Source of the DNA: Oscillospiraceae bacterium CM | GTDB taxonomy: Bacteria; Bacillota; Clostridia; Oscillospirales; Oscillospiraceae | NCBI GenBank assembly: GCA_022870705.1 | Contig: CP072107.1 | Coordinates: 1,424,501 to 1,488,500 of the forward strand | DNA length: 64,000 nucleotides | Reading direction: 5' to 3' | In this document: piece after piece, positions 1 through 64,000 of the stretch | Numbering within the stretch: position 1 is the first letter of the stretch | How the letters are laid out: each line of letters opens with the position of its first letter | Translations under genes and position numbers: made by a program | Notes under the pieces: model-generated | What the model saw: the letters and a program-made list of their open reading frames with translations, nothing else | The model's database searches: none | What the model was told of the DNA's origin: nothing

Positions 1-899
1 AGAGCGTTGTTTTTGGCGATACGCCATGCGCCCATCGATAAAAACACCGTGAGGATGACGGGGAACTCCTCTGGGATCATCGCCATGGCCAGTGTGACGC
101 CGGATAAAAGGCTCTGGATGAGGCGCGGGACAAGGGGGATATCAGGGATATTGATATACGTTGCCGCGCCAACGAGCGCGAACAGGACGGCGGCAATGCC
201 GGCTGAGATTTTAACAATGGACGACGTCTGTTTCTGTAGCGGCGTTTTCTCCTCTCGGGCAGCGGTGACTTGGGCGCCGATTTTGCCGTATTCCGTCTCC
301 ATGCCGATTTTTTCGACATAGACGGCGGCTGTGCCCTGGGTGACGAGCGTCCCGGCGTAGACAGCGTCCCGCCGCCAATAGTCGTCATCAGCTGTATCAC
401 CGATGCACACTGTCTTCCAGACGGGCACCGACTCGCCCGTCAGCGTCGACTCGTCGACACATAGATCACTGCAACGTATAACGACGCCGTCGGCCGGCAC
501 CTTGACGCCCTCGTGCAGAAGCATTACGTCACCGGGGACGAGGTCAACACTAAAAATCTCTGTCTCAACGCCATCCCGGATGACGGTGACGCGGGGTGCG
601 GAGAGATTCTTAAGGGCGGCAAGCGTTTTATCCGTCTTCCACTCTTGAATGATATCAATACTGATGATGCCAAGGACGAAGACGAGCATGATGGCCCCGT
701 CACGCGCTTCGCCAAGCAGGAAATAGATAGTCGACGCGACGAGCAGCAGAACAAACATCGGCTCTTTGACGATGCTAAAAGCCTTTGCGGCAAAGCTTTC
801 ATGCTTTTCCGCCTGCAGCGTGTTTTTCCCGTACCGCTCCCCAAGCGCAGCGGCTTCTCGGCTTGTAAGGCCATTAAAACGTTCGCTATTGTGAGTCAT
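1..899 (-). CDS. P-type cation-transporting ATPase, N-terminal part (runs off window)
   Basis: The frame is open from an ATG at 899 to the window edge, giving about 299 residues of a protein that is normally near 850-900. Visible in order are an N-terminal cation-ATPase domain (residues 1-45), M1-M2 (about 48-86), the actuator domain with the TGES motif at 154-157, and M3-M4 ending in PEEFPV near 275. The phosphorylation motif DKTGT would lie outside the window. PEEFPV, with no CPC or SPC, places it with P2-like (Ca/Mn-type) pumps rather than classical P1B heavy-metal pumps. The ribosome binding site GGAGGGGA lies just upstream. The NiCo riboswitch in its leader points to Co2+ or Ni2+ as inducer and perhaps substrate; that is inference. 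Confidence 0.9.
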   Translation of the reverse strand, partial: MTHNSERFNGLTSREAAALGERYGKNTLQAEKHESFAAKAFSIVKEPMFVLLLVASTIYFLLGEARDGAIMLVFVLGIISIDIIQEWKTDKTLAALKNLSAPRVTVIRDGVETEIFSVDLVPGDVMLLHEGVKVPADGVVIRCSDLCVDESTLTGESVPVWKTVCIGDTADDDYWRRDAVYAGTLVTQGTAAVYVEKIGMETEYGKIGAQVTAAREEKTPLQKQTSSIVKISAGIAAVLFALVGAATYINIPDIPLVPRLIQSLLSGVTLAMAMIPEEFPVILTVFLSMGAWRIAKNNA

Positions 900-960
900 A
901 TAAGTCCCCTCCATTTGCTTTCGCAGATTTTGTTGGCTCAATGGCATTTGTCTCAAGACG

Positions 961-1006
961 ATAAAAAAACACATCTGTGAGACATACACTGTCCCACAGA
1001 TGTGTT
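961..1006 (-). terminator. Rho-independent terminator of the NiCo riboswitch
   Basis: On the minus strand, AACACATCTGTG (995-1006) pairs with CACAGATGTGTT (968-979), followed by a T run (963-969). The 5' arm is also needed for the last hairpin of the upstream aptamer, where CAGATG pairs with CATCTG. The two folds exclude each other. Metal binding should therefore prevent termination, giving an ON switch. Confidence 0.85.
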
Positions 1007-1078
1007 AAAATCATCTGCTGCCGCGTTTGCGGCCCAGCCCCACGAGCCGAATGGCCCGTCGCCTGCTCAGTTTGTACT
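986..1078 (-). promoter_or_regulatory. NiCo (czcD) riboswitch aptamer
   Basis: The minus-strand RNA carries the conserved blocks of the Ni2+/Co2+ riboswitch in order: ACTGAGCAGGC, a variable hairpin, GGGGCTGGGCCGC, a short hairpin, then CAGATGATTTTAACACATCTG followed by TGGGACAGT. I recognise this order from the structurally characterised NiCo aptamer (four-way junction with cooperative metal sites). It lies between a strong promoter and a terminator, in front of a P-type ATPase, which is the expected context. Confidence 0.88.
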
Positions 1079-1135
1079 GCCTGTTGAACATTCTGTTGTC
1101 GGAATGCGCAGGTCAATGCAATTTTTAATGGGGCT

Positions 1136-1165
1136 ATTATACCCTTAAAATGGGGCTTTTGTCAA
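1136..1165 (-). promoter_or_regulatory. Sigma-A promoter of the NiCo-riboswitch/ATPase unit
   Basis: Perfect hexamers: TTGACA at 1160-1165 and TATAAT at 1136-1141, spacer 18 bp. The -35 lies only about 7 bp past the hppA stop codon. The 9-mer AGCCCCATT occurs twice, once in the spacer and once just past the -10, 22 bp apart (plus-strand positions 1149-1157 and 1127-1135). This is a possible operator. Confidence 0.85.
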
Positions 1166-1171
1166 GCGGTT

Positions 1172-3646
1172 CTATTTGCTCGTGCTAATGCGCATTTTGT
1201 AGAAGGAGCGCCAGACAAAGACGAGCGCGATGACAAAGAAGACACCGCCGATGTACGGCGCGATGGAACGGAATGCGTCGCTCAGGGCAATTTCCATCGC
1301 GAGAAGGCCGAAGAGCGTTGTAAACTTGATGATCGGGTTTAAAGCAACGGAAGACGTATCCTTGAAAGGATCGCCAACCGTATCGCCGACGACAGTCGCA
1401 TCGTGCAGCGGGGTACCCTTTTCATTTAAGTCAACCTCAACGACTTTCTTGGCATTATCCCAGCAGCCGCCGGCGTTGGCCATGAAGATGGCCTGGAAAA
1501 GCCCAAAGACGGCAATGGAGATGAGGTAGGATACGAAGAAGCTGACGGGGTTGTTGTTGGCGCCGGAGGGCGCGGAGAAAAACGCAAAAGCCAAAGCGAA
1601 GCTGAAGATGGCGATGAAGATGTTGAACATGCCCTTCTGCGCGTACTGTGTGCAGATTTTGACGACTTCCTTAGATTTCTCTGTGGCGGCCGACTGGCTG
1701 GCGTTCTCATCGAGCTGGATATTCGCCTTGATGTACTCAACGGCTCTGTACGCGCCTGTGGAAACAGCCTGCGTGGACGCGCCGGTGAACCAATAGACAA
1801 CGGCACCGCCGCAGAGGAAGCCGAGAATGGTGAAGGGGTTTAAGATGTTCAGGATTTCCGACGGGTTGACGCCGAGGACATTCTGGATAACGAGAATGAG
1901 GGAGAAGATCATCGTCGTCGCGCCGACGACGGCCGTGCCGATCAAAACAGGCTTAGCCGTTGCCTTAAAGGTGTTGCCCGCGCCGTCGTTGGCCTCAAGG
2001 TAATGCTTGGCCGTCTCAAAGTCGGGCTTGAAGCCGAAGTCTTTCTCAATTTCCTTGTCGACATCGGGGATGCTTTCAATCAGGGAAAGCTCATAGACCG
2101 ACTGGGCGTTATCCGTCACAGGGCCGTAGCTGTCGACGGCGATGGTGACAGGGCCCATGCCTAAGAAGCCGAAAGCGACGAGGCCGAAGGCAAAGATGGA
2201 GGGAAAGATCATAATGTCGTCAAGGCCCTTGCCGCTGAAAAGATAGGCCACAAACATAAGCGCAAAGAAGACCATGCCCTGCCAGAAGGCGCTGAAGTTA
2301 CCGGCAACGAGACCGGAGAGAATGTTGAGGGACGGGCCGCCCTCTCTGGAGGCCGTAACAGTCTCCTGAACGTGCGTCGATTTCGGACTTGTGAAAATCT
2401 TCGTGAATTCCGGGATAAGCGCCGCGCCGAGTGTGCCGCAGCTGATGATGGAAGCGAGCACAATCCACAGATTCGCCTTCTCAGCACCAACAGCCGAATT
2501 CGGGCCAATAACGAGGTAACTGACGGCATATGTGACGATTATTGAGACGATCGAGGTGATCCAGACAAGATTCGTCAGCGGTTTTTCAAAATCAAACTCC
2601 TCAGCCTTGCTATAGGCGGCCTTAGAGAACGCCTTATTGATGTAAAAGGAGACGACGGAGGTGACAAGCATGAGAACGCGCATGATGAAAATCCAAAGCA
2701 GGAGCGTCGCCTGCAATTCCGGCTTGACGGCCAGCGCGATGAAGGAAACGAGCGCGACGCCCGTCACGCCGTACGTTTCAAAGCCGTCTGCCGTGGGGCC
2801 GACGGAGTCGCCGGCGTTGTCACCCGTGCAGTCGGCAATAACGCCGGGGTTGCGCGGGTCATCTTCCTTGATTTTAAAGGCAATCTTCATGAGGTCGGAG
2901 CCGATGTCGGCAATCTTTGTGAAGATACCGCCCGCGATACGCAGGGCACTGGCACCGAGGGATTCGCCGACCGCAAAGCCGACAAAGCACGCACCGGCGA
3001 GGTCACGCGGGACAAAGGTGAGGATGAAGAGCATCATGATGAGCTCGACCGAAACGAGCAAAACGCCGATGCTCATGCCCGCGTCAAGCGGGATGTTTAA
3101 AAGCTTTAAGGGCTTTTTCTCAAGGGACGCAAAGGCCATACGGCTGTTGGCCAGCGTGTTCATCCGAATACCGTACCACGCCACACCGTAAGAACCAAGA
3201 ATACCGATAACCGCCCAGATAAGGATCAGTACAACGTCCGACACAGCTTTATCCTGCAGGCCGCCGTAGTAGAAAGCGATGCAGGCACCGATGATCAGCA
3301 GAAGGATGGCAATAAACTTGCCCTGCTGTACAAGATATGTCTTGCAGGTTTCAAAAATGGTGTTCGAAACCTCAAGCATGGATTTATGCGCCTTGATTTT
3401 TCGAACTCTCGAGAATTGATAAAAACCGAAAAGCAGACCTAAAACACAGATGACCATGCCGATAATAAGTATGGTGTTGCCGTTGACCTGACCGAAGAAC
3501 TTGGATTCGGCCAAATCAGGAATGTGCAGATCCGCTTCGCTGGCAAACGCAACCGGTGACAATGCCGTCAGCAATGCGCCGATCACAGTTGCAAGCGACG
3601 CCTTTAAGAGCTTGCTTGATTTGACCCATTTCTTTAATAGAGTCAT
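1172..3646 (-). CDS. hppA: Membrane-bound ion-translocating pyrophosphatase
   Basis: Couples hydrolysis of pyrophosphate to H+ (or Na+) pumping across the cytoplasmic membrane. The 824-residue polytopic protein carries the substrate-binding block DIGSDL...EDDPRNPGVIAD and GDNAGDSVGPTADGFETYG, a divergent form of the usual GDNVGDCAGMAADLFETY. In the motif GNTFKATAK a Lys stands where K+-dependent enzymes have Ala, so it is probably K+-independent. The N-terminus looks like a cleavable signal sequence (to about residue 37), a lengthening relative to compact family members. The start at 3646 is chosen over 3664 because AAAGGACG lies at the right distance before MTLLKK. No separate terminator was found before the next promoter. 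Confidence 0.95.
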   Translation of the reverse strand: MTLLKKWVKSSKLLKASLATVIGALLTALSPVAFASEADLHIPDLAESKFFGQVNGNTILIIGMVICVLGLLFGFYQFSRVRKIKAHKSMLEVSNTIFETCKTYLVQQGKFIAILLLIIGACIAFYYGGLQDKAVSDVVLILIWAVIGILGSYGVAWYGIRMNTLANSRMAFASLEKKPLKLLNIPLDAGMSIGVLLVSVELIMMLFILTFVPRDLAGACFVGFAVGESLGASALRIAGGIFTKIADIGSDLMKIAFKIKEDDPRNPGVIADCTGDNAGDSVGPTADGFETYGVTGVALVSFIALAVKPELQATLLLWIFIMRVLMLVTSVVSFYINKAFSKAAYSKAEEFDFEKPLTNLVWITSIVSIIVTYAVSYLVIGPNSAVGAEKANLWIVLASIISCGTLGAALIPEFTKIFTSPKSTHVQETVTASREGGPSLNILSGLVAGNFSAFWQGMVFFALMFVAYLFSGKGLDDIMIFPSIFAFGLVAFGFLGMGPVTIAVDSYGPVTDNAQSVYELSLIESIPDVDKEIEKDFGFKPDFETAKHYLEANDGAGNTFKATAKPVLIGTAVVGATTMIFSLILVIQNVLGVNPSEILNILNPFTILGFLCGGAVVYWFTGASTQAVSTGAYRAVEYIKANIQLDENASQSAATEKSKEVVKICTQYAQKGMFNIFIAIFSFALAFAFFSAPSGANNNPVSFFVSYLISIAVFGLFQAIFMANAGGCWDNAKKVVEVDLNEKGTPLHDATVVGDTVGDPFKDTSSVALNPIIKFTTLFGLLAMEIALSDAFRSIAPYIGGVFFVIALVFVWRSFYKMRISTSK

Positions 3647-3664
3647 TTTTCTACGTCCTTTCAT

Positions 3665-3949
3665 CTAAAGCTTTCATCTGCACCCATCTGTTCAATGCGC
3701 ACAGACCTGCAATACAGCTTTTCACGCAAAACGATCCCTCTCAATGAATCCTCTGCCTTCACCCGGGCTGATGCTGTGATTAAGCCATCAAATATATTAA
3801 CAAATTGTTATGGAATGTACAAGATAAAAATACAGAATTCCGGCTGGCTCTTCAAAATTAGATTTTTTGTACAATATTCATGACCATGGCGGCACAGCAA
3901 TTGAATAATTATTCGCAACAATTTGAAATAAGAGGAAAAGAAGCAAACA
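3665..3949. other. Intergenic region upstream of hppA
   Basis: No credible gene. It is AT-rich around 3785-3940. On the minus strand TTGTAC and TAATAT are 17 bp apart (about 3800-3830) and could be a weak hppA promoter. The leader to the hppA start is about 150 nt; no known riboswitch is recognised in it. Confidence 0.35.
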
Positions 3950-3976
3950 AAAGCCCGGCTTAGCCGGGCTTTTGAA
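3950..3976 (-). terminator. Terminator after the comFB-like gene
   Basis: AAGCCCGGCT and its complement form a 10-bp GC-rich stem with a two-base loop. On the minus strand a T-rich tail follows. It begins just past the stop of the ComFB-like gene. Confidence 0.8.
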
Positions 3977-3985
3977 ACGTCTATG

Positions 3986-4282
3986 TTAGTGGCGGGGATT
4001 TTGCGCAACCTTGAGGATGGCCTTTGTCGCTTCCACCATGATGTCTGTATGGTTTGACACCTTTGTTGTGGTGATCCCTGTTAAAAGCGCCCCTTTTTTT
4101 GTGGTAACATACTTCGGGCGCAGCTCGTTGAGCGCTAAGGCGCACGCGTCAGCAAAGCAGACGGGGCAGCGGCAGACATCCATCTCCTCCATCGTTTTCT
4201 TGACGCACTGCTTGACGAATTCCTCATTAATATTTACAGGCTCCAGATCTCCATGTTTGATGTCAGCTTCGTGTCGGTCCAT
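3986..4282 (-). CDS. ComFB-like late-competence family protein
   Basis: 98 residues starting MDRHEADIKHG. The central segment has NINEEFVKQCVKKTMEE followed by a cysteine cluster (CRCPVC...C) and ALNELRPKYVTT, the signature of the ComFB family. The biochemical role of that family is poorly defined; competence is only an operon-based association in Bacillus, and in cyanobacteria ComFB-like proteins have been tied to cyclic-di-GMP. The frame is open further upstream to 4420, but the start at 4282 has a good ribosome binding site (AGGGGGC) and matches family length. The possible second-messenger link is of interest beside an exopolysaccharide locus. Confidence 0.8.
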   Translation of the reverse strand: MDRHEADIKHGDLEPVNINEEFVKQCVKKTMEEMDVCRCPVCFADACALALNELRPKYVTTKKGALLTGITTTKVSNHTDIMVEATKAILKVAQNPRH

Positions 4283-4350
4283 AATGTGCCCCCTGTTGTG
4301 ACTTGTTTCGTCTATTATAGCGCCATTTTCGGCGCGCGTAAAGACCGGTG

Positions 4351-5082
4351 TTATCCGACGCCCAAAAGCGCCCGGGCATTTGAAAAAAACAGGCTGTCGG
4401 CCTCTTTTTGACCTAGGCACGCAGCCGTTTTGTCATATGCTTTTCGGAGGAGAGGCTTGCGCGTCGTCAGATTATGCCCGTCACTGGCGATAAAGTCGAC
4501 GGCCGGGAGCAGCTCCAGCACCCAGCGGCCAAGGCGGTCGGTACGCAGCACCGATTCGGCGTTGACCTGCAGGCGGCAGCCCATGGCCTTGAGGGTAAAA
4601 ACACGCCCCAAGTCTTCCCGGCGGCTTATCAGGCGCTCGCAATGGGCGACGACGGGGGTAAAACCGTTTAACAGCAGCGCCTCAAGCAGCGCCTGCATGC
4701 GTGCCTGGGGCATGAGCGGGCTGATTTCGGCGAGGACACAGCGGCTTTGCGCAAGCGTCGGGCACGCGCCGCTTTGAAGGGCGGGCAGCAGCGCCTCTGT
4801 GAGCCGACACTCCGCCCCGAGTTCAAGCGTAAAGCCGGACAGGTCTTCGCGGAGGCGTGCGCGCAGCGCCTGAAGACGCGACGCCAGCATAGCACGCTCT
4901 GTTGAGCCGTTCCAATGCGGCGTTGCAATGACGGCACGGACGCCGTCCTGCCACGCGGCTCGGAGCATGAGCAGCGATTCCTCAATCGTTTTTGCGCCGT
5001 CATCCACGCCGTAAAGAACATGGCAGTGCATATCCGTCACGGCGCTACCGTCTGCTTTTACGGCGCGTCTCGGTACCGCCAT
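4351..5082 (-). CDS. CpsB/YwqE-type protein tyrosine phosphatase (PHP fold)
   Basis: The metal-binding motif DMHCHVLYGVDDGA near the N-terminus, then ATPHW (about residue 53-57), ECRL, AHCER and SDGHN are the conserved blocks of the manganese-dependent CpsB/CapC phosphatases. These dephosphorylate the cognate capsule tyrosine kinase. It sits directly downstream of the Wzc-like kinase, the usual pairing. The ATG at 5082 overlaps the kinase gene by 38 nt and has a weak ribosome binding site. GTG at 5037 or ATG at 5031, just before MHCHV, are plausible true starts that would remove the overlap. Confidence 0.88.
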   Translation of the reverse strand: MAVPRRAVKADGSAVTDMHCHVLYGVDDGAKTIEESLLMLRAAWQDGVRAVIATPHWNGSTERAMLASRLQALRARLREDLSGFTLELGAECRLTEALLPALQSGACPTLAQSRCVLAEISPLMPQARMQALLEALLLNGFTPVVAHCERLISRREDLGRVFTLKAMGCRLQVNAESVLRTDRLGRWVLELLPAVDFIASDGHNLTTRKPLLRKAYDKTAACLGQKEADSLFFSNARALLGVG

Positions 5083-6412
5083 AATAATAGTTCTTCGGAT
5101 TGATGCGCATATTGGTGAGGATCATGCCCATCAGCTTGACGCTGACTTTGTCAAGGCTGCGTTTGGCTTCCTTAACGAGCGACCTGTTCGTCGATTCCAT
5201 GGCGACAACAAAGAGTACTTTGTCGACAATCCGCGAGATGATGACGGTATCCGAAACGTTGAGGACGGGCGGGGCGTCAATCAGGATATAGTCGTACTTT
5301 TCCCGGGCCTCGTCAATAACGCGTTTGAACGCCACGGAGGATAACAGCTCCGTCGTCATGGACGTCATGCGGCCGGCCGTTAAGATGTCAAGCCCGGGCA
5401 CATCAATGGCGTGCTGAATGGCCTCGGCCAGCGCGTACTTGCCGTAAATAATGTCCGACAGGCCGGGCAGCATGTTGATTTTAAAAGTTTTAAAGAGATT
5501 CGGGCGACGGAGATCACCGTCAATAAGCAGAACCTTTTTATGCTCCTGCGCCATGGTGATGGCGAGATTGCAGGACGTTGTCGTCTTCCCTTCTGAGCCG
5601 ACGGAGCTGGTGAGCATGATGACCTTGTTCCCGTCTTCCTTCGTCATGTAATTAATGTTCGTTCGGAGCATTTTAAAGCTCTCGGACAGGTAGGAGTTCG
5701 GCTCCGTAATCGTCACAAGCCCTTTGTGATAATTGCTTTTCTCCTCTTTAAAGTGCGGAATAATGGCGACAACGTCCAACTGGAGCTCGTTTTCAACCAT
5801 CTCCTGGCTTGTGAACGCGTCGCTGAACAGCTCGTGCAGATAAATGAACAGTAAGCCAACGACAAGGGCGATGACAGCCGCGAGCACCGTAATCATATTG
5901 ACGTCGGGTGAAACTGGCTCTGCCGGAATGGTCGCGCGGTCGACGATCTGAATGTTTTCGACCTTGACGACTTCACCCGCGACCGAGACAAGCTGGACGG
6001 CCATGGCGTTGGCAACGTTATATGCCAGCACCGGGTCCTCGCTTGAGAAGGCGACGGAGAAGAGGCGTGACGTGTCAAGAACGTCGAGCTTGAGGGCCTT
6101 TTTGAAATCCCCAAAGTCCATTTTTATATTCAGGCTGCTCATGACGGGGTCGATGACGCGGTGGGAATTGGCGAGCTCCTTATAATCAACTATAAGCTGG
6201 CTCGATGCCTCCATATCCGACAGGGTGAGGTTTTGAGACGACCCCTGTTCCTGACCGATGAACATCGTCGTTTCCGCCTGATAAATCTTCGGAATAAAAT
6301 TAGCGCTGATAATTTGCGCTGCCGCCGCTGTTAAAACAACGAAAGCCAGAAGGGCCCAGCCCTTCTTGAGCACGTTTTTCACCGCCTGTTTTAAATCGAT
6401 CTGCTGATTCAT
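5045..6412 (-). CDS. Fused polysaccharide co-polymerase/BY-kinase (Wzc- or CpsCD-like)
   Basis: 455 residues. The N-terminal half is a Wzz/CpsC chain-length domain: a membrane helix near residues 20-38, an extracytoplasmic loop, and a second helix near 180-200. The C-terminal half is a bacterial tyrosine kinase with Walker A SVGSEGKTTTS, Walker A' VLLIDGDLRRP and Walker B YILIDAPP. It ends in a short tyrosine cluster (NYYYGG), the usual autophosphorylation tail. It should control chain length and export of the glycan made by the genes at 10-24.7 kb. The start at 6412 (MNQQIDLK) follows GGGGCG by about 8 nt; the frame extends to 6523 but lacks family similarity there. Confidence 0.92.
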   Translation of the reverse strand: MNQQIDLKQAVKNVLKKGWALLAFVVLTAAAAQIISANFIPKIYQAETTMFIGQEQGSSQNLTLSDMEASSQLIVDYKELANSHRVIDPVMSSLNIKMDFGDFKKALKLDVLDTSRLFSVAFSSEDPVLAYNVANAMAVQLVSVAGEVVKVENIQIVDRATIPAEPVSPDVNMITVLAAVIALVVGLLFIYLHELFSDAFTSQEMVENELQLDVVAIIPHFKEEKSNYHKGLVTITEPNSYLSESFKMLRTNINYMTKEDGNKVIMLTSSVGSEGKTTTSCNLAITMAQEHKKVLLIDGDLRRPNLFKTFKINMLPGLSDIIYGKYALAEAIQHAIDVPGLDILTAGRMTSMTTELLSSVAFKRVIDEAREKYDYILIDAPPVLNVSDTVIISRIVDKVLFVVAMESTNRSLVKEAKRSLDKVSVKLMGMILTNMRINPKNYYYGGTETRRKSRR

Positions 6413-6484
6413 AACAAAGCGCCCCAATCTGATGTGATCGCGCGGCACAGCCGCACGCGCGTGTGCATCCGACGCTACCTGTAA

Positions 6485-6492
6485 ATATCGGC
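6485..6492 (-). promoter_or_regulatory. Possible sigma-D -10 element (GCCGATAT) before the tyrosine-kinase gene
   Basis: The minus strand reads GCCGATAT, an exact match to the -10 of motility-sigma promoters, about 73 nt before the kinase start. The matching -35 (TAAA about 15 bp upstream) is poor. A sigma-A alternative, TTGTCC-17 bp-CAAAAT, overlaps it. Treat as a candidate only. Confidence 0.3.
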
Positions 6493-6609
6493 ATATTTTG
6501 CTCTTTTCTGAAGCGCCGGACAAAATAATCTTATCACAGGATGCGGAAAATATCCAGTTTAATCAAACGGGTATGTCTGACAGGACAGGCGCATTGGGAA
6601 CACGACAGA

Positions 6610-6640
6610 AAGGCGCCGGGCATTTACGCCCGGCGTCTCC
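6610..6640 (-). terminator. Probable terminator after the beta-helix gene
   Basis: Inverted repeat GCGCCGGGCA/TGCCCGGCG with a short loop, followed on the minus strand by a modest T-rich tail. It lies between the beta-helix gene and the tyrosine-kinase gene. Confidence 0.55.
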
Positions 6641-6676
6641 CCGCTTTCTGTTGTTTGTATGAGGGTTTATTTATGT

Positions 6677-7990
6677 TCAGGCGACGGTCAGTGCGTCACC
6701 ACCGAGATAATCGCCGCTCACATTGGCTTTAAAGACACAGCCGCTGCCAAGAACGACCGTGTTCATGCCGCCTGAAAAGCCAACCGTCAGGCCGAAGCGC
6801 TGTGTTTTGTCAGCGAGGGTATTGCTGAAGGTGCAGCCATTGAAAAAGACGTTTGTAATTGTTTGTGTGCCGTCGTAATTGTCAACACGGACGCCGTCAA
6901 CGTTGTTTGCGGCGGCGGCGCTGTTGTTCGTGAAAACGCAGGCTGTGAAGACAATGTTGTTAACGCCCGTCTGCTGATAGGTCGTCACGAGGGAGACGCC
7001 GCGGTCGCGATTATTATTCACCGTCATATTTTCAAAGGTGACGTTGGCGGCGTCGCGCGGGATGTTGATGCCTGTATAATTATTGCTCACGGTGGTGCCA
7101 TTGAAACGGAGGTTCTCCGCGTTTTCAATGTAAATCCCCGCGTCGTTGTTATCGGACATGTTGCCGCCTGTGACGGTCACATCCTTGATGCGCTCGAGCC
7201 AGCCCATGATCTCAAGGCCAGAGCCGGCGTTGTCGGTGCAGACCGTGTTCGTGATGGTGACGTTTGCAACGACCTGGCCTTCGTTCGGCTCCAGGTCAAT
7301 GCCGGCTTCCGGCGCTGTACCCTGTGTGTTTTTGAAGGTGCTGTTCGTCACCGTGACGCCCGTTGCGTTTGTGATGGACAGACCCTGACGTCTGTTGTTG
7401 TCCGCCGTGACGCCCTCAAGGCGGATATTCGTAACAGCGGTCCCGCCGCCGAGATACAGGCCGTCGCCCCAGCAGTTCGTGATTGTTATATTTGTGACGG
7501 CCACGTTATTGGCACCGTTCTCAATGAGGATGCCCATACCCCACTCGCCGCCTGTACCGCTGTGATTGTCCCGGTCGCCGACGATTTTGCCGCCCGTCAC
7601 CGTCACGCCGGTGACGCCGCTGATGTCAAGAACGCTGTAGTTGGCGCTGGCCGTCGGCAGGGCCTGCAGGATGGCGTTATCAGCCAGCTTGAGCGTCTGA
7701 TTGGAACGAAGCTTTAAGGAGACATCAACATTGATATAATAAGTGCCGCCCGGGATATAGACGTTTTGGCTGCTGTTCAGCGCCTTTTGGATGGCAGCGG
7801 TGTCATCCGTTCTGTCAGTCCCCTTCGCGCCGTAGCTCGTCACGTCCACGGCGGCCGCGGGAGCCGTTGCCGCCGCCTTGGCAGTGTTCGGCGCATTTTT
7901 AGCCGCGAGAGTGTTGAATCCCAAAAGGCCCGCTGTGAGGACAGCGGCGAGAATAACGACTGCTGTTTTCCTGAGTTTCTTTCCGTTCAT
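6677..7990 (-). CDS. Exported right-handed parallel beta-helix protein (pectate-lyase-like fold)
   Basis: 437 residues with an N-terminal signal peptide (basic MNGKKLRK, hydrophobic to about residue 30). The mature part opens with DVTSYGAKGTDRTDDTAAIQ, the start typical of pectate_lyase_3/glycoside-hydrolase-28-like beta-helices. Repeats of the form NITITNCxxxG or VTVTNSTF continue to the end. Such proteins lyse, epimerise or bind polysaccharides; no catalytic residues could be assigned, so substrate and activity are open. The start at 7990 follows AAAGGGG; the longer upstream frame overlaps the riboswitches and is not coding. It lies between glycan-export and glycan-assembly genes and is preceded by three cyclic-di-GMP riboswitches. 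Confidence 0.88.
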   Translation of the reverse strand: MNGKKLRKTAVVILAAVLTAGLLGFNTLAAKNAPNTAKAAATAPAAAVDVTSYGAKGTDRTDDTAAIQKALNSSQNVYIPGGTYYINVDVSLKLRSNQTLKLADNAILQALPTASANYSVLDISGVTGVTVTGGKIVGDRDNHSGTGGEWGMGILIENGANNVAVTNITITNCWGDGLYLGGGTAVTNIRLEGVTADNNRRQGLSITNATGVTVTNSTFKNTQGTAPEAGIDLEPNEGQVVANVTITNTVCTDNAGSGLEIMGWLERIKDVTVTGGNMSDNNDAGIYIENAENLRFNGTTVSNNYTGINIPRDAANVTFENMTVNNNRDRGVSLVTTYQQTGVNNIVFTACVFTNNSAAAANNVDGVRVDNYDGTQTITNVFFNGCTFSNTLADKTQRFGLTVGFSGGMNTVVLGSGCVFKANVSGDYLGGDALTVA

Positions 7991-8029
7991 GATGATAACC
8001 CCTTTTACAGGCTCTGCAAACAGAGCACA

Positions 8030-8106
8030 CGGCAACCGGCTGTCATAACCTTTCGGCCTTAGACCCTTGGCTTTGCGTCCTTGCCTTTCGGCAAGTTTGC
8101 GATTTA
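8030..8106 (-). promoter_or_regulatory. Cyclic di-GMP-I riboswitch, copy C (gene-proximal)
   Basis: The minus-strand RNA has the GEMM-I core: GCAAACTTGCCGAAAGGCAA, GGACGCAAAGCCAAGGGTCT, a short hairpin, then GACAGCCGGTTGCC. Unlike copies A and B it is not followed by a T-tailed terminator. A small hairpin (GCTCTG/CAGAGC) and then the ribosome binding site AAAGGGG of the beta-helix gene follow about 20-40 nt later. It could act on translation or be a remnant. Confidence 0.88.
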
Positions 8107-8123
8107 GGTATCTTTGCTTTTGA

Positions 8124-8164
8124 AACAAAAAAGTTCCGTCTGCGGCTGCGCAGACGGAACTCAT
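8124..8164 (-). terminator. Terminator following cyclic di-GMP-I copy B
   Basis: On the minus strand, GAGTTCCGTCTGCG and CGCAGACGGAACTT form a long stem followed by a T run (8127-8132). It is the expression platform of copy B. Confidence 0.85.
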
Positions 8165-8183
8165 TATCGTGAGTCCATCACTT

Positions 8184-8266
8184 CGGCAACCGGCTGTCAT
8201 CACCGCTCGTGCGGTATTAGACCCTTGGCTTTGCGTCCTTACCTTTCGATAAGTTTGCCTTTTCGG
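8184..8266 (-). promoter_or_regulatory. Cyclic di-GMP-I riboswitch, copy B (middle)
   Basis: The minus strand has GGCAAACTTATCGAAAGGTAA, GGACGCAAAGCCAAGGGTCT, a variable hairpin, then GACAGCCGGTTGCC, which closes P1 with GGCAA. It is followed by its own terminator. Confidence 0.92.
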
Positions 8267-8274
8267 TTTTTGGA

Positions 8275-8316
8275 AATATAAAAAGCTCCGTCTGCGGCTG
8301 CGCAAACGGAGCTTTA
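8275..8316 (-). terminator. Terminator following cyclic di-GMP-I copy A
   Basis: AAAGCTCCGT and ACGGAGCTTT form the stem on the minus strand, followed by TTTTTATA. An upstream GAGCTT could pair with AAGCTC of the terminator arm and serve as antiterminator. Confidence 0.85.
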
Positions 8317-8331
8317 ATAAGCTCTTCGCTT

Positions 8332-8416
8332 CGGCAACCGGCTGTCATCACCGCATCTCTGCGGCTTTAGACCCTTGGCTTTGCGTCCTCACCTTTCGAT
8401 GAGTTTGCCTTTTCGG
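8332..8416 (-). promoter_or_regulatory. Cyclic di-GMP-I riboswitch, copy A (promoter-proximal)
   Basis: First of three tandem aptamers. The minus strand reads GGCAAACTCATCGAAAGGTGA, GGACGCAAAGCCAAGGGTCT, a GC-rich hairpin, then GACAGCCGGTTGCC. All conserved GEMM-I blocks, including the GAAA tetraloop and its receptor, are intact. Confidence 0.92.
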
Positions 8417-8430
8417 TTTTTTATAGCTTC

Positions 8431-8458
8431 ATAGTAGCACAAAAAATCGAATTGTCAA
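8431..8458 (-). promoter_or_regulatory. Promoter of the triple-riboswitch/beta-helix transcript
   Basis: TTGACA at 8453-8458 and TACTAT at 8431-8436 with a 16-bp spacer on the minus strand. It places the transcription start just before aptamer A, so one transcript carries all three switches. Confidence 0.7.
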
Positions 8459-8476
8459 GTATTATCGGAAAATTAA

Positions 8477-8812
8477 TTAATTGATGCCTGTATTTAGAAA
8501 CTTTAGCATACTTTTGTACGCTGACAGCGTCATAAAAACCTCATCATTGATATCGACAAATTTGACATTAAATGTGGTCGCATTATACTTATTAATCGAG
8601 TATATTTTTCCTAAATTAATTATAAAGCTCTTATGACAACGAAGAAAATCTTTATTATTAAGCAAAAATGTAACAGAATATAGATTATCTCTTGACTTAA
8701 TCGTTTTTTTCTTTAATTTGTATAATACATATGGGCCATCCTTTGTCACATAATAGATGTCTTTAGCGTTTATTAGAATTAACCCATCATCATTTTTAAT
8801 TGGAATCAACAT
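8477..8812 (-). CDS. Stand-alone LytTR DNA-binding protein
   Basis: 111 residues, essentially one LytTR domain. NAKDIYYV, RDNLYSVTFLL, FLRCHKSFIINLGKI and a final beta-strand match the family. No receiver or membrane domain is present, so input must come from another protein. The gene is clearly more AT-rich than its neighbours and lies in an AT-rich island with the divergent exported-protein gene at 9041, suggesting horizontal acquisition as a pair. An 8-bp inverted repeat (8832-8839/8857-8864) and a 16-bp palindrome in the shared upstream region are candidate binding sites. The ribosome binding site GGTGA is modest. Confidence 0.82.
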   Translation of the reverse strand: MLIPIKNDDGLILINAKDIYYVTKDGPYVLYKLKKKTIKSRDNLYSVTFLLNNKDFLRCHKSFIINLGKIYSINKYNATTFNVKFVDINDEVFMTLSAYKSMLKFLNTGIN

Positions 8813-8831
8813 AAAGCATTCACCAAAGTAT

Positions 8832-8864
8832 AAGTGTCAAATAAAAGTAATTGAGATGACACTT
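8832..8864. promoter_or_regulatory. Inverted repeat AAGTGTCA/TGACACTT upstream of the LytTR gene
   Basis: Exact 8-bp arms at 8832-8839 and 8857-8864 separated by 17 bp, about 20 bp before the LytTR start codon. Spacing and position suit an autoregulatory operator, but no protein assignment can be made from sequence. Confidence 0.4.
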
Positions 8865-8933
8865 GGAGTGTAAATATTTGTAATTATCTAAATAAATGAT
8901 AGTTTTAATAACCATTTTAGTAGTGTAATATTC

Positions 8934-8949
8934 TAAAACCATGGTTTTA
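8934..8949. promoter_or_regulatory. 16-bp perfect palindrome in the divergent intergenic region
   Basis: TAAAACCATGGTTTTA reads the same on both strands. It lies about 90 bp before the exported-protein start in an otherwise AT-rich region, so it may be an operator. It has no T tail and is not a terminator. Confidence 0.4.
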
Positions 8950-9040
8950 AGTCAATATATCTACTCATAAATCAAAATATATTTGTTTTCCTGCTATTAA
9001 CTAGCATTATTTAACCATCTTAAAATGAAAGGGAATACTT

Positions 9041-9751
9041 ATGAAAGCGCTAAAAAAATCTTTAACGATGTTCCTTGTCTTTACAACGTTGTGCAGCTTA
9101 TGCTTCAGTATTACAAGCGCAGCTGGCAGTAATTTGATCACGGCTTCATCAAATCCGGCATATGGTTATTTCAGCATAACTGTCAGTATTCCTCCACTTG
9201 ATCGTCTAATGGTAACAGCAAATAAAACTGGTGGGAGTATCTCTCAATATAGCGGGTATTCCGAATACAATCCTAATACTACATGGATGACTAGAACAAT
9301 GATTTTGCCTGTCGGAAAGTTAGTAGGGTCTTATACCGTTCATGTGCGTAGCTCAAGAACGGCATATATTTCAAGCTCGGTTGTTATCATCAACAGATTT
9401 TATTCAATGTTAACGTCTGATAAGTTTACTTGGACACAAGAAGCAATTAATAATTATAATAAAGGAAATGCAGTTGGTAAAGTGTTCCAATTTGGTTTTG
9501 GGGTAATGTTAGATGCGCTTCTTACAAAAGGACTTTCAACTACTTTAAATGCTGTTATAACAATGAATGAGGTGTTGCCTACAACCCCAAGTACAAAAAA
9601 CATTCAAAACCAACCGCTTTTGAATTATTCTTACGTAATATATAAGGTGCCTAACAGTAGCGGTTACACAACATATCTATATGTCTATAATCCGAGCAAC
9701 GTTTTGACAGAGATACATAATTTGGGAACTAAAACTTGGAGTACAATCTAA
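9041..9751 (+). CDS. Exported protein of unknown function in an AT-rich island
   Basis: 236 residues with a clear signal peptide (MKALKKSLTMFLV, cleavage likely after ITSAAG, about residue 29). The mature protein is rich in Ser, Thr, Asn and Tyr and predicted mainly beta. I recognise no domain and no catalytic motif. Codon use and base composition are markedly more AT-rich than the surrounding glycan genes. AAAGGGA precedes the ATG at good distance. It is divergent from the LytTR gene and may be its target; a bacteriocin-like, immunity or adhesin role cannot be told apart by eye. Confidence 0.75.
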   Translation: MKALKKSLTMFLVFTTLCSLCFSITSAAGSNLITASSNPAYGYFSITVSIPPLDRLMVTANKTGGSISQYSGYSEYNPNTTWMTRTMILPVGKLVGSYTVHVRSSRTAYISSSVVIINRFYSMLTSDKFTWTQEAINNYNKGNAVGKVFQFGFGVMLDALLTKGLSTTLNAVITMNEVLPTTPSTKNIQNQPLLNYSYVIYKVPNSSGYTTYLYVYNPSNVLTEIHNLGTKTWSTI

Positions 9752-9758
9752 AAACCAT

Positions 9759-9800
9759 AATAGTGAGAAGGTGGGCTTGTGGGCCTACCTTTTCGCTATT
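9759..9800 (+). terminator. Long hairpin after the exported-protein gene
   Basis: AATAGTGAGAAGGTGGGC (9759-9776) pairs, with G-U pairs, to 9783-9800. The T tract is poor, so termination is likely but not certain. From 9801 to 10011 the sequence is AT-rich and holds no gene that I can support. Confidence 0.5.
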
Positions 9801-10011
9801 CTGGCACTTGAGGATTAGCTATAAACTGAACTTAAATTGAGTTCTTTCAGGACACTATGGTTAGGAGCTCGTCTAAAAGTATAACCAAGTATTTCTTTTC
9901 AAAATTATTCTGATAATAATATACACATTTTGTAATATTATGTCAATATATATTTTTATAGTTAAGTAAAAAAATGTTATATCTCATATTATTCCGATGT
10001 TGCTGCGGAAC

Positions 10012-10788
10012 TTAGGAATAAAATCTTTCCCGCTTGAGTTTGCGGCAGCAAACGGCGATTTTGCCGAGCAGGCTTTTCCCGATAATGACCTGATAGTAAC
10101 TCTTCGGCACACCGCCGAAACCAAGCTTAAAGGTGTCAACGCCATTAGGCGCGGTGACGCTTGTGACGCCGCCCCAATCGAACGACCGGCTGCCGCGCTC
10201 TTTGAAATAGCACATGTCGCACCAGTGGAGAAATTTGTTGGCCATGCCAATGGTGTTGCGGTCTAACGCCGGAAGCCTGAAATTCGAAACGGAGTGGAGG
10301 CAGCGGGCCGACGCGCCGTCCGTGACGTACAGATGCTGGGCAAACACGTCCTCACCGCGGTATGCCATCGTGAGCACGAGGCTGCCGTTTTTTTGATAGC
10401 TCTTTAAGGCACTGTCGTTGAGTCGGATGTCGATGCCCTTGAGGTTAGTAAATATTTTAAACTGACGTTTGAATTCATCCAGAACGCCGGGCTCCGCTGC
10501 CATATCGCGTGATGTTATGACCCTGAACTTCACGCCGTCTTTTTCGGCCTTGCGGATCTGGCGCTTATAGCCATGCACCATGCGATCAAAAAGCGCCTCC
10601 TGAGGCTGTGTTAAATCAGTAATCAGCGAGTACTGCAGGCAAAAAAGGCAGCCGGGATAATCATATGTATCGATGCCGTGTAAAAACACAAGGTCACCGT
10701 GGCTATTCCGCGCGGCGCTCTGTGCGTCATTGCAAAACCAGAGCGTGTTGATTTTCAGTCCGCACTTGCGGTAAATCGTATCGACCAT
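10012..10788 (-). CDS. FemAB-like GNAT-fold transferase of the glycan locus
   Basis: 258 residues. GYKRQIRKAEKDGVKF and the late block FDWGGV...GVDTFKLGFGG are the recognition segments of FemAB/peptidoglycan-bridge-like acyltransferases. In exopolysaccharide loci such proteins are thought to transfer an acyl or aminoacyl group to the sugar polymer; the donor and acceptor here are unknown. The ribosome binding site AAAGGAGC is strong. It is the last gene of the assembly operon and the second FemAB-like gene in it (the other is at 21793). Confidence 0.75.
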   Translation of the reverse strand: MVDTIYRKCGLKINTLWFCNDAQSAARNSHGDLVFLHGIDTYDYPGCLFCLQYSLITDLTQPQEALFDRMVHGYKRQIRKAEKDGVKFRVITSRDMAAEPGVLDEFKRQFKIFTNLKGIDIRLNDSALKSYQKNGSLVLTMAYRGEDVFAQHLYVTDGASARCLHSVSNFRLPALDRNTIGMANKFLHWCDMCYFKERGSRSFDWGGVTSVTAPNGVDTFKLGFGGVPKSYYQVIIGKSLLGKIAVCCRKLKRERFYS

Positions 10789-10836
10789 AAAAGCTCCTTT
10801 TGCTTATATCTCTATTCCTAAGGAAACTTCTGTACA

Positions 10837-10876
10837 CTGATATGAAAGATTCTTCGCTGTGCTCAGAATGACAGGC
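10837..10876. repeat. Short dispersed-repeat-like segment
   Basis: The stretch around 10845-10872 (GATTCTTCGCTGTGCTCAGAATGACA) resembles a short interspersed sequence I know from clostridial genomes. It has an imperfect dyad (ATTCTTCGC/GCTCAGAAT). It occurs once in this window. From 10789 to 10911 there is no gene. Confidence 0.35.
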
Positions 10877-10911
10877 GGGTCGGCGCAGAAAGACAAAACG
10901 GGTTACGCGCG

Positions 10912-12147
10912 TTACAAAATGACGCCGACGGCGTCTAAAAGGCTCATGCCGTCACCGACTTGCAGCGTTTGGCAGCTAACGGCCTGCCCAGCCGCCACGT
11001 CGCGCGGGCCGTCGCCGATCATATAAGAGCGCCGAAGGTCGATATGATAATCCTCGGCGGCCTTTAAAAGCATACCCGGCTTCGGCTTGCGGCAGGCGCA
11101 GTCGATTTTCAGCGCCGGTACCTCCCCCGCAAACCCGGCATCGGGATGGTGCGGGCAGTAATAGATGGCGTCAAGATACGCGCCTTGTCGGCCCAAAAGC
11201 GTTTCCAGACGGTTATGAATGGCGTGAAGGCCCTCATCCGTCACGTCGCCGCGTGCGACGACGGGTTGATTCGTCACAAGGATGGCGAGATACCCGCTTT
11301 GATTAATTTTTCGGATCGCTTCGGCCGCACCGTCCAGCAGCACGAGCGCATCGGGTTGTGTGACGTACCCGGCGGCACTGTTAATCGTCCCGTCGCGGTC
11401 TAAAAAAACGGCTTTTTGACTGTTTCGGAGATTCCGGGCCGCAATGAGGCCGCGCTGCATGTCGCGCGTGACCTGCTCGAAGCGCTCGGGCGTGCCCATA
11501 TCCTTGGCGTATTCGGTAGATGCGTAAGCAAACAGCGCGCCTTCTCTAATCAGCGGGGCGAGCACGTCACGGTCCAGGTCTGTTTTTTTAAGCACTGTGA
11601 GACCTGTGAGCGCACGGGGGGACAGGATGTGGATGCCCGCGTTGACCCGGTTGGGGCAGTCGCCCCGCGCATCCTCCCGGTGTAGCCAGGCTTGAACGGC
11701 ACCGCTGTCGTCGGCAATGACAAGGCCGCTGTCATAGGGGTGGTCGTTCGGATGTGTGAATAGCGTCGCCGCGCCGCCTTTTGCGCGGTGAAACGATAAA
11801 AAGCGCTGCAGATTCATATCGAAAACGATATCCCCGTTTATGAGGAGAAAATCGTCTGTCAGCGTGTCTTTTAAAAGAAACAGCGCGCCTGCCGTACCGA
11901 GGGGCTCTTCTTCCTCAAGATAAGTAATCGTGACGCCAAAGAAGTCTCCGGTGCCGAAATAGTCGCGGATGACGCGCCCAAGGTGGCCGATAACGAGGAT
12001 GATTTCCGTGATGCCCTCGCGTTTTAACGCGGCCAGCTGGTGCTCAAGGATTGGCTTTTGGAGAATTCGGATCATCGGCTTCGGTACGTCCGGCTGCAGG
12101 GATGCGATGCGCGTGCCCTTTCCGCCGGCCATGATAACAGCTTTCAT
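10912..12147 (-). CDS. Fused heptose-1-phosphate guanylyltransferase / heptose-bisphosphate phosphatase (HddC-GmhB type)
   Basis: 411 residues with two enzymes in one chain. Residues 1-235 are a sugar-nucleotidyltransferase: AVIMAGGKGTRI at the N-terminus, VPKPM, LLINGDIVFD and VNAGIHI. Residues 243-411 are a HAD phosphatase: AVFLDRDGTIN, then the zinc-binding CPHH...CACRKPKPG and MIGDGPRDVAAG, as in GmhB. With GmhA and HddA encoded just upstream, the likely reactions are dephosphorylation of D-glycero-alpha-D-manno-heptose 1,7-bisphosphate and activation to GDP-heptose. GDP rather than ADP is inferred from the presence of an HddA-type kinase. Confidence 0.87.
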   Translation of the reverse strand: MKAVIMAGGKGTRIASLQPDVPKPMIRILQKPILEHQLAALKREGITEIILVIGHLGRVIRDYFGTGDFFGVTITYLEEEEPLGTAGALFLLKDTLTDDFLLINGDIVFDMNLQRFLSFHRAKGGAATLFTHPNDHPYDSGLVIADDSGAVQAWLHREDARGDCPNRVNAGIHILSPRALTGLTVLKKTDLDRDVLAPLIREGALFAYASTEYAKDMGTPERFEQVTRDMQRGLIAARNLRNSQKAVFLDRDGTINSAAGYVTQPDALVLLDGAAEAIRKINQSGYLAILVTNQPVVARGDVTDEGLHAIHNRLETLLGRQGAYLDAIYYCPHHPDAGFAGEVPALKIDCACRKPKPGMLLKAAEDYHIDLRRSYMIGDGPRDVAAGQAVSCQTLQVGDGMSLLDAVGVIL

Positions 12148-12177
12148 TGTAAACCTCTCTATATAAACGCTTGTCGG

Positions 12178-12822
12178 TCAGGCGCCGAACAGTTCGTTTT
12201 CAACGGCCAGACAAAACAGGTGGTACGCCGGTGTATGCAGGTTTTGAACACGGAAGGCGTCCTGCGCGGGGACGTTGACCAGAATATGCGCGATTTCGCG
12301 GGCAAAGCCGCCCGTTTCACCGGTAAAGGCGATCACAGTCATCCCCAGTGCCGCCGCGACCTCGCAGGCGTAGAGGACGTTTTGCGAGCAGCCCGACGTT
12401 GTTAAGGCAAGCAGCACGTCTCCCCGTCTGCCGTAGCCAAACACCTGCTGGGCAAAGACGAGGTCAGCCCCGTTATCGTTGGCGCAGGCCGTAATAAGCG
12501 ATGTCTCGCCGACGAGGGAAACGGCGGGCAGCGCCCGCTGGAGCCCCGCGGCAAGGTAGGCGCCATGGGGGCAGGCGTTTTGAAGCAACTCGCGCTCGCC
12601 CGGGGTAAGCGTTCTTGGGAGCACGAACGACTTCATCAGCTCGCCGACAATATGCTGGGCATCCGCCGCGCTGCCGCCGTTGCCGCAGACGAGGAGCTTC
12701 CCGCCGCTTTTAAAGGCATCAGCCGCCGCTTCAACGGCCTTCAGAAGCGGCATGCGGCAGGACGTAAGCGCCGGTGTTTCGCCAAGGAGCGCGTCTATAA
12801 GTGCTGTCGTTGTCTCTTTCAT
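12178..12822 (-). CDS. gmhA: Phosphoheptose isomerase (SIS domain, GmhA-like)
   Basis: 214 residues. LLVCGNGGSAADAQHIVGEL is the phosphosugar-binding SIS signature, followed by ALTTSGCSQNVLYA and a C-terminal HTPAYHLFCLAVE helix as in GmhA. It converts sedoheptulose 7-phosphate to D-glycero-D-manno-heptose 7-phosphate, the first step of heptose nucleotide synthesis. The frame extends to 12909, but ATG 12822 has AAGGGGGA at the right distance and lies one base past the stop of the kinase gene, showing tight translational coupling. Confidence 0.88.
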   Translation of the reverse strand: MKETTTALIDALLGETPALTSCRMPLLKAVEAAADAFKSGGKLLVCGNGGSAADAQHIVGELMKSFVLPRTLTPGERELLQNACPHGAYLAAGLQRALPAVSLVGETSLITACANDNGADLVFAQQVFGYGRRGDVLLALTTSGCSQNVLYACEVAAALGMTVIAFTGETGGFAREIAHILVNVPAQDAFRVQNLHTPAYHLFCLAVENELFGA

Positions 12823-12823
12823 A

Positions 12824-13840
12824 TCAAGTTCCCCCTTCAGCGTCGTCACGCGCATCATACGGCTCCGGCGCGTAGAAGAGGACGCGCGACCCGCCGTTTT
12901 CAAAGTCAAACGGGACGTATAAGAGCTGCTCCAGCGCGTCTTTTACGGCCTGTTGCCTGTCCTTTTCAACATACAAGAGCACAAAACCGCCGCCGCCTGC
13001 CCCCAAAAGCTTGCCGCCAAGGGCACCGGATCTTTTCGCCGTCTCGTAAACGACATCGATAAAGTCGCTTGAAATGCGGCTGTTGAGGCCGCGCTTGAGC
13101 TGCCAGCCCACATCCAGCAGGCGGCCGAAATCATCAAGGTCCCCCTCGGACGTGAGAATTTTCTCCGCCGCGTCAACGAGGCCGAGCATTTCCAGAAGCT
13201 CAGGCGTTTTGTCTTTCAAATGCGCCTGCGTTGATTGCTGGATGGCAAAAGAATCCCGCGAGAAGCCGGTGAAAAAAAGCATCAGGTTCTCATGGAGCGC
13301 CTTTTTCCGCGCCGGTGAGACAATGACAGGGCTCACGGTGTAGCCGTCCGCGGCAAAGTCAATACGATTGAAACCGCCGAACGATGTGGCGATCTGGTCC
13401 TGCTCGCCGCCGCTTTCAGCGCAAAGGACGCGCTCTAAAAAAATGGCTTCGTCGGCCAGCTTTTTCCGGTCGGCATACTTCCCCTTCAATGCGTAAAAGG
13501 CATTGAGCATCCCAACCGCGAAGGCGCTGCTCGTGCCAAGGCCGGTGCGAGCGGGCAGATCGGCCTCATACGTCAGTCGGATTTCGTGAATATCGAGAAA
13601 TTTCATCGCCTCGCGAACGGCGGGATGATGCAGCTCGTCGGCCGTTGATACGCGTTCAATCTGTGAGTAGGACACCTCGGTGGCGTACTCAAAAAAGCGC
13701 GGCAGATGGCGCACCGTGACGTAGCAGTATTTATCAAACGTTGTTGACAGAACGCACCCGCCGTGCTCCCGGTAAAAATCAGGGAAATCGGTGCCGCCGC
13801 CAAAAAAGGACATCCGAAACGGCGTTTGTGTGATGATCAT
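12824..13840 (-). CDS. hddA: D-glycero-D-manno-heptose 7-phosphate kinase (GHMP family, HddA-like)
   Basis: 338 residues. TPFRMSFFGGGTDFPDFY at the start, the GHMP ATP loop LPARTGLGTSSAFAVG (about residue 98-113), ESGGEQDQIATSFGG and LGGKLLGAGGGGF near the end are characteristic of HddA. It makes the alpha-1,7-bisphosphate used in the GDP-heptose branch. The start at 13840 follows AAGGGG; the upstream ATG at 13867 is less well placed. It lies directly before gmhA. Confidence 0.87.
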   Translation of the reverse strand: MIITQTPFRMSFFGGGTDFPDFYREHGGCVLSTTFDKYCYVTVRHLPRFFEYATEVSYSQIERVSTADELHHPAVREAMKFLDIHEIRLTYEADLPARTGLGTSSAFAVGMLNAFYALKGKYADRKKLADEAIFLERVLCAESGGEQDQIATSFGGFNRIDFAADGYTVSPVIVSPARKKALHENLMLFFTGFSRDSFAIQQSTQAHLKDKTPELLEMLGLVDAAEKILTSEGDLDDFGRLLDVGWQLKRGLNSRISSDFIDVVYETAKRSGALGGKLLGAGGGGFVLLYVEKDRQQAVKDALEQLLYVPFDFENGGSRVLFYAPEPYDARDDAEGGT

Positions 13841-13901
13841 ATAGAAAAGCCCCTTCCCATTCGTCAAGATGCGTAACGCTGATTATGCACCCTGCCGCGG
13901 T

Positions 13902-14981
13902 TTAAAGTTTGAGCCCGCCGAGCAGGCTTTTAAGATTTTCTTCCCAATTGAGGTGCTGTTCAAAAAATAGCCGGGCGCCTTGTGAGAGACGGGTACGGAG
14001 GCCATCGTCCTGAAGGCGCAGAAGCGCGTCATCCAGCGCCGCGTCGCCGCGCGCTATGAGGCCGGTCTCCCCGTCAACGACAACTTCACGCAGCCCTGCG
14101 ACATCGGCGGCAATAACGGGAACGCCGAAGGCGTACGCAATCGGCAGAACCCCGCTCTGCGAGGCCTCGATATACGGGAGGACGACGGCACGTGCGTTTT
14201 GAACAAGCCAGAGCATCTCGCCGTCTTCTATAAATCGGTTGATCAGAAAAACGCTGTTATTTTGCCGGGCGCGCTCGGCCTCCTCCGGCTCGAGCCGGCC
14301 GCTGCCCGCCACAACAAGGGGAACGGACAGTTTTTCACCGACGCGGTCATACGCGCGCAAGAGATTGACAATGCCCTTATAGCGGCTGATGCGGCCGAAA
14401 AAGAGATAATAGCCGCCCGTCTGTACCAGTTCCTGCGGCTTTTTCGGCGCGGCGTCCGGCAGATGCGCGCCGAGCGGCATTAGCAGCGCTTTGTCGGCAA
14501 AGGGGGCATAAAGTCTGTCAAAGAGGCGCAGGCTGTTTTCAGACAGGAGGACAACGCGACCGGCGGCACGCAGCGCATGCTTACGGCTGTACAGCTCAAA
14601 GCGCTGCTTGAGCCAGTCTAAAAGCCTCAGTGTTTCCGGATGCGGCGACACATCGTGCAAGACAAATACCGTCCGCCACCGGCCTTTCAGGGCGCAGAGC
14701 GTCTGCGCGGAGATAATCCCCTCGTCGCAGAAGACGACGAGGCCCGGCTTTTTGTGGGCAATCCGCGCGGCCACGCGCGCACTCGGCGTATTGTTCGGCA
14801 AAATGTTTTTAAAGCGTCTGTAGCGTTCGATGGTAAAAACGGGCGCCGGGACATCGTCTGCTGTGTCTGGCAGGAAAAGCGTCACCTCATAACCGAGGCG
14901 CGTCAGCTTTTCCGCGAGCGTCACAGACAGCTGAACGATGCCGCCCTTAAAGTTGGAGGTGAATAAAACGATTGTATTCAT
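13902..14981 (-). CDS. GT4-family glycosyltransferase
   Basis: 359 residues with a GT-B layout: an N-terminal Rossmann half beginning TIVLFTSNFKGGIVQLSVTLAEKL, then YYLFFGRISRYKGI (about residue 190) and the nucleotide-sugar block LPYIEASQSGVLPIAYAFGVPVI with the E-x7-E-like arrangement of GT4 enzymes. A cytoplasmic or membrane-associated enzyme adding one sugar of the repeat unit. Donor and linkage cannot be read from the sequence. Confidence 0.85.
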   Translation of the reverse strand: MNTIVLFTSNFKGGIVQLSVTLAEKLTRLGYEVTLFLPDTADDVPAPVFTIERYRRFKNILPNNTPSARVAARIAHKKPGLVVFCDEGIISAQTLCALKGRWRTVFVLHDVSPHPETLRLLDWLKQRFELYSRKHALRAAGRVVLLSENSLRLFDRLYAPFADKALLMPLGAHLPDAAPKKPQELVQTGGYYLFFGRISRYKGIVNLLRAYDRVGEKLSVPLVVAGSGRLEPEEAERARQNNSVFLINRFIEDGEMLWLVQNARAVVLPYIEASQSGVLPIAYAFGVPVIAADVAGLREVVVDGETGLIARGDAALDDALLRLQDDGLRTRLSQGARLFFEQHLNWEENLKSLLGGLKL

Positions 14982-14995
14982 GAGCCTTCTCTTTC

Positions 14996-15733
14996 CTAGT
15001 TGGGATGCAAGCCAGCCTGACGGCGGGCGGCGCGGCGCAGCAGGAGAACGATTTTTTCAGTCCCGAGACCGAGGACGGTGTGTGTCGGGAAATCGCGTGC
15101 CGCATCAAAGCTACACGTAAGACTTTTGTTCTCGGAGAGCCAGCGGTCCAGCGCGTCAAAGCTTTCCGGCGGCGTTGTGTTTGGGTGGAGGCAGACGGTG
15201 ACAAGGCCCGCGGGGGCTTTAAGCGGCTTCGATGTCTGGCATGGGATGCACTTAAGGCCTTGACGCATATAAGGAAACAGACCGTAGCCGTCCGTCACAT
15301 AGCGGAAACCGAGAGCATGAAGGGCACGGAGCGTCGTATCGTCATACGAATGCGCCGGGGCCATAAAGATATCCGTCTGAAGCCCGAGGCCTGTGAGAAT
15401 CCGCTGCCCCTCTGATAAGAGCGCATGCTGCCTGTCATAGGATAGGCCCGCAAATTCGCTGTAGGCGTTGATGCCGAGGCGGCCGGTGTTTTGCGTTGTA
15501 TACACGTGGCGCGCCCCGTGCTGCGCGATACAAAAGCCGCGTTCTTGAAGAAGGCGGATTTCGTCCCAGCCGCCGCTGTTATGCGCAAGGCGCAAAAGCG
15601 CGGGATCCTGATTGTCGGGTATGACGCCGAGGAGCGGGCGGATATCGTGCTTTATCATCATGTCCACGAGACGGTGAAAGTTCTCCCACACCATATAAGG
15701 TGAGACGTCGTCTATTCGAAAGGTAACGCGCAT
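14996..15733 (-). CDS. DUF2334-like polysaccharide deacetylase family protein
   Basis: 245 residues. RVTFRIDDVSPYM at the N-terminus supplies the metal-binding Asp pair, AQHGARHVY the His motif, and FMAPAHSYDDTTLRAL the later conserved block. This is the NodB-like barrel in its DUF2334 form. It probably removes N-acetyl groups from the glycan or an intermediate. No signal peptide is visible, so it acts in the cytoplasm or at the inner membrane face unless exported otherwise. The start at 15733 is set by GGAGGAGG directly upstream, in preference to 15751. Confidence 0.78.
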   Translation of the reverse strand: MRVTFRIDDVSPYMVWENFHRLVDMMIKHDIRPLLGVIPDNQDPALLRLAHNSGGWDEIRLLQERGFCIAQHGARHVYTTQNTGRLGINAYSEFAGLSYDRQHALLSEGQRILTGLGLQTDIFMAPAHSYDDTTLRALHALGFRYVTDGYGLFPYMRQGLKCIPCQTSKPLKAPAGLVTVCLHPNTTPPESFDALDRWLSENKSLTCSFDAARDFPTHTVLGLGTEKIVLLLRRAARRQAGLHPN

Positions 15734-15766
15734 AGAACCTCCTCCAATCACGTCAAGGCAGCATCG

Positions 15767-16810
15767 TCAGACAAAGGCGCGCAGCCAGCGGAACGCGCGG
15801 CGGCGTGATAGGGCGACAGCCGCAAGCGAAACAAGCGCCGAGACTGTCACAGCAGCCAAAACAGCCGCCTCGCCATTTGGCGATACGCCTATCAAACGCC
15901 ATAAGAGCGTGAGGGCTATCACAGCGAGGATGTGATCGTAATAAATGAGCGAGGAGGCCATACGCAGCAAGACGGCCCAGCCCCGATTGATTATGGCCGG
16001 TACCCGCTCACAAAGGCGGACAAGCGCCCAGGCGGCTGGGACAGCCGACACCAGCATGTTCACGCTGTGCAGCACCGAAGCTTCCACGAACATGACGGCG
16101 AGCGACACGGCAAAAATAGCGGCAAGCACCGCCGTCCGGCACCTTGCTGCCGTTTGGCCGAGACGCATTCCGAGGGCTGTGTAGAAAAGCCCGTAAAACA
16201 GGCCGTTGCGCGTTGTGAGAAAGACAGCGTTGTAAGCGTTAAAAAACCTCTCGGCATCGGGAAACCGCGCAAGAAGGGCCGGGCTGTCACCAATTGCGCC
16301 GATCAGCAGCAGCACGAAAGCCATCAGGAGAATGGCCCGGCGGCTGATCCCAAGCTTTAACAATAGCGCCAGCGCGGCAACGGCAAAGAAAAGCGCCGGC
16401 AGATACCACAGCTGGACAATGTCACTGGCGAAGACGAGCTGTTGGGCATACTGGAGCAGGTTTTCCCACATCGGCCTGCCGCCGGAAAGCCAGCCGTAAA
16501 CGGTGAAGGGCAGATAAAGAAGCGACCAGAGCGCATATAGACGCAGGATCCGCCGAAGATATTTTTTAACGGTTGCCGCCGTTACATCCGCGCGGCCGAA
16601 GAGCAAAGAACCGGAAATGATGAAAAAGCACGGGACGGCAAGGTTTGACAGCCATTCGACAACAAAAAGCCAGGCAGCCGACGACGCCGGGTATGCGCCC
16701 TGAACGGCGTGGCGGGCGACGACAAGCAGCGCCAGCAGAAATTTCAGCAGGTCAAACCCGACACGGTGATGCCGGGCATTTGGCTGCACGCCACCCGATA
16801 CCTCCGTCAC
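15767..16810 (-). CDS. Acyltransferase 3 family membrane protein (OafA/WecH-like)
   Basis: 347 residues with about ten hydrophobic segments. The N-terminus VGFDLLKFLLALLVVARHA carries the Arg-His of acyltransferase-3 enzymes, followed by SNLAVPCFFIISGSLLFG. It is expected to O-acetylate (or succinylate) the polysaccharide or its lipid-linked unit at the membrane. The start overlaps the stop of the flippase gene by four bases (ATGA), so the two are translationally coupled. Confidence 0.87.
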   Translation of the reverse strand: MTEVSGGVQPNARHHRVGFDLLKFLLALLVVARHAVQGAYPASSAAWLFVVEWLSNLAVPCFFIISGSLLFGRADVTAATVKKYLRRILRLYALWSLLYLPFTVYGWLSGGRPMWENLLQYAQQLVFASDIVQLWYLPALFFAVAALALLLKLGISRRAILLMAFVLLLIGAIGDSPALLARFPDAERFFNAYNAVFLTTRNGLFYGLFYTALGMRLGQTAARCRTAVLAAIFAVSLAVMFVEASVLHSVNMLVSAVPAAWALVRLCERVPAIINRGWAVLLRMASSLIYYDHILAVIALTLLWRLIGVSPNGEAAVLAAVTVSALVSLAAVALSRRRAFRWLRAFV

Positions 16811-18351
16811 GACACGCCCCCCTGCCCTTTTTGAAGTCTGCTCGCGACAAAACCGCGAACGATCTTTTGAAGGCCGGCAAACGCATCCGACCGAATCGTT
16901 CCGAGAACGAAAATGGCGGCTGTTATAGTACCGTAAAGTGCGCTTTTCCCGATAATCACCAGATACGTCCCGCCAGGGCCGAGCGCCTCGTCAAGAAATA
17001 CAAGCGGGATAAACGCGAGGGCGCCGAGGGCAAGATAAAGCAAATAGCGCTTGAAGTAGTCAACAAACGGCCTGTGAAAACCATGCTTATACAGAATATA
17101 CGGCTCGACCCAAAAGCTTGTCACCAAAAGGCTTCCAAGCGTCCCAAGAAAGACGCCGACGATGCCGAAACGGATGGCCAGCACGACGGATAAAACAAGA
17201 TTGACGGCAGCCTCAACAAGCGGCTTATAACGGTCATGCCAGAAAAGTCCCTGACTGTCACGGAACGACATGGTAATGCGCCGCATGCCGTTTAAGAGAA
17301 AACACACGAGAATGACGACGACCGTCGCCCTGTCGAGCACGTATGAAGCGCCCGCCCAGAGCGCCACAAAATCGTCGATGACGAAATACAAAATCACCGT
17401 TGCGGTGATGACGACGAGGGCATTTAAATAAAGCCCGATACCGTACACTTCATACATGCGCTTTTGATTGTCCGTCACGCTCAGGTCGCCGACACTCGCC
17501 GTGAGCGCGGCAAACGCCTGACCGATAATGGTCGACAGCGCGATGAGGACGAGATTGTAATTTGAATAAAAGCCGACCGCCACGACGCTGACAAAGGCGG
17601 CAATAATAATATTGTCCGTTCCGCTGACGGCGGCCCCGCCGAGTCCATGCAGGAACAGTGCCCGGACACTTTTTGAAATCGATTTTTTCGTCTCGCCGTC
17701 GACTGTCTCGCGCGCCTGCGCTTTCATATAGGGGTGTTTTTTGCGTGTGACAAGCGTCACGACAACGCCCTCGAGCAGGTTGCACAGCAAGAGCGCCGTC
17801 AGGTACAGATAATAATTATGATAGAGGATGAGCAAGGTGACCTGCAGCGCGTTTAAAAAAATGTAGACGAGATACGCGATGACAGCCGTTAAATACTTGT
17901 CCTGATACGCCACCAGCAATGTTTTGTTGTAGGAGAAAAAATAGGTGGCCGACATGGCGGCGAGATAGAGCATGTAATATACCGTAACGTCGCGCCCCGG
18001 AATCGGCGAATGCACAAAAAGCGGGAACGCCGGAATGACGGCAAGCCCGGCAAAAAAGATAAATAGGCCGACCCTGTTATAAAGACGCCGGAAATAGCCC
18101 ATCAGCGCACGGATACGCGCCTCGTCCTTTTCGGCGATCGGGCGGAAGAGGACGACGAGAAAGGCTGTTGCAAAGCCCATTTCCGACATGGCGAGAATAG
18201 ATAGGACGTTTGAAAAAACACCATTCAGGCCGAGATAATCGGCCCCCAGGTTGCGGATGAAATACTGCCGCGTAAAAAAAGTGACCAGAATTGTCAGTGC
18301 CTGGAGAAGCAGCGTCACGACGACGTTGCGGAGCGATTTGCGCGTTCTCAC
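16807..18351 (-). CDS. Polysaccharide flippase (Wzx-like, MOP superfamily)
   Basis: 514 residues with about 12-14 hydrophobic helices. The opening LLLQALTILVTFFTRQYFIRNLGADYLGLNGVFSNVLSIL is typical of PST/Wzx exporters. It should flip the undecaprenyl-linked repeat unit across the membrane for polymerisation by the neighbouring Wzy. It overlaps the upstream polymerase gene and the downstream acyltransferase gene by four bases each. Confidence 0.9.
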   Translation of the reverse strand: MRTRKSLRNVVVTLLLQALTILVTFFTRQYFIRNLGADYLGLNGVFSNVLSILAMSEMGFATAFLVVLFRPIAEKDEARIRALMGYFRRLYNRVGLFIFFAGLAVIPAFPLFVHSPIPGRDVTVYYMLYLAAMSATYFFSYNKTLLVAYQDKYLTAVIAYLVYIFLNALQVTLLILYHNYYLYLTALLLCNLLEGVVVTLVTRKKHPYMKAQARETVDGETKKSISKSVRALFLHGLGGAAVSGTDNIIIAAFVSVVAVGFYSNYNLVLIALSTIIGQAFAALTASVGDLSVTDNQKRMYEVYGIGLYLNALVVITATVILYFVIDDFVALWAGASYVLDRATVVVILVCFLLNGMRRITMSFRDSQGLFWHDRYKPLVEAAVNLVLSVVLAIRFGIVGVFLGTLGSLLVTSFWVEPYILYKHGFHRPFVDYFKRYLLYLALGALAFIPLVFLDEALGPGGTYLVIIGKSALYGTITAAIFVLGTIRSDAFAGLQKIVRGFVASRLQKGQGGVS

Positions 18352-19553
18352 GAGGCGTCACCGCCTTCCGGCGCGGCTTGAATCGGTTCGGCTGCGCCGT
18401 CCGTCTCCCGGTCGGCAAACACGAAGAGCAGGAGCAGCAGATAAAACAGGTGACGGTTAAAGAGAATCTGGTCTGTCAAATAGATAAGGATTAAAACAAG
18501 AAACAAAACCTTGTTCCGGCTGACCTTGAAAAGGCTTGCCAAATAGGTGTTCCAAAGAAGCCCACCCACGACGCCGAAACTGAAAAAGCTGAAGAACAAG
18601 GCGTTTGTCCCGTTGCCGATGATTTCTGTCGAGACGGATTTGACGTAGCCAGCCAGCTGATTAAGACCAGCACCGAACAAAATCTCCTTCACACCGAAAT
18701 AGCGGAAATACTGCAGCGAGCCGAAAACGCGGATGTTATCCTTCAAATTGGAAAACCGCAGCTTTTCAAACACCTTCACATCGGCAAAGGCGGAAACATT
18801 CATGACGAGGACGGCAAGCCCAATGAGAAAAAGCACCCATTTGACAATAATGGGAATCTCTTTTTTCCGCACGATGAAGATGAGGGAAATGACGATCGCG
18901 GCGGCGACGCCCGTCGTACTTGTCGACAAATAGAGCGTCACGAGCAGAAAAATGGCCGTCAGGTACTTTTTGCGGTTGAGAGACAAGGCGTAAACGGGCA
19001 GAACGTAAATGGCAAAATAGGCCGGTTCGAGAAAAACGGAATTCGGCCGCCCGTATGTAATGGCGATTGACGGATATGCCTCCAGCAGGCTCGGCTCAAT
19101 AGCCGGGACGACAAGGCCTGTTAAGATAATGCCGCGCGTATACAGAAAATACTGAACGCATAGAAAAGCAGCACAGGCAAGAGCCACCACCTGCAAAAAG
19201 CGGTAAAAAACATCACGATCAACAATTTCGCTGTGAATAAAATATGCGCAGAGGATGGCCGTAACAAGCATGTCCAAGCTGTTATTCATGACGCCCGTAA
19301 GCGGCAGTGTGCGCATATGAAGCAGGCCGGTGACGATGTTGAGGACGGCCAGCGTGACGATAACCAGCAAGAGCTTTAAATTGAGCAGGACGCGGCCGCG
19401 TTTGACGAGCACATCGACAACCAATACAAACAGCAACAATACCGTGCCCAAATTGAACACCAAGATGCCTTTATAGGCGCCGAGAATCGGCATGAGCGCC
19501 AAGACGCCGTATTTAAAAAGCTCAAATCCATTGAGCCGCGCGGCTTTGTTCAT
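18348..19553 (-). CDS. O-antigen/EPS polymerase-like membrane protein (Wzy-like)
   Basis: 401 residues with about ten to twelve membrane segments and a larger extracytoplasmic loop around residues 130-175 containing YGRPNSVFLEPAYFAIY, a common pattern of Wzy/O-antigen-ligase proteins. Identification rests on topology, this loop and its place next to wzx; sequence conservation in the family is low. Confidence 0.75.
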   Translation of the reverse strand: MNKAARLNGFELFKYGVLALMPILGAYKGILVFNLGTVLLLFVLVVDVLVKRGRVLLNLKLLLVIVTLAVLNIVTGLLHMRTLPLTGVMNNSLDMLVTAILCAYFIHSEIVDRDVFYRFLQVVALACAAFLCVQYFLYTRGIILTGLVVPAIEPSLLEAYPSIAITYGRPNSVFLEPAYFAIYVLPVYALSLNRKKYLTAIFLLVTLYLSTSTTGVAAAIVISLIFIVRKKEIPIIVKWVLFLIGLAVLVMNVSAFADVKVFEKLRFSNLKDNIRVFGSLQYFRYFGVKEILFGAGLNQLAGYVKSVSTEIIGNGTNALFFSFFSFGVVGGLLWNTYLASLFKVSRNKVLFLVLILIYLTDQILFNRHLFYLLLLLFVFADRETDGAAEPIQAAPEGGDAS

Positions 19554-19571
19554 GACGGCCCCCCTGCTGTG

Positions 19572-20684
19572 CTACAGCTTTTTCAGCGCGCTTAAATAAA
19601 ATTTTTCCAGCCAGCGAACGGTGTCCGCGATATCATAGCCAGACGCGCGCACCGCTTCCGACAGATCCTGCCGTTCACTGGCGCCCGCGAGAATTTTCGC
19701 AGCCCAGACGTCCGCCCCACGGGAGAGCGGTACGAATGAACAGTGGCTCGTGACGGCGGCATCCTCAGCAATTGTATCGGACAGAACGCATTGAAGACCG
19801 GCACACTGCGCCTCAATAGCCGTAAGCGGGACGCCCTCCCACAAGGACGGCAGTACAAAGACATCCATCGCCATATACAGCGCCGGCAGATCATGCCGCA
19901 CACCGGTAAAAATGATGTGGCCTGACAGTCCCTTGTCGGCCGCGCGCTTTTTAACGGCTGCTTCGAGCGGCCCGCCGCCTACAAGCAAGAGCTTTGCCCG
20001 GCTGTTTTGACGGTGCACCGCTTCGAACGTGTCGATTAAAAACGCGTGGTTTTTGACAGGGATAAAAGAGCCGACATGACCGACGACAAGCGCGTCTTCC
20101 ATACCGAGAGCACTTCGGGCGCGGCGACGGAGGTCTGCATCATATGCAAATTCCTGCGTGTCGACAGCGTTTGGAAGAATGAAAAAGTTGTCTTTACGGA
20201 CGGCCTTGTCACCAAAAAGCCAAACACCAGCCTTTTCGGAGCAGGCAAATAGATAGTCGGCCCGTTTGCGAATTGGCCGCTGCAGCAGCGATTTAACGAG
20301 CGCTGAGACACCGCGGCCGGACGATGTGCTGTGGCTGTGCGCCACAGTGATGAGGCCATACTGGCGCGCGGTGGCGAGATAGAAGGCCGCCACGGAGCGC
20401 TGGTGGCCGTGGATGAGGCTGTATTCGGGATGGGCGGTGAAAAACTGATGCCATGCCCTGAAATACGTGAAAATATTTTTAACGCAAAAGCGCGGCAGAA
20501 GAAAGACTCTGCCACCGAGCGATTTGATCTCGTCGGCATAATCGCCCTTTTGGTCGGCGCAGACGACAAAATCAAACTGGAAGCGGTCTCTGTCAAGCCG
20601 ACGGTAAAGGTTCATGACCATCGTCTCGGCGCCGCCCCTGTCAAGGCTGCCGAGAACATGCAAAATACGATATGTTGAAGACAT
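19572..20684 (-). CDS. GT4-family glycosyltransferase
   Basis: 370 residues. The N-terminus RILHVLGSLDRGGAETMVMNLYRRLDRD is the classic GT4 (WcaL/EpsF-like) acceptor-side start. VVGHVGSFIPVKNH (about residue 220) and LPSLWEGVPLTAIEAQCAGL carry the donor-binding motif. It adds a sugar to the lipid-linked repeat unit. The start codon overlaps the stop of the preceding gene by one base. Confidence 0.88.
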   Translation of the reverse strand: MSSTYRILHVLGSLDRGGAETMVMNLYRRLDRDRFQFDFVVCADQKGDYADEIKSLGGRVFLLPRFCVKNIFTYFRAWHQFFTAHPEYSLIHGHQRSVAAFYLATARQYGLITVAHSHSTSSGRGVSALVKSLLQRPIRKRADYLFACSEKAGVWLFGDKAVRKDNFFILPNAVDTQEFAYDADLRRRARSALGMEDALVVGHVGSFIPVKNHAFLIDTFEAVHRQNSRAKLLLVGGGPLEAAVKKRAADKGLSGHIIFTGVRHDLPALYMAMDVFVLPSLWEGVPLTAIEAQCAGLQCVLSDTIAEDAAVTSHCSFVPLSRGADVWAAKILAGASERQDLSEAVRASGYDIADTVRWLEKFYLSALKKL

Positions 20685-21793
20685 TATTTTCTCCCTGTCG
20701 TTTCACTTTTAATCCTGTCGATTTCTTCGATATAAGCCGCGATGACAAGCCGCCTGTCAAACTGTTTCAGGACACGCGCGCGGCCGTTTAGGCCCATTTG
20801 ACGCCGCTCTGTGTTATCAAGCGTTAAAAAGCGCTCAACGGCATCAATCAGCGCCCGGCTGTTCCGGCGTTCAAACAGAAAGCCGCTGACGCCGTCGTCA
20901 ACGATTTCGCGGCAGCCGCCAATGTCGCTACAAAGGATCGGCCGACCGCATGCCGCCGTCTCTAAAAGCACGTTGCTCATCCCCTCCCAGTAGGAGGGGT
21001 GAATTGTGGCGTGAGAATTTTTATGAAAAAGGCGGACATCGTCCTGCACGCCATGATAGATAATCACCCCACGCGCGATGAGTGCGCGCAGTTTTTCCTC
21101 AAAATCCTCTACACAAGCCCCCAAAATGTGAAAGGCCGTGTTTGGGTAGCGCGCCTTGATCTCTTCCGCCGCTTCAAGATACTCTCCTATTCCCTTCTCC
21201 GCCATGATACGGCCGATGAATAGAAAGTTGATCGTCTCGCCGTCGGGATAGCCGAGCAACCCATACTGTGCCGTGTTGACACCGGAGCCGGGGATGAGTC
21301 GGCGGTGTTGCTGCGTTAAAACGCGATGCCGCGCCATGAACATAAGGTTATCCTGATTTTGAAAAAAGACACAAGCAGCGCGTTTGAGCGCCGTTCGGTA
21401 TAAGGCGAGCATCAAGCGGCGCAGCGGGCCGCCTTTTTCAATAGACGCACCGAGCCCCGTGATGTTGACGAGGTAAGGCACGCCCAGAAGACGGCAGACA
21501 ATTCCGCCGTAGACGTTCGGCTTGACAGTATATGTCAGAACCACGTCCGGCTTCGTTTCTTTGACGATGGCCCCATAAGTCAGCAGAAGCTTCAGCTCGC
21601 TGAGCGGATTTTTACCGCGGCGGTTGAGCGGCGTTTCGATAACGCGGCAACCGACGGCTTCCAGCTTCGGGACAAAAGGGCCGTTCGGGAGCCCGGCGAC
21701 AAGCTCGTGCCCCTGCCGGGCCAGCTCGCAAAGCAGCTCGTAGCGGAAGCGGTAAAGACCGCTGTCGGCATTTGCTAATATGAGTATCCTCAT
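20684..21793 (-). CDS. GT4-family glycosyltransferase (CapM/PglA-like)
   Basis: 369 residues. ILANADSGLYRFRYELLCELARQGHEL at the start, DVVLTYTVKPNVYGG, the signature INFLFIGRIMAEKGI and PSYWEGMSNVLLETAACGRPIL identify the CapM/PglA-type GT4 group. These often act second, after the initiating phosphosugar transferase, which fits its place near that gene. It overlaps both neighbours by one base. Confidence 0.88.
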   Translation of the reverse strand: MRILILANADSGLYRFRYELLCELARQGHELVAGLPNGPFVPKLEAVGCRVIETPLNRRGKNPLSELKLLLTYGAIVKETKPDVVLTYTVKPNVYGGIVCRLLGVPYLVNITGLGASIEKGGPLRRLMLALYRTALKRAACVFFQNQDNLMFMARHRVLTQQHRRLIPGSGVNTAQYGLLGYPDGETINFLFIGRIMAEKGIGEYLEAAEEIKARYPNTAFHILGACVEDFEEKLRALIARGVIIYHGVQDDVRLFHKNSHATIHPSYWEGMSNVLLETAACGRPILCSDIGGCREIVDDGVSGFLFERRNSRALIDAVERFLTLDNTERRQMGLNGRARVLKQFDRRLVIAAYIEEIDRIKSETTGRK

Positions 21794-22803
21794 TATGACG
21801 ATCCTTTCAGGCGCGGCGCGCGGTAGAGGGGGAAATACCCCGCGTCAGCCGCTTCTCCATGTCGGGCGGCGGCGGCGACGAGCGCGTCATACGTCTTTTG
21901 ATCGTAAATGCTTTTACCAACGCAAAAATCGTACGGCGGACTATTAGAAAACCGACTTTTGAAATGAAAGAGCGAATCGTCCGGGCTGTTTGAAAAACCG
22001 CCGCCAAGATGGTTGAGGAGATAGCCCTCCTCTTTGGCGCGCAAGGCACGAGCAGACTTGATAAAACCGATGGCTCTCGTTTTATTGCCTGCCGACGTCG
22101 TCGTCGTCAGATGTGTGTGGATATAGGGATGGTACTTTAGGTATAAAACGCTGGCGACAATCTCGCCGTCAATTAGGGCGTTGACGAGCTCCACCCGGCC
22201 GTGGAGGCCTTTGAGCGCTTCGAAGTACGACGGCGGAAAAAAGTAATACGCGCTCGTCTGCTTTGAGGCCATCAAATCATAATACAGCCGCGTAAAGTCA
22301 CCCATTGTTTCCAGTGCGCTGTCAAACTGAATAGAGAGGCCGCGCTCGGCGGCATGGCGGTAGCTGTTGCGCACTGTCTGCTCAAATTCCTCATTAAAAA
22401 TATCCTTTGTCAAGTCGATGGCAACCGTTTTTCGGAGGGGGATGACCGTATCAAACGCCTGTGTGAAATCTGCGGCATTATTGACGACAGGGTGAAAGCG
22501 GATAAATGACGCGACGATTTGATGATCGAGACAGTATTCCCGGAAGGCGGCGGCAAATGATTGGGCAAGCCTTTTTTTGTCCGATACGGTGCCGAGGATG
22601 ACCGGCCCACCGTAGCCGTACGGCGTTGTAATGTCCCCATACCGCTCAAAGCCCTGAAAGCCTGTGAGCGGCCGCCTGAGAAACTGAAAGTAGACGGTGC
22701 CGTCCGGCGTTTGATGCTCAAAGCTCTCGAACACGCCGCCCTCGTGCGTCTCATACAGGCGGCCGTATTCAGGCGTGAAGTAAATATCGGGCAGATGTTC
22801 CAT
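21793..22803 (-). CDS. FemAB-like GNAT-fold transferase
   Basis: 336 residues. RNSYRHAAERGLSIQFD and LYYDLMASKQTSAYYFFPPSYFEAL are the FemAB-type segments, followed by an acetyltransferase-like second half (VELVNALIDGEIVASVLYLKY, LNHLGGGFSNSPDDSLFHFKSRF). Probably modifies a sugar, or an amine made by the neighbouring aminotransferase, with an amino-acid or acyl group; this is inference from context. The two FemAB-like proteins of the locus are different in sequence and are not a simple duplication. Confidence 0.75.
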   Translation of the reverse strand: MEHLPDIYFTPEYGRLYETHEGGVFESFEHQTPDGTVYFQFLRRPLTGFQGFERYGDITTPYGYGGPVILGTVSDKKRLAQSFAAAFREYCLDHQIVASFIRFHPVVNNAADFTQAFDTVIPLRKTVAIDLTKDIFNEEFEQTVRNSYRHAAERGLSIQFDSALETMGDFTRLYYDLMASKQTSAYYFFPPSYFEALKGLHGRVELVNALIDGEIVASVLYLKYHPYIHTHLTTTTSAGNKTRAIGFIKSARALRAKEEGYLLNHLGGGFSNSPDDSLFHFKSRFSNSPPYDFCVGKSIYDQKTYDALVAAAARHGEAADAGYFPLYRAPRLKGSS

Positions 22804-22818
22804 AAAGCCTCCCGGCAG

Positions 22819-23511
22819 TTATTTGAACGCGGCGACCGCCGCTTCCGACGTCTGCTCATGTGCTAAGTCGGACGCGCGGACAAGGCCGCGCCTGAGCTGG
22901 TCGCGCTGAAAATCATCAAAGTAATCGAAGCTCTCACCGTCATCGGTCACCAGCGCGTCGTCCCCGCGCAGTGTTTTGAAAACGGTTGCAAACAGAATAT
23001 TAATATCGAGAGCTAATGACATATTGTCAACATAGTCGGCATCATACGCAAAGCGCTTGTCCCACGCGCAGTTGACGCGCCCGTTGACCTGCGCAAGGCC
23101 CGTAAGCCCCGGCCTGACATCGTGGCGGCTGTTCTGCCGCTTCGTATACCACGGCACATAGCGTAAGATGAGGGGGCGCGGGCCGATAAAGCTCATCTCA
23201 CCGCGCAGGATGTTGAAAAGCTGGGGCAGTTCGTCAAGACTTGTCCGGCGCAGGAAGCGACCCGGTGCCGTTAAAGAAGCCGCCTCAACGCGGCCCGCGC
23301 CCTCGTAAAGGGGCTTCATCGTTCGGAACTTGTACATTTTAAACGGCTTTAAGTCCTTGCCAATGCGCGTGGCGTTATACATAACGGGCGATGACGGATC
23401 GTCCAGCTTGATGACAAGCGCGAGGAGCAGCTGGAGCCAGCCCGTCAAGACAAGCAGGACGGCGGCAAGGAGCCAGTCGAGCGAATATTTTATGTAAACG
23501 TATTTTTTCAT
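22819..23511 (-). CDS. Undecaprenyl-phosphate sugar phosphotransferase (PglC/EpsL-like initiating enzyme)
   Basis: 230 residues. One N-terminal re-entrant or transmembrane segment (residues 9-35), then KMYKFRTM, RRTSLDELPQLFNILRGEMSFIGPRP and RPGLTGLAQVNGR, the conserved core of bacterial sugar transferases. It starts the repeat unit on undecaprenyl phosphate. Following a DegT aminotransferase, the first sugar may be an amino-deoxy sugar such as bacillosamine, although no dehydratase gene is present in the window. Confidence 0.92.
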   Translation of the reverse strand: MKKYVYIKYSLDWLLAAVLLVLTGWLQLLLALVIKLDDPSSPVMYNATRIGKDLKPFKMYKFRTMKPLYEGAGRVEAASLTAPGRFLRRTSLDELPQLFNILRGEMSFIGPRPLILRYVPWYTKRQNSRHDVRPGLTGLAQVNGRVNCAWDKRFAYDADYVDNMSLALDINILFATVFKTLRGDDALVTDDGESFDYFDDFQRDQLRRGLVRASDLAHEQTSEAAVAAFK

Positions 23512-23533
23512 GCCATCTCCGCAACGCGCCTTG

Positions 23534-24655
23534 TCAGGCGCGCCATAAGTCTCTGATGATATTAATCACGCGGTCCTGCTCCGGCACCGTCATGCGCGTA
23601 TCGCTCGGCAGGCAGACGCCATTGTTAAAGATCGACTCGGCGACAGCGCCGCCGACCATGTCACACGCTTTGTAAAACGGCTGGCAGTGCAGCGGCTTCC
23701 AGATGGGGCGGCTTTCAATGTTTTCCCGCTCAAGCGCTTCGATAATTTCTGCCGGGCGCACGGGGCCGCCGAGCGTCAGACACGAGAGCCAGCGGTTACT
23801 ATAGTCCCATGCGTTATCCGGCATAAAGGCAACGCCCTCGAGCCCGGCGAGCGCTTTTTGATAGCGGCCATAAATTGCCCGCTTTTGACCGACGCGGCTG
23901 TCGAGCACCTTGAGCTGGCCGCGGCCAATGCCGGCAAGAACATTGCTGAGCCGATAATTATACCCCAGCTCGCTGTGCTGGTAATGACGTGCCGGATCGC
24001 GTGACTGCGTGGCCCAGAACTTGATTTTATTAATACGCTCTTCCTTGTCGGACACGACCATACCACCGCCCGACGTTGTAATAATTTTATTACCGTTAAA
24101 CGAGTAAACGCCAAAATCACCGAACGTGCCGGTGTGACGGCCTTTATAAAGCGTTCCGAGGCTTTCAGCCGCGTCTTCAATCAGCGTGGCGTGATAGCGG
24201 CGGCAGAGGGCGGCGATGGCGTCGATATCGGCGGACAAGCCGTAGAGATGAACCGCGATGACGGCCTTTGGCTTGTATTTCTTCAAAGCTGTCTCGAGCG
24301 CCTCGGGGTCGAGGTTCCACGTATCCCGGCTGCTGTCGACAAAGACCGGGACAGCGCCGAGGTAGATAATGGGGTTTGCCGATGCGGCAAATGTCAGGCT
24401 CTGACAGACGACCGTATCGCCGCGAGCAACGCCCGCGGCCAAAAGGGCCATATGGATGGCCGCCGTCCCGGAGGAGAGCGCGGCGGCGTGCCGTGCGCCA
24501 ACCATCTCGGCGAGTTCACGCTCAAAGCCGTCAACATTTGCGCCGAGCGGGGCGATCCAGTTCGTCTCAAATGCCTCGCGCACAAATGCCTGCTCGTAAC
24601 CCGCGTCACTCATATGGGGGGCGGCGAGATAAATTCTTTTCTGCATTGTTTTCAT
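23534..24655 (-). CDS. DegT/DnrJ/EryC1/StrS PLP-dependent sugar aminotransferase
   Basis: 373 residues. SSGTAAIHMAL (about 61-71), LIEDAAESLG (158-167) and the PLP lysine K190 in SFNGNKIITTSGGG define the family. The C-terminal part, with ESRPIWKPLHCQPFYK, is like PglE-type UDP-4-amino-sugar aminotransferases. It should convert a 4-keto sugar nucleotide to the 4-amino form. First gene of the long minus-strand operon; the promoter is at 24748-24776. The ribosome binding site is weak, and ATG at 24646 (residue 4) is an alternative start. Confidence 0.88.
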   Translation of the reverse strand: MKTMQKRIYLAAPHMSDAGYEQAFVREAFETNWIAPLGANVDGFERELAEMVGARHAAALSSGTAAIHMALLAAGVARGDTVVCQSLTFAASANPIIYLGAVPVFVDSSRDTWNLDPEALETALKKYKPKAVIAVHLYGLSADIDAIAALCRRYHATLIEDAAESLGTLYKGRHTGTFGDFGVYSFNGNKIITTSGGGMVVSDKEERINKIKFWATQSRDPARHYQHSELGYNYRLSNVLAGIGRGQLKVLDSRVGQKRAIYGRYQKALAGLEGVAFMPDNAWDYSNRWLSCLTLGGPVRPAEIIEALERENIESRPIWKPLHCQPFYKACDMVGGAVAESIFNNGVCLPSDTRMTVPEQDRVINIIRDLWRA

Positions 24656-24747
24656 CTCTATTATTTATCGGTCTTTTTCGTGCCTTATCCAGCCACAGAC
24701 GGTGTTCTTGCGAAAATTCGCGTTAATCCGCCGTTTCTGGTGCTTAA

Positions 24748-24776
24748 ATTATATAACATCGATCATCGCGAGACAA
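24748..24776 (-). promoter_or_regulatory. Promoter of the glycan-assembly operon
   Basis: On the minus strand TTGTCT (24771-24776) and TATAAT (24748-24753) are separated by 17 bp. It precedes the aminotransferase by about 90 nt. The genes below run with overlaps or short gaps to 10012, so this is likely the main promoter. Confidence 0.7.
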
Positions 24777-24874
24777 GGATAGAATCATTGGACATCGCGC
24801 CATGGAAAAAAGTACATCTCACCCGTCAATTTCGACCTCTTGGCGGCTTTAACGTGCCTCATACGGAAAACCCC

Positions 24875-24903
24875 TTTTAACTTTCCGAAAGAGACGCTAT
24901 AAT
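24875..24903 (+). promoter_or_regulatory. Promoter of the LytTR/LiaF-like unit
   Basis: TATAAT at 24898-24903 with a weak -35 (TTTTAA, 24875-24880) 17 bp upstream. It leaves a leader of under 20 nt before the GTG start. Confidence 0.5.
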
Positions 24904-24925
24904 GCGAGCATGAGGAGGTGATCCG

Positions 24926-25396
24926 GTGAAGGTCCGTATTGAGCTTGTCGAGCAGTCAGCCGACGAGGAAGTGCTCATCCGCTGCGGCCGCGTGGACGAC
25001 ACCATCATGAAAATTCACCGGTACATCCAAAGCGAGACGCAGCCTGGCGCCAAGCTGACCTTTTACAAGGACAACGAGGAGTTCTACTTCCCGCTGGAAG
25101 AGGTGCTGTTCTTCGAGACAGCTGGCGAACATATTTACGCCCACACGGCGACCGACGCCTACCGCATCCGGCACCGGCTGTACGAACTGGCGGAAATGCT
25201 GCCAAGTGATTTCGTGCGTGCGTCGAAGTCGACGATCATTAACGCCCGGCAGGTTTACTCGATCACGCGCAATCTCACGGCCTCAAGCCTCGTCCGCTTC
25301 GCCGGGAGCCATAAACAGGTTTACGTCTCGCGCAATTATTATAAAGCGCTGCGCCTGCGGCTCAGTCCCAGCCGGGGCGGCGCGCCGTCCGGCTAG
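24926..25396 (+). CDS. LytTR-domain transcriptional regulator
   Basis: 156 residues. Residues 1-45 are an N-terminal alpha/beta segment without recognisable receiver function; residues 46-145 are a LytTR domain (DNEEFYFPLEEVLFFETAGEHIYAHT, FVRASKSTIINARQV). Translation starts at GTG, preceded by GGAGGTG. It is followed by a LiaF-like membrane protein, a common pair in which the membrane protein senses the envelope and the LytTR protein regulates its own operon. It is also divergent from the glycan operon and so may regulate it. Confidence 0.88.
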   Translation: MKVRIELVEQSADEEVLIRCGRVDDTIMKIHRYIQSETQPGAKLTFYKDNEEFYFPLEEVLFFETAGEHIYAHTATDAYRIRHRLYELAEMLPSDFVRASKSTIINARQVYSITRNLTASSLVRFAGSHKQVYVSRNYYKALRLRLSPSRGGAPSG

Positions 25397-25455
25397 GACG
25401 GCATTGAAAACATCTATTCATTTCACTATATGACGTATGACAGAAAGGAGTCATC

Positions 25456-26166
25456 ATGAAACACAACAATTGGTTCTGGGGCGTCTTCTTTGTACTGGCG
25501 GCCGTCTTTGTCGTTGCCAGCCAAATTCTCTCGTTTACCCAGATCGGCTTTCTCAGCATCCTGGCGACCGTTTTACTCGCGGCCGTTTTTATCCAGAGCC
25601 TCGTGAAACTCAACTACTTCGGTGCTTTTCTCTCGCTGGCGCTGGCGTACCTCATTTATCAGCAGCCCTTGGGATTGTATTTCATCTCCCCCTGGCTTTT
25701 AATCCTAGCCGCCGTGCTCGTTAGTATCGGCTTTCACATCATTTTCCGCAAACACTCGAAACCACCGTGCTGCACCAGCTACGCGCACCATGGCGAGGCA
25801 CATTACGAGACGGTTGAAGACATCGACGACAACAACCCGAGCGTCAGGGTCTCATTCGGCGCTTCCAGCAAATATCTGCATGCCAATGCTTTGAAGACGG
25901 GTCAGTTTTCTGTATCCTTCGGCGCGCTGGACGTCTATTTTGATCAGGTGCAGCTTGACCTCGAGGGCGCCCAACTCTTCTTGGACTGCAGTTTTGGTGC
26001 TATCAAGCTCTATTTCCCGAAAACATGGCACATCGTTGACAGCCTGAGCGCCAGCCTTGGCGGCGTCTCAAACGATACGCGCTTTAGCAAACCGGGTCCA
26101 GGTGCGCCGACCGTCACCCTGACGGGCAATGTTTCGCTCGGCGGCGTTGAAATCTACTACGTGTAA
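25456..26166 (+). CDS. LiaF-like membrane protein (cell-wall stress sensor type)
   Basis: 236 residues. Four hydrophobic segments within residues 5-95 are followed by a soluble C-terminal domain of beta character with repeated SFGA and SLGG motifs (VRVSFGASSKYL, VSFGALDVYF, CSFGAIKLYF, ASLGGVSND, VSLGGVEIYYV), as in the DUF2154/LiaF_C fold. Start supported by AGAAAGGAG. Likely the sensor or modulator partner of the LytTR regulator upstream. Confidence 0.82.
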   Translation: MKHNNWFWGVFFVLAAVFVVASQILSFTQIGFLSILATVLLAAVFIQSLVKLNYFGAFLSLALAYLIYQQPLGLYFISPWLLILAAVLVSIGFHIIFRKHSKPPCCTSYAHHGEAHYETVEDIDDNNPSVRVSFGASSKYLHANALKTGQFSVSFGALDVYFDQVQLDLEGAQLFLDCSFGAIKLYFPKTWHIVDSLSASLGGVSNDTRFSKPGPGAPTVTLTGNVSLGGVEIYYV

Positions 26167-26256
26167 TCCGCTGTATTAAATTATGTCCTGAAATGCGGCG
26201 CCGCCGGGGAGCCGCCGCGTTTATTTGCCCGGCGGCGGCGACTGTGAGGAACCCTT

Positions 26257-27504
26257 ATGACAAACCGCGAAAAGCTTTGGACACCCGGATTTCTCGTTTT
26301 ATGGCAGAGCCAGCTTGTTTCAACCGTCGGAGACGCCGTCTATGCCATCGCGCTTGGCTTCTGGGTGCTGGCAACGACGGGGTCGACGGCGCTGATGGGC
26401 ATGTTGATGGCCGCCTCCACGCTGCCGGGCGTCCTCGTCTCCCCGTTTGCCGGTGTGCTCGTCGACCGGTCAAATAAAAAGCGCCTGATGATTGCGATGG
26501 ATCTCATCCGCGGCGTCGCCATCGTCCTTTTGGCGGCAGCGTCCTTGTTGGGCGTCATCAGAATCTGGATGGTTTTCGCCGCGGGGATTGTTTTGAGCCT
26601 CTGCGGGGCTGTTTTCACACCGGGCGTGCAATCATCCGTCCCCGATATTGTCCCGAAATCGAAGATATCCAACGCCAACGCCGCGTTCTCGGTCGTCCTC
26701 ACAGGGGCAAACCTCATCGGCAACGCCGGGGGCGGCTTTTTATATCAGGCGCTCGGGGCACCAATGCTTTTTCTAGCAAACGGCCTGTCGTACCTGTTTT
26801 CAGGCGTCTGTCTGCCATTTGTCAAAATCCCCAGCGTTCGTCATATCGAAAAGCCGCATTTCTGGAAGGATATGGCCGATGGCTTTGCTTATATGTGGCG
26901 CCTTGTGGGTCTGCGGCTGATTCTTGTCATCGCGGCGCTTATTAACTTTTTTTCCTTTGTCGCCATCACCCTGATTCTGCCGTACTGTCAGTTTAACCCG
27001 CACCTCGGCGCCGTGGCCTACGGTGTTTTGATGGCGTGCTTTATGGGCGGCGCCGTTGCCGGTTTCACCGCCCTCTCCATTTTCTGTTTCAAACCGCAGC
27101 ACAAGATGGCGGTTTTCATTGTCTCAAATTTTTGCTGCTATGTCTTTCTCATCATTGCCGTTAATCAGCCGAATCTCGTTGTCATGGCTGTTTTACTCGT
27201 CGTTGCCGGGGCGGCTAACGCCGCCATGAATGTTTTGATGGTGTCGACCGTTCAGGCGTCGACACCGGCGGCACTGCGCGGCAAGGTAATGTCGTTCATG
27301 CGCATGACGACGACGGGCTTGACGCCCTTTGCGATGGCGCTGGCTGGTGTGCTCGGCGGGTTTTTGCCGCTTCGGCTTATTATCACAGGGGCCTTCGCCT
27401 GCGGCCTGCTTGTGTCCTTACCGGCATATTTTTCGAAGCCCTTCAGAGCCTTCTTATCAGCCGAGGATCTGGCCAAAGCCTGCCTGAATGCCCAGAAAGC
27501 GTGA
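26257..27504 (+). CDS. MFS exporter (MefA/macrolide-efflux-like)
   Basis: 415 residues with 12 predicted membrane helices. LWQSQLVSTVGDAVYAIALGFWVL and LPGVLVSPFAGVLVDRSNKKRLMIAMDLIRG (loop 2-3 motif A region) are typical of the MefA/EntS branch of the major facilitator superfamily. Substrate not predictable. GTGAGGAA precedes the ATG. A GC-rich inverted repeat (26194-26220) between the LiaF-like gene and this one may be a weak terminator. Confidence 0.88.
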   Translation: MTNREKLWTPGFLVLWQSQLVSTVGDAVYAIALGFWVLATTGSTALMGMLMAASTLPGVLVSPFAGVLVDRSNKKRLMIAMDLIRGVAIVLLAAASLLGVIRIWMVFAAGIVLSLCGAVFTPGVQSSVPDIVPKSKISNANAAFSVVLTGANLIGNAGGGFLYQALGAPMLFLANGLSYLFSGVCLPFVKIPSVRHIEKPHFWKDMADGFAYMWRLVGLRLILVIAALINFFSFVAITLILPYCQFNPHLGAVAYGVLMACFMGGAVAGFTALSIFCFKPQHKMAVFIVSNFCCYVFLIIAVNQPNLVVMAVLLVVAGAANAAMNVLMVSTVQASTPAALRGKVMSFMRMTTTGLTPFAMALAGVLGGFLPLRLIITGAFACGLLVSLPAYFSKPFRAFLSAEDLAKACLNAQKA

Positions 27505-27530
27505 GCAATGCACTGTATGGTGAAAACAGC

Positions 27531-27559
27531 TTGACGTTATATTCAAAATATGTTAAAAT
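27531..27559 (+). promoter_or_regulatory. Promoter of the cobalamin-riboswitch operon
   Basis: TTGACG (27531-27536), 17-bp spacer, TAAAAT (27554-27559). Confidence 0.75.
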
Positions 27560-27587
27560 GCCGTCAAAATGAATAGCTTGTGTCTGT

Positions 27588-27770
27588 GCACACTTTGTGC
27601 CGGTAAGAAATTGCCGAGGGAACGCGGATGTAAATTCCGGACTATCCCAGTAACCGTGAAGCGGACGAGAGGGCAGCATGTCACTGTCAAACGACGGGAA
27701 GACGCCCTAGTAGGATGATGCTAAGTCGGGAGACCTGCTTACACATGAACACCCTGGGTTTGGGATTAAG
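27588..27770 (+). promoter_or_regulatory. Cobalamin (B12) riboswitch
   Basis: Contains GCCGAGGGAACGCGG, GACGGGAAGACGCC, and the B12-box region GATGCTAAGTCGGGAGACCTGC, in the order and spacing of adenosylcobalamin riboswitches. It lies between a sigma-A promoter and a terminator, upstream of a corrinoid transporter, and should switch the operon off when cobalamin is abundant. Confidence 0.92.
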
Positions 27771-27800
27771 CTAGACATAGGCCTTGCTATGTTTATTTGA

Positions 27801-27835
27801 GTCGCTCCTCAAACTGGGGGGAGCGGCTTTTTTGT
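27801..27835 (+). terminator. Expression-platform terminator of the cobalamin riboswitch
   Basis: GTCGCTCC (27801-27808) pairs with GGAGCGGC (27820-27827), followed by six T residues. It lies about 45 nt before the btuF-like start. Confidence 0.88.
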
Positions 27836-27880
27836 GCTCCTTTCTCTATTCATTTCCAATTTTGAAAGGGGAACCAATTA

Positions 27881-28849
27881 ATGAAAAAAGTAACGGCAAT
27901 CCTTGTGGCAGCACTTCTCCTTGTATCCTTATCCGCCTGCTCCCTGTTCGCCCCCAAAAAAGACAACGCGGCCACATCGACGACAATCACCGTCAAAGAC
28001 ATGACGGACCGCTCTGTCACCTTTGACAAACCGGCCGAAAAAATCGTCGTCATTACCCCCTCCGACTGTGAAATTCTTTACGCGCTTGGCGCCGGGAATA
28101 CAGTCGTCGGCCGCGGTGAATACTGCGATTATCCGGCTGAGGTGTCCAGCGTGACATCCGTTCAGTCCGGAAGCAACACGAATATTGAAGAAGTCATCGC
28201 GCTCGACCCAGATGTCGTCATCATGAGCACAATGGCGCAGACATCCGATCAGGTCAAATCGTTTGAAGACGCCGGTATCAAGGTTATCATGACGGATGCC
28301 AAAACAATTGATGATGTCTATACGGCTATCACACTGATTGGCCAGGTTGTCGGCAAGAACACTGAGGCAACAGCCCTTGTCAGCAACATGAAAAAGACCT
28401 TTGACGACCTTAAGGCAAAGGTTCAGGCAAACGGCTCGGCAAATGTCGGCAAGTCGATTTACTTCGAGGTCTCCCCGCTTCAATACGGCCTGTATACAGC
28501 TGGTAACGGCGTGTATATGGACGAGATTGCAACAATTCTCGGTCTGAAGAATATCTTTGCCGATACAGCGGGCTGGGCAGAGGTCAGCGAGGAGCAGGTT
28601 ATCGAGCGCAACCCAGACTTCATCGTGACAACGGCGATGTCTTACGACGGCTCACCCAACCCGATTGACGAAATTCTCGGCCGCAAGGGCTGGGAAAACA
28701 TCAGCGCCGTTATGAACAAGGCGATCTATAATGCCGACACAAATTCCAGCGCGCTTATGCATCCCGGTCCGCGTCTTGCAGAGGCGGCAACGGAGCTTTA
28801 CAACTTCATCTACGGCGGCACGGACAGCACCCCGACGCCTGCCAACTAA
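27881..28849 (+). CDS. btuF: Corrinoid ABC-transporter substrate-binding lipoprotein (BtuF-like)
   Basis: 322 residues. The lipoprotein signal ends in LSAC (Cys20). The mature protein is a class-III binding protein with VTFDKPAEKIVVITPSDCEILYALGAGNTVVGR and LDPDVVIMST, two lobes joined by a helix. This family binds iron-siderophores or B12; the B12 riboswitch upstream and cbiZ downstream indicate cobalamin or cobinamide. GAAAGGGGA precedes the ATG. Confidence 0.9.
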   Translation: MKKVTAILVAALLLVSLSACSLFAPKKDNAATSTTITVKDMTDRSVTFDKPAEKIVVITPSDCEILYALGAGNTVVGRGEYCDYPAEVSSVTSVQSGSNTNIEEVIALDPDVVIMSTMAQTSDQVKSFEDAGIKVIMTDAKTIDDVYTAITLIGQVVGKNTEATALVSNMKKTFDDLKAKVQANGSANVGKSIYFEVSPLQYGLYTAGNGVYMDEIATILGLKNIFADTAGWAEVSEEQVIERNPDFIVTTAMSYDGSPNPIDEILGRKGWENISAVMNKAIYNADTNSSALMHPGPRLAEAATELYNFIYGGTDSTPTPAN

Positions 28850-28863
28850 ACATCCCTCCAGCG

Positions 28864-28890
28864 GAAAGGGGACGCATGCCGTCCCCTTTC
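28864..28890 (+). terminator. Intercistronic hairpin between btuF and btuC
   Basis: GAAAGGGGAC (28864-28873) pairs with GTCCCCTTTC (28881-28890), tail ATTCCTTTT. It may partly terminate or stabilise the btuF message so that more binding protein than permease is made. Confidence 0.6.
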
Positions 28891-28937
28891 ATTCCTTTTC
28901 GCGGCTCTTGGCTAAAATACTGACCGGAATGGTGTCT

Positions 28938-29975
28938 ATGAAAACACAAACACGGCCGGAAGGCTTTCGTCCCATTGAATACGTTATTTTTGCCGCCGTC
29001 ACCTTTATGGTGATGGTCATCTGCGTCGCGGTCGGCAGCGTCTATATCCCCATCAAGGACACGATGACAGCTATATGGAACTCGATTTTCAGCCTGCCTG
29101 TCCCCGAGGGCATCTCACAGGCCGTCATCGTCTTCGTCCGGCTGCCGCGCGTTTTGGCCGTCGCACTCGTCGGCGCGGCCCTCTCACTATGCGGCGCGGC
29201 CATACAAGGCCTTCTGCGAAACCCGCTGGCCGATGCCTCCACCATGGGCGTCTCGTCCGGCGCTGGCGTGGGCGCTGTTTTATTCCTCGCCTTCGGCGTC
29301 GCCATACCCGGTGTCTCCGGCTTTGGGACGATGGTTTGCGCCATGGTTTTTGCGTTTTTGTCGATTCTCATCATTCTGGCGCTGGCCAGCAAAGTCGACT
29401 ACTCTTTTTCCACAAACACGATTATTCTCATCGGTCTCATATACACGATGTTTGCCAGCTCCGTCATCAGTCTCGTTGTGACCTTTTCCGGCGATAACGT
29501 CCACACGATTATCAACTGGCTGATGGGGTCTCTCGCCGGGTCGAAATATAAAGAGGTTTTTATCCTGCTAGTCGCCCTTCTGATCTTTGGAGCGGTTTTA
29601 TTATTCTTCGCCCGGGAGCTCAACGCCTTCGCCGTCGGCGAGGATAACGCCCGGACGATCGGTATCAGCGTCAAGCGCTCGAAATACATCATTCTCATTG
29701 CTGTCTCCGCACTCATCGGCATCTGCGTCTCCATTGGCGGTACGATTGCCTTTGTCGGGCTAGTCATCCCGCATATGACACGCATGATCGTCGGGCCGAA
29801 TCATAAGCGGCTTTTGCCGGCTTCTCTCTTCTCCGGCGCGTCGTTTTTGATGCTGGCCGACCTTTTGGCGCGGACGCTTCTGAATCCCCGCGAGCTGCCC
29901 ATTGGCGTTGTCACGTCGTTTTTCGGGGCATTTGCATTTATCTTTATATTCTATCGGGCAAGAAAGGCAAAATGA
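28938..29975 (+). CDS. btuC: Corrinoid ABC-transporter permease (FecCD/BtuC family)
   Basis: 345 residues with about ten membrane helices. RLPRVLAVALVGAALSLCGAAIQGLLRNPLADASTMGVSSGAG is the BtuC/FhuB signature, and the ATPase-contacting loop precedes GTIAFVGLVIPHMTRMIVGPNHK. The frame is open back to 28731 but overlaps btuF; ATG 28938 (MKTQTRPEG) gives family length. An in-frame ATG nine bases earlier is equally possible; ribosome binding sites are weak for both. Confidence 0.9.
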   Translation: MKTQTRPEGFRPIEYVIFAAVTFMVMVICVAVGSVYIPIKDTMTAIWNSIFSLPVPEGISQAVIVFVRLPRVLAVALVGAALSLCGAAIQGLLRNPLADASTMGVSSGAGVGAVLFLAFGVAIPGVSGFGTMVCAMVFAFLSILIILALASKVDYSFSTNTIILIGLIYTMFASSVISLVVTFSGDNVHTIINWLMGSLAGSKYKEVFILLVALLIFGAVLLFFARELNAFAVGEDNARTIGISVKRSKYIILIAVSALIGICVSIGGTIAFVGLVIPHMTRMIVGPNHKRLLPASLFSGASFLMLADLLARTLLNPRELPIGVVTSFFGAFAFIFIFYRARKAK

Positions 29976-29978
29976 GGC

Positions 29979-30743
29979 ATGCTTAACGTTAAAAATCTCA
30001 CTGTTCAATTTGGCAGCCTCAAAATCGTCGATGACCTGAATTTTGAGGTCCGGCCACAGGAGTGGCTGATGCTCGTCGGGCCGAATGGTGCCGGCAAAAG
30101 CACTGTTGTCTCCGCTGTTTCGCAGCTGATTTCCTATAACGGCAGCGTATTGTTTGAAGGAACAGACCTGTCCAAGCTGAAACCTAAAAAGGCGGCAAAG
30201 CTTTTCGGCGTTTTAACGCAAAACCACACCGTCGGCTACTCTTTCACCGTTGAGGAGGTCGTCCGGCTCGGGCGGTACGCGTATTCAACCGGCTTCTTCG
30301 GCGAATTGAGCACAGAAGACAAGCAGAAGATTGACGACGCCATCGCCATCACCGGCATGGAACGATACAGAAAACAGTCTGTCTTGACACTCTCCGGCGG
30401 CGAGCTGCAGCGGGCATTTCTCGCACAGCTTTTAGCGCAAGACCCGCGTCTATTAATCTTGGACGAGCCGACAAATCACCTGGACCTTGTTTTTCAAAAG
30501 CAAATCTTTGAACTCGTCCGAACGTGGTTGAAAACGCCGGGCAGAGCCGTTGTCTCCGTTGTGCACGATTTAAACCTCGCCAAGGCTTATGGCACGCACG
30601 CCGTTCTGCTCGACAAGGGGCGCATCGTTGCCAAGGGCGACGTCGGCACCGTTTTGTCGCCCGAAAATCTCAACGACGTCTACAGCATGGATGTCTGTGC
30701 GTGGATGCGCCAGCTGCTCTCGCAGTGGGAAAAGGGGCGCTGA
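29979..30743 (+). CDS. btuD: Corrinoid ABC-transporter ATPase (BtuD-like)
   Basis: 254 residues. Walker A GPNGAGKST (about 34-42), Q-loop LTQNHT, signature LSGGELQRAFLAQ (about 137), Walker B RLLILDEPTNHLD and the H-switch in VVHDLNLA. It starts three bases after the permease stop. Energises import by BtuC with BtuF. Confidence 0.92.
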   Translation: MLNVKNLTVQFGSLKIVDDLNFEVRPQEWLMLVGPNGAGKSTVVSAVSQLISYNGSVLFEGTDLSKLKPKKAAKLFGVLTQNHTVGYSFTVEEVVRLGRYAYSTGFFGELSTEDKQKIDDAIAITGMERYRKQSVLTLSGGELQRAFLAQLLAQDPRLLILDEPTNHLDLVFQKQIFELVRTWLKTPGRAVVSVVHDLNLAKAYGTHAVLLDKGRIVAKGDVGTVLSPENLNDVYSMDVCAWMRQLLSQWEKGR

Positions 30744-30744
30744 G

Positions 30745-31791
30745 ATGGTTATTCACGCCTTTCAAAACGGGGACACGCTGGAGCGTCAGGACCGCGCGCT
30801 GATTGCCCGCTTTCACGGGGAGCGGCGCGTTTTGAGCACGTCCGTCTTAAACGGTGGCTGCCGCGATAACCTGCAAGCCGCCTTTAACCATGACTGCAAG
30901 CATAACGGCGTTAAAAACACGCCTTTAAAAGCGCCGACGTATGAAGCGCACCTGGCGCTTATCGCCGAGGAGTTCGGGCTTGACGCCCATTTTGCAACCG
31001 GCCTGTCAACAGCGGCCGATATGGACAATGTCGCTGTCATCAGCGAAACATATGATGATTTGACGGTGACAGCGGCTGTGACGGGCGGGATCGATGTAAA
31101 CGGCGGACGTGTCGGCGACCCGGCGGACTGGCACGAGGGCGCCGGGGGGTGTATCCCCATCTCCGGCACCATTAACATTTTGCTTTTTATTGACGCAAAC
31201 CTGCCGGAAGGGACGCTCGCGCGCGCACTCGTCACATGCACCGAGGCCAAGACGGCGGCGCTGCAGGAGCTTCTCGCGCCGAGCCGTTATTCAACGGGCA
31301 TCGCAACAGGCTCCGGAACAGACGGCACGGTGATTGTATCAAATGCGGCATCCTCGCTGGTCCTAACGTTTGCCGGGAAGCATTCTAAGCTCGGCGAGCT
31401 CATTGGGCGCAGCGTCATGTCCGCCGTCAAAAAAGCCCTTTTTCTGCAAACGGGGCTTTGTCCCGCGCAGCAGTTTGTCGTCTTCGCCCGAACAGAGCGG
31501 TTCGGCCTGACGCGCGCACGTTTTCTTGAAAAGTACCCGGCGATTAATGTTTTGCGACTCGACACGCTTTCAAAAAGCGGTGAACTTGTTGTCATGACGT
31601 CTTTATTTGTCCATCTGCTCGACCAGCTGCAGTGGGGGCTTATCTCCCCTGCCGACGCCCAAGCCGGGGCGAAAAAGCTGCTTGAGGGTGCTTGGGATCC
31701 CGGAACGGCGGGGGATGGCGGCGTAACCGATACGCAGCAGCGGATGATTGCGGCGTTTGAAGCGGCGCTTGTGACGATGTCGGAAAAATAA
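30745..31791 (+). CDS. cbiZ: Adenosylcobinamide amidohydrolase (CbiZ)
   Basis: 348 residues, longer than the roughly 220 of a minimal CbiZ. RVLSTSVLNGGCRDNLQAAFNHD, TGLSTAADMDNVAVISETYDDLTVTAAVTGGIDVNGGRVGDPA and GTINILLFIDANLPEGTLARALVTCTEAKTAALQEL are CbiZ core motifs. The C-terminal about 100 residues have no assigned role. The enzyme removes aminopropanol from adenosylcobinamide so that salvaged corrinoid can be rebuilt with another lower ligand. ATG at 30745 follows the btuD stop by one base (TGAGATG) with GGGGCG upstream. Confidence 0.9.
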   Translation: MVIHAFQNGDTLERQDRALIARFHGERRVLSTSVLNGGCRDNLQAAFNHDCKHNGVKNTPLKAPTYEAHLALIAEEFGLDAHFATGLSTAADMDNVAVISETYDDLTVTAAVTGGIDVNGGRVGDPADWHEGAGGCIPISGTINILLFIDANLPEGTLARALVTCTEAKTAALQELLAPSRYSTGIATGSGTDGTVIVSNAASSLVLTFAGKHSKLGELIGRSVMSAVKKALFLQTGLCPAQQFVVFARTERFGLTRARFLEKYPAINVLRLDTLSKSGELVVMTSLFVHLLDQLQWGLISPADAQAGAKKLLEGAWDPGTAGDGGVTDTQQRMIAAFEAALVTMSEK

Positions 31792-31797
31792 GTGGTG

Positions 31798-32185
31798 GGA
31801 GCGGCACCATTCCCCTCATCAGTCGGCTTTGCCGACAGCTTCCCCCAGGGGAAGCCTTTGGGCGGCGGGCGAACAAAGTTCGCCCCGACGGGAGGCGAGG
31901 ATGACTTCCCCCATGGGAAGCCTTTGGGCGCTTGATAATCGCCGCAACAACATTGTTTTTGTAGGGACGGCCATTGGCCGTCCGCCGTTGCCGGATACGG
32001 GCGGCATGGAAACCCGCCCCGACGGGAGGAACAATCGTCACTCGCGGAGGCAGCAGCACGTTTAAGATTGGGTCATCATACGATGGCCCAAATTTTTCGG
32101 GATACAAAAACAAACAAGGGGCAGACACAAGGTCTGCCCCTACAGCATATCGGGCGGATATGGAATCCGCCCCCTACTGGGGTAC
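31798..32185. repeat. Cluster of dispersed hairpin repeats between cbiZ and the chagasin-like gene
   Basis: No gene. Holds GCTTCCCCCAGGGGAAGCC-type segments (31840-31860 and 31905-31925), a GGGCGAAC/GTTCGCCC hairpin (about 31868), the TAGGGACGGCCATTGGCCGTC hairpin (about 31972), GGGGCAGAC/GTCTGCCCC then TAC (about 32113-32141), and GGGCGGAT/ATCCGCCC (about 32150-32172). The same units recur at 45.9, 46.5, 53.2, 57.1-57.7 and 63.7 kb. Confidence 0.8.
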
Positions 32186-32187
32186 GA

Positions 32188-33609
32188 CTATTTGACGGTG
32201 ACGTTGTAAACAACGGTGTTGTCGGCTGTTGCTGACGCTTCGCCTTCCCAGTCTCTGTAATACTTGAAGGTAAGCGTTGCCGTTCCGGGTTTGAGCGCTC
32301 TGACGTTCCAGACTTCTGTGCCGCCAGTGCCGACGAGGTTTTGATTCGCTGGTGGCAAATATGCTTCTCCTGCCGGGGCGAGGACGCTATTATCCGAAAC
32401 CGCGAGGTGCCAGCTGTATCCGGTGGATGGGTTTGACGTTAAGGCGACGCGTCCAATATCGCCCACGGCGAGTGTGTTGTCACCGGGCCGGAGCGTGACG
32501 GGCGCATACAGAAAGCTGAATGCATCGCTGAGATACGGGCTTAAATCGCCGTAAGGCACGTTAAACTCCTGAATTCCGGCAGCGTATGGGAAGTATTCGT
32601 ACTCCTGAAAATAGAACACAGCGCCGCTGTTAGAGAGATAATAATCGGGGTCTGCTCCGACGTCCTTAAATGGGCTGAAGTCAAACTCATACAAGTCTCC
32701 CAATGCAACGCGCCGGTCGATTTCCCGCCGGATGGCCGCATTAATAAAGGCCGTATAGTCCGTCCCCGACTGCATGAGATCGGCGAAGGCCAATGCCTTC
32801 CCTGTCGCGAGGTCATACGTCAGGGATGTTTGAACCGTGGAACCGTGCGCGCCACCGGCGTATTGATAATTATAAAACACGACGCTGAGAAGGCCGTTTT
32901 GATTATACATCACGAGATAATCAAAAACCGTTTCGCACCGGTTAACCGAGCCTGTGTAGCCGTCTTTAATCGCCTGCTGCATATTAGAGGCGTTTTGCTC
33001 GCCCTCTGTGACGGCCTGATCGGCCAGATTTTTAAACGCCGCGTTCATGACCGTCTGCGCCGCGTTGTCATCCAGCCCGGAAATTTCGGGATACTGTATT
33101 GTAATCTTAAGAAATTCTTTCTCGTCGGCTGTTCTAACGGTATTGACGGTGATATTATTTTCGAGCCGACGCGTGAGCGTAACAGACCCGCTGTCATAAT
33201 GCGCATTGACTGGGATGACCGTTCCTAGAAGGCCGGAATCAATATACGTGCGGCCGGACAGCACTTGTATCCCCGCACCGCTGACAACGCCCGCGAAGAA
33301 TGCGTGGTTGTTCTTCGTGACCGTCTGACCGGTTACATCCAAAACAATCGTATCATCGCCCTTTGTGATGGTAACCGTCTGAACACCGCCGTCAGTTGAC
33401 CAGATGACGGTGTAACCGAGCGCCTCACAGACGGCGCGCACGGGCAGAAGCACTATCTGGCCGTCCAGCCGGGCCGGCGCCCCAAGTGTCATGCCGTCGA
33501 GCGTGACGGGCGCCGTGGCAGGCGCCGCCGCGCGCGCACCGACGGGGAGCATACAAGCGAGCATGCTCAGCGCCATAAGCCATCGAAGAACCTTTTTCAT
33601 CCGTGTCAC
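32188..33609 (-). CDS. Secreted protein: copper-amine-oxidase-N, DUF4163/DUF3298 and chagasin-like (I42) domains
   Basis: 473 residues. A signal peptide (to about residue 28) is followed by a Cu-amine-oxidase-N-like domain (VTLDGMTLGAPARLDGQIVLLPVRAVCEALGY), a DUF4163/DUF3298 module (about 150-365; YAGGAHGSTVQTSLTYDLATGKAL, YFQEYEYFPYAAGIQEF) and a C-terminal immunoglobulin-like domain with NPSTGYSWHL, the inhibitory-loop motif of chagasin-type cysteine-protease inhibitors. GTG 33609 and ATG 33600 are both possible starts; GGAGAGA is close to the first. It is third in a likely operon with 34424 and 33639. Confidence 0.85.
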   Translation of the reverse strand: MTRMKKVLRWLMALSMLACMLPVGARAAAPATAPVTLDGMTLGAPARLDGQIVLLPVRAVCEALGYTVIWSTDGGVQTVTITKGDDTIVLDVTGQTVTKNNHAFFAGVVSGAGIQVLSGRTYIDSGLLGTVIPVNAHYDSGSVTLTRRLENNITVNTVRTADEKEFLKITIQYPEISGLDDNAAQTVMNAAFKNLADQAVTEGEQNASNMQQAIKDGYTGSVNRCETVFDYLVMYNQNGLLSVVFYNYQYAGGAHGSTVQTSLTYDLATGKALAFADLMQSGTDYTAFINAAIRREIDRRVALGDLYEFDFSPFKDVGADPDYYLSNSGAVFYFQEYEYFPYAAGIQEFNVPYGDLSPYLSDAFSFLYAPVTLRPGDNTLAVGDIGRVALTSNPSTGYSWHLAVSDNSVLAPAGEAYLPPANQNLVGTGGTEVWNVRALKPGTATLTFKYYRDWEGEASATADNTVVYNVTVK

Positions 33610-33638
33610 ACTTCTCTCCGCCCGCGCGTTTGAGCTGA

Positions 33639-34370
33639 TTAGCCTGGGAACGCGACGGTCTTATTCGTCGTATTACCGGAGCTGTCCGTTTCCGTATAAC
33701 TGATGATACCATCCGTCCACGATAAAATTTTGAAAAATCCTGTCGTGTTTGTTTTGCTGACGAGCGTCGTTGTTTTCTTGTCGGCAACGGAATACACCGT
33801 AACGGCAATAGACCCGCTATTATCCTGGCTTGCCGTGGACAGGGCGATAAAGAGGCTGTCCGGGCTCCAGATGGGCGGCGAGGGAGAAACGGTGACAAGG
33901 TCCGGCGTTACGGATTCCAGCGTTTTGGCGTCGTAAAGCGTGCTGGTAATCGTGCCCGGCCCCATATGGCCGACATTGATGAGAAAATGGCTGCCATCCG
34001 GCGACCAGCTGAAGCCTGACGTTGTCCCGCCGTTGACCGTTAAAAATTTCGGGTCGTTTTCGCCTGTTTTCCAGGCGTAAATTTTACTCGAATCAGCTGT
34101 GTCAACAATATAGACGACCATGGACGAATCCGGTGACCATGTGACATCGTAGGCCTTTTGCGCCGTGAGCGTCTTGCCGATCTCCGTTTTTGTCGGGCCT
34201 GCCGGTGAAGGCGACGGACTTGGTGACGGGCTTTGGGAAAACGCCGGTGTTGCCGGAGTTGAGGCAGCTGGCGCGCCTGATTTACCGCACCCGGCCAGGT
34301 AGAGCAGCCCCAGCGCGATGAGGACGACAGCGAAAAGCTTCATGGTTTTTGTATCGGTCAGTTTTAACAT
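33639..34370 (-). CDS. Lipoprotein with TolB/WD40-like beta-propeller repeats
   Basis: 243 residues. The lipobox LAGC gives Cys28, followed by a Ser-Pro-rich linker (SPSPSPSPSP). Three repeats with the core WSPDSS or WSPDGSHF are beta-propeller blades of the TolB/PD40 type. With only three visible blades it is shorter than a complete propeller, so it may oligomerise or be a partial family member. AAGGAGGCC supports the start. Role unknown; anchored outside the membrane. Confidence 0.8.
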   Translation of the reverse strand: MLKLTDTKTMKLFAVVLIALGLLYLAGCGKSGAPAASTPATPAFSQSPSPSPSPSPAGPTKTEIGKTLTAQKAYDVTWSPDSSMVVYIVDTADSSKIYAWKTGENDPKFLTVNGGTTSGFSWSPDGSHFLINVGHMGPGTITSTLYDAKTLESVTPDLVTVSPSPPIWSPDSLFIALSTASQDNSGSIAVTVYSVADKKTTTLVSKTNTTGFFKILSWTDGIISYTETDSSGNTTNKTVAFPG

Positions 34371-34423
34371 GAAAAGGCCTCCTTAAATCATGCCTTTAGT
34401 TTGACGCATTTTCATGAAAACAT

Positions 34424-35212
34424 TTATTTCGGCAGAAATTCTGTTTTCACCATGCCTTTAAGCGTTTCATATGAAATCGGGAACTCCTGAATACCAGCGG
34501 CATAGGGGAAGTATTCGTATTCCTGGAAAAAGAACACCAAACCGTCTTTCGTCATATAGAAATCAGGATAATCGCCGATATCTTCAAAGATGACAGGCTC
34601 GCTGAGTTCGTCCGACCCTGTCCGCTTATCAATTTCTGCTCGGATGGCCTTGTTGATGACGTTTTTGTATCCGCTGCCGGAGACCATCAAATCGCCGAGC
34701 GTCAGCAGCGTGCCGCTGTTGAGGTCGATCGTGATGCCGGTTTCGGCAACGCCGCCGTGCGCGCCGCCCGTATAGCGGTAATCCGATATCAGGACGCTAA
34801 GAAGCCCGTTTTGATTGTATTCAACCGTATAGCCAATCGTGATTTCGTACGGCATGGCATAGTCTAGATTCGATTCGGCGTCTTGCTTGGCCAACGCTTC
34901 ATACATCCCGGCGTCTTTTTTAGCCGAGTCGGCATAGGATTTGAAGATCGAATTGATCGCGTTTTGCTCTTCGGCGTTCTGCAAGCCGGTGAGCTTTGGC
35001 ACGTCGACGGTGAGCGTCATATAGTCGGTTTTATTTGACGCTTTGTCCGACACAACGGTGACGGTATCAACAGTTTGTTTATCTGAAACGGATGGTGATG
35101 GTGCGCCGGTCGAAGTGCCGCCCGCGCCGGTAAGCTTGTTAATCATGGCACAACCGGATATTAGGGACAGCGCAAAAAGCGTGACAACGCAAAGAAGAAA
35201 CCACTTTTTCAT
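34424..35212 (-). CDS. DUF4163/DUF3298 lipoprotein
   Basis: 262 residues. Lipobox ISGC (Cys21), Ser/Thr-rich linker, then a DUF4163 plus DUF3298 (RsiV-like) module: YRYTGGAHGGVAETGITIDLNSGTLLTLGDL and VFFFQEYEYFPYAAGIQEFPISY. It is clearly paralogous to the middle domain of the protein at 32188. In RsiV this fold binds lysozyme as an anti-sigma sensor, but no cytoplasmic anti-sigma segment exists here. The start at 35212 follows GAAGGCG; the longer frame to 35371 runs through the promoter. Confidence 0.85.
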   Translation of the reverse strand: MKKWFLLCVVTLFALSLISGCAMINKLTGAGGTSTGAPSPSVSDKQTVDTVTVVSDKASNKTDYMTLTVDVPKLTGLQNAEEQNAINSIFKSYADSAKKDAGMYEALAKQDAESNLDYAMPYEITIGYTVEYNQNGLLSVLISDYRYTGGAHGGVAETGITIDLNSGTLLTLGDLMVSGSGYKNVINKAIRAEIDKRTGSDELSEPVIFEDIGDYPDFYMTKDGLVFFFQEYEYFPYAAGIQEFPISYETLKGMVKTEFLPK

Positions 35213-35245
35213 AAGACGCCTTCTCTCTGTTAAATTTACAGCCTC

Positions 35246-35292
35246 ATTATACCATGTTTTCACAGCGACGCAACGGTGGCAACCACCGCTGC
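35246..35292 (-). promoter_or_regulatory. Promoter of the secreted-protein operon, with adjacent hairpin
   Basis: TATAAT at 35246-35251 on the minus strand with a weak -35 about 16-17 bp upstream (TTGCGT). A GCAACGGTGG/CCACCGCTGC inverted repeat (35270-35292) overlaps the -35 region and may be an operator. Confidence 0.5.
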
Positions 35293-35393
35293 GCACGAAG
35301 AATAATTTCATTTCAATGGAACAAAATCGAATGAGCGCCGTCTCTTCTGATATTGACGAATAATCAAACAAAAAGTTTCATGGGGGCATAAAA

Positions 35394-36227
35394 ATGTTTC
35401 GGTTTAAAAAAGCAACTGTCTTGCTCAGCGCCGTTATCCTGTCACTTTTGCTGCTCGCGTCCTGTGCATCGAATGCCGCCGTTGTCGGCGGACAAGCCGC
35501 CTCCTCCCCTGCCGCATCCGATACCGGTGAAAAAGGGCGTCTTGAAAAAGCGACCGCGTGGGCCGAGGCCGTTAAAGCCCGTGACGGGAAGGGCCAGTAT
35601 AATTTGATGACGAAGGCGTTGCAGGAGAAAGTTTATAACGATTTTGCCGGACTTAACTGGGTCACCGGCACGTCAAGCCCGTGGGTAACGGATTACACCG
35701 TTTCTGAAAAGGACGGCAGCGCGGCTGTTGTTTTCCATTATGCCACTTCGACCGGCCCGGCCGGTTCCTATGAGCAGGACCTGACGTTTAAAACGGAGGA
35801 CGGCACATTAAAAATCGACAGCATCTCCGAACCAAAAGCCGTTTTAAATACCGCTATGAGCCTTGAAGACCTCACAAAACTTCTCGGCCTGACAAAAGAT
35901 GCGCTTATTAAAGCCATCCCTGAGACACCGGTCACTGTTGATGAAGGCGGCCTCGGCTTTGAAAAGACCGGCATCCGCGTCTGGTTCGACAATGAGTCGT
36001 ACACAACCGTGGCACAGGTGCTCATCCTGTCGGACGCGATTGACATCAATGGACTGAAGCTTGGCGACAGTTTCGAGGCCTTTAAGGCAGTTTTCGGTGA
36101 GCCAATGAGCGACACGAACGGCGATGCGCATTTCAAATACGGCGACATGTATCTCTCGGTCGTGCGTGACCCGGCTGATCAAAGCGGCAAGGTCATTGCC
36201 GTTTACCTGCTAAGCGAGAATTTTTAG
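35394..36227 (+). CDS. Lipoprotein of unknown function
   Basis: 277 residues. Lipobox LASC puts the lipidated Cys near residue 24. Residues 50-145 resemble a cystatin/NTF2-like fold (EKATAWAEAVKARDGKGQYNLMTKALQEKVY), as in DUF4829-type lipoproteins. Residues 155-277 form a second alpha/beta domain (LLGLTKDALIKAIPETPVTVDEGGLGFEKTGIRVWFD, LGDSFEAFKAVFGEP). ATGGGGGC lies before the ATG. It is transcribed away from the operon at 35212 and ends at a strong terminator. Confidence 0.75.
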   Translation: MFRFKKATVLLSAVILSLLLLASCASNAAVVGGQAASSPAASDTGEKGRLEKATAWAEAVKARDGKGQYNLMTKALQEKVYNDFAGLNWVTGTSSPWVTDYTVSEKDGSAAVVFHYATSTGPAGSYEQDLTFKTEDGTLKIDSISEPKAVLNTAMSLEDLTKLLGLTKDALIKAIPETPVTVDEGGLGFEKTGIRVWFDNESYTTVAQVLILSDAIDINGLKLGDSFEAFKAVFGEPMSDTNGDAHFKYGDMYLSVVRDPADQSGKVIAVYLLSENF

Positions 36228-36251
36228 AGGGTCTTCAATAATTGCAACATC

Positions 36252-36283
36252 AAAAGAGACAGGCTACCGCCTGTCTCTTTTAA
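36252..36283 (+). terminator. Bidirectional Rho-independent terminator
   Basis: AAAAGAGACAGG (36252-36263) and CCTGTCTCTTTT (36270-36281) form a perfect 12-bp stem with T/A-rich flanks on both sides. It ends the lipoprotein gene on the plus strand and the tRNA transcript on the minus strand. Confidence 0.9.
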
Positions 36284-36287
36284 TTGA

Positions 36288-36369
36288 TGCGCCTGAAGGG
36301 ACTCGAACCCACACGCCTCGCGGCACAGGAACCTAAATCCTGCATGTCTACCAATTCCATCACAGGCGC
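36288..36369 (-). tRNA. tRNA-Leu (anticodon TAG)
   Basis: Reading the minus strand: acceptor stem GCGCCTG/CAGGCGC, D-arm with GGTAGACA, anticodon arm CAGGA-TTTAGGT-TCCTG (anticodon TAG, reads CUA), a class-II variable arm, and T-arm with GGTTCGAGTCC. No encoded CCA. 82 nt including the discriminator A. Confidence 0.93.
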
Positions 36370-36473
36370 GCTGTGCATTCGATTGTAGCACAAGACGGTG
36401 TCCGCTGCAAGCGTTTGCTTTTATGGCATGCCCATAGGTGAAGTCGGCCAGATTGCTTCAATTAAATTCGGGC

Positions 36474-36500
36474 TAAAGTTTATTTCAAATCATCCGATAT
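36474..36500 (+). promoter_or_regulatory. Sigma-D (motility sigma) type promoter
   Basis: TAAA at 36474-36477, exactly 15 bp, then TCCGATAT at 36493-36500. This differs from the sigma-D consensus TAAA-N15-GCCGATAT at one base. Transcription would start about 20 nt before the cyclic di-GMP-I aptamer. No comparable sigma-A promoter was seen here. Confidence 0.65.
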
Positions 36501-36525
36501 GTATGGTAGAAAAAAGTTCATATTC

Positions 36526-36599
36526 GGCAAAGCCATCGAAAGGTGGCGGCGCAAAGCTAAAGGGGCTAAAGCGATTACTCGCTATGCCAGCCAGTTGCC
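36526..36599 (+). promoter_or_regulatory. Cyclic di-GMP-I riboswitch before a small secreted peptide
   Basis: GGCAAAGCCATCGAAAGGTGG, then CGGCGCAAAGCTAAAGGGGC, TAA, a variable hairpin (AGCGATTACTCGCT), and ATGCCAGCCAGTTGCC closing P1 with GGCAA. These are the GEMM-I blocks with a GAAA tetraloop. It differs more from the three copies at 8 kb than they do from each other. Confidence 0.87.
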
Positions 36600-36629
36600 T
36601 GTCTATTAAGGCAGTATTCATGCAGCTGG

Positions 36630-36664
36630 CTTCCTTTGACACCATGTTGAAAGGAAGTTTTTTC
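36630..36664 (+). terminator. Terminator whose 3' arm is the ribosome binding site of the small peptide
   Basis: CTTCCTTT (36630-36637) pairs with AAAGGAAG (36650-36657), followed by six T residues. AAAGGAAG is also the Shine-Dalgarno of the ORF at 36665. A GCTGGC (about 36625) upstream can pair with GCCAGC in the aptamer's 3' side, a plausible antiterminator. Ligand binding could therefore control both termination and translation. Confidence 0.8.
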
Positions 36665-36805
36665 ATGAAAAAAGCGATTTTTGCAGTTATTATCACCATT
36701 TTATTTCTGCTGGCGGCGGCCTCCCCCGTTTCGGCCGGGCTGACCGAATGGGCTGCCGTTTCCGAAGGTAACAGCCAAATCGTCACATTGTCACAAGCCG
36801 ACTGA
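36665..36805 (+). CDS. Small secreted peptide under cyclic-di-GMP control
   Basis: 46 codons. Residues 1-24 form a textbook signal peptide: two lysines, a hydrophobic core, and SPVSA before the cleavage. The mature part would be about 22 residues, GLTEWAAVSEGNSQIVTLSQ then AD. There is no cysteine, so it is not a lipoprotein or disulphide bacteriocin. The spacing AAAGGAAG-8 nt-ATG and the dedicated sigma-D/riboswitch/terminator leader argue that the ORF is real despite its size. No family is recognised; a signalling peptide or surface-active peptide are possibilities. Confidence 0.72.
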   Translation: MKKAIFAVIITILFLLAAASPVSAGLTEWAAVSEGNSQIVTLSQAD

Positions 36806-36826
36806 TTTCCGCTCTTACAGGCAATA

Positions 36827-36863
36827 AAAAATATCCCGCGCCTCTGGCGCGGGATATTTTCAG
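36827..36863. terminator. Bidirectional terminator
   Basis: AAAATATCCCGCGCC and GGCGCGGGATATTTT form a 15-bp stem with a short loop between the small peptide (plus) and the lipoprotein at 36876 (minus). T tracts exist in both directions. Confidence 0.9.
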
Positions 36864-36875
36864 TTAAAGCCGTGT

Positions 36876-37634
36876 TTATTCCCCGCCCTGATCAAACGTC
36901 GTCAGCTCGCCGTCTTTGAAGATGATATAGGACTCACTGTTAACGACAAAATCTTCGTTGAGACTTGATTTGCCGATGATGCTATCCGGTTCCGCTGTCG
37001 CCGTCAGCGTGCCGAAGGCGGCAATATTGTCCTTATCAAAGAAGGAACGGATAACCTGATATGTGCCGTTATCATCTGGATAGTAATATTGCGCGGCATA
37101 AGCCCCGCCGAGATTGATATACTCGAAGAACATCGTCACGGTGCCGTCGGCATCCTTCAGTGTTGACGTCAACTGATCCTTCGCGGGGTCGTATTGGCAC
37201 GTCTGTGTAACGGCTTTACCGTCTGAATCGTTGTATGTAATACTGTAATTATTGCCGCTGCCGGTGACCTTGACATCCTTCACGCCCATCATGGTCAGCG
37301 TCGACTGCGCCACCGCCGCGTCCTGCGTAAAGGCGGTCAGCCACAGCATGGACATATCCATCAGAGAATAGCCAACAAGCGTCATCGCCACGCCGAGAGA
37401 CTCGGGGTCATCCGAACTGACAGAATTCGAGATTCTATCAATCGCATCACCTTTCATATCCATATAAGCACTATATCCATCGGACGGACTTTTTGCGTTT
37501 GAAGGCGACGGCGACGAAACACGGGTATTATCACTTGTTGACGGACCGGCCGTATTTTTTGGGATGCGTACGCAGCCGCTCAACAGCGACACGAGCATAG
37601 CCGACGCCATGAGTGCTGCTATTAGCTTCTTCAT
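36876..37634 (-). CDS. Lipoprotein of unknown function
   Basis: 252 residues. Lipobox LSGC (Cys21), a Ser-Pro-rich linker to about residue 55, then an alpha/beta domain with NYSITYNDSDGKAVTQTCQYDPAKDQLTSTL, suggesting a beta-sheet domain of the LolA/outer-lipoprotein-sorting type; that similarity is weak. The start at 37634 is set by GGAGAG; a GTG/ATG extension to 37667 is less likely. Confidence 0.75.
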   Translation of the reverse strand: MKKLIAALMASAMLVSLLSGCVRIPKNTAGPSTSDNTRVSSPSPSNAKSPSDGYSAYMDMKGDAIDRISNSVSSDDPESLGVAMTLVGYSLMDMSMLWLTAFTQDAAVAQSTLTMMGVKDVKVTGSGNNYSITYNDSDGKAVTQTCQYDPAKDQLTSTLKDADGTVTMFFEYINLGGAYAAQYYYPDDNGTYQVIRSFFDKDNIAAFGTLTATAEPDSIIGKSSLNEDFVVNSESYIIFKDGELTTFDQGGE

Positions 37635-37686
37635 AAAACTCTCCGTTCTATTGATTGGCATGAACACAGGCCGCTTTCAAGGACTT

Positions 37687-38145
37687 TTACAGCGCCGCGC
37701 CGCCCTTGCTGAATTTTTCGGCCATATTGCCGATAAGCGGGATTTTAAATTCTTCGTAACCGTAAGCTTTCACCATGGCAATGATGGCAAATACCGTTAG
37801 GATTACGCCAATGATAACGAGAACAGCGGACATCGCAACGGCACCCGGCGCGGAAACCCAGTAGTAATAGTAGTGTGTCGCAGCGTATGCGGCGTTGATA
37901 ATACCGATGATGATACTAAAGACAACGGTGAACAGCCAGCTGATTGCTTCCAGAATAAGCGCCTGCATCGCGTGAAATTTAACGAACGGGCTATCTTTTT
38001 CCAGGAAGAAAATGACGAGGGGGGCTGCGAAGGCAACATATTTTATAACCGGTATCCAAGAGAGCAAAAAGGCCGCAAGATAGCATAACAGTGCCATCGT
38101 GTTCGCGTCCATGCCGAGTGATGATCTGTGCGGATTGACTTTCAT
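37687..38145 (-). CDS. Small integral membrane protein (DUF4870/TIC20-like)
   Basis: 152 residues with three to four hydrophobic segments. MDANTMALLCYLAAFLLSWIPVIKYVAFAAPLVIFFLEKDSPFVKFHAMQALIL is the usual DUF4870-type start, with the conserved FVKFHAMQAL. Function unknown. GGGGAGGAA defines the start at 38145; the frame to 38289 overlaps ligA and is discarded. A weak promoter (TTGCAT-17-TAATAT) lies about 38200-38235 on the minus strand. Confidence 0.82.
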   Translation of the reverse strand: MKVNPHRSSLGMDANTMALLCYLAAFLLSWIPVIKYVAFAAPLVIFFLEKDSPFVKFHAMQALILEAISWLFTVVFSIIIGIINAAYAATHYYYYWVSAPGAVAMSAVLVIIGVILTVFAIIAMVKAYGYEEFKIPLIGNMAEKFSKGGAAL

Positions 38146-38269
38146 TTTAGTTCCTCCCCAATTTAAAATGACTGACTGCACATTTTTTTCTGAATTTATC
38201 GTCAAAATATTACCATATGGCATGTCTGAATGCAAGTACTGCGCGGAAAAAAGACACAAACGGGGGATT

Positions 38270-40249
<1,980 letters not shown>

Positions 40250-40948
40250 TTAACCTCCGTTGCCGCTGAAATCGGCATAGACATTAGGGACGCTGCCGAC
40301 GATAACCGTCTCGCACACGACCAGCTGTGTTGTGACCGTCTTGTCGACCGGCGCCGACCCGGGGACAAACAGGGTGACGCCAATGGAAACGTCCAGCAGG
40401 ATTTGATGGCGCGTCTGGTTGATGCCGGCTGCCGAAAAATTATTGATAAAATCGACGTGAACGGCGGCGACCGACATAATTTTAACCGTAAATTTTGGGC
40501 CGCGGCCGGAAAAGATAACGCCGCCGATGGCGTTGCCGATCGGGATTTTCAGGTCTGTCATGGATTGTGAGCTGACAGCGTTTATAATACCTTTTGTCAG
40601 CCGCGCTTTGAGTGTATTCATCAGCGCCATGTTTGTCACAAGCGCCGTGACGTCGCCGTTATCGCCTTTTTCAAGCGTGACGAGCTGTGAATAGTCAAAC
40701 GCGCCGTCGGAAATTTCCTGGTCAACGACGTCATTGATTTCTTCGAGGATCCGGTCGCCGACGATGGCACAGGCCGTTTTCTGCATCAGCGGCCGCAGCT
40801 GGAGAAAAATAATCGATAAAGCGGCTGTCAGCACGAGGAAATTGACGAGGAGAAAAATAAAAAGGCGTTCCGCACGGCTCATTGGCTTGAAATAAAAATT
40901 TAGCCGCAGCTGTTTTCTTTTTGCCCGGCGGTAAAACATACGCAGCAC
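40250..40948 (-). CDS. yunB: Sporulation protein YunB
   Basis: 232 residues. One N-terminal membrane helix (about 27-52) then the YunB domain: DFSQ/DYSQLV-type motif, TNMALMNTLKARLTKGI, IPIGNAIGGVIFSGRGPKFTVKIMSV and VDFINNFSAAGINQTRHQILLDVSIGV. It is needed for efficient sporulation in Bacillus. Its presence supports an endospore-forming host. Confidence 0.92.
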   Translation of the reverse strand: MLRMFYRRAKRKQLRLNFYFKPMSRAERLFIFLLVNFLVLTAALSIIFLQLRPLMQKTACAIVGDRILEEINDVVDQEISDGAFDYSQLVTLEKGDNGDVTALVTNMALMNTLKARLTKGIINAVSSQSMTDLKIPIGNAIGGVIFSGRGPKFTVKIMSVAAVHVDFINNFSAAGINQTRHQILLDVSIGVTLFVPGSAPVDKTVTTQLVVCETVIVGSVPNVYADFSGNGG

Positions 40949-41014
40949 CTCCCCGGCAGGCTGTCTAAGCCGCTATTGCCCGCCTAGAGCAACTGTATGC
41001 GTCGTTTTACCGAA

Positions 41015-42265
41015 TTATTTGTCAAGGAGCCTGTCTGCGGCCAGCATGACGGCTAGCCTGCCGGACTCAAAGGTGAGCGCACCCTGGAGATACGCGGCAT
41101 ACGGCTCGCGCATCGGCCCGTCGCACGAGAGCTCAATGGACGAGCCCTGCACAAACGTCCCCGCCGCCATGATGACGGGGCAGCCATAGCCCGGCATGTC
41201 CCATGGCTCGGGCGTGACGAACGCGTCCACCGGCGAAGCAGCTTGTATGCCCTCACAGAAGCGCCGGAGCTTTTCAGGGGCGCCGAGCGAGACCATCTGA
41301 ATGATGTCCGACCGCCGATCATCCCACTTTGGCGACGTTTCAAACCCCAGAAGCGATAAAAGCCGCGCTGTAAAAACAGCCGTTTTGAGCGCCTCGGCCG
41401 TCGTGTGCGGGGCCGTGAAAAAGCCCTGATAGAGAAGCCTGTTGTTGAAAAGCGTTGCCCCGCATTCGCCGCCGATACCCGGCGCGGTGAGGCGGAAGGC
41501 GGCCTTTTCAACGAGATCCTGTCTTCCGGCGACGTAACCGCCCGTCGGCGCGAGGCCGCCGCCGGGGTTTTTGATGAGCGAACCGGCCATGAGGTCCGCT
41601 CCCAAATCGGTTGGCTCGCGCTCCTCGGTAAACTCGCCGTAGCAGTTGTCAACAAGGATGACGGCGCGCGGGTTTTTACTGTGGACAAGCGCGCAGATAT
41701 CACCGATATCGGAAACAGACAGAGCCGCGCGCGTATCGTACCCGCGCGAGCGCTGGACATAGACGGCGGCAATGGCCTTGTCCGTCACTTTTTCGGCAAT
41801 CGCGTTTATATCGGGGCGGCCGCCGGGCGTTAGATCGGCCTGCTTATATGTGACGCCGTAAGAGGCAAGCGAGCCGGGATAGCCACCCTCAAGGCCGATG
41901 ACGCCACGCAGCGTGTCGTACGGCAGGCCCGTTACCGACAGGAGCGCGTCCCCCGGCGCGAGGGCGGCGAACAGGGCTGTCGTGATGGCATGCGTCCCGT
42001 TGACGAAGCCGATGCGGACGAGCGCCGATTCGGCGCCGAAAACGTCGGCATAAATCCTGTCGAGCGTATCCCGCCCCTTGTCGCCGTAGCCGTACCCCGT
42101 CGAGCCGGTGAGACAGCCGTCCGAAACGCGGTGCTTTTGAAAGGCCGCAAGCACCTTTTGTGTGTTGTAAAATGCGACGCGGTCAATCTCCGCAAGGCGC
42201 GGGGCAATCTCGCGCAGCGCCGTCTCCGCGTGCTTCATTATCTCCGGGCTGGGCGATACAATCAT
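41015..42265 (-). CDS. PLP-dependent 'aluminium resistance' family protein (YnbB-like, methionine gamma-lyase family)
   Basis: 416 residues. TGYGYGDKGRDTLDRIYADVFGAE, FVNGTHAITTALFAAL, VDNCYGEF (PLP Asp) and the lysine in GSLIKNPGGGLAPTGGYVAG are the family blocks. Annotated as aluminium resistance or cystathionine-beta-lyase-like; the physiological reaction is not settled. The start at 42265 overlaps the stop of the peptidase gene (ATGA) and follows GGGAGAACA. Confidence 0.9.
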   Translation of the reverse strand: MIVSPSPEIMKHAETALREIAPRLAEIDRVAFYNTQKVLAAFQKHRVSDGCLTGSTGYGYGDKGRDTLDRIYADVFGAESALVRIGFVNGTHAITTALFAALAPGDALLSVTGLPYDTLRGVIGLEGGYPGSLASYGVTYKQADLTPGGRPDINAIAEKVTDKAIAAVYVQRSRGYDTRAALSVSDIGDICALVHSKNPRAVILVDNCYGEFTEEREPTDLGADLMAGSLIKNPGGGLAPTGGYVAGRQDLVEKAAFRLTAPGIGGECGATLFNNRLLYQGFFTAPHTTAEALKTAVFTARLLSLLGFETSPKWDDRRSDIIQMVSLGAPEKLRRFCEGIQAASPVDAFVTPEPWDMPGYGCPVIMAAGTFVQGSSIELSCDGPMREPYAAYLQGALTFESGRLAVMLAADRLLDK

Positions 42266-43287
42266 TCCTGTTCTCCCACTTTTTCTAATAAAAGGCCGCA
42301 AAGCTTGAAAACGGCATCGAAATCGTCGAGCGCACCGACGCAGGCGGGTGAATGAAGGTATCGCAAGGGCGCTGATATTGCCAGCGTCTGAACACCGCCA
42401 AGTGACCGCTGAACGGCGGCCGCGTCCGTCCCCCCGGCGACAGTCGTTTTCGTTTGCCAGGGGATACCATTTTCATCGGCCAGTGTTGTTGCCAGCACAA
42501 AAAGCTCTCTGTCGTAAATCGTGCCGCCGTCCATAAACGGAATAACGGCCCCCTTGCCGACGAAGCAGACCTTTTTGCCGGATGAAACGGACGGCAGGTC
42601 GGCCGCCGTCGTACCCTCTATGATGAGCGCAACGTCCGGCGCGACGCGGTAAGAAGCCGCCAGAGCGCCGCGCGTGCCAACCTCCTCCTGAACGGTGAAC
42701 ACAAACGTCGCATCGACCGGCAGGTCGGACTCCAAAAGCATTAATAAAACGGCGCAACCGACGCGGTCGTCCAGCGCCCGGGCTTTGACAAGGCCGTTTC
42801 CGAAGGTGCGCAGGCCGGAATCGAAAATGCCCGTGTCGCCGAGGGCGACGCTTGTCTGGGCCTCTTCCCTACTCGCTGCGCCGATATCGATATACATATC
42901 CTCAACGGGTGGGATTTTCTTCCGCTCGTCCTTCTTGACGAGGTGATATGCCTTGCTGCCGATGACGCCATAAACGCGCGCCGGACCGAGCAAGACGGCC
43001 TTGCCGAAGAGAACGCGCCGGTCGATGCCACCGACAGGAGCAAATTTCAGCGTACCGTCGTCGGAGACATCGGTAACGATGACGCCTACTTCGTCCATAT
43101 GCGCGCAGAGCATGATCGATTTTTTAGGCGTTTTTCGGCCTTTTTTGAAGACAATCAGGTTGCCGAGAACATCTTCCGTCACACGGTCGGCACACTTCTC
43201 GGCACGGGCGCGGATGAGCGCGCGGACCGCGTCCTCCGTCCCGGAGACGCCGCTTTTTTCGCAGAGGCATTCGAGAAGGTCAAGCAT
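42262..43287 (-). CDS. M42-family aminopeptidase (copy 1)
   Basis: 341 residues. The metal ligands are visible as AHMDEVG, ALDDRVGC, QEEVGTRGA (catalytic Glu pair) and the late GGTDAAAV; SAPLRYLHSPACVG ends the catalytic site. M42 (FrvX/YsdC/TET-like) enzymes are dodecameric, cobalt- or zinc-dependent aminopeptidases in the cytosol. It overlaps copy 2 by eight bases. The paralogue at 43280 has the same layout but is not closely identical. Confidence 0.92.
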   Translation of the reverse strand: MLDLLECLCEKSGVSGTEDAVRALIRARAEKCADRVTEDVLGNLIVFKKGRKTPKKSIMLCAHMDEVGVIVTDVSDDGTLKFAPVGGIDRRVLFGKAVLLGPARVYGVIGSKAYHLVKKDERKKIPPVEDMYIDIGAASREEAQTSVALGDTGIFDSGLRTFGNGLVKARALDDRVGCAVLLMLLESDLPVDATFVFTVQEEVGTRGALAASYRVAPDVALIIEGTTAADLPSVSSGKKVCFVGKGAVIPFMDGGTIYDRELFVLATTLADENGIPWQTKTTVAGGTDAAAVQRSLGGVQTLAISAPLRYLHSPACVGALDDFDAVFKLCGLLLEKVGEQE

Positions 43288-44320
43288 GGCGATCGTCTCC
43301 TTTCAGCGCTTTGGCGATTTCACACAGGAGCGCGGCCGTCGCTTCGGCGTCCTGGACGCTGATGACCTCATGGCTGCTGTGCATATATTTGAGCGGCACG
43401 CCGACAAGCGCCGTCGCCACGCCCGACTGCGTGACCTGTACGACCCGCGCGTTCGTGCCGGAGTCGCCGTCCGGCTCGACGCCGATTTGATATTGAATGT
43501 TTTTGGCTTCCGCAAGCGCCTGAAGCTTTTCCGTCAGCCGCCTGTTCATATTTGGGCCTTTGGAGATGACGACACCGCCGCCCTGCTCTTTCGTCTCCGG
43601 CGTTTTGCAGTCGGGTGTTTTGGCGTGGCCGACGTCAACGACGACGCACCAGTCCGGAAAAGTGGCATAAGCGCCCGGCTTGGCCCCGCGTGTGCCGACC
43701 TCCTCCTGAACGCTGAACAGGACGATAAGGTCCACATCGAGCGGTGTTTGGCCGATCAGCTCCAGCGCGCGCAAAACAGCGGCGACGGAGACCCTGTTGT
43801 CAAGCGCTTTGCCGCAGATGAGCCCGTCCCCAAAGCGCCGCGAATCGGCAGCATAGACAGCCGGTGTGCCAAGCGGGACCTTTGTGAGGGCCTCCTCCGG
43901 CGTCAGGCCGACATCGAGATAGAGGTCTTCTATTTTGATCGTCTTGTCCCCTTCCTCGCCTTTTAAAAGGTGCGGCGGCAGGGCGGTGACGACGCCGATG
44001 ACGGGCGGCTCTGTCAAAACAACGAGCTCTGAGGCCGGGAGCATACGCGCGTCAACGCCGCCGAGGGGCGCAAAGCGGAGGAAGCCCTCTTCCGCACCCG
44101 TAATGATAAAACCAATTTCGTCAAAATGCGCGTCCAGCATCAGTTTCGGCGCGCCGTCGCGCCCACAGCGCCGTGTACCAATGATATTGCCGAGCGTGTC
44201 AGTCGTGACGTCGTCCATAAAAGACGCAAGCAGCGCTTTGATGGTTGTTTGAGCTTCCGCTTCAAACCCGGCGGGGCCTTTGAGGGCGGACAGCTTTAAG
44301 ATGGTGTCGATCAATGCCAT
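43280..44320 (-). CDS. M42-family aminopeptidase (copy 2)
   Basis: 346 residues. AHFDEIGF, ALDNRVSVAAVL, QEEVGTRGAKPGAY, VVDVGHA and DSGTNARVVQV supply the dinuclear-metal and catalytic residues, with VPLKYMHSSHEVI at the end. ATG at 44320 is supported by GGAGTAATC; the frame extends to 44524 inside murD and is discarded. It begins four bases after the murD stop, so murD, both peptidases and the YnbB-like gene form one operon. Confidence 0.92.
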   Translation of the reverse strand: MALIDTILKLSALKGPAGFEAEAQTTIKALLASFMDDVTTDTLGNIIGTRRCGRDGAPKLMLDAHFDEIGFIITGAEEGFLRFAPLGGVDARMLPASELVVLTEPPVIGVVTALPPHLLKGEEGDKTIKIEDLYLDVGLTPEEALTKVPLGTPAVYAADSRRFGDGLICGKALDNRVSVAAVLRALELIGQTPLDVDLIVLFSVQEEVGTRGAKPGAYATFPDWCVVVDVGHAKTPDCKTPETKEQGGGVVISKGPNMNRRLTEKLQALAEAKNIQYQIGVEPDGDSGTNARVVQVTQSGVATALVGVPLKYMHSSHEVISVQDAEATAALLCEIAKALKGDDRHA

Positions 44321-44324
44321 ATGA

Positions 44325-45704
44325 TTACTCCAATCCAAGGATGATGTCTTTAAAAGTATTCCCGCGTTCCTCAAAATTCTTAAACCGGTCGAACGACGTG
44401 CACGCCGGGGAGAGCAGAACGACGTCCCCTGCCCGCGCCGCTTGGTGCGCGGCGAGGACGGCCTCTTGAAAATCGGCTTTTTCAATGATCTCGGGCAAGC
44501 CCTGATAGCTAGGCGCATTTTCAACGGCGGCGCGGATTTTTCCGGCCGTGAGGCCCGTTAAAACGAGCGTTTTGACGTGGTTTATGATTGCCGGGCCGAG
44601 ATCGTCAAACGCAACGCCCTTGTCCTTGCCGCCCGCGATTAAAATGACTTTCTGGGGGAAGGCGCGCAGCCCGGCTGTCGTCCGCGAAGGGCTGGAGGCG
44701 ATGGAGTCGTTATAATAACGGACGCCGCGAAGCGTTCGGACAAGCTCGATGCGGTGGGCAACACCGCGAAACGTCTCAGCGACGCGCACGCATGCTTCCC
44801 GACCCACAAGGCCGCGAACGGCGGCGAATGCCGCCATGAAGTTTTCAATGTTGTGGACACCGGGCAGGAGAATCTGCTCGGCGTTGAGGATCGGCGACGC
44901 TTCGCCGCCGGAAACTTCAAAAATCGTCCCACCTTCTTGGAACACACCGTTTTGAACGTGGCTTTGGCGGCTGAAAAATCGGACGGCGCCGCGCGCTGTG
45001 TCGGCAAACGCGCGTGTAATGTCGTTATCACAATTTAAAACAACGATTCCCGTTTCATCCTGATACTTATAAATGTTTCGCTTGGCCTCGACGTACTCTG
45101 CCATGTCACGATGCACGTCCAGATGGTTCGGCGAGACGTTTGTGACGACGGCGACGGCGGGGCTTTTCGCCATCGTCATCAGCTGGAATGACGATAGCTC
45201 TAAAACCGCGATGTCATCCGGGGCCATCGCGTCGGCGCGCGTTAAAAGCGGCGTGCCGATATTACCGCCGACGTGGACGGTATAGCCGCCTTCCTGTAGG
45301 ATCGCGGCGATAATCGATGTCGTCGTCGTCTTGCCGTCAGAGCCCGTTACAGCGATGATGCGGCAGGGGCAAACATCAAAAAAGACCTCCATTTCAGAGG
45401 TGAGGATTGCCCCGTGGGCAACAGCCGCCAAGAGTTCCGGCACGTCCGGCCGCATGCCGGGCGTCCGGAAGATGACATCGGCGTCGAGTGATTTCAGATA
45501 GTCATCACCGAGGCAGAGTGACGCACCCAGCGCTTCGAGCCTGTCTGCCGACGCGCCGAGCTTGGCGCGGTCTGCTTTGTCACAGGCGGTGACGGCAATA
45601 CCGTTTTGGAGGAGCCTTTCAATGAGCGGCGTGTTGCTCACGCCGATGCCGATGACGGCGACTTTTTTGTGTTTAAGGGACGTTATATAATCGGCCAGTT
45701 TCAA
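44325..45704 (-). CDS. murD: UDP-N-acetylmuramoyl-L-alanine--D-glutamate ligase MurD
   Basis: 459 residues. An N-terminal Rossmann-like domain (VAVIGIGVSNTPLIERL), ATP loop VTGSDGKTTTTSII (about residue 114), NHLDVHRDMAEYVEAK, HNIENFMAAFAAV, HRIELVRTLRGVRYYNDSIASSP and KVILIAGGKDKG. It adds D-Glu to UDP-MurNAc-L-Ala in the cytoplasm. No other mur or division gene is next to it, which is unusual because murD normally sits in the dcw cluster. Confidence 0.96.
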   Translation of the reverse strand: MKLADYITSLKHKKVAVIGIGVSNTPLIERLLQNGIAVTACDKADRAKLGASADRLEALGASLCLGDDYLKSLDADVIFRTPGMRPDVPELLAAVAHGAILTSEMEVFFDVCPCRIIAVTGSDGKTTTTSIIAAILQEGGYTVHVGGNIGTPLLTRADAMAPDDIAVLELSSFQLMTMAKSPAVAVVTNVSPNHLDVHRDMAEYVEAKRNIYKYQDETGIVVLNCDNDITRAFADTARGAVRFFSRQSHVQNGVFQEGGTIFEVSGGEASPILNAEQILLPGVHNIENFMAAFAAVRGLVGREACVRVAETFRGVAHRIELVRTLRGVRYYNDSIASSPSRTTAGLRAFPQKVILIAGGKDKGVAFDDLGPAIINHVKTLVLTGLTAGKIRAAVENAPSYQGLPEIIEKADFQEAVLAAHQAARAGDVVLLSPACTSFDRFKNFEERGNTFKDIILGLE

Positions 45705-45835
45705 TTCATCACCCCGGAATTTATTTGACCCTAAGGAAATCTTACCCTATTGTACCGGTTATTATATACTGCGCGCGCGTCATTTTCAAGGTGAAGCGAG
45801 AAGGGTTTGCGCTCTTGGTTGAAATGGGCAAACAC

Positions 45836-46022
45836 GAGGTCTGCCCGGACGGCGGGGACGGGGCGGGCGAACGCCGTTCGCCCCTATGCAGGTACAGCGG
45901 GAACGATAAGTGCGGTAGGGCGTAATGCAGGATAAAGCGGCGGGCGGACGGCCAATGGCCGTCCCTACATACTGAGGTTGTTATGCCCTATAGACGGGCG
46001 GATATGGAATCCGCCCCGACGG
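45836..46022. repeat. Dispersed hairpin repeats upstream of rnpB
   Basis: No gene between murD and rnpB. Units seen are a degenerate AGGTCTGCCC half-unit (45838), GGGCGAAC/GTTCGCCC then CTA (about 45868), GGACGGCCAATGGCCGTCC then CTAC (about 45948), and GGGCGGAT/ATCCGCCC (about 45997). They match units at 32, 53 and 57 kb, here partly in the opposite orientation. Confidence 0.75.
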
Positions 46023-46040
46023 ATGCGCAGCACCGTGACG

Positions 46041-46069
46041 TTGACATAAAGCTCGTTTTATTGTAAAAT
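46041..46069 (+). promoter_or_regulatory. Promoter of rnpB
   Basis: TTGACA (46041-46046), 17-bp spacer, TAAAAT (46064-46069). The predicted start is at the 5' end of the RNase P RNA. Confidence 0.85.
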
Positions 46070-46075
46070 ATAAGA

Positions 46076-46440
46076 GCGAGTAAGTCGGACAGCCGCGGGG
46101 GAAAGCCGAAAGGTTTCCCGTGAGGAAAGTCCGGGCTCCACAGGGCAAGGATAACGGGTAACGCCCGCCGAAGGCGACTTCAGGACAAGTGCAACAGAGA
46201 TATACCACCGTCTCCGGTGTTACGGAGGCGGTAAGGGTGGAAAAGTGAGGTAAGAGCTCACTCATCGGCTGGAGACAGTCCGGTGCTGTAAACTCTATCC
46301 GGAGCAACACCGTGGAGAGAGCCGTACTTGAGTGTACAGGTTGGCCCGACCGCTCTCAGGAGGTGGCTTGAGCCCATTGGCAACGATGGGCCTAGATAGA
46401 TGGCTGTCTAAGACAGAATCCGGCTTACAGACTTACTCGC
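46076..46440 (+). ncRNA. rnpB: RNase P RNA (bacterial class A)
   Basis: The 5' strand GCGAGTAAGTC pairs with 3' GACTTACTCGC to form P1. Inside are the universally conserved GAGGAAAGTCCGGGCTCC (J3/4 region), ACAGAGA near P10, and the 3' element GGGCCTAGATAGATGGCTGTC followed by ACAGAATCCGGCTTA (P4 partner). About 365 nt, normal for the catalytic RNA that matures tRNA 5' ends. Confidence 0.97.
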
Positions 46441-46446
46441 AACAAA

Positions 46447-46480
46447 GCAGGCTGCCTCAAACGAGGCGGCCTGTTTTGTT
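46447..46480 (+). terminator. Terminator of rnpB
   Basis: CAGGCTGCCTC (46448-46458) pairs with GAGGCGGCCTG (46463-46473), then TTTTGTT. A further short hairpin unit (GGGCAAGCACAAGGTCTGCCC then CTAC, about 46500-46525) of the dispersed family follows. Confidence 0.85.
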
Positions 46481-46661
46481 GCATGGCGGCGAGCTTTGAA
46501 GGGCAAGCACAAGGTCTGCCCCTACGGGCGTACCAATTAAGCGGGCTGACAGCGATTATTAGCCTTCGCCCCGGGAGAACAGATTGTGACGCTGTGTGAC
46601 AAGCCGGCATATAATGCCCTGCAACATTATTTAATTTTTGTAATTGGAGTGCGAAAACGAT

Positions 46662-47876
46662 ATGAGTTTTCAGTATTACGCGCTGCCCCAAAACACCTCC
46701 GGGGCGGCGCTCATCCCTATTTCGAACGCACCAACGCCGCTGGCGTTTTTGACCGTAGTGACCGACGACGCCAACAATTTAGTCACGCTGCGGGCGAATA
46801 TTGGCTGGCGCGCGGCACTGTCGACAACACGCATTATTTATAAAATCTGGCGCACAGCACCCGGGACGGGCACGCTTGTCTGCAGTGTTCAGGACGGCGC
46901 GGAAAACTTCAACGATTACGCTGCAACGACCGATTTTTCCGACGTCGTCACCGTCACACCGAACCAGCCCGTGACCTTTATATTGACAGCGGAGACCGTT
47001 GACGTTGGGGCGCAGGCGTCCGTTGTCGGACCGCTGTCCTTTACTGCTTTCGGGACAAATCTGACTGTCATTAGCTACTATGAGCTCATTAACAACACGG
47101 TCGGCGGCGCTAATATCCCCATTGCGCAGGCGCCTGTGCCGCTCGCCTATTTCACCGTGAACGTCCAGGCCGGGCAAACCGTTATCCTGCGGCCGAGTGT
47201 CTGCTGGAACATCACCGGCTCTTCCCTTCCGAAAGTCGATGTGCTGTTCAAACTGTGGCGCGGAGCGCCCGTCACCGGGACACTCGTCTGCAGCGCTGAC
47301 GACAGCGCCGACGTGGAGCGGGCCGCCGTCACATCGTTTTCACATGTCGATTCCGGCTTCACCGCGGCGCAAACCGTCACCTATGTCCTGACGGCCGAAG
47401 CGCCGGATATAAATCACGCGGCTAATATCACAGGTGCTTTGACGGTGACGGCGTCTGTTCAAACGGTCGGCGCGTATGCCGTCTTGCCGCAGAACACATC
47501 CGGCAGCGTCAGTATTCCACTGACGACGGCCGGAACGCCACTGGCGTCACTCACGCTGCCGATAAGCGCCGGGATGCTTGTCAGCCTGCGCGCCGCCGCC
47601 GGATTGGCTTTTTCAAGTGGTACCAGCTCCGGCACAGTTCCCGTCCTTTATAAAATATGGCGCGGCGCACCGAACACCGGCATACTGATCTACAGCACAC
47701 TTGACAGCGGCGAGACAGGCTTTGACAAATTCAAGGTAACAGCTCTCGGCACCGTTGACAGCGGCTTCACAAGCACCGGACAGGTCACGTATACGCTGAC
47801 GGCCGAGCTCGTTAACGCATCGGCAGCGGCCAGCATTATCGGCCCATTAACGTTTACGGCCGTACCGGAAAATTAA
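46662..47876 (+). CDS. Triple-repeat beta-rich protein of unknown function
   Basis: 404 residues built of three tandem modules of about 130 residues (about 4-133, 134-265, 266-404). Each opens with a YY/AYxxLxxNTSG motif, has IPI/IPL followed by a PLAxLTV strand, a central KIWR/KLWRGAPxTGxL(V/I) hairpin, and ends VTYxLTAExxxxxxAxxxxGPLTFTA. No signal peptide, lipobox, membrane segment or LPXTG is present. The module resembles nothing I can name; jelly-roll or spore-surface (C1q-like) folds are conceivable. GGAGTG precedes ATG 46662 by 12 nt; a TTG at 46644 could add six residues. It has its own strong terminator. Confidence 0.78.
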   Translation: MSFQYYALPQNTSGAALIPISNAPTPLAFLTVVTDDANNLVTLRANIGWRAALSTTRIIYKIWRTAPGTGTLVCSVQDGAENFNDYAATTDFSDVVTVTPNQPVTFILTAETVDVGAQASVVGPLSFTAFGTNLTVISYYELINNTVGGANIPIAQAPVPLAYFTVNVQAGQTVILRPSVCWNITGSSLPKVDVLFKLWRGAPVTGTLVCSADDSADVERAAVTSFSHVDSGFTAAQTVTYVLTAEAPDINHAANITGALTVTASVQTVGAYAVLPQNTSGSVSIPLTTAGTPLASLTLPISAGMLVSLRAAAGLAFSSGTSSGTVPVLYKIWRGAPNTGILIYSTLDSGETGFDKFKVTALGTVDSGFTSTGQVTYTLTAELVNASAAASIIGPLTFTAVPEN

Positions 47877-47887
47877 ACGACGACGGA

Positions 47888-47930
47888 GCGCTAAAAAAGG
47901 CCGCCCTAAACAGGCGGCCTTTTTAGCGCT
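47888..47930. terminator. Bidirectional terminator
   Basis: GCGCTAAAAAAGGCCGCC and GGCGGCCTTTTTAGCGC form a 17-18 bp stem. It serves the triple-repeat gene (plus) and the lipase gene (minus). Confidence 0.9.
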
Positions 47931-47946
47931 CGGCAGCGCATTATTT

Positions 47947-48789
47947 TTAGAACCCCATTGTTTTTAGTTCCGAAACTATATCAACATAAAAGTCGGTGAT
48001 ATCCGATATGTACCCGGGCTTTACTTGGCGTGTGAAAGGCGACCGGCGCAAATCAATGACATCAAAATGCGATATCCCGCGTTTTGAAGCGCCGCGCAGC
48101 ACACCCCGAAAATTCGTCCACTGCGCCGACGCCACTGAGACGAGCCCATCATTTTCACCTTCCAGGCGTTTGACAAATAAATGAGGCAGAAACATAAACA
48201 CATCACTAAAGGAACGATCCATGGCGGCAGCGTAGCTTTGATAGTAAACGTTATCATCATCCGGATTTTGTTCATTAAAGTGCTCAGCCTCCAGCGTTGA
48301 GAAGCCGCGCGTGGCGTTATAAAAATCGGGGTGCCTGTCACCCAGCGCGCGAAAGGATATATCGACGAGCGCCGCGGCTATTTTATAGAGTGAATCAGGA
48401 ACCCGGCTATAGGCGTCTATTGCTTTCATGCCACGGTGCGGTGTTGCCAGCGTCGTCAAACTGGCGATTTTATCCGCCATGCCTAACGACGATATGAGAT
48501 ACCGGGCGTCCAGCCCGCCTTTTGAATGGGCGATTAAATTGATTTTTTCATACCCGTGCTCTTTAAAAATTCTTTCGATGTTTTCTTTAATCTCAAGAGC
48601 GTTTTCTTTGATCGTCCCCCAGCTGTCCTGCATGCCGTAAAATATCGTGGCACCGTGTTCCTCTAAAACCTTGGGTATTCTGCCCCAATAATTGAGGCTC
48701 TTAAAATCACGGAACCCGACACCGTGCAGCAGCATAATGGGGTATTTTGTATGGCAGCGCGTGTCTTTTATTGGTGATACATGACTCAA
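47947..48789 (-). CDS. Alpha/beta-hydrolase, triacylglycerol-lipase-like
   Basis: 280 residues. YPIMLLHGVGFRD gives the oxyanion HG, INLIAHSKGGLDARYL is the nucleophile elbow (A-H-S-K-G instead of G-H-S-x-G), and the late ENDGLVSVASA and SHFDVIDL supply the Asp and His. LTTLATPHRG is typical of true lipases and lid-containing esterases. No signal peptide is visible. The substrate is unknown; fatty-acyl esters or a polyester are likely. Confidence 0.85.
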   Translation of the reverse strand: MSHVSPIKDTRCHTKYPIMLLHGVGFRDFKSLNYWGRIPKVLEEHGATIFYGMQDSWGTIKENALEIKENIERIFKEHGYEKINLIAHSKGGLDARYLISSLGMADKIASLTTLATPHRGMKAIDAYSRVPDSLYKIAAALVDISFRALGDRHPDFYNATRGFSTLEAEHFNEQNPDDDNVYYQSYAAAMDRSFSDVFMFLPHLFVKRLEGENDGLVSVASAQWTNFRGVLRGASKRGISHFDVIDLRRSPFTRQVKPGYISDITDFYVDIVSELKTMGF

Positions 48790-48890
48790 TCATATCCACA
48801 GCCTTTCAGCGAAATCCGCCGGTATTAGCGGTATAAAGCCGATTTTTAGGATATTATACCACTCCTTGGCGGTATTTCAACGGTTAAAAA

Positions 48891-48927
48891 AACAGGGTAT
48901 TAAATCGACTTGATTTAATACCCTGTC
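48891..48927 (-). terminator. Terminator of ppdK
   Basis: ACAGGGTATTAAATC (48892-48906) pairs with GATTTAATACCCTGT (48912-48926); the minus-strand T run follows. 48790-48890 holds nothing recognisable besides the upstream region of the lipase gene. Confidence 0.88.
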
Positions 48928-48947
48928 ATACGGTTGATTCTTTTGCG

Positions 48948-51575
48948 TTATGCCTGCTTCAGCGCGGCCTGAGCGGCGGCGAGACGGGCGATGGGGACGC
49001 GGAACGGTGAGCAGGAGACGTAGTTGAGGCCAATGCTGTGGCAGAACTCAACAGAAGACGGGTCGCCGCCGTGCTCCCCGCAGATACCGATTTTGAGGTC
49101 CGGGCGGGTGGCGCGGCCGAGGGAGACGGCCATCTTGACAAGCTTGCCAACACCTGCCTGGTCTAGCCGTGCAAACGGGTCGGACTCCAGAATCTTTTTC
49201 TGATAGTACGCATCGAGGAATTTCGCGGCATCGTCACGGGAAAAGCCGAACGTCATCTGCGTCAAATCATTCGTACCGAAGGAGAAGAACTCGGCTTCCT
49301 TGGCGATTTCGTCTGCCGTGACGCAGGCGCGCGGAATCTCGATCATGGTGCCGACCTTATACTTCAGGTCTGAGCCGCTGTCTTTGATGAGCTTGTCGGC
49401 TGTGTCAACAACGATTTTTTTGACGTACTGAAGCTCCTTGACCTCACCGACAAGCGGGATCATGATCTCCGGCACGAGATGCCAATCGGGGTGCTTTTTG
49501 CTGACATTGATGGCAGCCTTGATAACGGCATTCGTCTGCATGACGGCGATTTCGGGATATGTGACGGCGAGACGGCAGCCGCGATGGCCCATCATGGGGT
49601 TAAACTCATGGAGCGAGGCGATAATCTCTTTGATGTCGTGGACGGATTTACCGAGATCTTTTGCCAGAAGCTCGATATCTTCTTCATCTGTCGGCAAGAA
49701 CTCGTGGAGCGGCGGGTCGAGATAACGAATGGTGACGGGGCAGCCCTCCATCGCCTCATAAATGCCTTCAAAGTCGGACTGCTGCATTGGCTCAAGCTTC
49801 AAAAGCGCCTTCTCACGCTGCTCAACCGTGTCGGCACAGATCATCTCGCGGATTGCCGGTATGCGCTCGGCATCAAAGAACATATGCTCGGTGCGGCACA
49901 GGCCGATGCCCTCAGCGCCGAATTTGCGCGCCTGCGCGGCGTCCTTTGGCGTGTCGGCGTTTGTGCGGACGTTAAGCGTTCTGTAAGAATCGGCCCAGGC
50001 CATGATGCGGCCGAATTCGCCGCCGATGGCGGCGTCCGTCGTCTTGATGGCTTCGCCGTATATATTGCCGGTTGAGCCGTCAAGACTGAGCCAGTCGCCT
50101 TCTTGATACGTTTTGCCGCCGAGCTCAAACGTTTTGTTCTCCTCGTCCATCTTGATGGCGCCGCAGCCGGCGACGCAGCAAGCGCCCATGCCGCGCGCCA
50201 CGACGGCGGCGTGCGACGTCATACCGCCGCGGACCGTCAGGATACCCTGCGCGGCCGCCATGCCTTCGATATCCTCCGGGGACGTTTCGAGGCGGACGAG
50301 AATGACTTTTTCACCCTTCTGTGCCCAGGCCTTGGCCTCTTCGGCGGTAAAGACAACTTTGCCGCAGGCGGCGCCGGGTGACGCAGCAAGACCGGTGCCG
50401 ATCACCTTGGCGTTTTTCAGTGCCTCGGCGTCAAACTGCGGGTGTAGGAGCGCGTCGAGCTGCTTCGGGTCGATCATGAGAACGGCTTCCTTCTCGGTGA
50501 TGAGACCCTCATCGACAAGGTCACAGGCAATTTTGAAGGCGGCGGCGGCGGTGCGCTTGCCGTTGCGCGTCTGCAGCATGAAGAGCTTTTTGTCCTCAAT
50601 CGTAAACTCCATATCCTGCATGTCGCGGTAATGATTTTCAAGTTTGTCACAGATTTTGACGAAATCGTCATAAGCGCCGGGCATAACGTCTTTGAGCTGG
50701 TCAATTGTCTGCGGTGTGCGGATACCGGCCACAACGTCCTCGCCCTGCGCGTTCATCAGGAATTCACCGAAGAGCTTTTTCTCGCCGGTGGCAGGGTTGC
50801 GCGTGAAGGCAACGCCTGTCCCCGAGGTGTTGCCGAGGTTGCCAAAGACCATCTCCTGCACGTTGACGGCCGTGCCCCAGTCGCCGGGGATGTCGTTCAT
50901 ACGACGGTAGACAATGGCACGCGGGTTATTCCAGGAGCGGAAAACGGCCTGAATAGCGCCCATAAGCTGCTCTTTCGGGTCGGTCGGGAAGTCAACGCCG
51001 AGCTTTGATTTATATGCGTCTTTAAATTGCTGCGCGAGCGTTTTAAGGTCGTCAGCCGTGAGCTCGGTGTCCTGCTGAACGCCGCGCTCTTCCTTCATTT
51101 TATCGATAAGCGCCTCGAAGTATTTTTTACCGACCTCCATAACAACGTCGGAATACATCTGGATAAAGCGGCGATAGCAGTCATACGCCCAGCGCGGGTT
51201 GCCCGAGCGGCGTGCCATGACCTCAACGACATCTTCGTTAAGGCCGAGATTGAGAATCGTATCCATCATTCCGGGCATGGACGCGCGCGCGCCGGAACGG
51301 ACGGAGACTAAAAGCGGATTTTCCTGATCGCCGAATTTTTTGCCTGTCAGCTTTTCGAGCGTCGCGACGTATGCCATGATCTCCTGCTGCAAATCGGGCG
51401 AAATCGCTTCTCCGTCATCGTAGTATTTGGTGCACGCTTCCGTCGTCACGGTAAACCCCTGCGGAACGGGCATGCCGAGATTTGTCATTTCAGCGAGGTT
51501 GGCGCCTTTGCCGCCAAGCAGCGCTTTCATTTTGCCGTTGCCCTCCGAGAAGAGGTAGACGTATTTTTTGTCCAC
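48948..51575 (-). CDS. ppdK: Pyruvate, phosphate dikinase
   Basis: 875 residues, normal length. ATP-grasp domain with KALLGGKGANLAEMTNLGMPVPQGFTVTTEACTKYY at the N-terminus, swivelling-domain histidine in RGGMTSHAAVVARGMG (about residue 455), TIM-barrel domain with ICRTEHMFF, PLHEFLPTD, EIMIPLVG and the catalytic Cys in ICGEHGGDPSSVEF. Interconverts PEP + AMP + PPi and pyruvate + ATP + Pi. Production of PPi links it conceptually with the membrane pyrophosphatase at 1172. The promoter is at 51621-51649. Confidence 0.97.
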   Translation of the reverse strand: MDKKYVYLFSEGNGKMKALLGGKGANLAEMTNLGMPVPQGFTVTTEACTKYYDDGEAISPDLQQEIMAYVATLEKLTGKKFGDQENPLLVSVRSGARASMPGMMDTILNLGLNEDVVEVMARRSGNPRWAYDCYRRFIQMYSDVVMEVGKKYFEALIDKMKEERGVQQDTELTADDLKTLAQQFKDAYKSKLGVDFPTDPKEQLMGAIQAVFRSWNNPRAIVYRRMNDIPGDWGTAVNVQEMVFGNLGNTSGTGVAFTRNPATGEKKLFGEFLMNAQGEDVVAGIRTPQTIDQLKDVMPGAYDDFVKICDKLENHYRDMQDMEFTIEDKKLFMLQTRNGKRTAAAAFKIACDLVDEGLITEKEAVLMIDPKQLDALLHPQFDAEALKNAKVIGTGLAASPGAACGKVVFTAEEAKAWAQKGEKVILVRLETSPEDIEGMAAAQGILTVRGGMTSHAAVVARGMGACCVAGCGAIKMDEENKTFELGGKTYQEGDWLSLDGSTGNIYGEAIKTTDAAIGGEFGRIMAWADSYRTLNVRTNADTPKDAAQARKFGAEGIGLCRTEHMFFDAERIPAIREMICADTVEQREKALLKLEPMQQSDFEGIYEAMEGCPVTIRYLDPPLHEFLPTDEEDIELLAKDLGKSVHDIKEIIASLHEFNPMMGHRGCRLAVTYPEIAVMQTNAVIKAAINVSKKHPDWHLVPEIMIPLVGEVKELQYVKKIVVDTADKLIKDSGSDLKYKVGTMIEIPRACVTADEIAKEAEFFSFGTNDLTQMTFGFSRDDAAKFLDAYYQKKILESDPFARLDQAGVGKLVKMAVSLGRATRPDLKIGICGEHGGDPSSVEFCHSIGLNYVSCSPFRVPIARLAAAQAALKQA

Positions 51576-51620
51576 AATGATCCCCCTAAAGAATGATTTT
51601 GCAAGGATTCAAACAAAAAT

Positions 51621-51649
51621 ATTATAGCTATTCCTTCCTGATAAAACAA
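51621..51649 (-). promoter_or_regulatory. Promoter of ppdK
   Basis: On the minus strand TTGTTT (51644-51649), 17 bp, TATAAT (51621-51626). Confidence 0.7.
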
Positions 51650-51720
51650 TATTTTCGTAAAATATTCGTGAAAACTTCCATCAATTTAATGCGATAGTGC
51701 AAAAAAGTTTGACGCTTTGT

Positions 51721-53091
51721 TTATTTCCCGACGCAAAAGCGCTCGAAGATGCGAGAAACGATGTCCTCCCGAACCGTTTTGCCGGTAACCTCGCCGAGTG
51801 CCGACATCGCCGACTCAATGTCCGTCAAAACGGCGTCGGGTGTCACACCTGCTTGGAGCGCCGCCGCCGCGCGTGCGATATCCTCCCGCGCTCGCGCGAT
51901 GGCACCGGCCTGCCGGGCGTTTGTGAGGATTTCGCCGCCGGGCACGCCGTCGGTGCCGGTAAACAGTCGCCCAAGCACCGTGCCGAGTTCCGGGAGTCCC
52001 TCCCCCGTCACCGCAGAGACTTCAACGATATTCTGAAAGCGTGTTTTTAAAAGCGTTTTATCGAGCTTTTGAGCAAGGTCGCTTTTACTCACAACAGCGA
52101 CGGCATTTTTTGCTTGGGCGGCGATGTCCAAAACGCGCCGGTCGTCGTCCGTCAGATCCATGCTGCCGTCAAAAACGGCGAGGATGAGTGCGGCTGTTTC
52201 CGCCGCGCCAAGCGCCCGGTCGACACCGAGCGACTCAATAGCGTCCTGCGTGCGCCTGATACCGGCCGTGTCAACAAGGCGCAGAACGACGCCGCCGAAG
52301 CGGAGCTTTTCCTCAATTGTATCGCGCGTTGTTCCGGCGTGTGGGGTGACAATGGCCCTTTCGTATCCGGCCAGCGCGTTCAAAAGCGAGGATTTTCCCA
52401 CGTTTGGCCGCCCGACGAGGGCCGTTTTCACCCCGTCTTTTAAAATCCGGCCGCGTTCATATGTTTTCAGAAGTATTTCGAGCGCGAGGGCGACGCCATC
52501 CAACACAGCAAGGCAGTCTTCCGTTTTGAAATCCTCAAGCGCTTCGTCGGGATAGTCGATAACGGCAAAAAAATGGGCGGAGATGTCAACAAGCGCATTA
52601 TAGGCCGTATGGATTTTCTGCGCAATCGCGCCGCCGAGCTGACCGGCCGCGTTTTTAGCCGCCTGTTCTGTTTCGGCGTCGATAAGGTCAATAACGGCCT
52701 CCGCCTGCGTCAGGTCAAGCCGCCCGTTTAAAAACGCGCGCTGTGTAAACGCACCCGGCTCGGCAGGACGCGCACCCACACGAATCAGTTCGTCGAGAAC
52801 GGCGGCCAGAACGACGGGCGCGCCGTGGCAGTGCAGTTCAGCTGTGTTCTCACCCGTATAGCTGTTGGGGGCGTGGCTGACGGCACAGAGGCCATAGTCG
52901 AGCGGCGCACCGGTCTCGTCGACAATCGCGCCGTATAGGAGCTTCCTGTCTTCGGCATCACTCATTTTTATGCCGCTTTTTGAGCGAAATATTCTGTCAG
53001 CTGCGGCGATGGCGTTCGGGCCGCTCAATCGGATAATGCCGACCCCGGCTCTGCCGATGCCTGTTGCAAGGGCCGCGATGGTGTCTGCCAT
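51721..53091 (-). CDS. mnmE: tRNA uridine-5-carboxymethylaminomethyl modification GTPase MnmE
   Basis: 456 residues. An N-terminal tetrahydrofolate-binding domain (IAALATGIGRAGVGIIRLSG), helical domain with an inserted G domain: G1 GRPNVGKSSLLNAL, G3 DTAGIR, G4 SKSD; the C-terminus is FCVGK, where most members have FCIGK. It acts with MnmG on U34 of tRNAs. Its partner gene mnmG is 4.7 kb away on the other strand rather than adjacent. Confidence 0.96.
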   Translation of the reverse strand: MADTIAALATGIGRAGVGIIRLSGPNAIAAADRIFRSKSGIKMSDAEDRKLLYGAIVDETGAPLDYGLCAVSHAPNSYTGENTAELHCHGAPVVLAAVLDELIRVGARPAEPGAFTQRAFLNGRLDLTQAEAVIDLIDAETEQAAKNAAGQLGGAIAQKIHTAYNALVDISAHFFAVIDYPDEALEDFKTEDCLAVLDGVALALEILLKTYERGRILKDGVKTALVGRPNVGKSSLLNALAGYERAIVTPHAGTTRDTIEEKLRFGGVVLRLVDTAGIRRTQDAIESLGVDRALGAAETAALILAVFDGSMDLTDDDRRVLDIAAQAKNAVAVVSKSDLAQKLDKTLLKTRFQNIVEVSAVTGEGLPELGTVLGRLFTGTDGVPGGEILTNARQAGAIARAREDIARAAAALQAGVTPDAVLTDIESAMSALGEVTGKTVREDIVSRIFERFCVGK

Positions 53092-53124
53092 GATGATACC
53101 TCCTTTTTCGAACTGATTCGGCTG

Positions 53125-53400
53125 TACGGCGGGCGGGCATGGAATCCGCCCGGATGATGACGGCGGTGGTTAGGCAAAGGCTAACGGGGCGATGTGGGCA
53201 TCGCCCCCTACGGGGAGGCTGAGGCGTAGACAGAGAAATTATAATCGCCCCTACGGCAATTTGCATCTTTCTCAATTGCTATTTTGTAGGGACGGCCATT
53301 GGCCGTCCGCCGTTGCTGGGCACGGGCGGATACGGAAACAGGGGCAGACACGAGGCCTGCCCCTGCGGTATGTTTCTGCTTCTGTCACCGCCGGGGCAAG
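53125..53400. repeat. Dispersed hairpin repeats between mnmE and the transketolase genes
   Basis: No gene. Units: GGCGGGCATGGAATCCGCC (about 53131), GGGGCGATG/GCATCGCCCC then CTAC (about 53188-53214), TAGGGACGGCCATTGGCCGTC (about 53287), GGGCGGATACGG (about 53327) and GGGGCAGAC/GCCTGCCCC (about 53341). Stem interiors differ while the GGGGC/GCCCC frame is kept. Confidence 0.75.
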
Positions 53401-53417
53401 AGACGCCCGCCCAACGT

Positions 53418-54401
53418 TTACAGTGAAAAGATGCCGCGCTTTTTTCTGGAGACGGCGCGACCTGCTGCCTGGGCGATAGCTTCCGCCGTCAGGCCGTACT
53501 CTTTTTTGAGATAATCCTCCGTGCCGACTTGCCCGAAGCGGTCGGTGACGCCGACCATTTCAACTGGCACGGGATATGTTTTCACGACGGCCTCCGAGAC
53601 GGCGGCGCCGAGGCCGCCGAAGATGTTGTGATTCTCCGCAGTGACAAACGTCTTCGTCTCGCGGGCACATTTTTCGATGAGCGCCATGTCAATCGGCTTC
53701 CATGTGAAGAGATCGACAATACGTGCCGAAATTTTATCTTTTTTAAGCATCTCACGCGCTTCGAGGGCTTCCGCCACCAGAATGCCGGAGGCGAAAATCG
53801 TGACGTCCTTGCCGTCGGCTAAAATGTTGCCCTTGCCAATCTCAAATGTCGAGCCCTCCTCGTAGATAGCCGTCACGTTTTTGCGCGGCATACGGAGATA
53901 GTAAACGCCGTAGCGCCCGGCGAGCTGACGGACGACATCTTTCACCATAACGGGGTCCGTGAGCTCAATGAGCGTGATGCCGGGGATGGAGCGGAGAACG
54001 CCCATATCCTCAAAAGGCATGTGCGTACCGCCGTTATACGAGGCCGTCACACCGGGGTCTGAGCCGAGAATTTTGACATTTAATTTGGCGTAGGCCGCCG
54101 AGATCATGATCTGGTCACATGTTTTGCGCGAGGCAAAACAGCCGAAGCTGTGCGCGAAGGGAATTTTGCCGACGGCCGAGAGCCCGGCGGCGATGCCAAC
54201 CATGTTGGCTTCGGCGATACCGACGTTAAAAGCCCTCTCTGGATACGCCTTGAAAAACGGTTTCATGCCGGAGGAACTGACGAGGTCGGCGTCTAAAACG
54301 ACGATGTCCTCGTTTTCCTCCGCCAGAGCCATCAGCGTTTTGCAGTACGCGTCACGCATCAGCGTGTCGCTTTTTGAAAATGATTCACGGACGTTAAACA
54401 T
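53418..54401 (-). CDS. Transketolase, C-terminal subunit
   Basis: 327 residues: pyrimidine-binding plus C-terminal domains of a split transketolase. FNVGIAEANMVGIAAGLSAVGKIPFAHSFGCFASRKTCDQIMISAAY contains the catalytic Glu of the TPP site, followed by VTASYNGGTHMPFEDMGVLRSIPGI. It pairs with the N-terminal subunit encoded directly upstream, overlapping by eight bases, in the non-oxidative pentose phosphate pathway. Confidence 0.95.
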   Translation of the reverse strand: MFNVRESFSKSDTLMRDAYCKTLMALAEENEDIVVLDADLVSSSGMKPFFKAYPERAFNVGIAEANMVGIAAGLSAVGKIPFAHSFGCFASRKTCDQIMISAAYAKLNVKILGSDPGVTASYNGGTHMPFEDMGVLRSIPGITLIELTDPVMVKDVVRQLAGRYGVYYLRMPRKNVTAIYEEGSTFEIGKGNILADGKDVTIFASGILVAEALEAREMLKKDKISARIVDLFTWKPIDMALIEKCARETKTFVTAENHNIFGGLGAAVSEAVVKTYPVPVEMVGVTDRFGQVGTEDYLKKEYGLTAEAIAQAAGRAVSRKKRGIFSL

Positions 54402-55386
54402 CTGCTTCCCCCTCTTCCGGGTCTGTCTCTTCCGTCATGGCAGGCGGCGCCACCTCGGTCGGTGATGCCGCATCTTCTGATGCCGCCGCCTGTTCGGTGG
54501 CTTCTTCTTCGGCGGCCTTCTTCTCCAGCCGCTCTGCTGCGGCGGCCGCGCGGGCACCTTCGAGGCGCTCTGTCACCACCTTGACGGCTTCTTCCATCTG
54601 CTCCTTTGTAAAGCTCATGTGATGGTTGCCCTCAACGCCGGCGGCAAACGTGCCAAAGCCTTTAACCGTGTCCAGGACGATGACCGACGGGACACCTTTT
54701 GTATTTTTAGCCGTCACAACAGCGTCAAGAATCGCCCCGGTATCGTGGCCGTCAACCGTCTGGACAAACCAGCCAAAGGCGGCGAATTTCTCGCCGATGT
54801 CGCCGAGGTCCATGATATCCTTTGTAAAGCCGTCGAGCTGCTGCTTATTGCGGTCAACAAATGTGATCATATTGTCAACCTTGAACTGGGAAGCGGACAT
54901 GACGCCCTCCCAGACCTGACCCTCGTCGCACTCCCCGTCTCCAATGATGAGATAGGTGATGCTGTCGGACTTGTTCAGGCGGCACCCGAGCGCAATGCCG
55001 ATGGCCGCCGAAATGCCCTGACCCAAGGATCCTGTCGTCATATCAACGCCGGGCGTCTTGTTCCGGTCACAGTGGCTGGGCAGCCGACCGCCGCCCTGAT
55101 TGAGTTCTGCGAGCATCTCCTTTGGGAAAAAGCCCTTTAAAGAGAGCGTTGCGTATAACGCCGGGCCCGCATGGCCCTTCGACAAAACGAGCCTGTCCCG
55201 CTCCGGCCAGCCGGGATTGGCGGGGTCACAGCGCAGCTCGCTGCCGTATAAAACAGCCAGGGTTTCCACAATTGACATTGCACCGCCGATATGGCCCGCC
55301 CCGAAGCCCTCCAGCTCCTGCAGCGTGACAAGGCGGATACCCTCAGCGATGACGCGAAGCTCCTTGGCGCTTACTTGATGTTCCAT
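54394..55386 (-). CDS. Transketolase, N-terminal subunit, with acidic/alanine-rich tail
   Basis: 330 residues. TPP/Mg2+ motif IGDGECDEGQVWEGVMSASQ...DRNKQQLDG, FGAGHIGGAMSIVETLAVLY and LSKGHAGPALYATLSLKGF. The enzyme part ends near residue 275; residues 276-330 are a low-complexity tail rich in Ala and Glu (AAAAAERLEKKAAEEEATEQ, PTEVAPPAMTEETDPEEGEA), which family members normally lack. The tail is probably disordered. It may mediate assembly, or be a neutral expansion. Confidence 0.93.
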   Translation of the reverse strand: MEHQVSAKELRVIAEGIRLVTLQELEGFGAGHIGGAMSIVETLAVLYGSELRCDPANPGWPERDRLVLSKGHAGPALYATLSLKGFFPKEMLAELNQGGGRLPSHCDRNKTPGVDMTTGSLGQGISAAIGIALGCRLNKSDSITYLIIGDGECDEGQVWEGVMSASQFKVDNMITFVDRNKQQLDGFTKDIMDLGDIGEKFAAFGWFVQTVDGHDTGAILDAVVTAKNTKGVPSVIVLDTVKGFGTFAAGVEGNHHMSFTKEQMEEAVKVVTERLEGARAAAAAERLEKKAAEEEATEQAAASEDAASPTEVAPPAMTEETDPEEGEADV

Positions 55387-55414
55387 CTCACACCTCTATT
55401 CCTTTTCTGTGTGT

Positions 55415-56818
55415 TTAAAAGCTGATTTTCTTGAGCAAATAATGGACAAGGTCGTCCGTTTTGACACGCTCCTGCGCCATGGTATCACGGTCGCGCACGG
55501 TGACACAGCCATCCTCCATGGACTCGAAGTCAAACGTCAGGCAATACGGCGTGCCGATCTCATCCTGCCGTCTGTAGCGCTTGCCAATAGAGCCGGCATC
55601 GTCAAAATCCACCATAAAATGCTTCCGGAGGTTGTCGTAGACAGCGCCCGCCGCCTCCGACAGTTTTTTCGACAGCGGCAGAACGGCGCATTTAAACGGC
55701 GCAAGCGCCGGGTGCAGTCGTAAAACGACACGCGTGTCGTTTTTCTCAGCGTCGACGACCTCCTCGTCGTAGGCGTCGATGAGAAACGCGAGCGTTACGC
55801 GGTCGGCGCCGAGCGACGGCTCAATGACGTAAGGGATATATTTTTCGTTCGTCTCCTGATCGAAGTATTCCATATTTTCGCCCGACGTTGTCTGATGGGC
55901 TTTGAGATCAAAATCCGTTCTGTCGGCAACGCCCCACAGTTCGCCCCAACCGAACGGGAAGAGAAACTCAAAGTCGGTCGTGGCGTTGGAGTAGTGGGAC
56001 AGCTCCTCCTTCTCATGGTCGCGCAGGCGGATGTTTTCCTCATTCATGCCAAGCGCGAAGAGCCAGTCGCGGCAGAAGCTACGCCAATAATCAAACCATT
56101 CAAGGTCGGTACCGGGTTTGCAGAAAAACTCCAGCTCCATCTGTTCAAATTCGCGCGTTCTGAAAGTGAAGTTGCCGGGCGTGATTTCATTCCGGAACGA
56201 TTTGCCGATTTGGCACACGCCGAATGGTACCTTCTTGCGCGATGTGCGCTGGATATTTTTGAAATTGACGAAAATGCCCTGTGCCGTCTCCGGACGGAGG
56301 TATATCTGCGCCGCCGTATCCTCATTGACACCCTGATATGTTTTAAACATAAGGTTAAATTTGCGAATGTCCGTGAAGTCTGCTTTACCGCAGTCCGGGC
56401 AGGTGATGCCCTTGTCTTTAATATAAGCGATGAGCGCGTCGTTATCCATCGCTTCAATCACAACGTCCGTCACATTATTGGCGTGATTCCATTCCTCGCA
56501 GAGCTTGTCGGCCCGGTGGCGCGTTTTGCAGGCCTTGCAGTCAATAAGCGGGTCATTAAAGGTCGCGACATGGCCGGAGGCGACCCAGACCTGCGGGTTC
56601 ATGAGTATGGCCGAGTCAAGCCCGACGTTATATGGGCTCTCCTGCACGAACTTTTTCCACCAGGCGCGTTTGATGTTGTTTTTCAGCTCGACGCCTAAAG
56701 GGCCGTAGTCCCACGTGTTGGCAAGGCCGCCGTAAATTTCGCTGCCCGCATACACAAAGCCGCGCCCCTTGCAGAGCGCTACGAGCTTGTCCATCGTTTT
56801 TTCCGTATTTTTCAGCAT
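55415..56818 (-). CDS. glyS: Glycyl-tRNA synthetase (single-chain, dimeric type)
   Basis: 467 residues. Class II motifs: [24 protein letters not shown] (motif 1 region), [37 protein letters not shown] with [15 protein letters not shown] (motif 2), and [14 protein letters not shown] (motif 3), then an anticodon-binding domain. A Cys4-like zinc pair (CKACKTRH...CPDCG) lies in the insertion. Alpha2 enzyme, as in most Firmicutes with this type, unlike the glyQ/glyS heterotetramer. No T-box leader was found in the roughly 90-nt leader. Confidence 0.96.
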
Positions 56819-56833
56819 ATATCCTCCATCGTT

Positions 56834-56935
56834 GGGGCGGATTCCAGTTCCGCCCTAAAGCGTGACAGGATCAACGCGCGCCCGAATGATCATTTACACA
56901 TTTTTTAATTATATCCTATCGATGCCTCTTGTCAA
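56834..56935 (-). promoter_or_regulatory. Promoter and leader of glyS
   Basis: On the minus strand TTGACA (56930-56935), 16 bp, TATAAT (56908-56913). Between promoter and gene lies one dispersed hairpin (GGGCGGAA/TTCCGCCC, 56834-56856), so this repeat is transcribed in the glyS 5' leader. Confidence 0.75.
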
Positions 56936-56999
56936 CTGGCGGGATGGTTAAAAAAGGCGGGGATTGGGCGGTCGCGTCTTGCAATTATCATGCATTTAG

Positions 57000-57735
57000 C
57001 TTACAATGTGTTTTCAGCATGAGCCTGTGGGGGCGAGGACGCCTCCCTCCGTCAGTCGCTTCGCGACTGCCACCTCCCTCTTGAGGGAGGCTCGGGACGC
57101 GGCGTTTTGTAGGGACGGCCATTGGCCGTCCGTCGTTGGCGGACACGGGCGGATATGGAATCCGCCCCTACGGCTGGGCGAATCGCCCTCATCCGTCACG
57201 ACTTCGTCGTGCCACCTTCCCCCAGGGGAAGGCTTCTGGGTGAAATCGCCGTAACAAAAATATGCTTCTGTCTCGATTGCCTTTTTGTAGGGACGGCCAT
57301 TGGCCGTCCGTCGTTGGCGGACACGGGCGGATATGGAATCCGCCCCTACGTGGAGCGGCGACATTGGTACGGCGACATAGGTACATTGTGCGCGCGAGAA
57401 GAACAATCCTCACTCCCCTCCGGGGACATCTCCTTTGCAAAGGCGCCTTGGCACGGCACGGACGGCCAATGGCCGTCCCTACGGCACGCTCCGTAGCCCC
57501 CTCATCCGTCACGACTTCGTCGTGCCACCTTCCCCCAGGGGAAGGCTTCATGGGTGATAATCGCCGTAACAAAAATATGCTTCTGTTTCGATTGCTTTTT
57601 GTAGGGACGGCCATTGGCCGTCCGTCGTTGGCGGACACGCGCGGATATGGAATCCGCCCCTACGTGGAGCACAGCCCCCTCATCCGTCACGACTTCGTCG
57701 TGCCACCTTCCCCCAGGGGAAGGCTTCTGGGAGCG
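57000..57735. repeat. Dense cluster of dispersed hairpin repeats upstream of mnmG
   Basis: About 0.9 kb (56.9-57.77 kb) without a credible gene. A compound unit recurs: TAGGGACGGCCATTGGCCGTC, then GGCGGACACGGGCGGATATG and ATCCGCCCCTACG. It starts near 57110, 57288 and 57601, with an inverted half near 57458-57481. A second unit, CCCTCATCCGTCACGACTTC through CCAGGGGAAGGC, starts near 57188, 57499 and 57673. Segments 57188-57353 and 57499-57667 are near-identical but separated by different sequence. Frames through them (for example 57014-57406 minus) are repeat artefacts. Confidence 0.85.
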
Positions 57736-57766
57736 GGTTATATTTATAGTAATAAGGAAGCGTTCT

Positions 57767-59632
57767 ATGACGTACGACGCCGGACAATTTGATATTGCCG
57801 TCATCGGGGCAGGGCATGCTGGGATTGAAGCGGCCCTGGCGTCAGCGCGCCTTGGGATGAAAACCATTTGCTTCACAATTAACCTCGACGCTATCGGCAA
57901 CATGCCGTGCAACCCCGCTATTGGCGGTACGGCGAAGGGCCACCTCGTCCGCGAGCTGGACGCCTTGGGCGGCGAGATGGCGAAGGCCGCCGACGAAACG
58001 TGTATTCAATATAGGCTTTTAAACCGCGGGAAAGGCCCTGCCGTCCATTCCCTGCGCGCACAGGCCGACAGGCGGGCTTATCAGGCGCGGATGAAACAAG
58101 CGCTTGAGCAGCAGGGGAACCTAAGCCTTAAACAGGCGGAAATCGTTGATATCGCTGTTCAAAATGGCGCGGTTACGAGCGTCACGACACATACAGGGGC
58201 TGTTTACCGCGTGAAGGCCGCCGTTATTTGCTCTGGAACGTACTTATCGGGCCGAACGATCGTTGGCGAGACCGTCTGCGAAGGCGGGCCGGACGGGATG
58301 TTTGCAGCCACTGCCCTCGGCTCCCGGCTGAAAGCCCTCGGCCTTGAGATGCGCCGGTTTAAAACAGGCACGCCGCCGCGCCTTAACGCCCGCAGCGTTG
58401 ACTTTTCCAAAATGGAGATTCAGCCGGGCGACGACGTGCCGGTGCCGTTTTCCTTTGAAACGGCGTCCCCGCCCGAAAACCGCGCCGTCTGTTATCTGAC
58501 ATATACAAATGAAGAAACGCACACCGTCATCCGTGAAAATCTTGACCGCAGCCCATTGTATTCCGGCGTCATCGAGGGCGTCGGCCCGCGATACTGCCCA
58601 TCCATTGAAGACAAGGTCGTGCGCTTTGCCGATAAAAAACGCCATCAGCTTTTTATCGAGCCGATGGGCCTCGGTACCGAGGAGGTCTACGTGCAGGGCT
58701 TCTCCTCCTCCCTGCCGGAGGACGTACAGATTAAAATGCTGCACACCATTCCGGGCCTTGAGAACGCCGAAATGATGCGCAGCGCTTATGCCATTGAATA
58801 CGACTGCCTTGACCCTTTAGAGCTTCTCCCGACGCTGGAGACGAAAAAAATTCGCGGTCTTTACGGCGCAGGGCAGTTTAACGGCACATCCGGCTACGAG
58901 GAGGCTGCCGTGCAGGGCTTTGTCGCGGGCGTGAATGCCGCATTGGCGATTAAAGGTGAGCCGCCGATGCTCCTCCGGCGCGACGACGGGTATATCGGCA
59001 CGCTCATCGACGACCTCGTGACGAAGGGCACAAACGAGCCGTATCGCATGATGACATCGCGCTCGGAATACAGGCTCTACCACCGACAGGACAACGCAGA
59101 CATTCGCCTAGCCCACATTGGGCACCGCATCGGCCTCATTTCGAACGCGCGGTATGAAAAGATTGTCACGAAATACGAGGCTGTTGCGCGCGAAATGAAG
59201 CGTCTGGAGACGACGTTTATCCCGCCGACGCCAGAGCTTGCCGCCATGCTTGAAGAGAATGGGACGACGGCGCCGCCGTCCGGCGTGAGTCTGGCTTCCC
59301 TGCTGCGCCGACCACAGCTGAATTATGAGAGCCTTGCGCCGTTTGACCGGGACAGGCCGGGGCTTGACCTCGCCGTTCGTGAGCAGGCCGAAATTTCGAT
59401 TAAATACGACGGGTATTTAAAACGCCAGACGCGGCAGGTTGAGGACGCGCGGCGGATGGAGGACGTCCGCCTGCCGGACGACATTGACTACAGCACGCTG
59501 CAGGGGCTGCGCATCGAAGCGCGGCAAAAGCTCACGCGCGTGCGTCCTTTAAATCTTGGGCAGGCTTCACGCATTTCCGGTGTATCACCCGCCGATATTG
59601 CGGCGCTCATGATTCATCTGGGTAGAGGATGA
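57767..59632 (+). CDS. mnmG: tRNA uridine-5-carboxymethylaminomethyl modification enzyme MnmG (GidA)
   Basis: 621 residues. FAD site [23 protein letters not shown], then [34 protein letters not shown] and the second signature [20 protein letters not shown]. It works with MnmE on U34 of tRNA. ATG at 57767 has AAGGAAG six bases upstream; the frame is open 51 codons further but runs through the repeat cluster, so those codons are discarded. Confidence 0.96.
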
Positions 59633-59759
59633 CAAAAAACGGGCAAAATATTAACGAAATTTTCCATTTTGACAGTGGCGCGAGACGCGGAAATGTGTTA
59701 TAAATAAAAAAGCGGCGAGCGGTTTTTGCATAAAGGCGCCATTGTACTGTGAGGGCAAT

Positions 59760-60866
59760 ATGAACACTGACAAGTATAAAAGATTTTTATTGAGATTTGG
59801 CTATTGGGCGGCGATCTTTGCGATCGTTTACGTCTTTTTCCGGTATGTCTTTGCCTTTACCCTGCCTTTTCTGATTGCATTCACTGTTGCGGTGTTATTG
59901 CGCCCGGCCGTTTTATTTTTATTCAAAAAATTTAAAATTCCAAAAGGGCTCTCCGGCCTCGTCCTTGTCATTTTTGTTTATCTCGCTTTGGCGGGCCTCT
60001 TGTTTTTGATTACAAGCCAGATCATCGTCGGTATCCTGGAACTCATTAAGGTTATGCCGAGTATCTTCACCTCCGCCGTTGTGCCGGCGCTCAGCCAGCT
60101 CAGCACAACACTTGTGGCGCTGCTGACCCGATTCAACGTCTCCGCCGTCAACATCGTCAACGACTCAATGCCGCAGATCATTACGTCAATTGGCGGTGCG
60201 GTGACGGATTTTTCCGTCTATGTCGTCACTTGGGTTTCCGGCGTGGCTGTCAGCATTCCTGAGGCGATTCTCACAGCGATTATCTGTATTATCGTATCTG
60301 TATACGCGACGGTTGATTACGATCAAATTACCGGCTTTTTTAAAACGATTTTCCCAAAAAACGTCGTCTCCGTGACGCTGGCGGCCGGGCAGAGCCTGAA
60401 AACGATTCTCGGCAACTTTACCAAATCGTATCTGCTCATTATGCTCATCACGTTTTCAGAAATCGCCATCGGCCTTTTGATCATCGGGCAGCGCTGGGCA
60501 GTTTTGATCGCGCTGATTATCGCCGTTTTTGACATTCTCCCGATCATCGGCTCTGGGCTTATTTTGATACCCTGGACGATTATTACTTTCATTCTGGGCG
60601 ATTTTAAAATCGGCGTATCCCTTGCCATTTTATATGTGTTCGTCACCATTGTCCGTCAGATTATCGAGCCGAAAATTGTCGGCAAGCAAGTTGGCCTGCA
60701 TCCGCTTGTCACCCTTTTCTGTATGTGGATGGGTGCGCACCTCTTTGGCGGTATCGGCCTGTTCGGATTTCCGATCACTGTTTTGATCATTAAAAATCTT
60801 GTTGAAAGCGGCGTTGTCGGCCGACATTCCGACACTGCGCCAACACAGCCCAACGGGCAACAATAG
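59760..60866 (+). CDS. ytvI: Sporulation membrane protein YtvI (AI-2E transporter family)
   Basis: 368 residues with about eight membrane segments. [22 protein letters not shown], the central amphipathic loop, and [22 protein letters not shown] with [27 protein letters not shown] are the AI-2E/YtvI landmarks. YtvI is one of the sporulation-associated members; a solute is not established. ATG 59760 has GAGGG five bases upstream; TTG 59742 is a possible alternative. Confidence 0.88.
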
Positions 60867-60906
60867 TGCCGTCATGGCGTAATACCGGAATTCCTGTAAA
60901 AATTAC

Positions 60907-60935
60907 TTTACAACATTTTACTGACGTGTTAAAAT
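60907..60935 (+). promoter_or_regulatory. Promoter of rpsO
   Basis: TTTACA (60907-60912), 17 bp, TAAAAT (60930-60935). It leaves a leader of about 125 nt. Confidence 0.75.
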
Positions 60936-60941
60936 ACGAAG

Positions 60942-61060
60942 GATTGAGCCGACGGATGACGCCGACGGCACGCCGCCTCTTGGTTTCGGGACAAAGCCGG
61001 ACTTTATCCGGTGCCTTTCCGCCCGATACTCAGAAGCCGGGGAATAAAAAAAGAAAGGAT
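60942..61060 (+). promoter_or_regulatory. Structured leader of rpsO (possible S15 autoregulation site)
   Basis: Contains short inverted repeats such as GCCGACGG/CCGACGGC, GCCGGA/TCCGGTGC and CCGGGG close to the ribosome binding site. Firmicutes rpsO leaders often bind S15, but I cannot fit this one to a known class. Confidence 0.35.
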
Positions 61061-61069
61061 TTGTTAACG

Positions 61070-61336
61070 ATGATTACGAAAGACCAAAAAACAGCTGTTA
61101 TCGAAGCAAACCGCGCCCACGGCACGGACACCGGTTCTCCGGAGGTCCAGATCGCCATTCTGACCGAGCGCATTGCCCAGCTGACAGAGCATCTGCGCTC
61201 ACACGCCAAGGACAACCACAGCCGCCTTGGTATGTACAAAATGATCGGCAAGCGCCGCAGCCTGCTTGACTATCTGGCCAAGAAAGACATCGAGCGATAC
61301 AGAGCCATTATCGCAAAGCTCGGCATCAGAAAGTAA
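61070..61336 (+). CDS. rpsO: 30S ribosomal protein S15
   Basis: 88 residues, family length. [52 protein letters not shown] is the S15 signature. It binds 16S rRNA early in 30S assembly. ATG 61070 is chosen because it has AAAGGAT upstream and gives the exact family length. It is followed by pnp, the usual order. Confidence 0.98.
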
Positions 61337-61346
61337 AACGGACGTA

Positions 61347-61384
61347 TGAGGGCTGGTCTGAGCGTATCAGATCAGCCCTTTTAT
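61347..61384 (+). terminator. Terminator/attenuator between rpsO and pnp
   Basis: AGGGCTGGTCTGA pairs with TCAGATCAGCCCT (G-U allowed), followed by TTTTAT. In this gene pair partial read-through is common. 61385-61529 holds no gene or clear promoter. Confidence 0.8.
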
Positions 61385-61529
61385 GAAATAATAAGCCCCA
61401 AACCACCGTTATCCGTAATAGGAGCATGCGCTTTCATAGCAGTTGAAAATGCGTCTGAGACCGGCTCGGATCTATTTTCAAATGCTAAGAACGTGATGCT
61501 CCGCCAAAACAACTTAAAAGGAGTATCAT

Positions 61530-63677
61530 ATGATTATCAGCAAAAGAGAATTCCCGGGCCGCAAAGCCTACACGATTGACCTTGCCGGTCGGCCGCTGAC
61601 GCTTGAGGTCGGCCAGCTCGCCGAGCTCGCCAATGCCGCCGTTTTGGTCAAGTACGGCGAGACAACTGTTCTTGTAACGGCCACCGCTTCCGCACGCCCG
61701 AAGGACGGCATCGACTACTTCCCGCTCGCCGTTGACTTTGAAGAGAAGATTTACGCCGTCGGCCGTATTCCGGGTGGATTTCTGCGCCGCGAGGGACGCC
61801 CCTCCGAGCGCGGCGTGCTGGCCAGCCGCATGATTGACCGGCCGATGCGCCCCCTCTTCCCGGGTGACCTGCGTAACGACGTTATCATCACCTGCACCGT
61901 CCTGTCCGTCGACCATGACAATTCGCCCGAGATTGCCGCCATGATCGGCGCTTCTGCCGCCGTCTCCATCTCGGATATCCCGTTTTCCCCGACGGCCGGC
62001 CCGATTGCGGGCGTCGGCCTCGGCTATCACGACGGCAAGTTCCTCATTAACCCCACGAGTGCCGAGCGCGCTGCAAGCGCCATGTACTGCACCATCGCCG
62101 CGACGGAAAAGAAGATCGTCATGATCGAGGCCGGTGCCGATGAAGTCTCAGAGGACATCATGCTCGCCGGTATCAAGGCTGCCCATGAGGCCATCAAGCC
62201 CATCGTCGCCCTTATTAACCAAATGGTCAGCGAGGTTGGCAAGCCGAAATTTGAGTATGCCAAAGCCTCATTCAACGAGGAGCTGTTTAAGAAAATCGTC
62301 GACAAGTATTTCGACGATGTGAAATACTGCATGGACACCGACGACAAAAACGTCCGTGAGGAACGTTACAACGCCGTCGTCACGAAAATGCTCGCGGAGT
62401 TCGGTGAAGCGTATCCCGAAATAAACGCGCAGCTTGAAGAAATCACCTACAAAATTCAAAAGAAGGTCGTTAAGGCATGGCTTTTAGAGGGCAAGCGCGT
62501 CGACGGCCGGGCGATGAACGAAATCCGCCCGCTGGCCGCCGAGGTCTCCGTTTTGCCCCGCGTACACGGCTCCGGCCTCTTTACGCGCGGCCAGACGCAG
62601 GTGCTCTCTATCTGCACACTGGGGACGCTGTCCTTGGCGCAGAAGCTTGATACAATTTTTGAAGAAGAATCAAAGCGCTATATGCACCACTATAATTTCC
62701 CCTCGTTCTCCGTCGGCGAGGCGCGGCCGAGCCGCTCAACCTCCCGCCGCGAGTACGGCCACGGCGCGCTGGCTGAAAAGGCGCTCGAGCCTGTCCTCCC
62801 CACCGTTGACGAATTCCCTTATGCCATCCGCGTCGTCTCCGAAGTCCTCTCCTCCAACGGCTCGACGTCACAGGGCTCTATCTGCGGCTCGACGCTGGCT
62901 TTAATGGACGCCGGTGTGCCAATCAAGGCCCCAGTCGCCGGTATCTCCTGCGGCCTCATTTCCGACGGGGACGACTGGACGACGTTTATTGACATCCAAG
63001 GCGTTGAGGACTTCCACGGTGAGATGGACTTCAAGGTCGGCGGGACGAAAAAGGGCATTACGGCCATTCAGATGGATCTGAAAAATGACGGCCTGACATA
63101 TGACATCATTGAAAACGCCTTTGTCATCACACGCGAGGCGCGCATTCAGATTCTCGATGAAATTATGCTGCCCGTCATCGACAAGCCGCGTGACGAGCTG
63201 GCCCCGACGGCTCCGAAGATGATCACCATGAAGATTCACCCCGATAAGATCCGCGAGGTCATCGGCTCAGGCGGCAAGGTCATCCAGAAAATCGTTGCCG
63301 ACACGGGCGCGAAGATTGATATTGAAGACGACGGCAGCATTTACATCTCCTCGGCCGACATTGAGGCCTGCCGCGCGGCAAAAAAGATTATCGACGCCAT
63401 TGTGTTTGTCCCGGAGATCGGGCAGCTGTACTTTGGCAAGGTTGTGCGCATCATCCCGATCGGCGCGTTCGTCGAGCTGGCCCCCGGCAAGGACGGCATG
63501 GTTCACATCTCTAAGCTTGAAAACCGCCGCGTTGAAAAGGTCGAGGATGTTCTGAAAGAGGGCGACATGACTTGGGTTAAGGTCACCGATATCGACGACC
63601 GAGGCCGCGTTAACCTCTCGCGCAAGGAAGCCATTAAGGAGCGCCAAGCGGCTGGTCTGCCGATCGATCAGGCGTAA
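61530..63677 (+). CDS. pnp: Polyribonucleotide nucleotidyltransferase (PNPase)
   Basis: 715 residues. Two RNase-PH domains (LTLEVGQLAELANAAVLVKYGETTVLVTATAS; GSGLFTRGQTQVLSICTLGT), with the phosphorolytic-site block GSICGSTLALMDAGVPI; a KH domain (IREVIGSGGKVIQKIVADTGA) and a C-terminal S1 domain (GQLYFGKVVRIIPIGAFVELAPGKDGMVHISKL). It degrades RNA 3' to 5' with phosphate. AAAGGAG supports the start. Confidence 0.97.
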   Translation: MIISKREFPGRKAYTIDLAGRPLTLEVGQLAELANAAVLVKYGETTVLVTATASARPKDGIDYFPLAVDFEEKIYAVGRIPGGFLRREGRPSERGVLASRMIDRPMRPLFPGDLRNDVIITCTVLSVDHDNSPEIAAMIGASAAVSISDIPFSPTAGPIAGVGLGYHDGKFLINPTSAERAASAMYCTIAATEKKIVMIEAGADEVSEDIMLAGIKAAHEAIKPIVALINQMVSEVGKPKFEYAKASFNEELFKKIVDKYFDDVKYCMDTDDKNVREERYNAVVTKMLAEFGEAYPEINAQLEEITYKIQKKVVKAWLLEGKRVDGRAMNEIRPLAAEVSVLPRVHGSGLFTRGQTQVLSICTLGTLSLAQKLDTIFEEESKRYMHHYNFPSFSVGEARPSRSTSRREYGHGALAEKALEPVLPTVDEFPYAIRVVSEVLSSNGSTSQGSICGSTLALMDAGVPIKAPVAGISCGLISDGDDWTTFIDIQGVEDFHGEMDFKVGGTKKGITAIQMDLKNDGLTYDIIENAFVITREARIQILDEIMLPVIDKPRDELAPTAPKMITMKIHPDKIREVIGSGGKVIQKIVADTGAKIDIEDDGSIYISSADIEACRAAKKIIDAIVFVPEIGQLYFGKVVRIIPIGAFVELAPGKDGMVHISKLENRRVEKVEDVLKEGDMTWVKVTDIDDRGRVNLSRKEAIKERQAAGLPIDQA

Positions 63678-63694
63678 GCGAAATTTTAGATTAA

Positions 63695-63730
63695 AACAAC
63701 AGGGGGCGGATGTTGAATCCGCCCCTACGT
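63695..63730. repeat. Dispersed hairpin unit after pnp
   Basis: GGGGGCGGAT GTTGA ATCCGCCCC then CTAC: the GGGCGGAT/ATCCGCCC unit seen also at 32.15, 46.0 and 57 kb. It lies within the short pnp-M16 gap, so it is probably transcribed. Confidence 0.75.
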
Positions 63731-63751
63731 CATATATACAAGAGGTCTTCT

Positions 63752-64000
63752 ATGTACGAAAAAATAATACTCCCAAACGGCGTGCGACTCGTGCACGAAT
63801 ATATCCCCACCGTGCGCTCTGTTACGCTTGGCATCTGGGTGGGTACCGGCGCGCGATATGAGGCACCCGGAGAGAGCGGCGCCTCCCATTTCATCGAGCA
63901 TATGGTGTTTAAGGGGACAAAAACACGCTCGGCCGCCGAGCTGGCCGCCGCAATGGACGAAATCGGCGGGCAGATTAACGCCTTTACGACAAAGGAATGC
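63752..64000 (+). CDS. M16-family zinc metalloprotease, N-terminal part (runs off window)
   Basis: 83 residues visible. LPNGVRLVHEYIPTVRSVTLGIWVGTGARYE and the inverted zinc motif HFIEH in SGASHFIEHMVFKGT identify an M16 (YmxG/MlpA-like) peptidase; KRSA/TRSAAELAAAMDEIGGQINAFTTKE continues the domain. Position right after pnp is the same as for ymxG/mlpA in Bacillus. AGAGG precedes the ATG. Confidence 0.93.
   Translation, partial: MYEKIILPNGVRLVHEYIPTVRSVTLGIWVGTGARYEAPGESGASHFIEHMVFKGTKTRSAAELAAAMDEIGGQINAFTTKEC

Follow-up and report, generated by a model that had tools for sequence, protein, structure and literature searches.

c-di-GMP decides whether a cell swims or settles. The described system nearest to the locus reported here, judging from the accessible part of the paper, is merRNA of Bdellovibrio bacteriovorus, a c-di-GMP riboswitch RNA of the motile phase, in a bacterium where FliA drives most of the motile programme (PMC3627812). 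Table 2 in that accessible part leaves a FliA promoter for merRNA itself unmarked, and there merRNA is given no conserved downstream ORF and is proposed to be a reservoir (PMC3627812); in our locus, an ORF with a Shine-Dalgarno (SD) sequence and a signal peptide follows the aptamer. Class I c-di-GMP riboswitches in Clostridioides difficile are OFF switches according to the portion available of PMC6200980, and one gene under class I control rises overall via its promoter. The window, by which we mean the whole stretch of 64,000 nucleotides analysed, comes from the genome of Oscillospiraceae bacterium CM (2,185,546 bases, one contig). Its locus has the same complete aptamer as the RF01051 (GEMM-I) class, and OFF behaviour would be expected as in C. 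difficile (PMC6200980, in its accessible part). It differs from that class in its cargo, a 46-residue putative exported peptide, and in its promoter, which is of the sigma-28 type and is otherwise found with the aptamer in only one other member of the family, the congener G003 (2 of 400 genomes). Among the titles and abstract openings searched, mostly outside the subscription literature, none told of a tiny exported protein encoded behind a sigma-28 promoter and c-di-GMP-I aptamer.

The promoter, aptamer, hairpin and ORF are all present, and FliA and flagellin are encoded in the genome. The plus-strand unit is compact, with promoter, leader and ORF fitting into about 330 bp, and sits between a tRNA-Leu and a convergent gene. 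The features of the locus are as follows.

36288..36369, minus strand: tRNA-Leu, found by Rfam scan, the syntenic landmark for comparison with congeners.
36474..36500, plus strand: promoter of the sigma-28 (FliA/SigD) type, TAAA-N16-CCGATAT, from direct reading, the composite pattern and likeness to flagellin promoters.
36516..36602, plus strand: c-di-GMP-I riboswitch aptamer (Rfam RF01051).
36589..36598, plus strand: AGCCAGTTGC, the 3' aptamer strand, pairing with 36622-36631 in the free minimum-energy fold (anti-aptamer helix, 10 bp).
36622..36631, plus strand: GCAGCTGGCT, the partner strand of the anti-aptamer helix, from folding.
36630..36663, plus strand: terminator-like hairpin and U-run, from folding, with the SD in its 3' arm (36650-36657).
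36665..36805, plus strand: ORF of 46 codons, with the SD AAAGGA at 36650-36655, from ORF reading, codon score and a signal-peptide rule.
About 36826..36860, no strand assigned: GC-rich inverted repeat flanked by A and T runs, from direct reading.
36876-37667, minus strand: convergent gene with a lipoprotein-like start, from direct reading.

The GC-rich repeat can serve as a terminator-like element for both the ORF unit and the convergent gene. Leu and Thr leader models matched this repeat weakly; these matches were below cut-off and were rejected.

The sigma-D-type promoter proposed in the initial annotation was upheld. TAAA (36474-36477) is followed after 16 nucleotides by CCGATAT (36494-36500), a form shared with the organism's own flagellin promoter candidates, and transcription would be expected to start near 36506-36508. 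The composite pattern of promoter plus aptamer had a single match in the window, and 100 dinucleotide shuffles gave no match. A scan of 400 family genomes found it in two, the window's own and G003, and a reversed control pattern gave no match among the matches listed; among 172 loci, the composite was confined to copies of these same two loci. All six genus genomes, the window's own included, encode flagellin and a FliA that scores over the cut-off, and a site of the form TAAA-N16-NCGATA[A/T] lies upstream of the main flagellin gene in each of them (L157-L162), with two such sites in the own genome. The best site adjoining the gene has a spacing of 16 in all six, and G003 adds a second site with a spacing of 17. 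At the four loci examined, no comparable sigma-28 site was found for a second Flagellin_N gene. The generic pattern TAAAN{14,17}CCGATAT matched 15 times in the own genome versus 6 times for its reversed control; the five of these loci that were read looked intragenic by eye, so we dropped the generic pattern and took the flagellin form as the promoter reference. With a promoter of the organism's own sigma-28 form and an encoded FliA, the unit is a predicted member of the sigma-28 (FliA) regulon, and we hold with high confidence that the promoter and aptamer leader are real.

A covariance-model search, as the initial annotation had recommended, matched RF01051 at 36516-36602 over the full model (1-87 of 87) and scored 75.8 bits, well above the gathering threshold of 35 (E = 4.4e-13); the claim of a complete c-di-GMP-I aptamer was thereby confirmed. 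By this score the leader is a putative member of the c-di-GMP-I riboswitches. GGCAAA, CGCAAAG and UUGCC are all present in the cmscan alignment and keep the ligand-contact core, which we take to be GGCAAA, CGCAAA and the 3' GCC. A consensus u-a pair has become G-C, with both sides changed, and the subtype here is GGGGC with GCC. The leader is predicted to bind c-di-GMP and to control the gene. The own genome has nine c-di-GMP-I aptamers. As judged by eye, one is upstream of a type IV pilin with prepilin peptidase, another upstream of a prepilin peptidase with a Flp-like pilin, three in tandem upstream of a pectate-lyase-like exported protein, and further ones upstream of a cNMP-binding-like protein, a small HTH protein and a mobile-element-like region. 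The tandem triplet upstream of the pectate-lyase-like protein occupies 8028-8419 of the window on the minus strand, where each of the first two aptamers is followed by a GC-rich inverted repeat and a T-run. In the window's genome and in all five congeners, a c-di-GMP-I aptamer lies ahead of a transposase-like small HTH protein, called at about 82-114 residues (L005, L041, L044, L082, L089, L096), and in some cases a TetR-like gene comes next (by eye). The window also contains a NiCo riboswitch (987-1080, minus strand) and a cobalamin riboswitch (27567-27756, plus strand).

The overlap of terminator and SD that had been claimed for this leader was borne out by folding. The 5' arm CTTCCTTT (36630-36637) and the 3' arm AAAGGAAG (36650-36657), which holds the SD, form a terminator-like hairpin followed by a U-run (36658-36663), and the segment 36627-36664 folds with -12.5 kcal/mol. 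In the free fold of the leader (36507-36664; -59.7 kcal/mol), the 3' aptamer strand forms the 10-bp helix with the linker, and AAAGG pairs with the CCUUU of the terminator, breaking it. When the Rfam aptamer structure was enforced (-44.5 kcal/mol), the SD-holding terminator hairpin was intact. Because the enforced aptamer turns the predicted fold from antiterminator to terminator, the model suggests an OFF switch at high c-di-GMP, with expression in motile cells at low c-di-GMP; this agrees with the AND logic of motility sigma factor and c-di-GMP proposed at the outset. The anti-aptamer helix is modestly beyond chance, an equal helix length being reached in 61 of 2000 linker shuffles and the duplex energy being matched or beaten in 40 of 1000. 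Enforcing the aptamer cost 3.9-5.9 kcal/mol up to 36626 and 15.2 kcal/mol at 36664. Given this high cost, the switch would have to act co-transcriptionally, with tertiary energy that lies outside the calculation. Part of the SD and of the U-run is paired with the 5' leader in the free fold, so antitermination is better supported than an open SD.

The ORF begins with a signal peptide of about 24 residues (cleavage site placed by eye), and the remaining 22 residues have a net charge of -3 and no cysteine. Its frame is open upstream to 36398 and offers an alternative ATG at 36620 (61 codons); the start at 36665 was favoured because of the SD and its position. Compared with 384 off-frame ATG segments, the codon score ranks at the 97th percentile, and compared with 49 real gene starts, at the 69th. 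Synonymous choice alone was not distinctive (81st and 53rd percentiles, respectively), and the codon signal of the mature part alone was about neutral. Of the window's 461 ATG-initiated frames of 40 codons that are not genes, the ORF alone satisfied a crude signal-peptide rule of our own making, which is not SignalP; the same rule picked out 3 of the 49 genes. The coding signature together with the Sec signal points to a candidate gene for a secreted peptide, and the ORF is probably translated. The secreted peptide of the initial annotation stands insofar as there is an ORF with an export signal, but the "perfect signal peptide" described there amounts to a match to our crude rule. No Pfam family matched the ORF. 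A match to the NCBIfam model JUQZ_fam_ocin reached 16.7 bits versus a cut-off of 40 and was rejected as signal-peptide similarity; this identity is further weakened by the acidic character of the peptide and by its 46 residues as against the 107 positions of the model. Signalling, surface-active or adhesion roles might be imagined for the peptide.

The explanation that we consider best, and to which we give an even chance, is that the locus is a self-contained, lineage-specific unit in which an OFF switch controls a functional peptide destined for export. RNA polymerase with FliA would transcribe the unit only in cells running the motility programme. At low c-di-GMP, the antiterminator would form (36589-36598 with 36622-36631, plus 36559-36563 with 36633-36637), leading to read-through and synthesis of the 46-residue preprotein. 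At high c-di-GMP, the aptamer would fold and the hairpin at 36630-36657 would form, so that transcription would end and the SD would be sequestered. Sec would lead the preprotein to the membrane, where cleavage would release a 22-residue acidic peptide; alternatively, the product may stay uncleaved as a one-span membrane peptide facing outward. Most likely, the peptide would act as an exported output of cells that are motile and low in c-di-GMP. In this scheme, we infer the direction of the switch (OFF) as well as the translation, export and function of the peptide. Tiny membrane proteins behind a like composite in nine Bacillaceae and two betaproteobacterial records, described below, were counted as support for it.

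Relatives of the peptide were sought in several collections. None was accepted in 60 related genomes (best foreign match, E = 0.019) or in 400 family genomes (best match, E = 0.0127), where the weak matches mostly covered the signal peptide and lay in other, mostly longer frames. None was confirmed in genome_contigs and viral_contigs, in a search with the 61-residue query that is sensitive to close relatives only, and none was found in plasmids and phages at E<=0.01. The initial annotation had stated that its reading should fall if the ORF, as opposed to the leader, was without conservation in relatives, and on this count the result was unfavourable: G003 has a leader of this type, while no relative of the peptide was found in the collections searched. 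The mature peptide thus does not appear to be conserved. LigA identity within the genus is 63-71%, and because the genus is this deep a fast-changing peptide could be missed.

We then compared the site itself, using the three congeners (G001, G004 and G005) in which, as in the window, a tRNA-Leu and ligA are close together; G003, whose ligA runs off its contig, and G002, with 375 bases past ligA, were left out. All three lack the unit at this place: between the tRNA and the gene that follows it, neither strand has the CGCAAA aptamer motif, and no Rfam match under stricter filters fell within the tRNA-adjacent tract. In G005 this tract is crossed by a chance-like frame of 99 codons without a signal peptide. 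G001 keeps the convergent lipoprotein gene and a GC-rich hairpin at the corresponding place, so its site is empty; a homologue of the lipoprotein gene was not found in the stretch examined in G004 and G005. The like leader in G003 (G003:C199, L092) lies elsewhere in that genome. It shares with the window's leader the sigma-28-type site, the GGGGC/GCC aptamer subtype and the SD-bearing hairpin, but has two tandem aptamers and precedes a 333-residue S8 protease (Pfam-confirmed). The free fold of its first leader has an AGAGG-to-CUCCUUU pairing resembling that of the window's leader, whereas in the second, which adjoins the gene, the SD hairpin stays formed, so the first copy alone speaks for an antiterminator there. 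This second leader, together with the partly paired SD in our own leader, lowered our confidence in the best explanation.

With a conserved leader and a non-conserved ORF, the unit is lineage-specific as far as these comparisons go. Because the leader is conserved, the cargo differs and the site is specific to the lineage, the pattern is compatible with either a captured gene or a truncated remnant. The latter is the main rival to the exported peptide: the leader and signal peptide would once have served a larger exported protein, of which a deletion left the start. The S8 protease behind the G003 leader provides an example of such a protein, nothing close to it is encoded in the own genome (best, 39% over 205 residues, in a 3677-codon frame), and an ORF without conservation and with a compositionally neutral mature part is what a remnant would leave. 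The start of the G003 protease, however, has no recognisable similarity to the peptide by eye, the stop of the unit falls about 20 bp ahead of the terminator-like repeat, and the 46 residues match no Pfam family. We regard a remnant as unlikely, while giving it real weight.

A product that is RNA only, in which a sigma-28-driven, c-di-GMP-binding RNA would buffer c-di-GMP like merRNA and the ORF would be incidental, seems improbable to us. It has a precedent in merRNA within the FliA-dominated programme of Bdellovibrio, from what is accessible of PMC3627812, and in C. difficile 5 of the 12 class I riboswitches are without a detectable downstream coding sequence in the accessible part of PMC6200980. 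Against it, a well-placed SD, an ATG and a signal peptide come straight after the hairpin, and a real gene stands behind the like leader in G003. A merRNA-like sponge would be expressed massively and would lack a conserved downstream ORF; in this unit an ORF with an SD is present, though not conserved.

That motile cells alone export the peptide as a signalling pro-peptide, which would be a particular form of the best explanation with the Phr/PapR layout (about 45 residues, a Sec signal and a short C-terminal signal), agrees with the size and layout of the ORF but is equally improbable, as the two flanking proteins score above no Pfam cut-off, a TPR/HTH receptor was not seen next door and the peptide is in no known family.

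Among the loci surveyed in the window's own clade, a short exported or membrane cargo is rare. First ORFs were surveyed at 129 aptamer loci of the own genome, genus, family and order, after seven further loci with an undetected aptamer motif had been dropped. Gene calling was crude, several short calls being spurious and the window ORF being called as 61 codons from 36620; with this reservation, the first ORF had at least 100 residues at 102 loci and was shorter at 24, and three loci had none. Besides the window ORF, L325 (59 codons) was the only surveyed short first ORF with a strongly hydrophobic start, so that tiny hydrophobic cargo is atypical here, limited in these 129 loci to the window ORF and perhaps L325.

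A wider scan of genome_contigs with the composite pattern returned at least 119 stretches, counts that are not to be read as frequencies. A strict hairpin test requiring a GNRA loop was passed by 53 of the 119 matches listed, and twelve more look real by eye. By their record titles, the matches listed span many phyla, and the first genes behind the composite (by eye) include pilins, secreted proteins, response regulators, an EAL-like protein and S8 proteases. In a Nitrospiraceae record (L258), the composite leader before an S8 protease (by eye) has an aptamer matching RF03167. At least nine Bacillaceae records (L175, L205, L208, L231, L247, L267, L274, L282 and L287) have a related membrane protein of 40-46 residues, which carries [WYF][ILV]T[PA]E as its start motif and a hydrophobic span at the C-terminus, and whose ORF lies 136 to 177 bases past the promoter start. 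All nine aptamers passed the Rfam cut-off, including those of L208, L247 and L267, which had failed the hairpin test. Three of the nine proteins were scanned against Pfam and NCBIfam, and no family was above cut-off. These TPEE proteins share with the window's locus the composite, a length of 40-46 residues, a hydrophobic span and, in eight of nine, the aptamer subtype (by eye). Unlike the window peptide, they have their span at the C-terminus and no N-terminal signal peptide, and no sequence relation to it was seen by eye. Among the matches listed, two betaproteobacterial records (L211 and L290) have a like composite in front of hydrophobic proteins of 42 residues, which form another related pair. 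Tiny products behind such leaders, for which a search of related genomes had been advised from the start, are thus not unique to this locus as a kind, though in the survey of the own clade they are rare.

Because the Bacillaceae and betaproteobacterial records carry tiny membrane proteins behind the composite, tiny exported or membrane proteins behind a sigma-28 and c-di-GMP-I AND-gate recur as a kind, a more interesting result than the window peptide itself. We tentatively propose, with more doubt than conviction, that this AND-gate with several unrelated families of tiny proteins (the TPEE proteins, the betaproteobacterial 42-mers and the orphan peptide) defines an undescribed class of motile-phase micro-proteins that would be turned off as c-di-GMP rises. 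If a gene can be read only with the motility sigma factor, and only while c-di-GMP is low, its product belongs specifically to swimming cells, and the composite leader, present in many lineages, provides testable candidates for micro-proteins at the motile-to-sessile switch.
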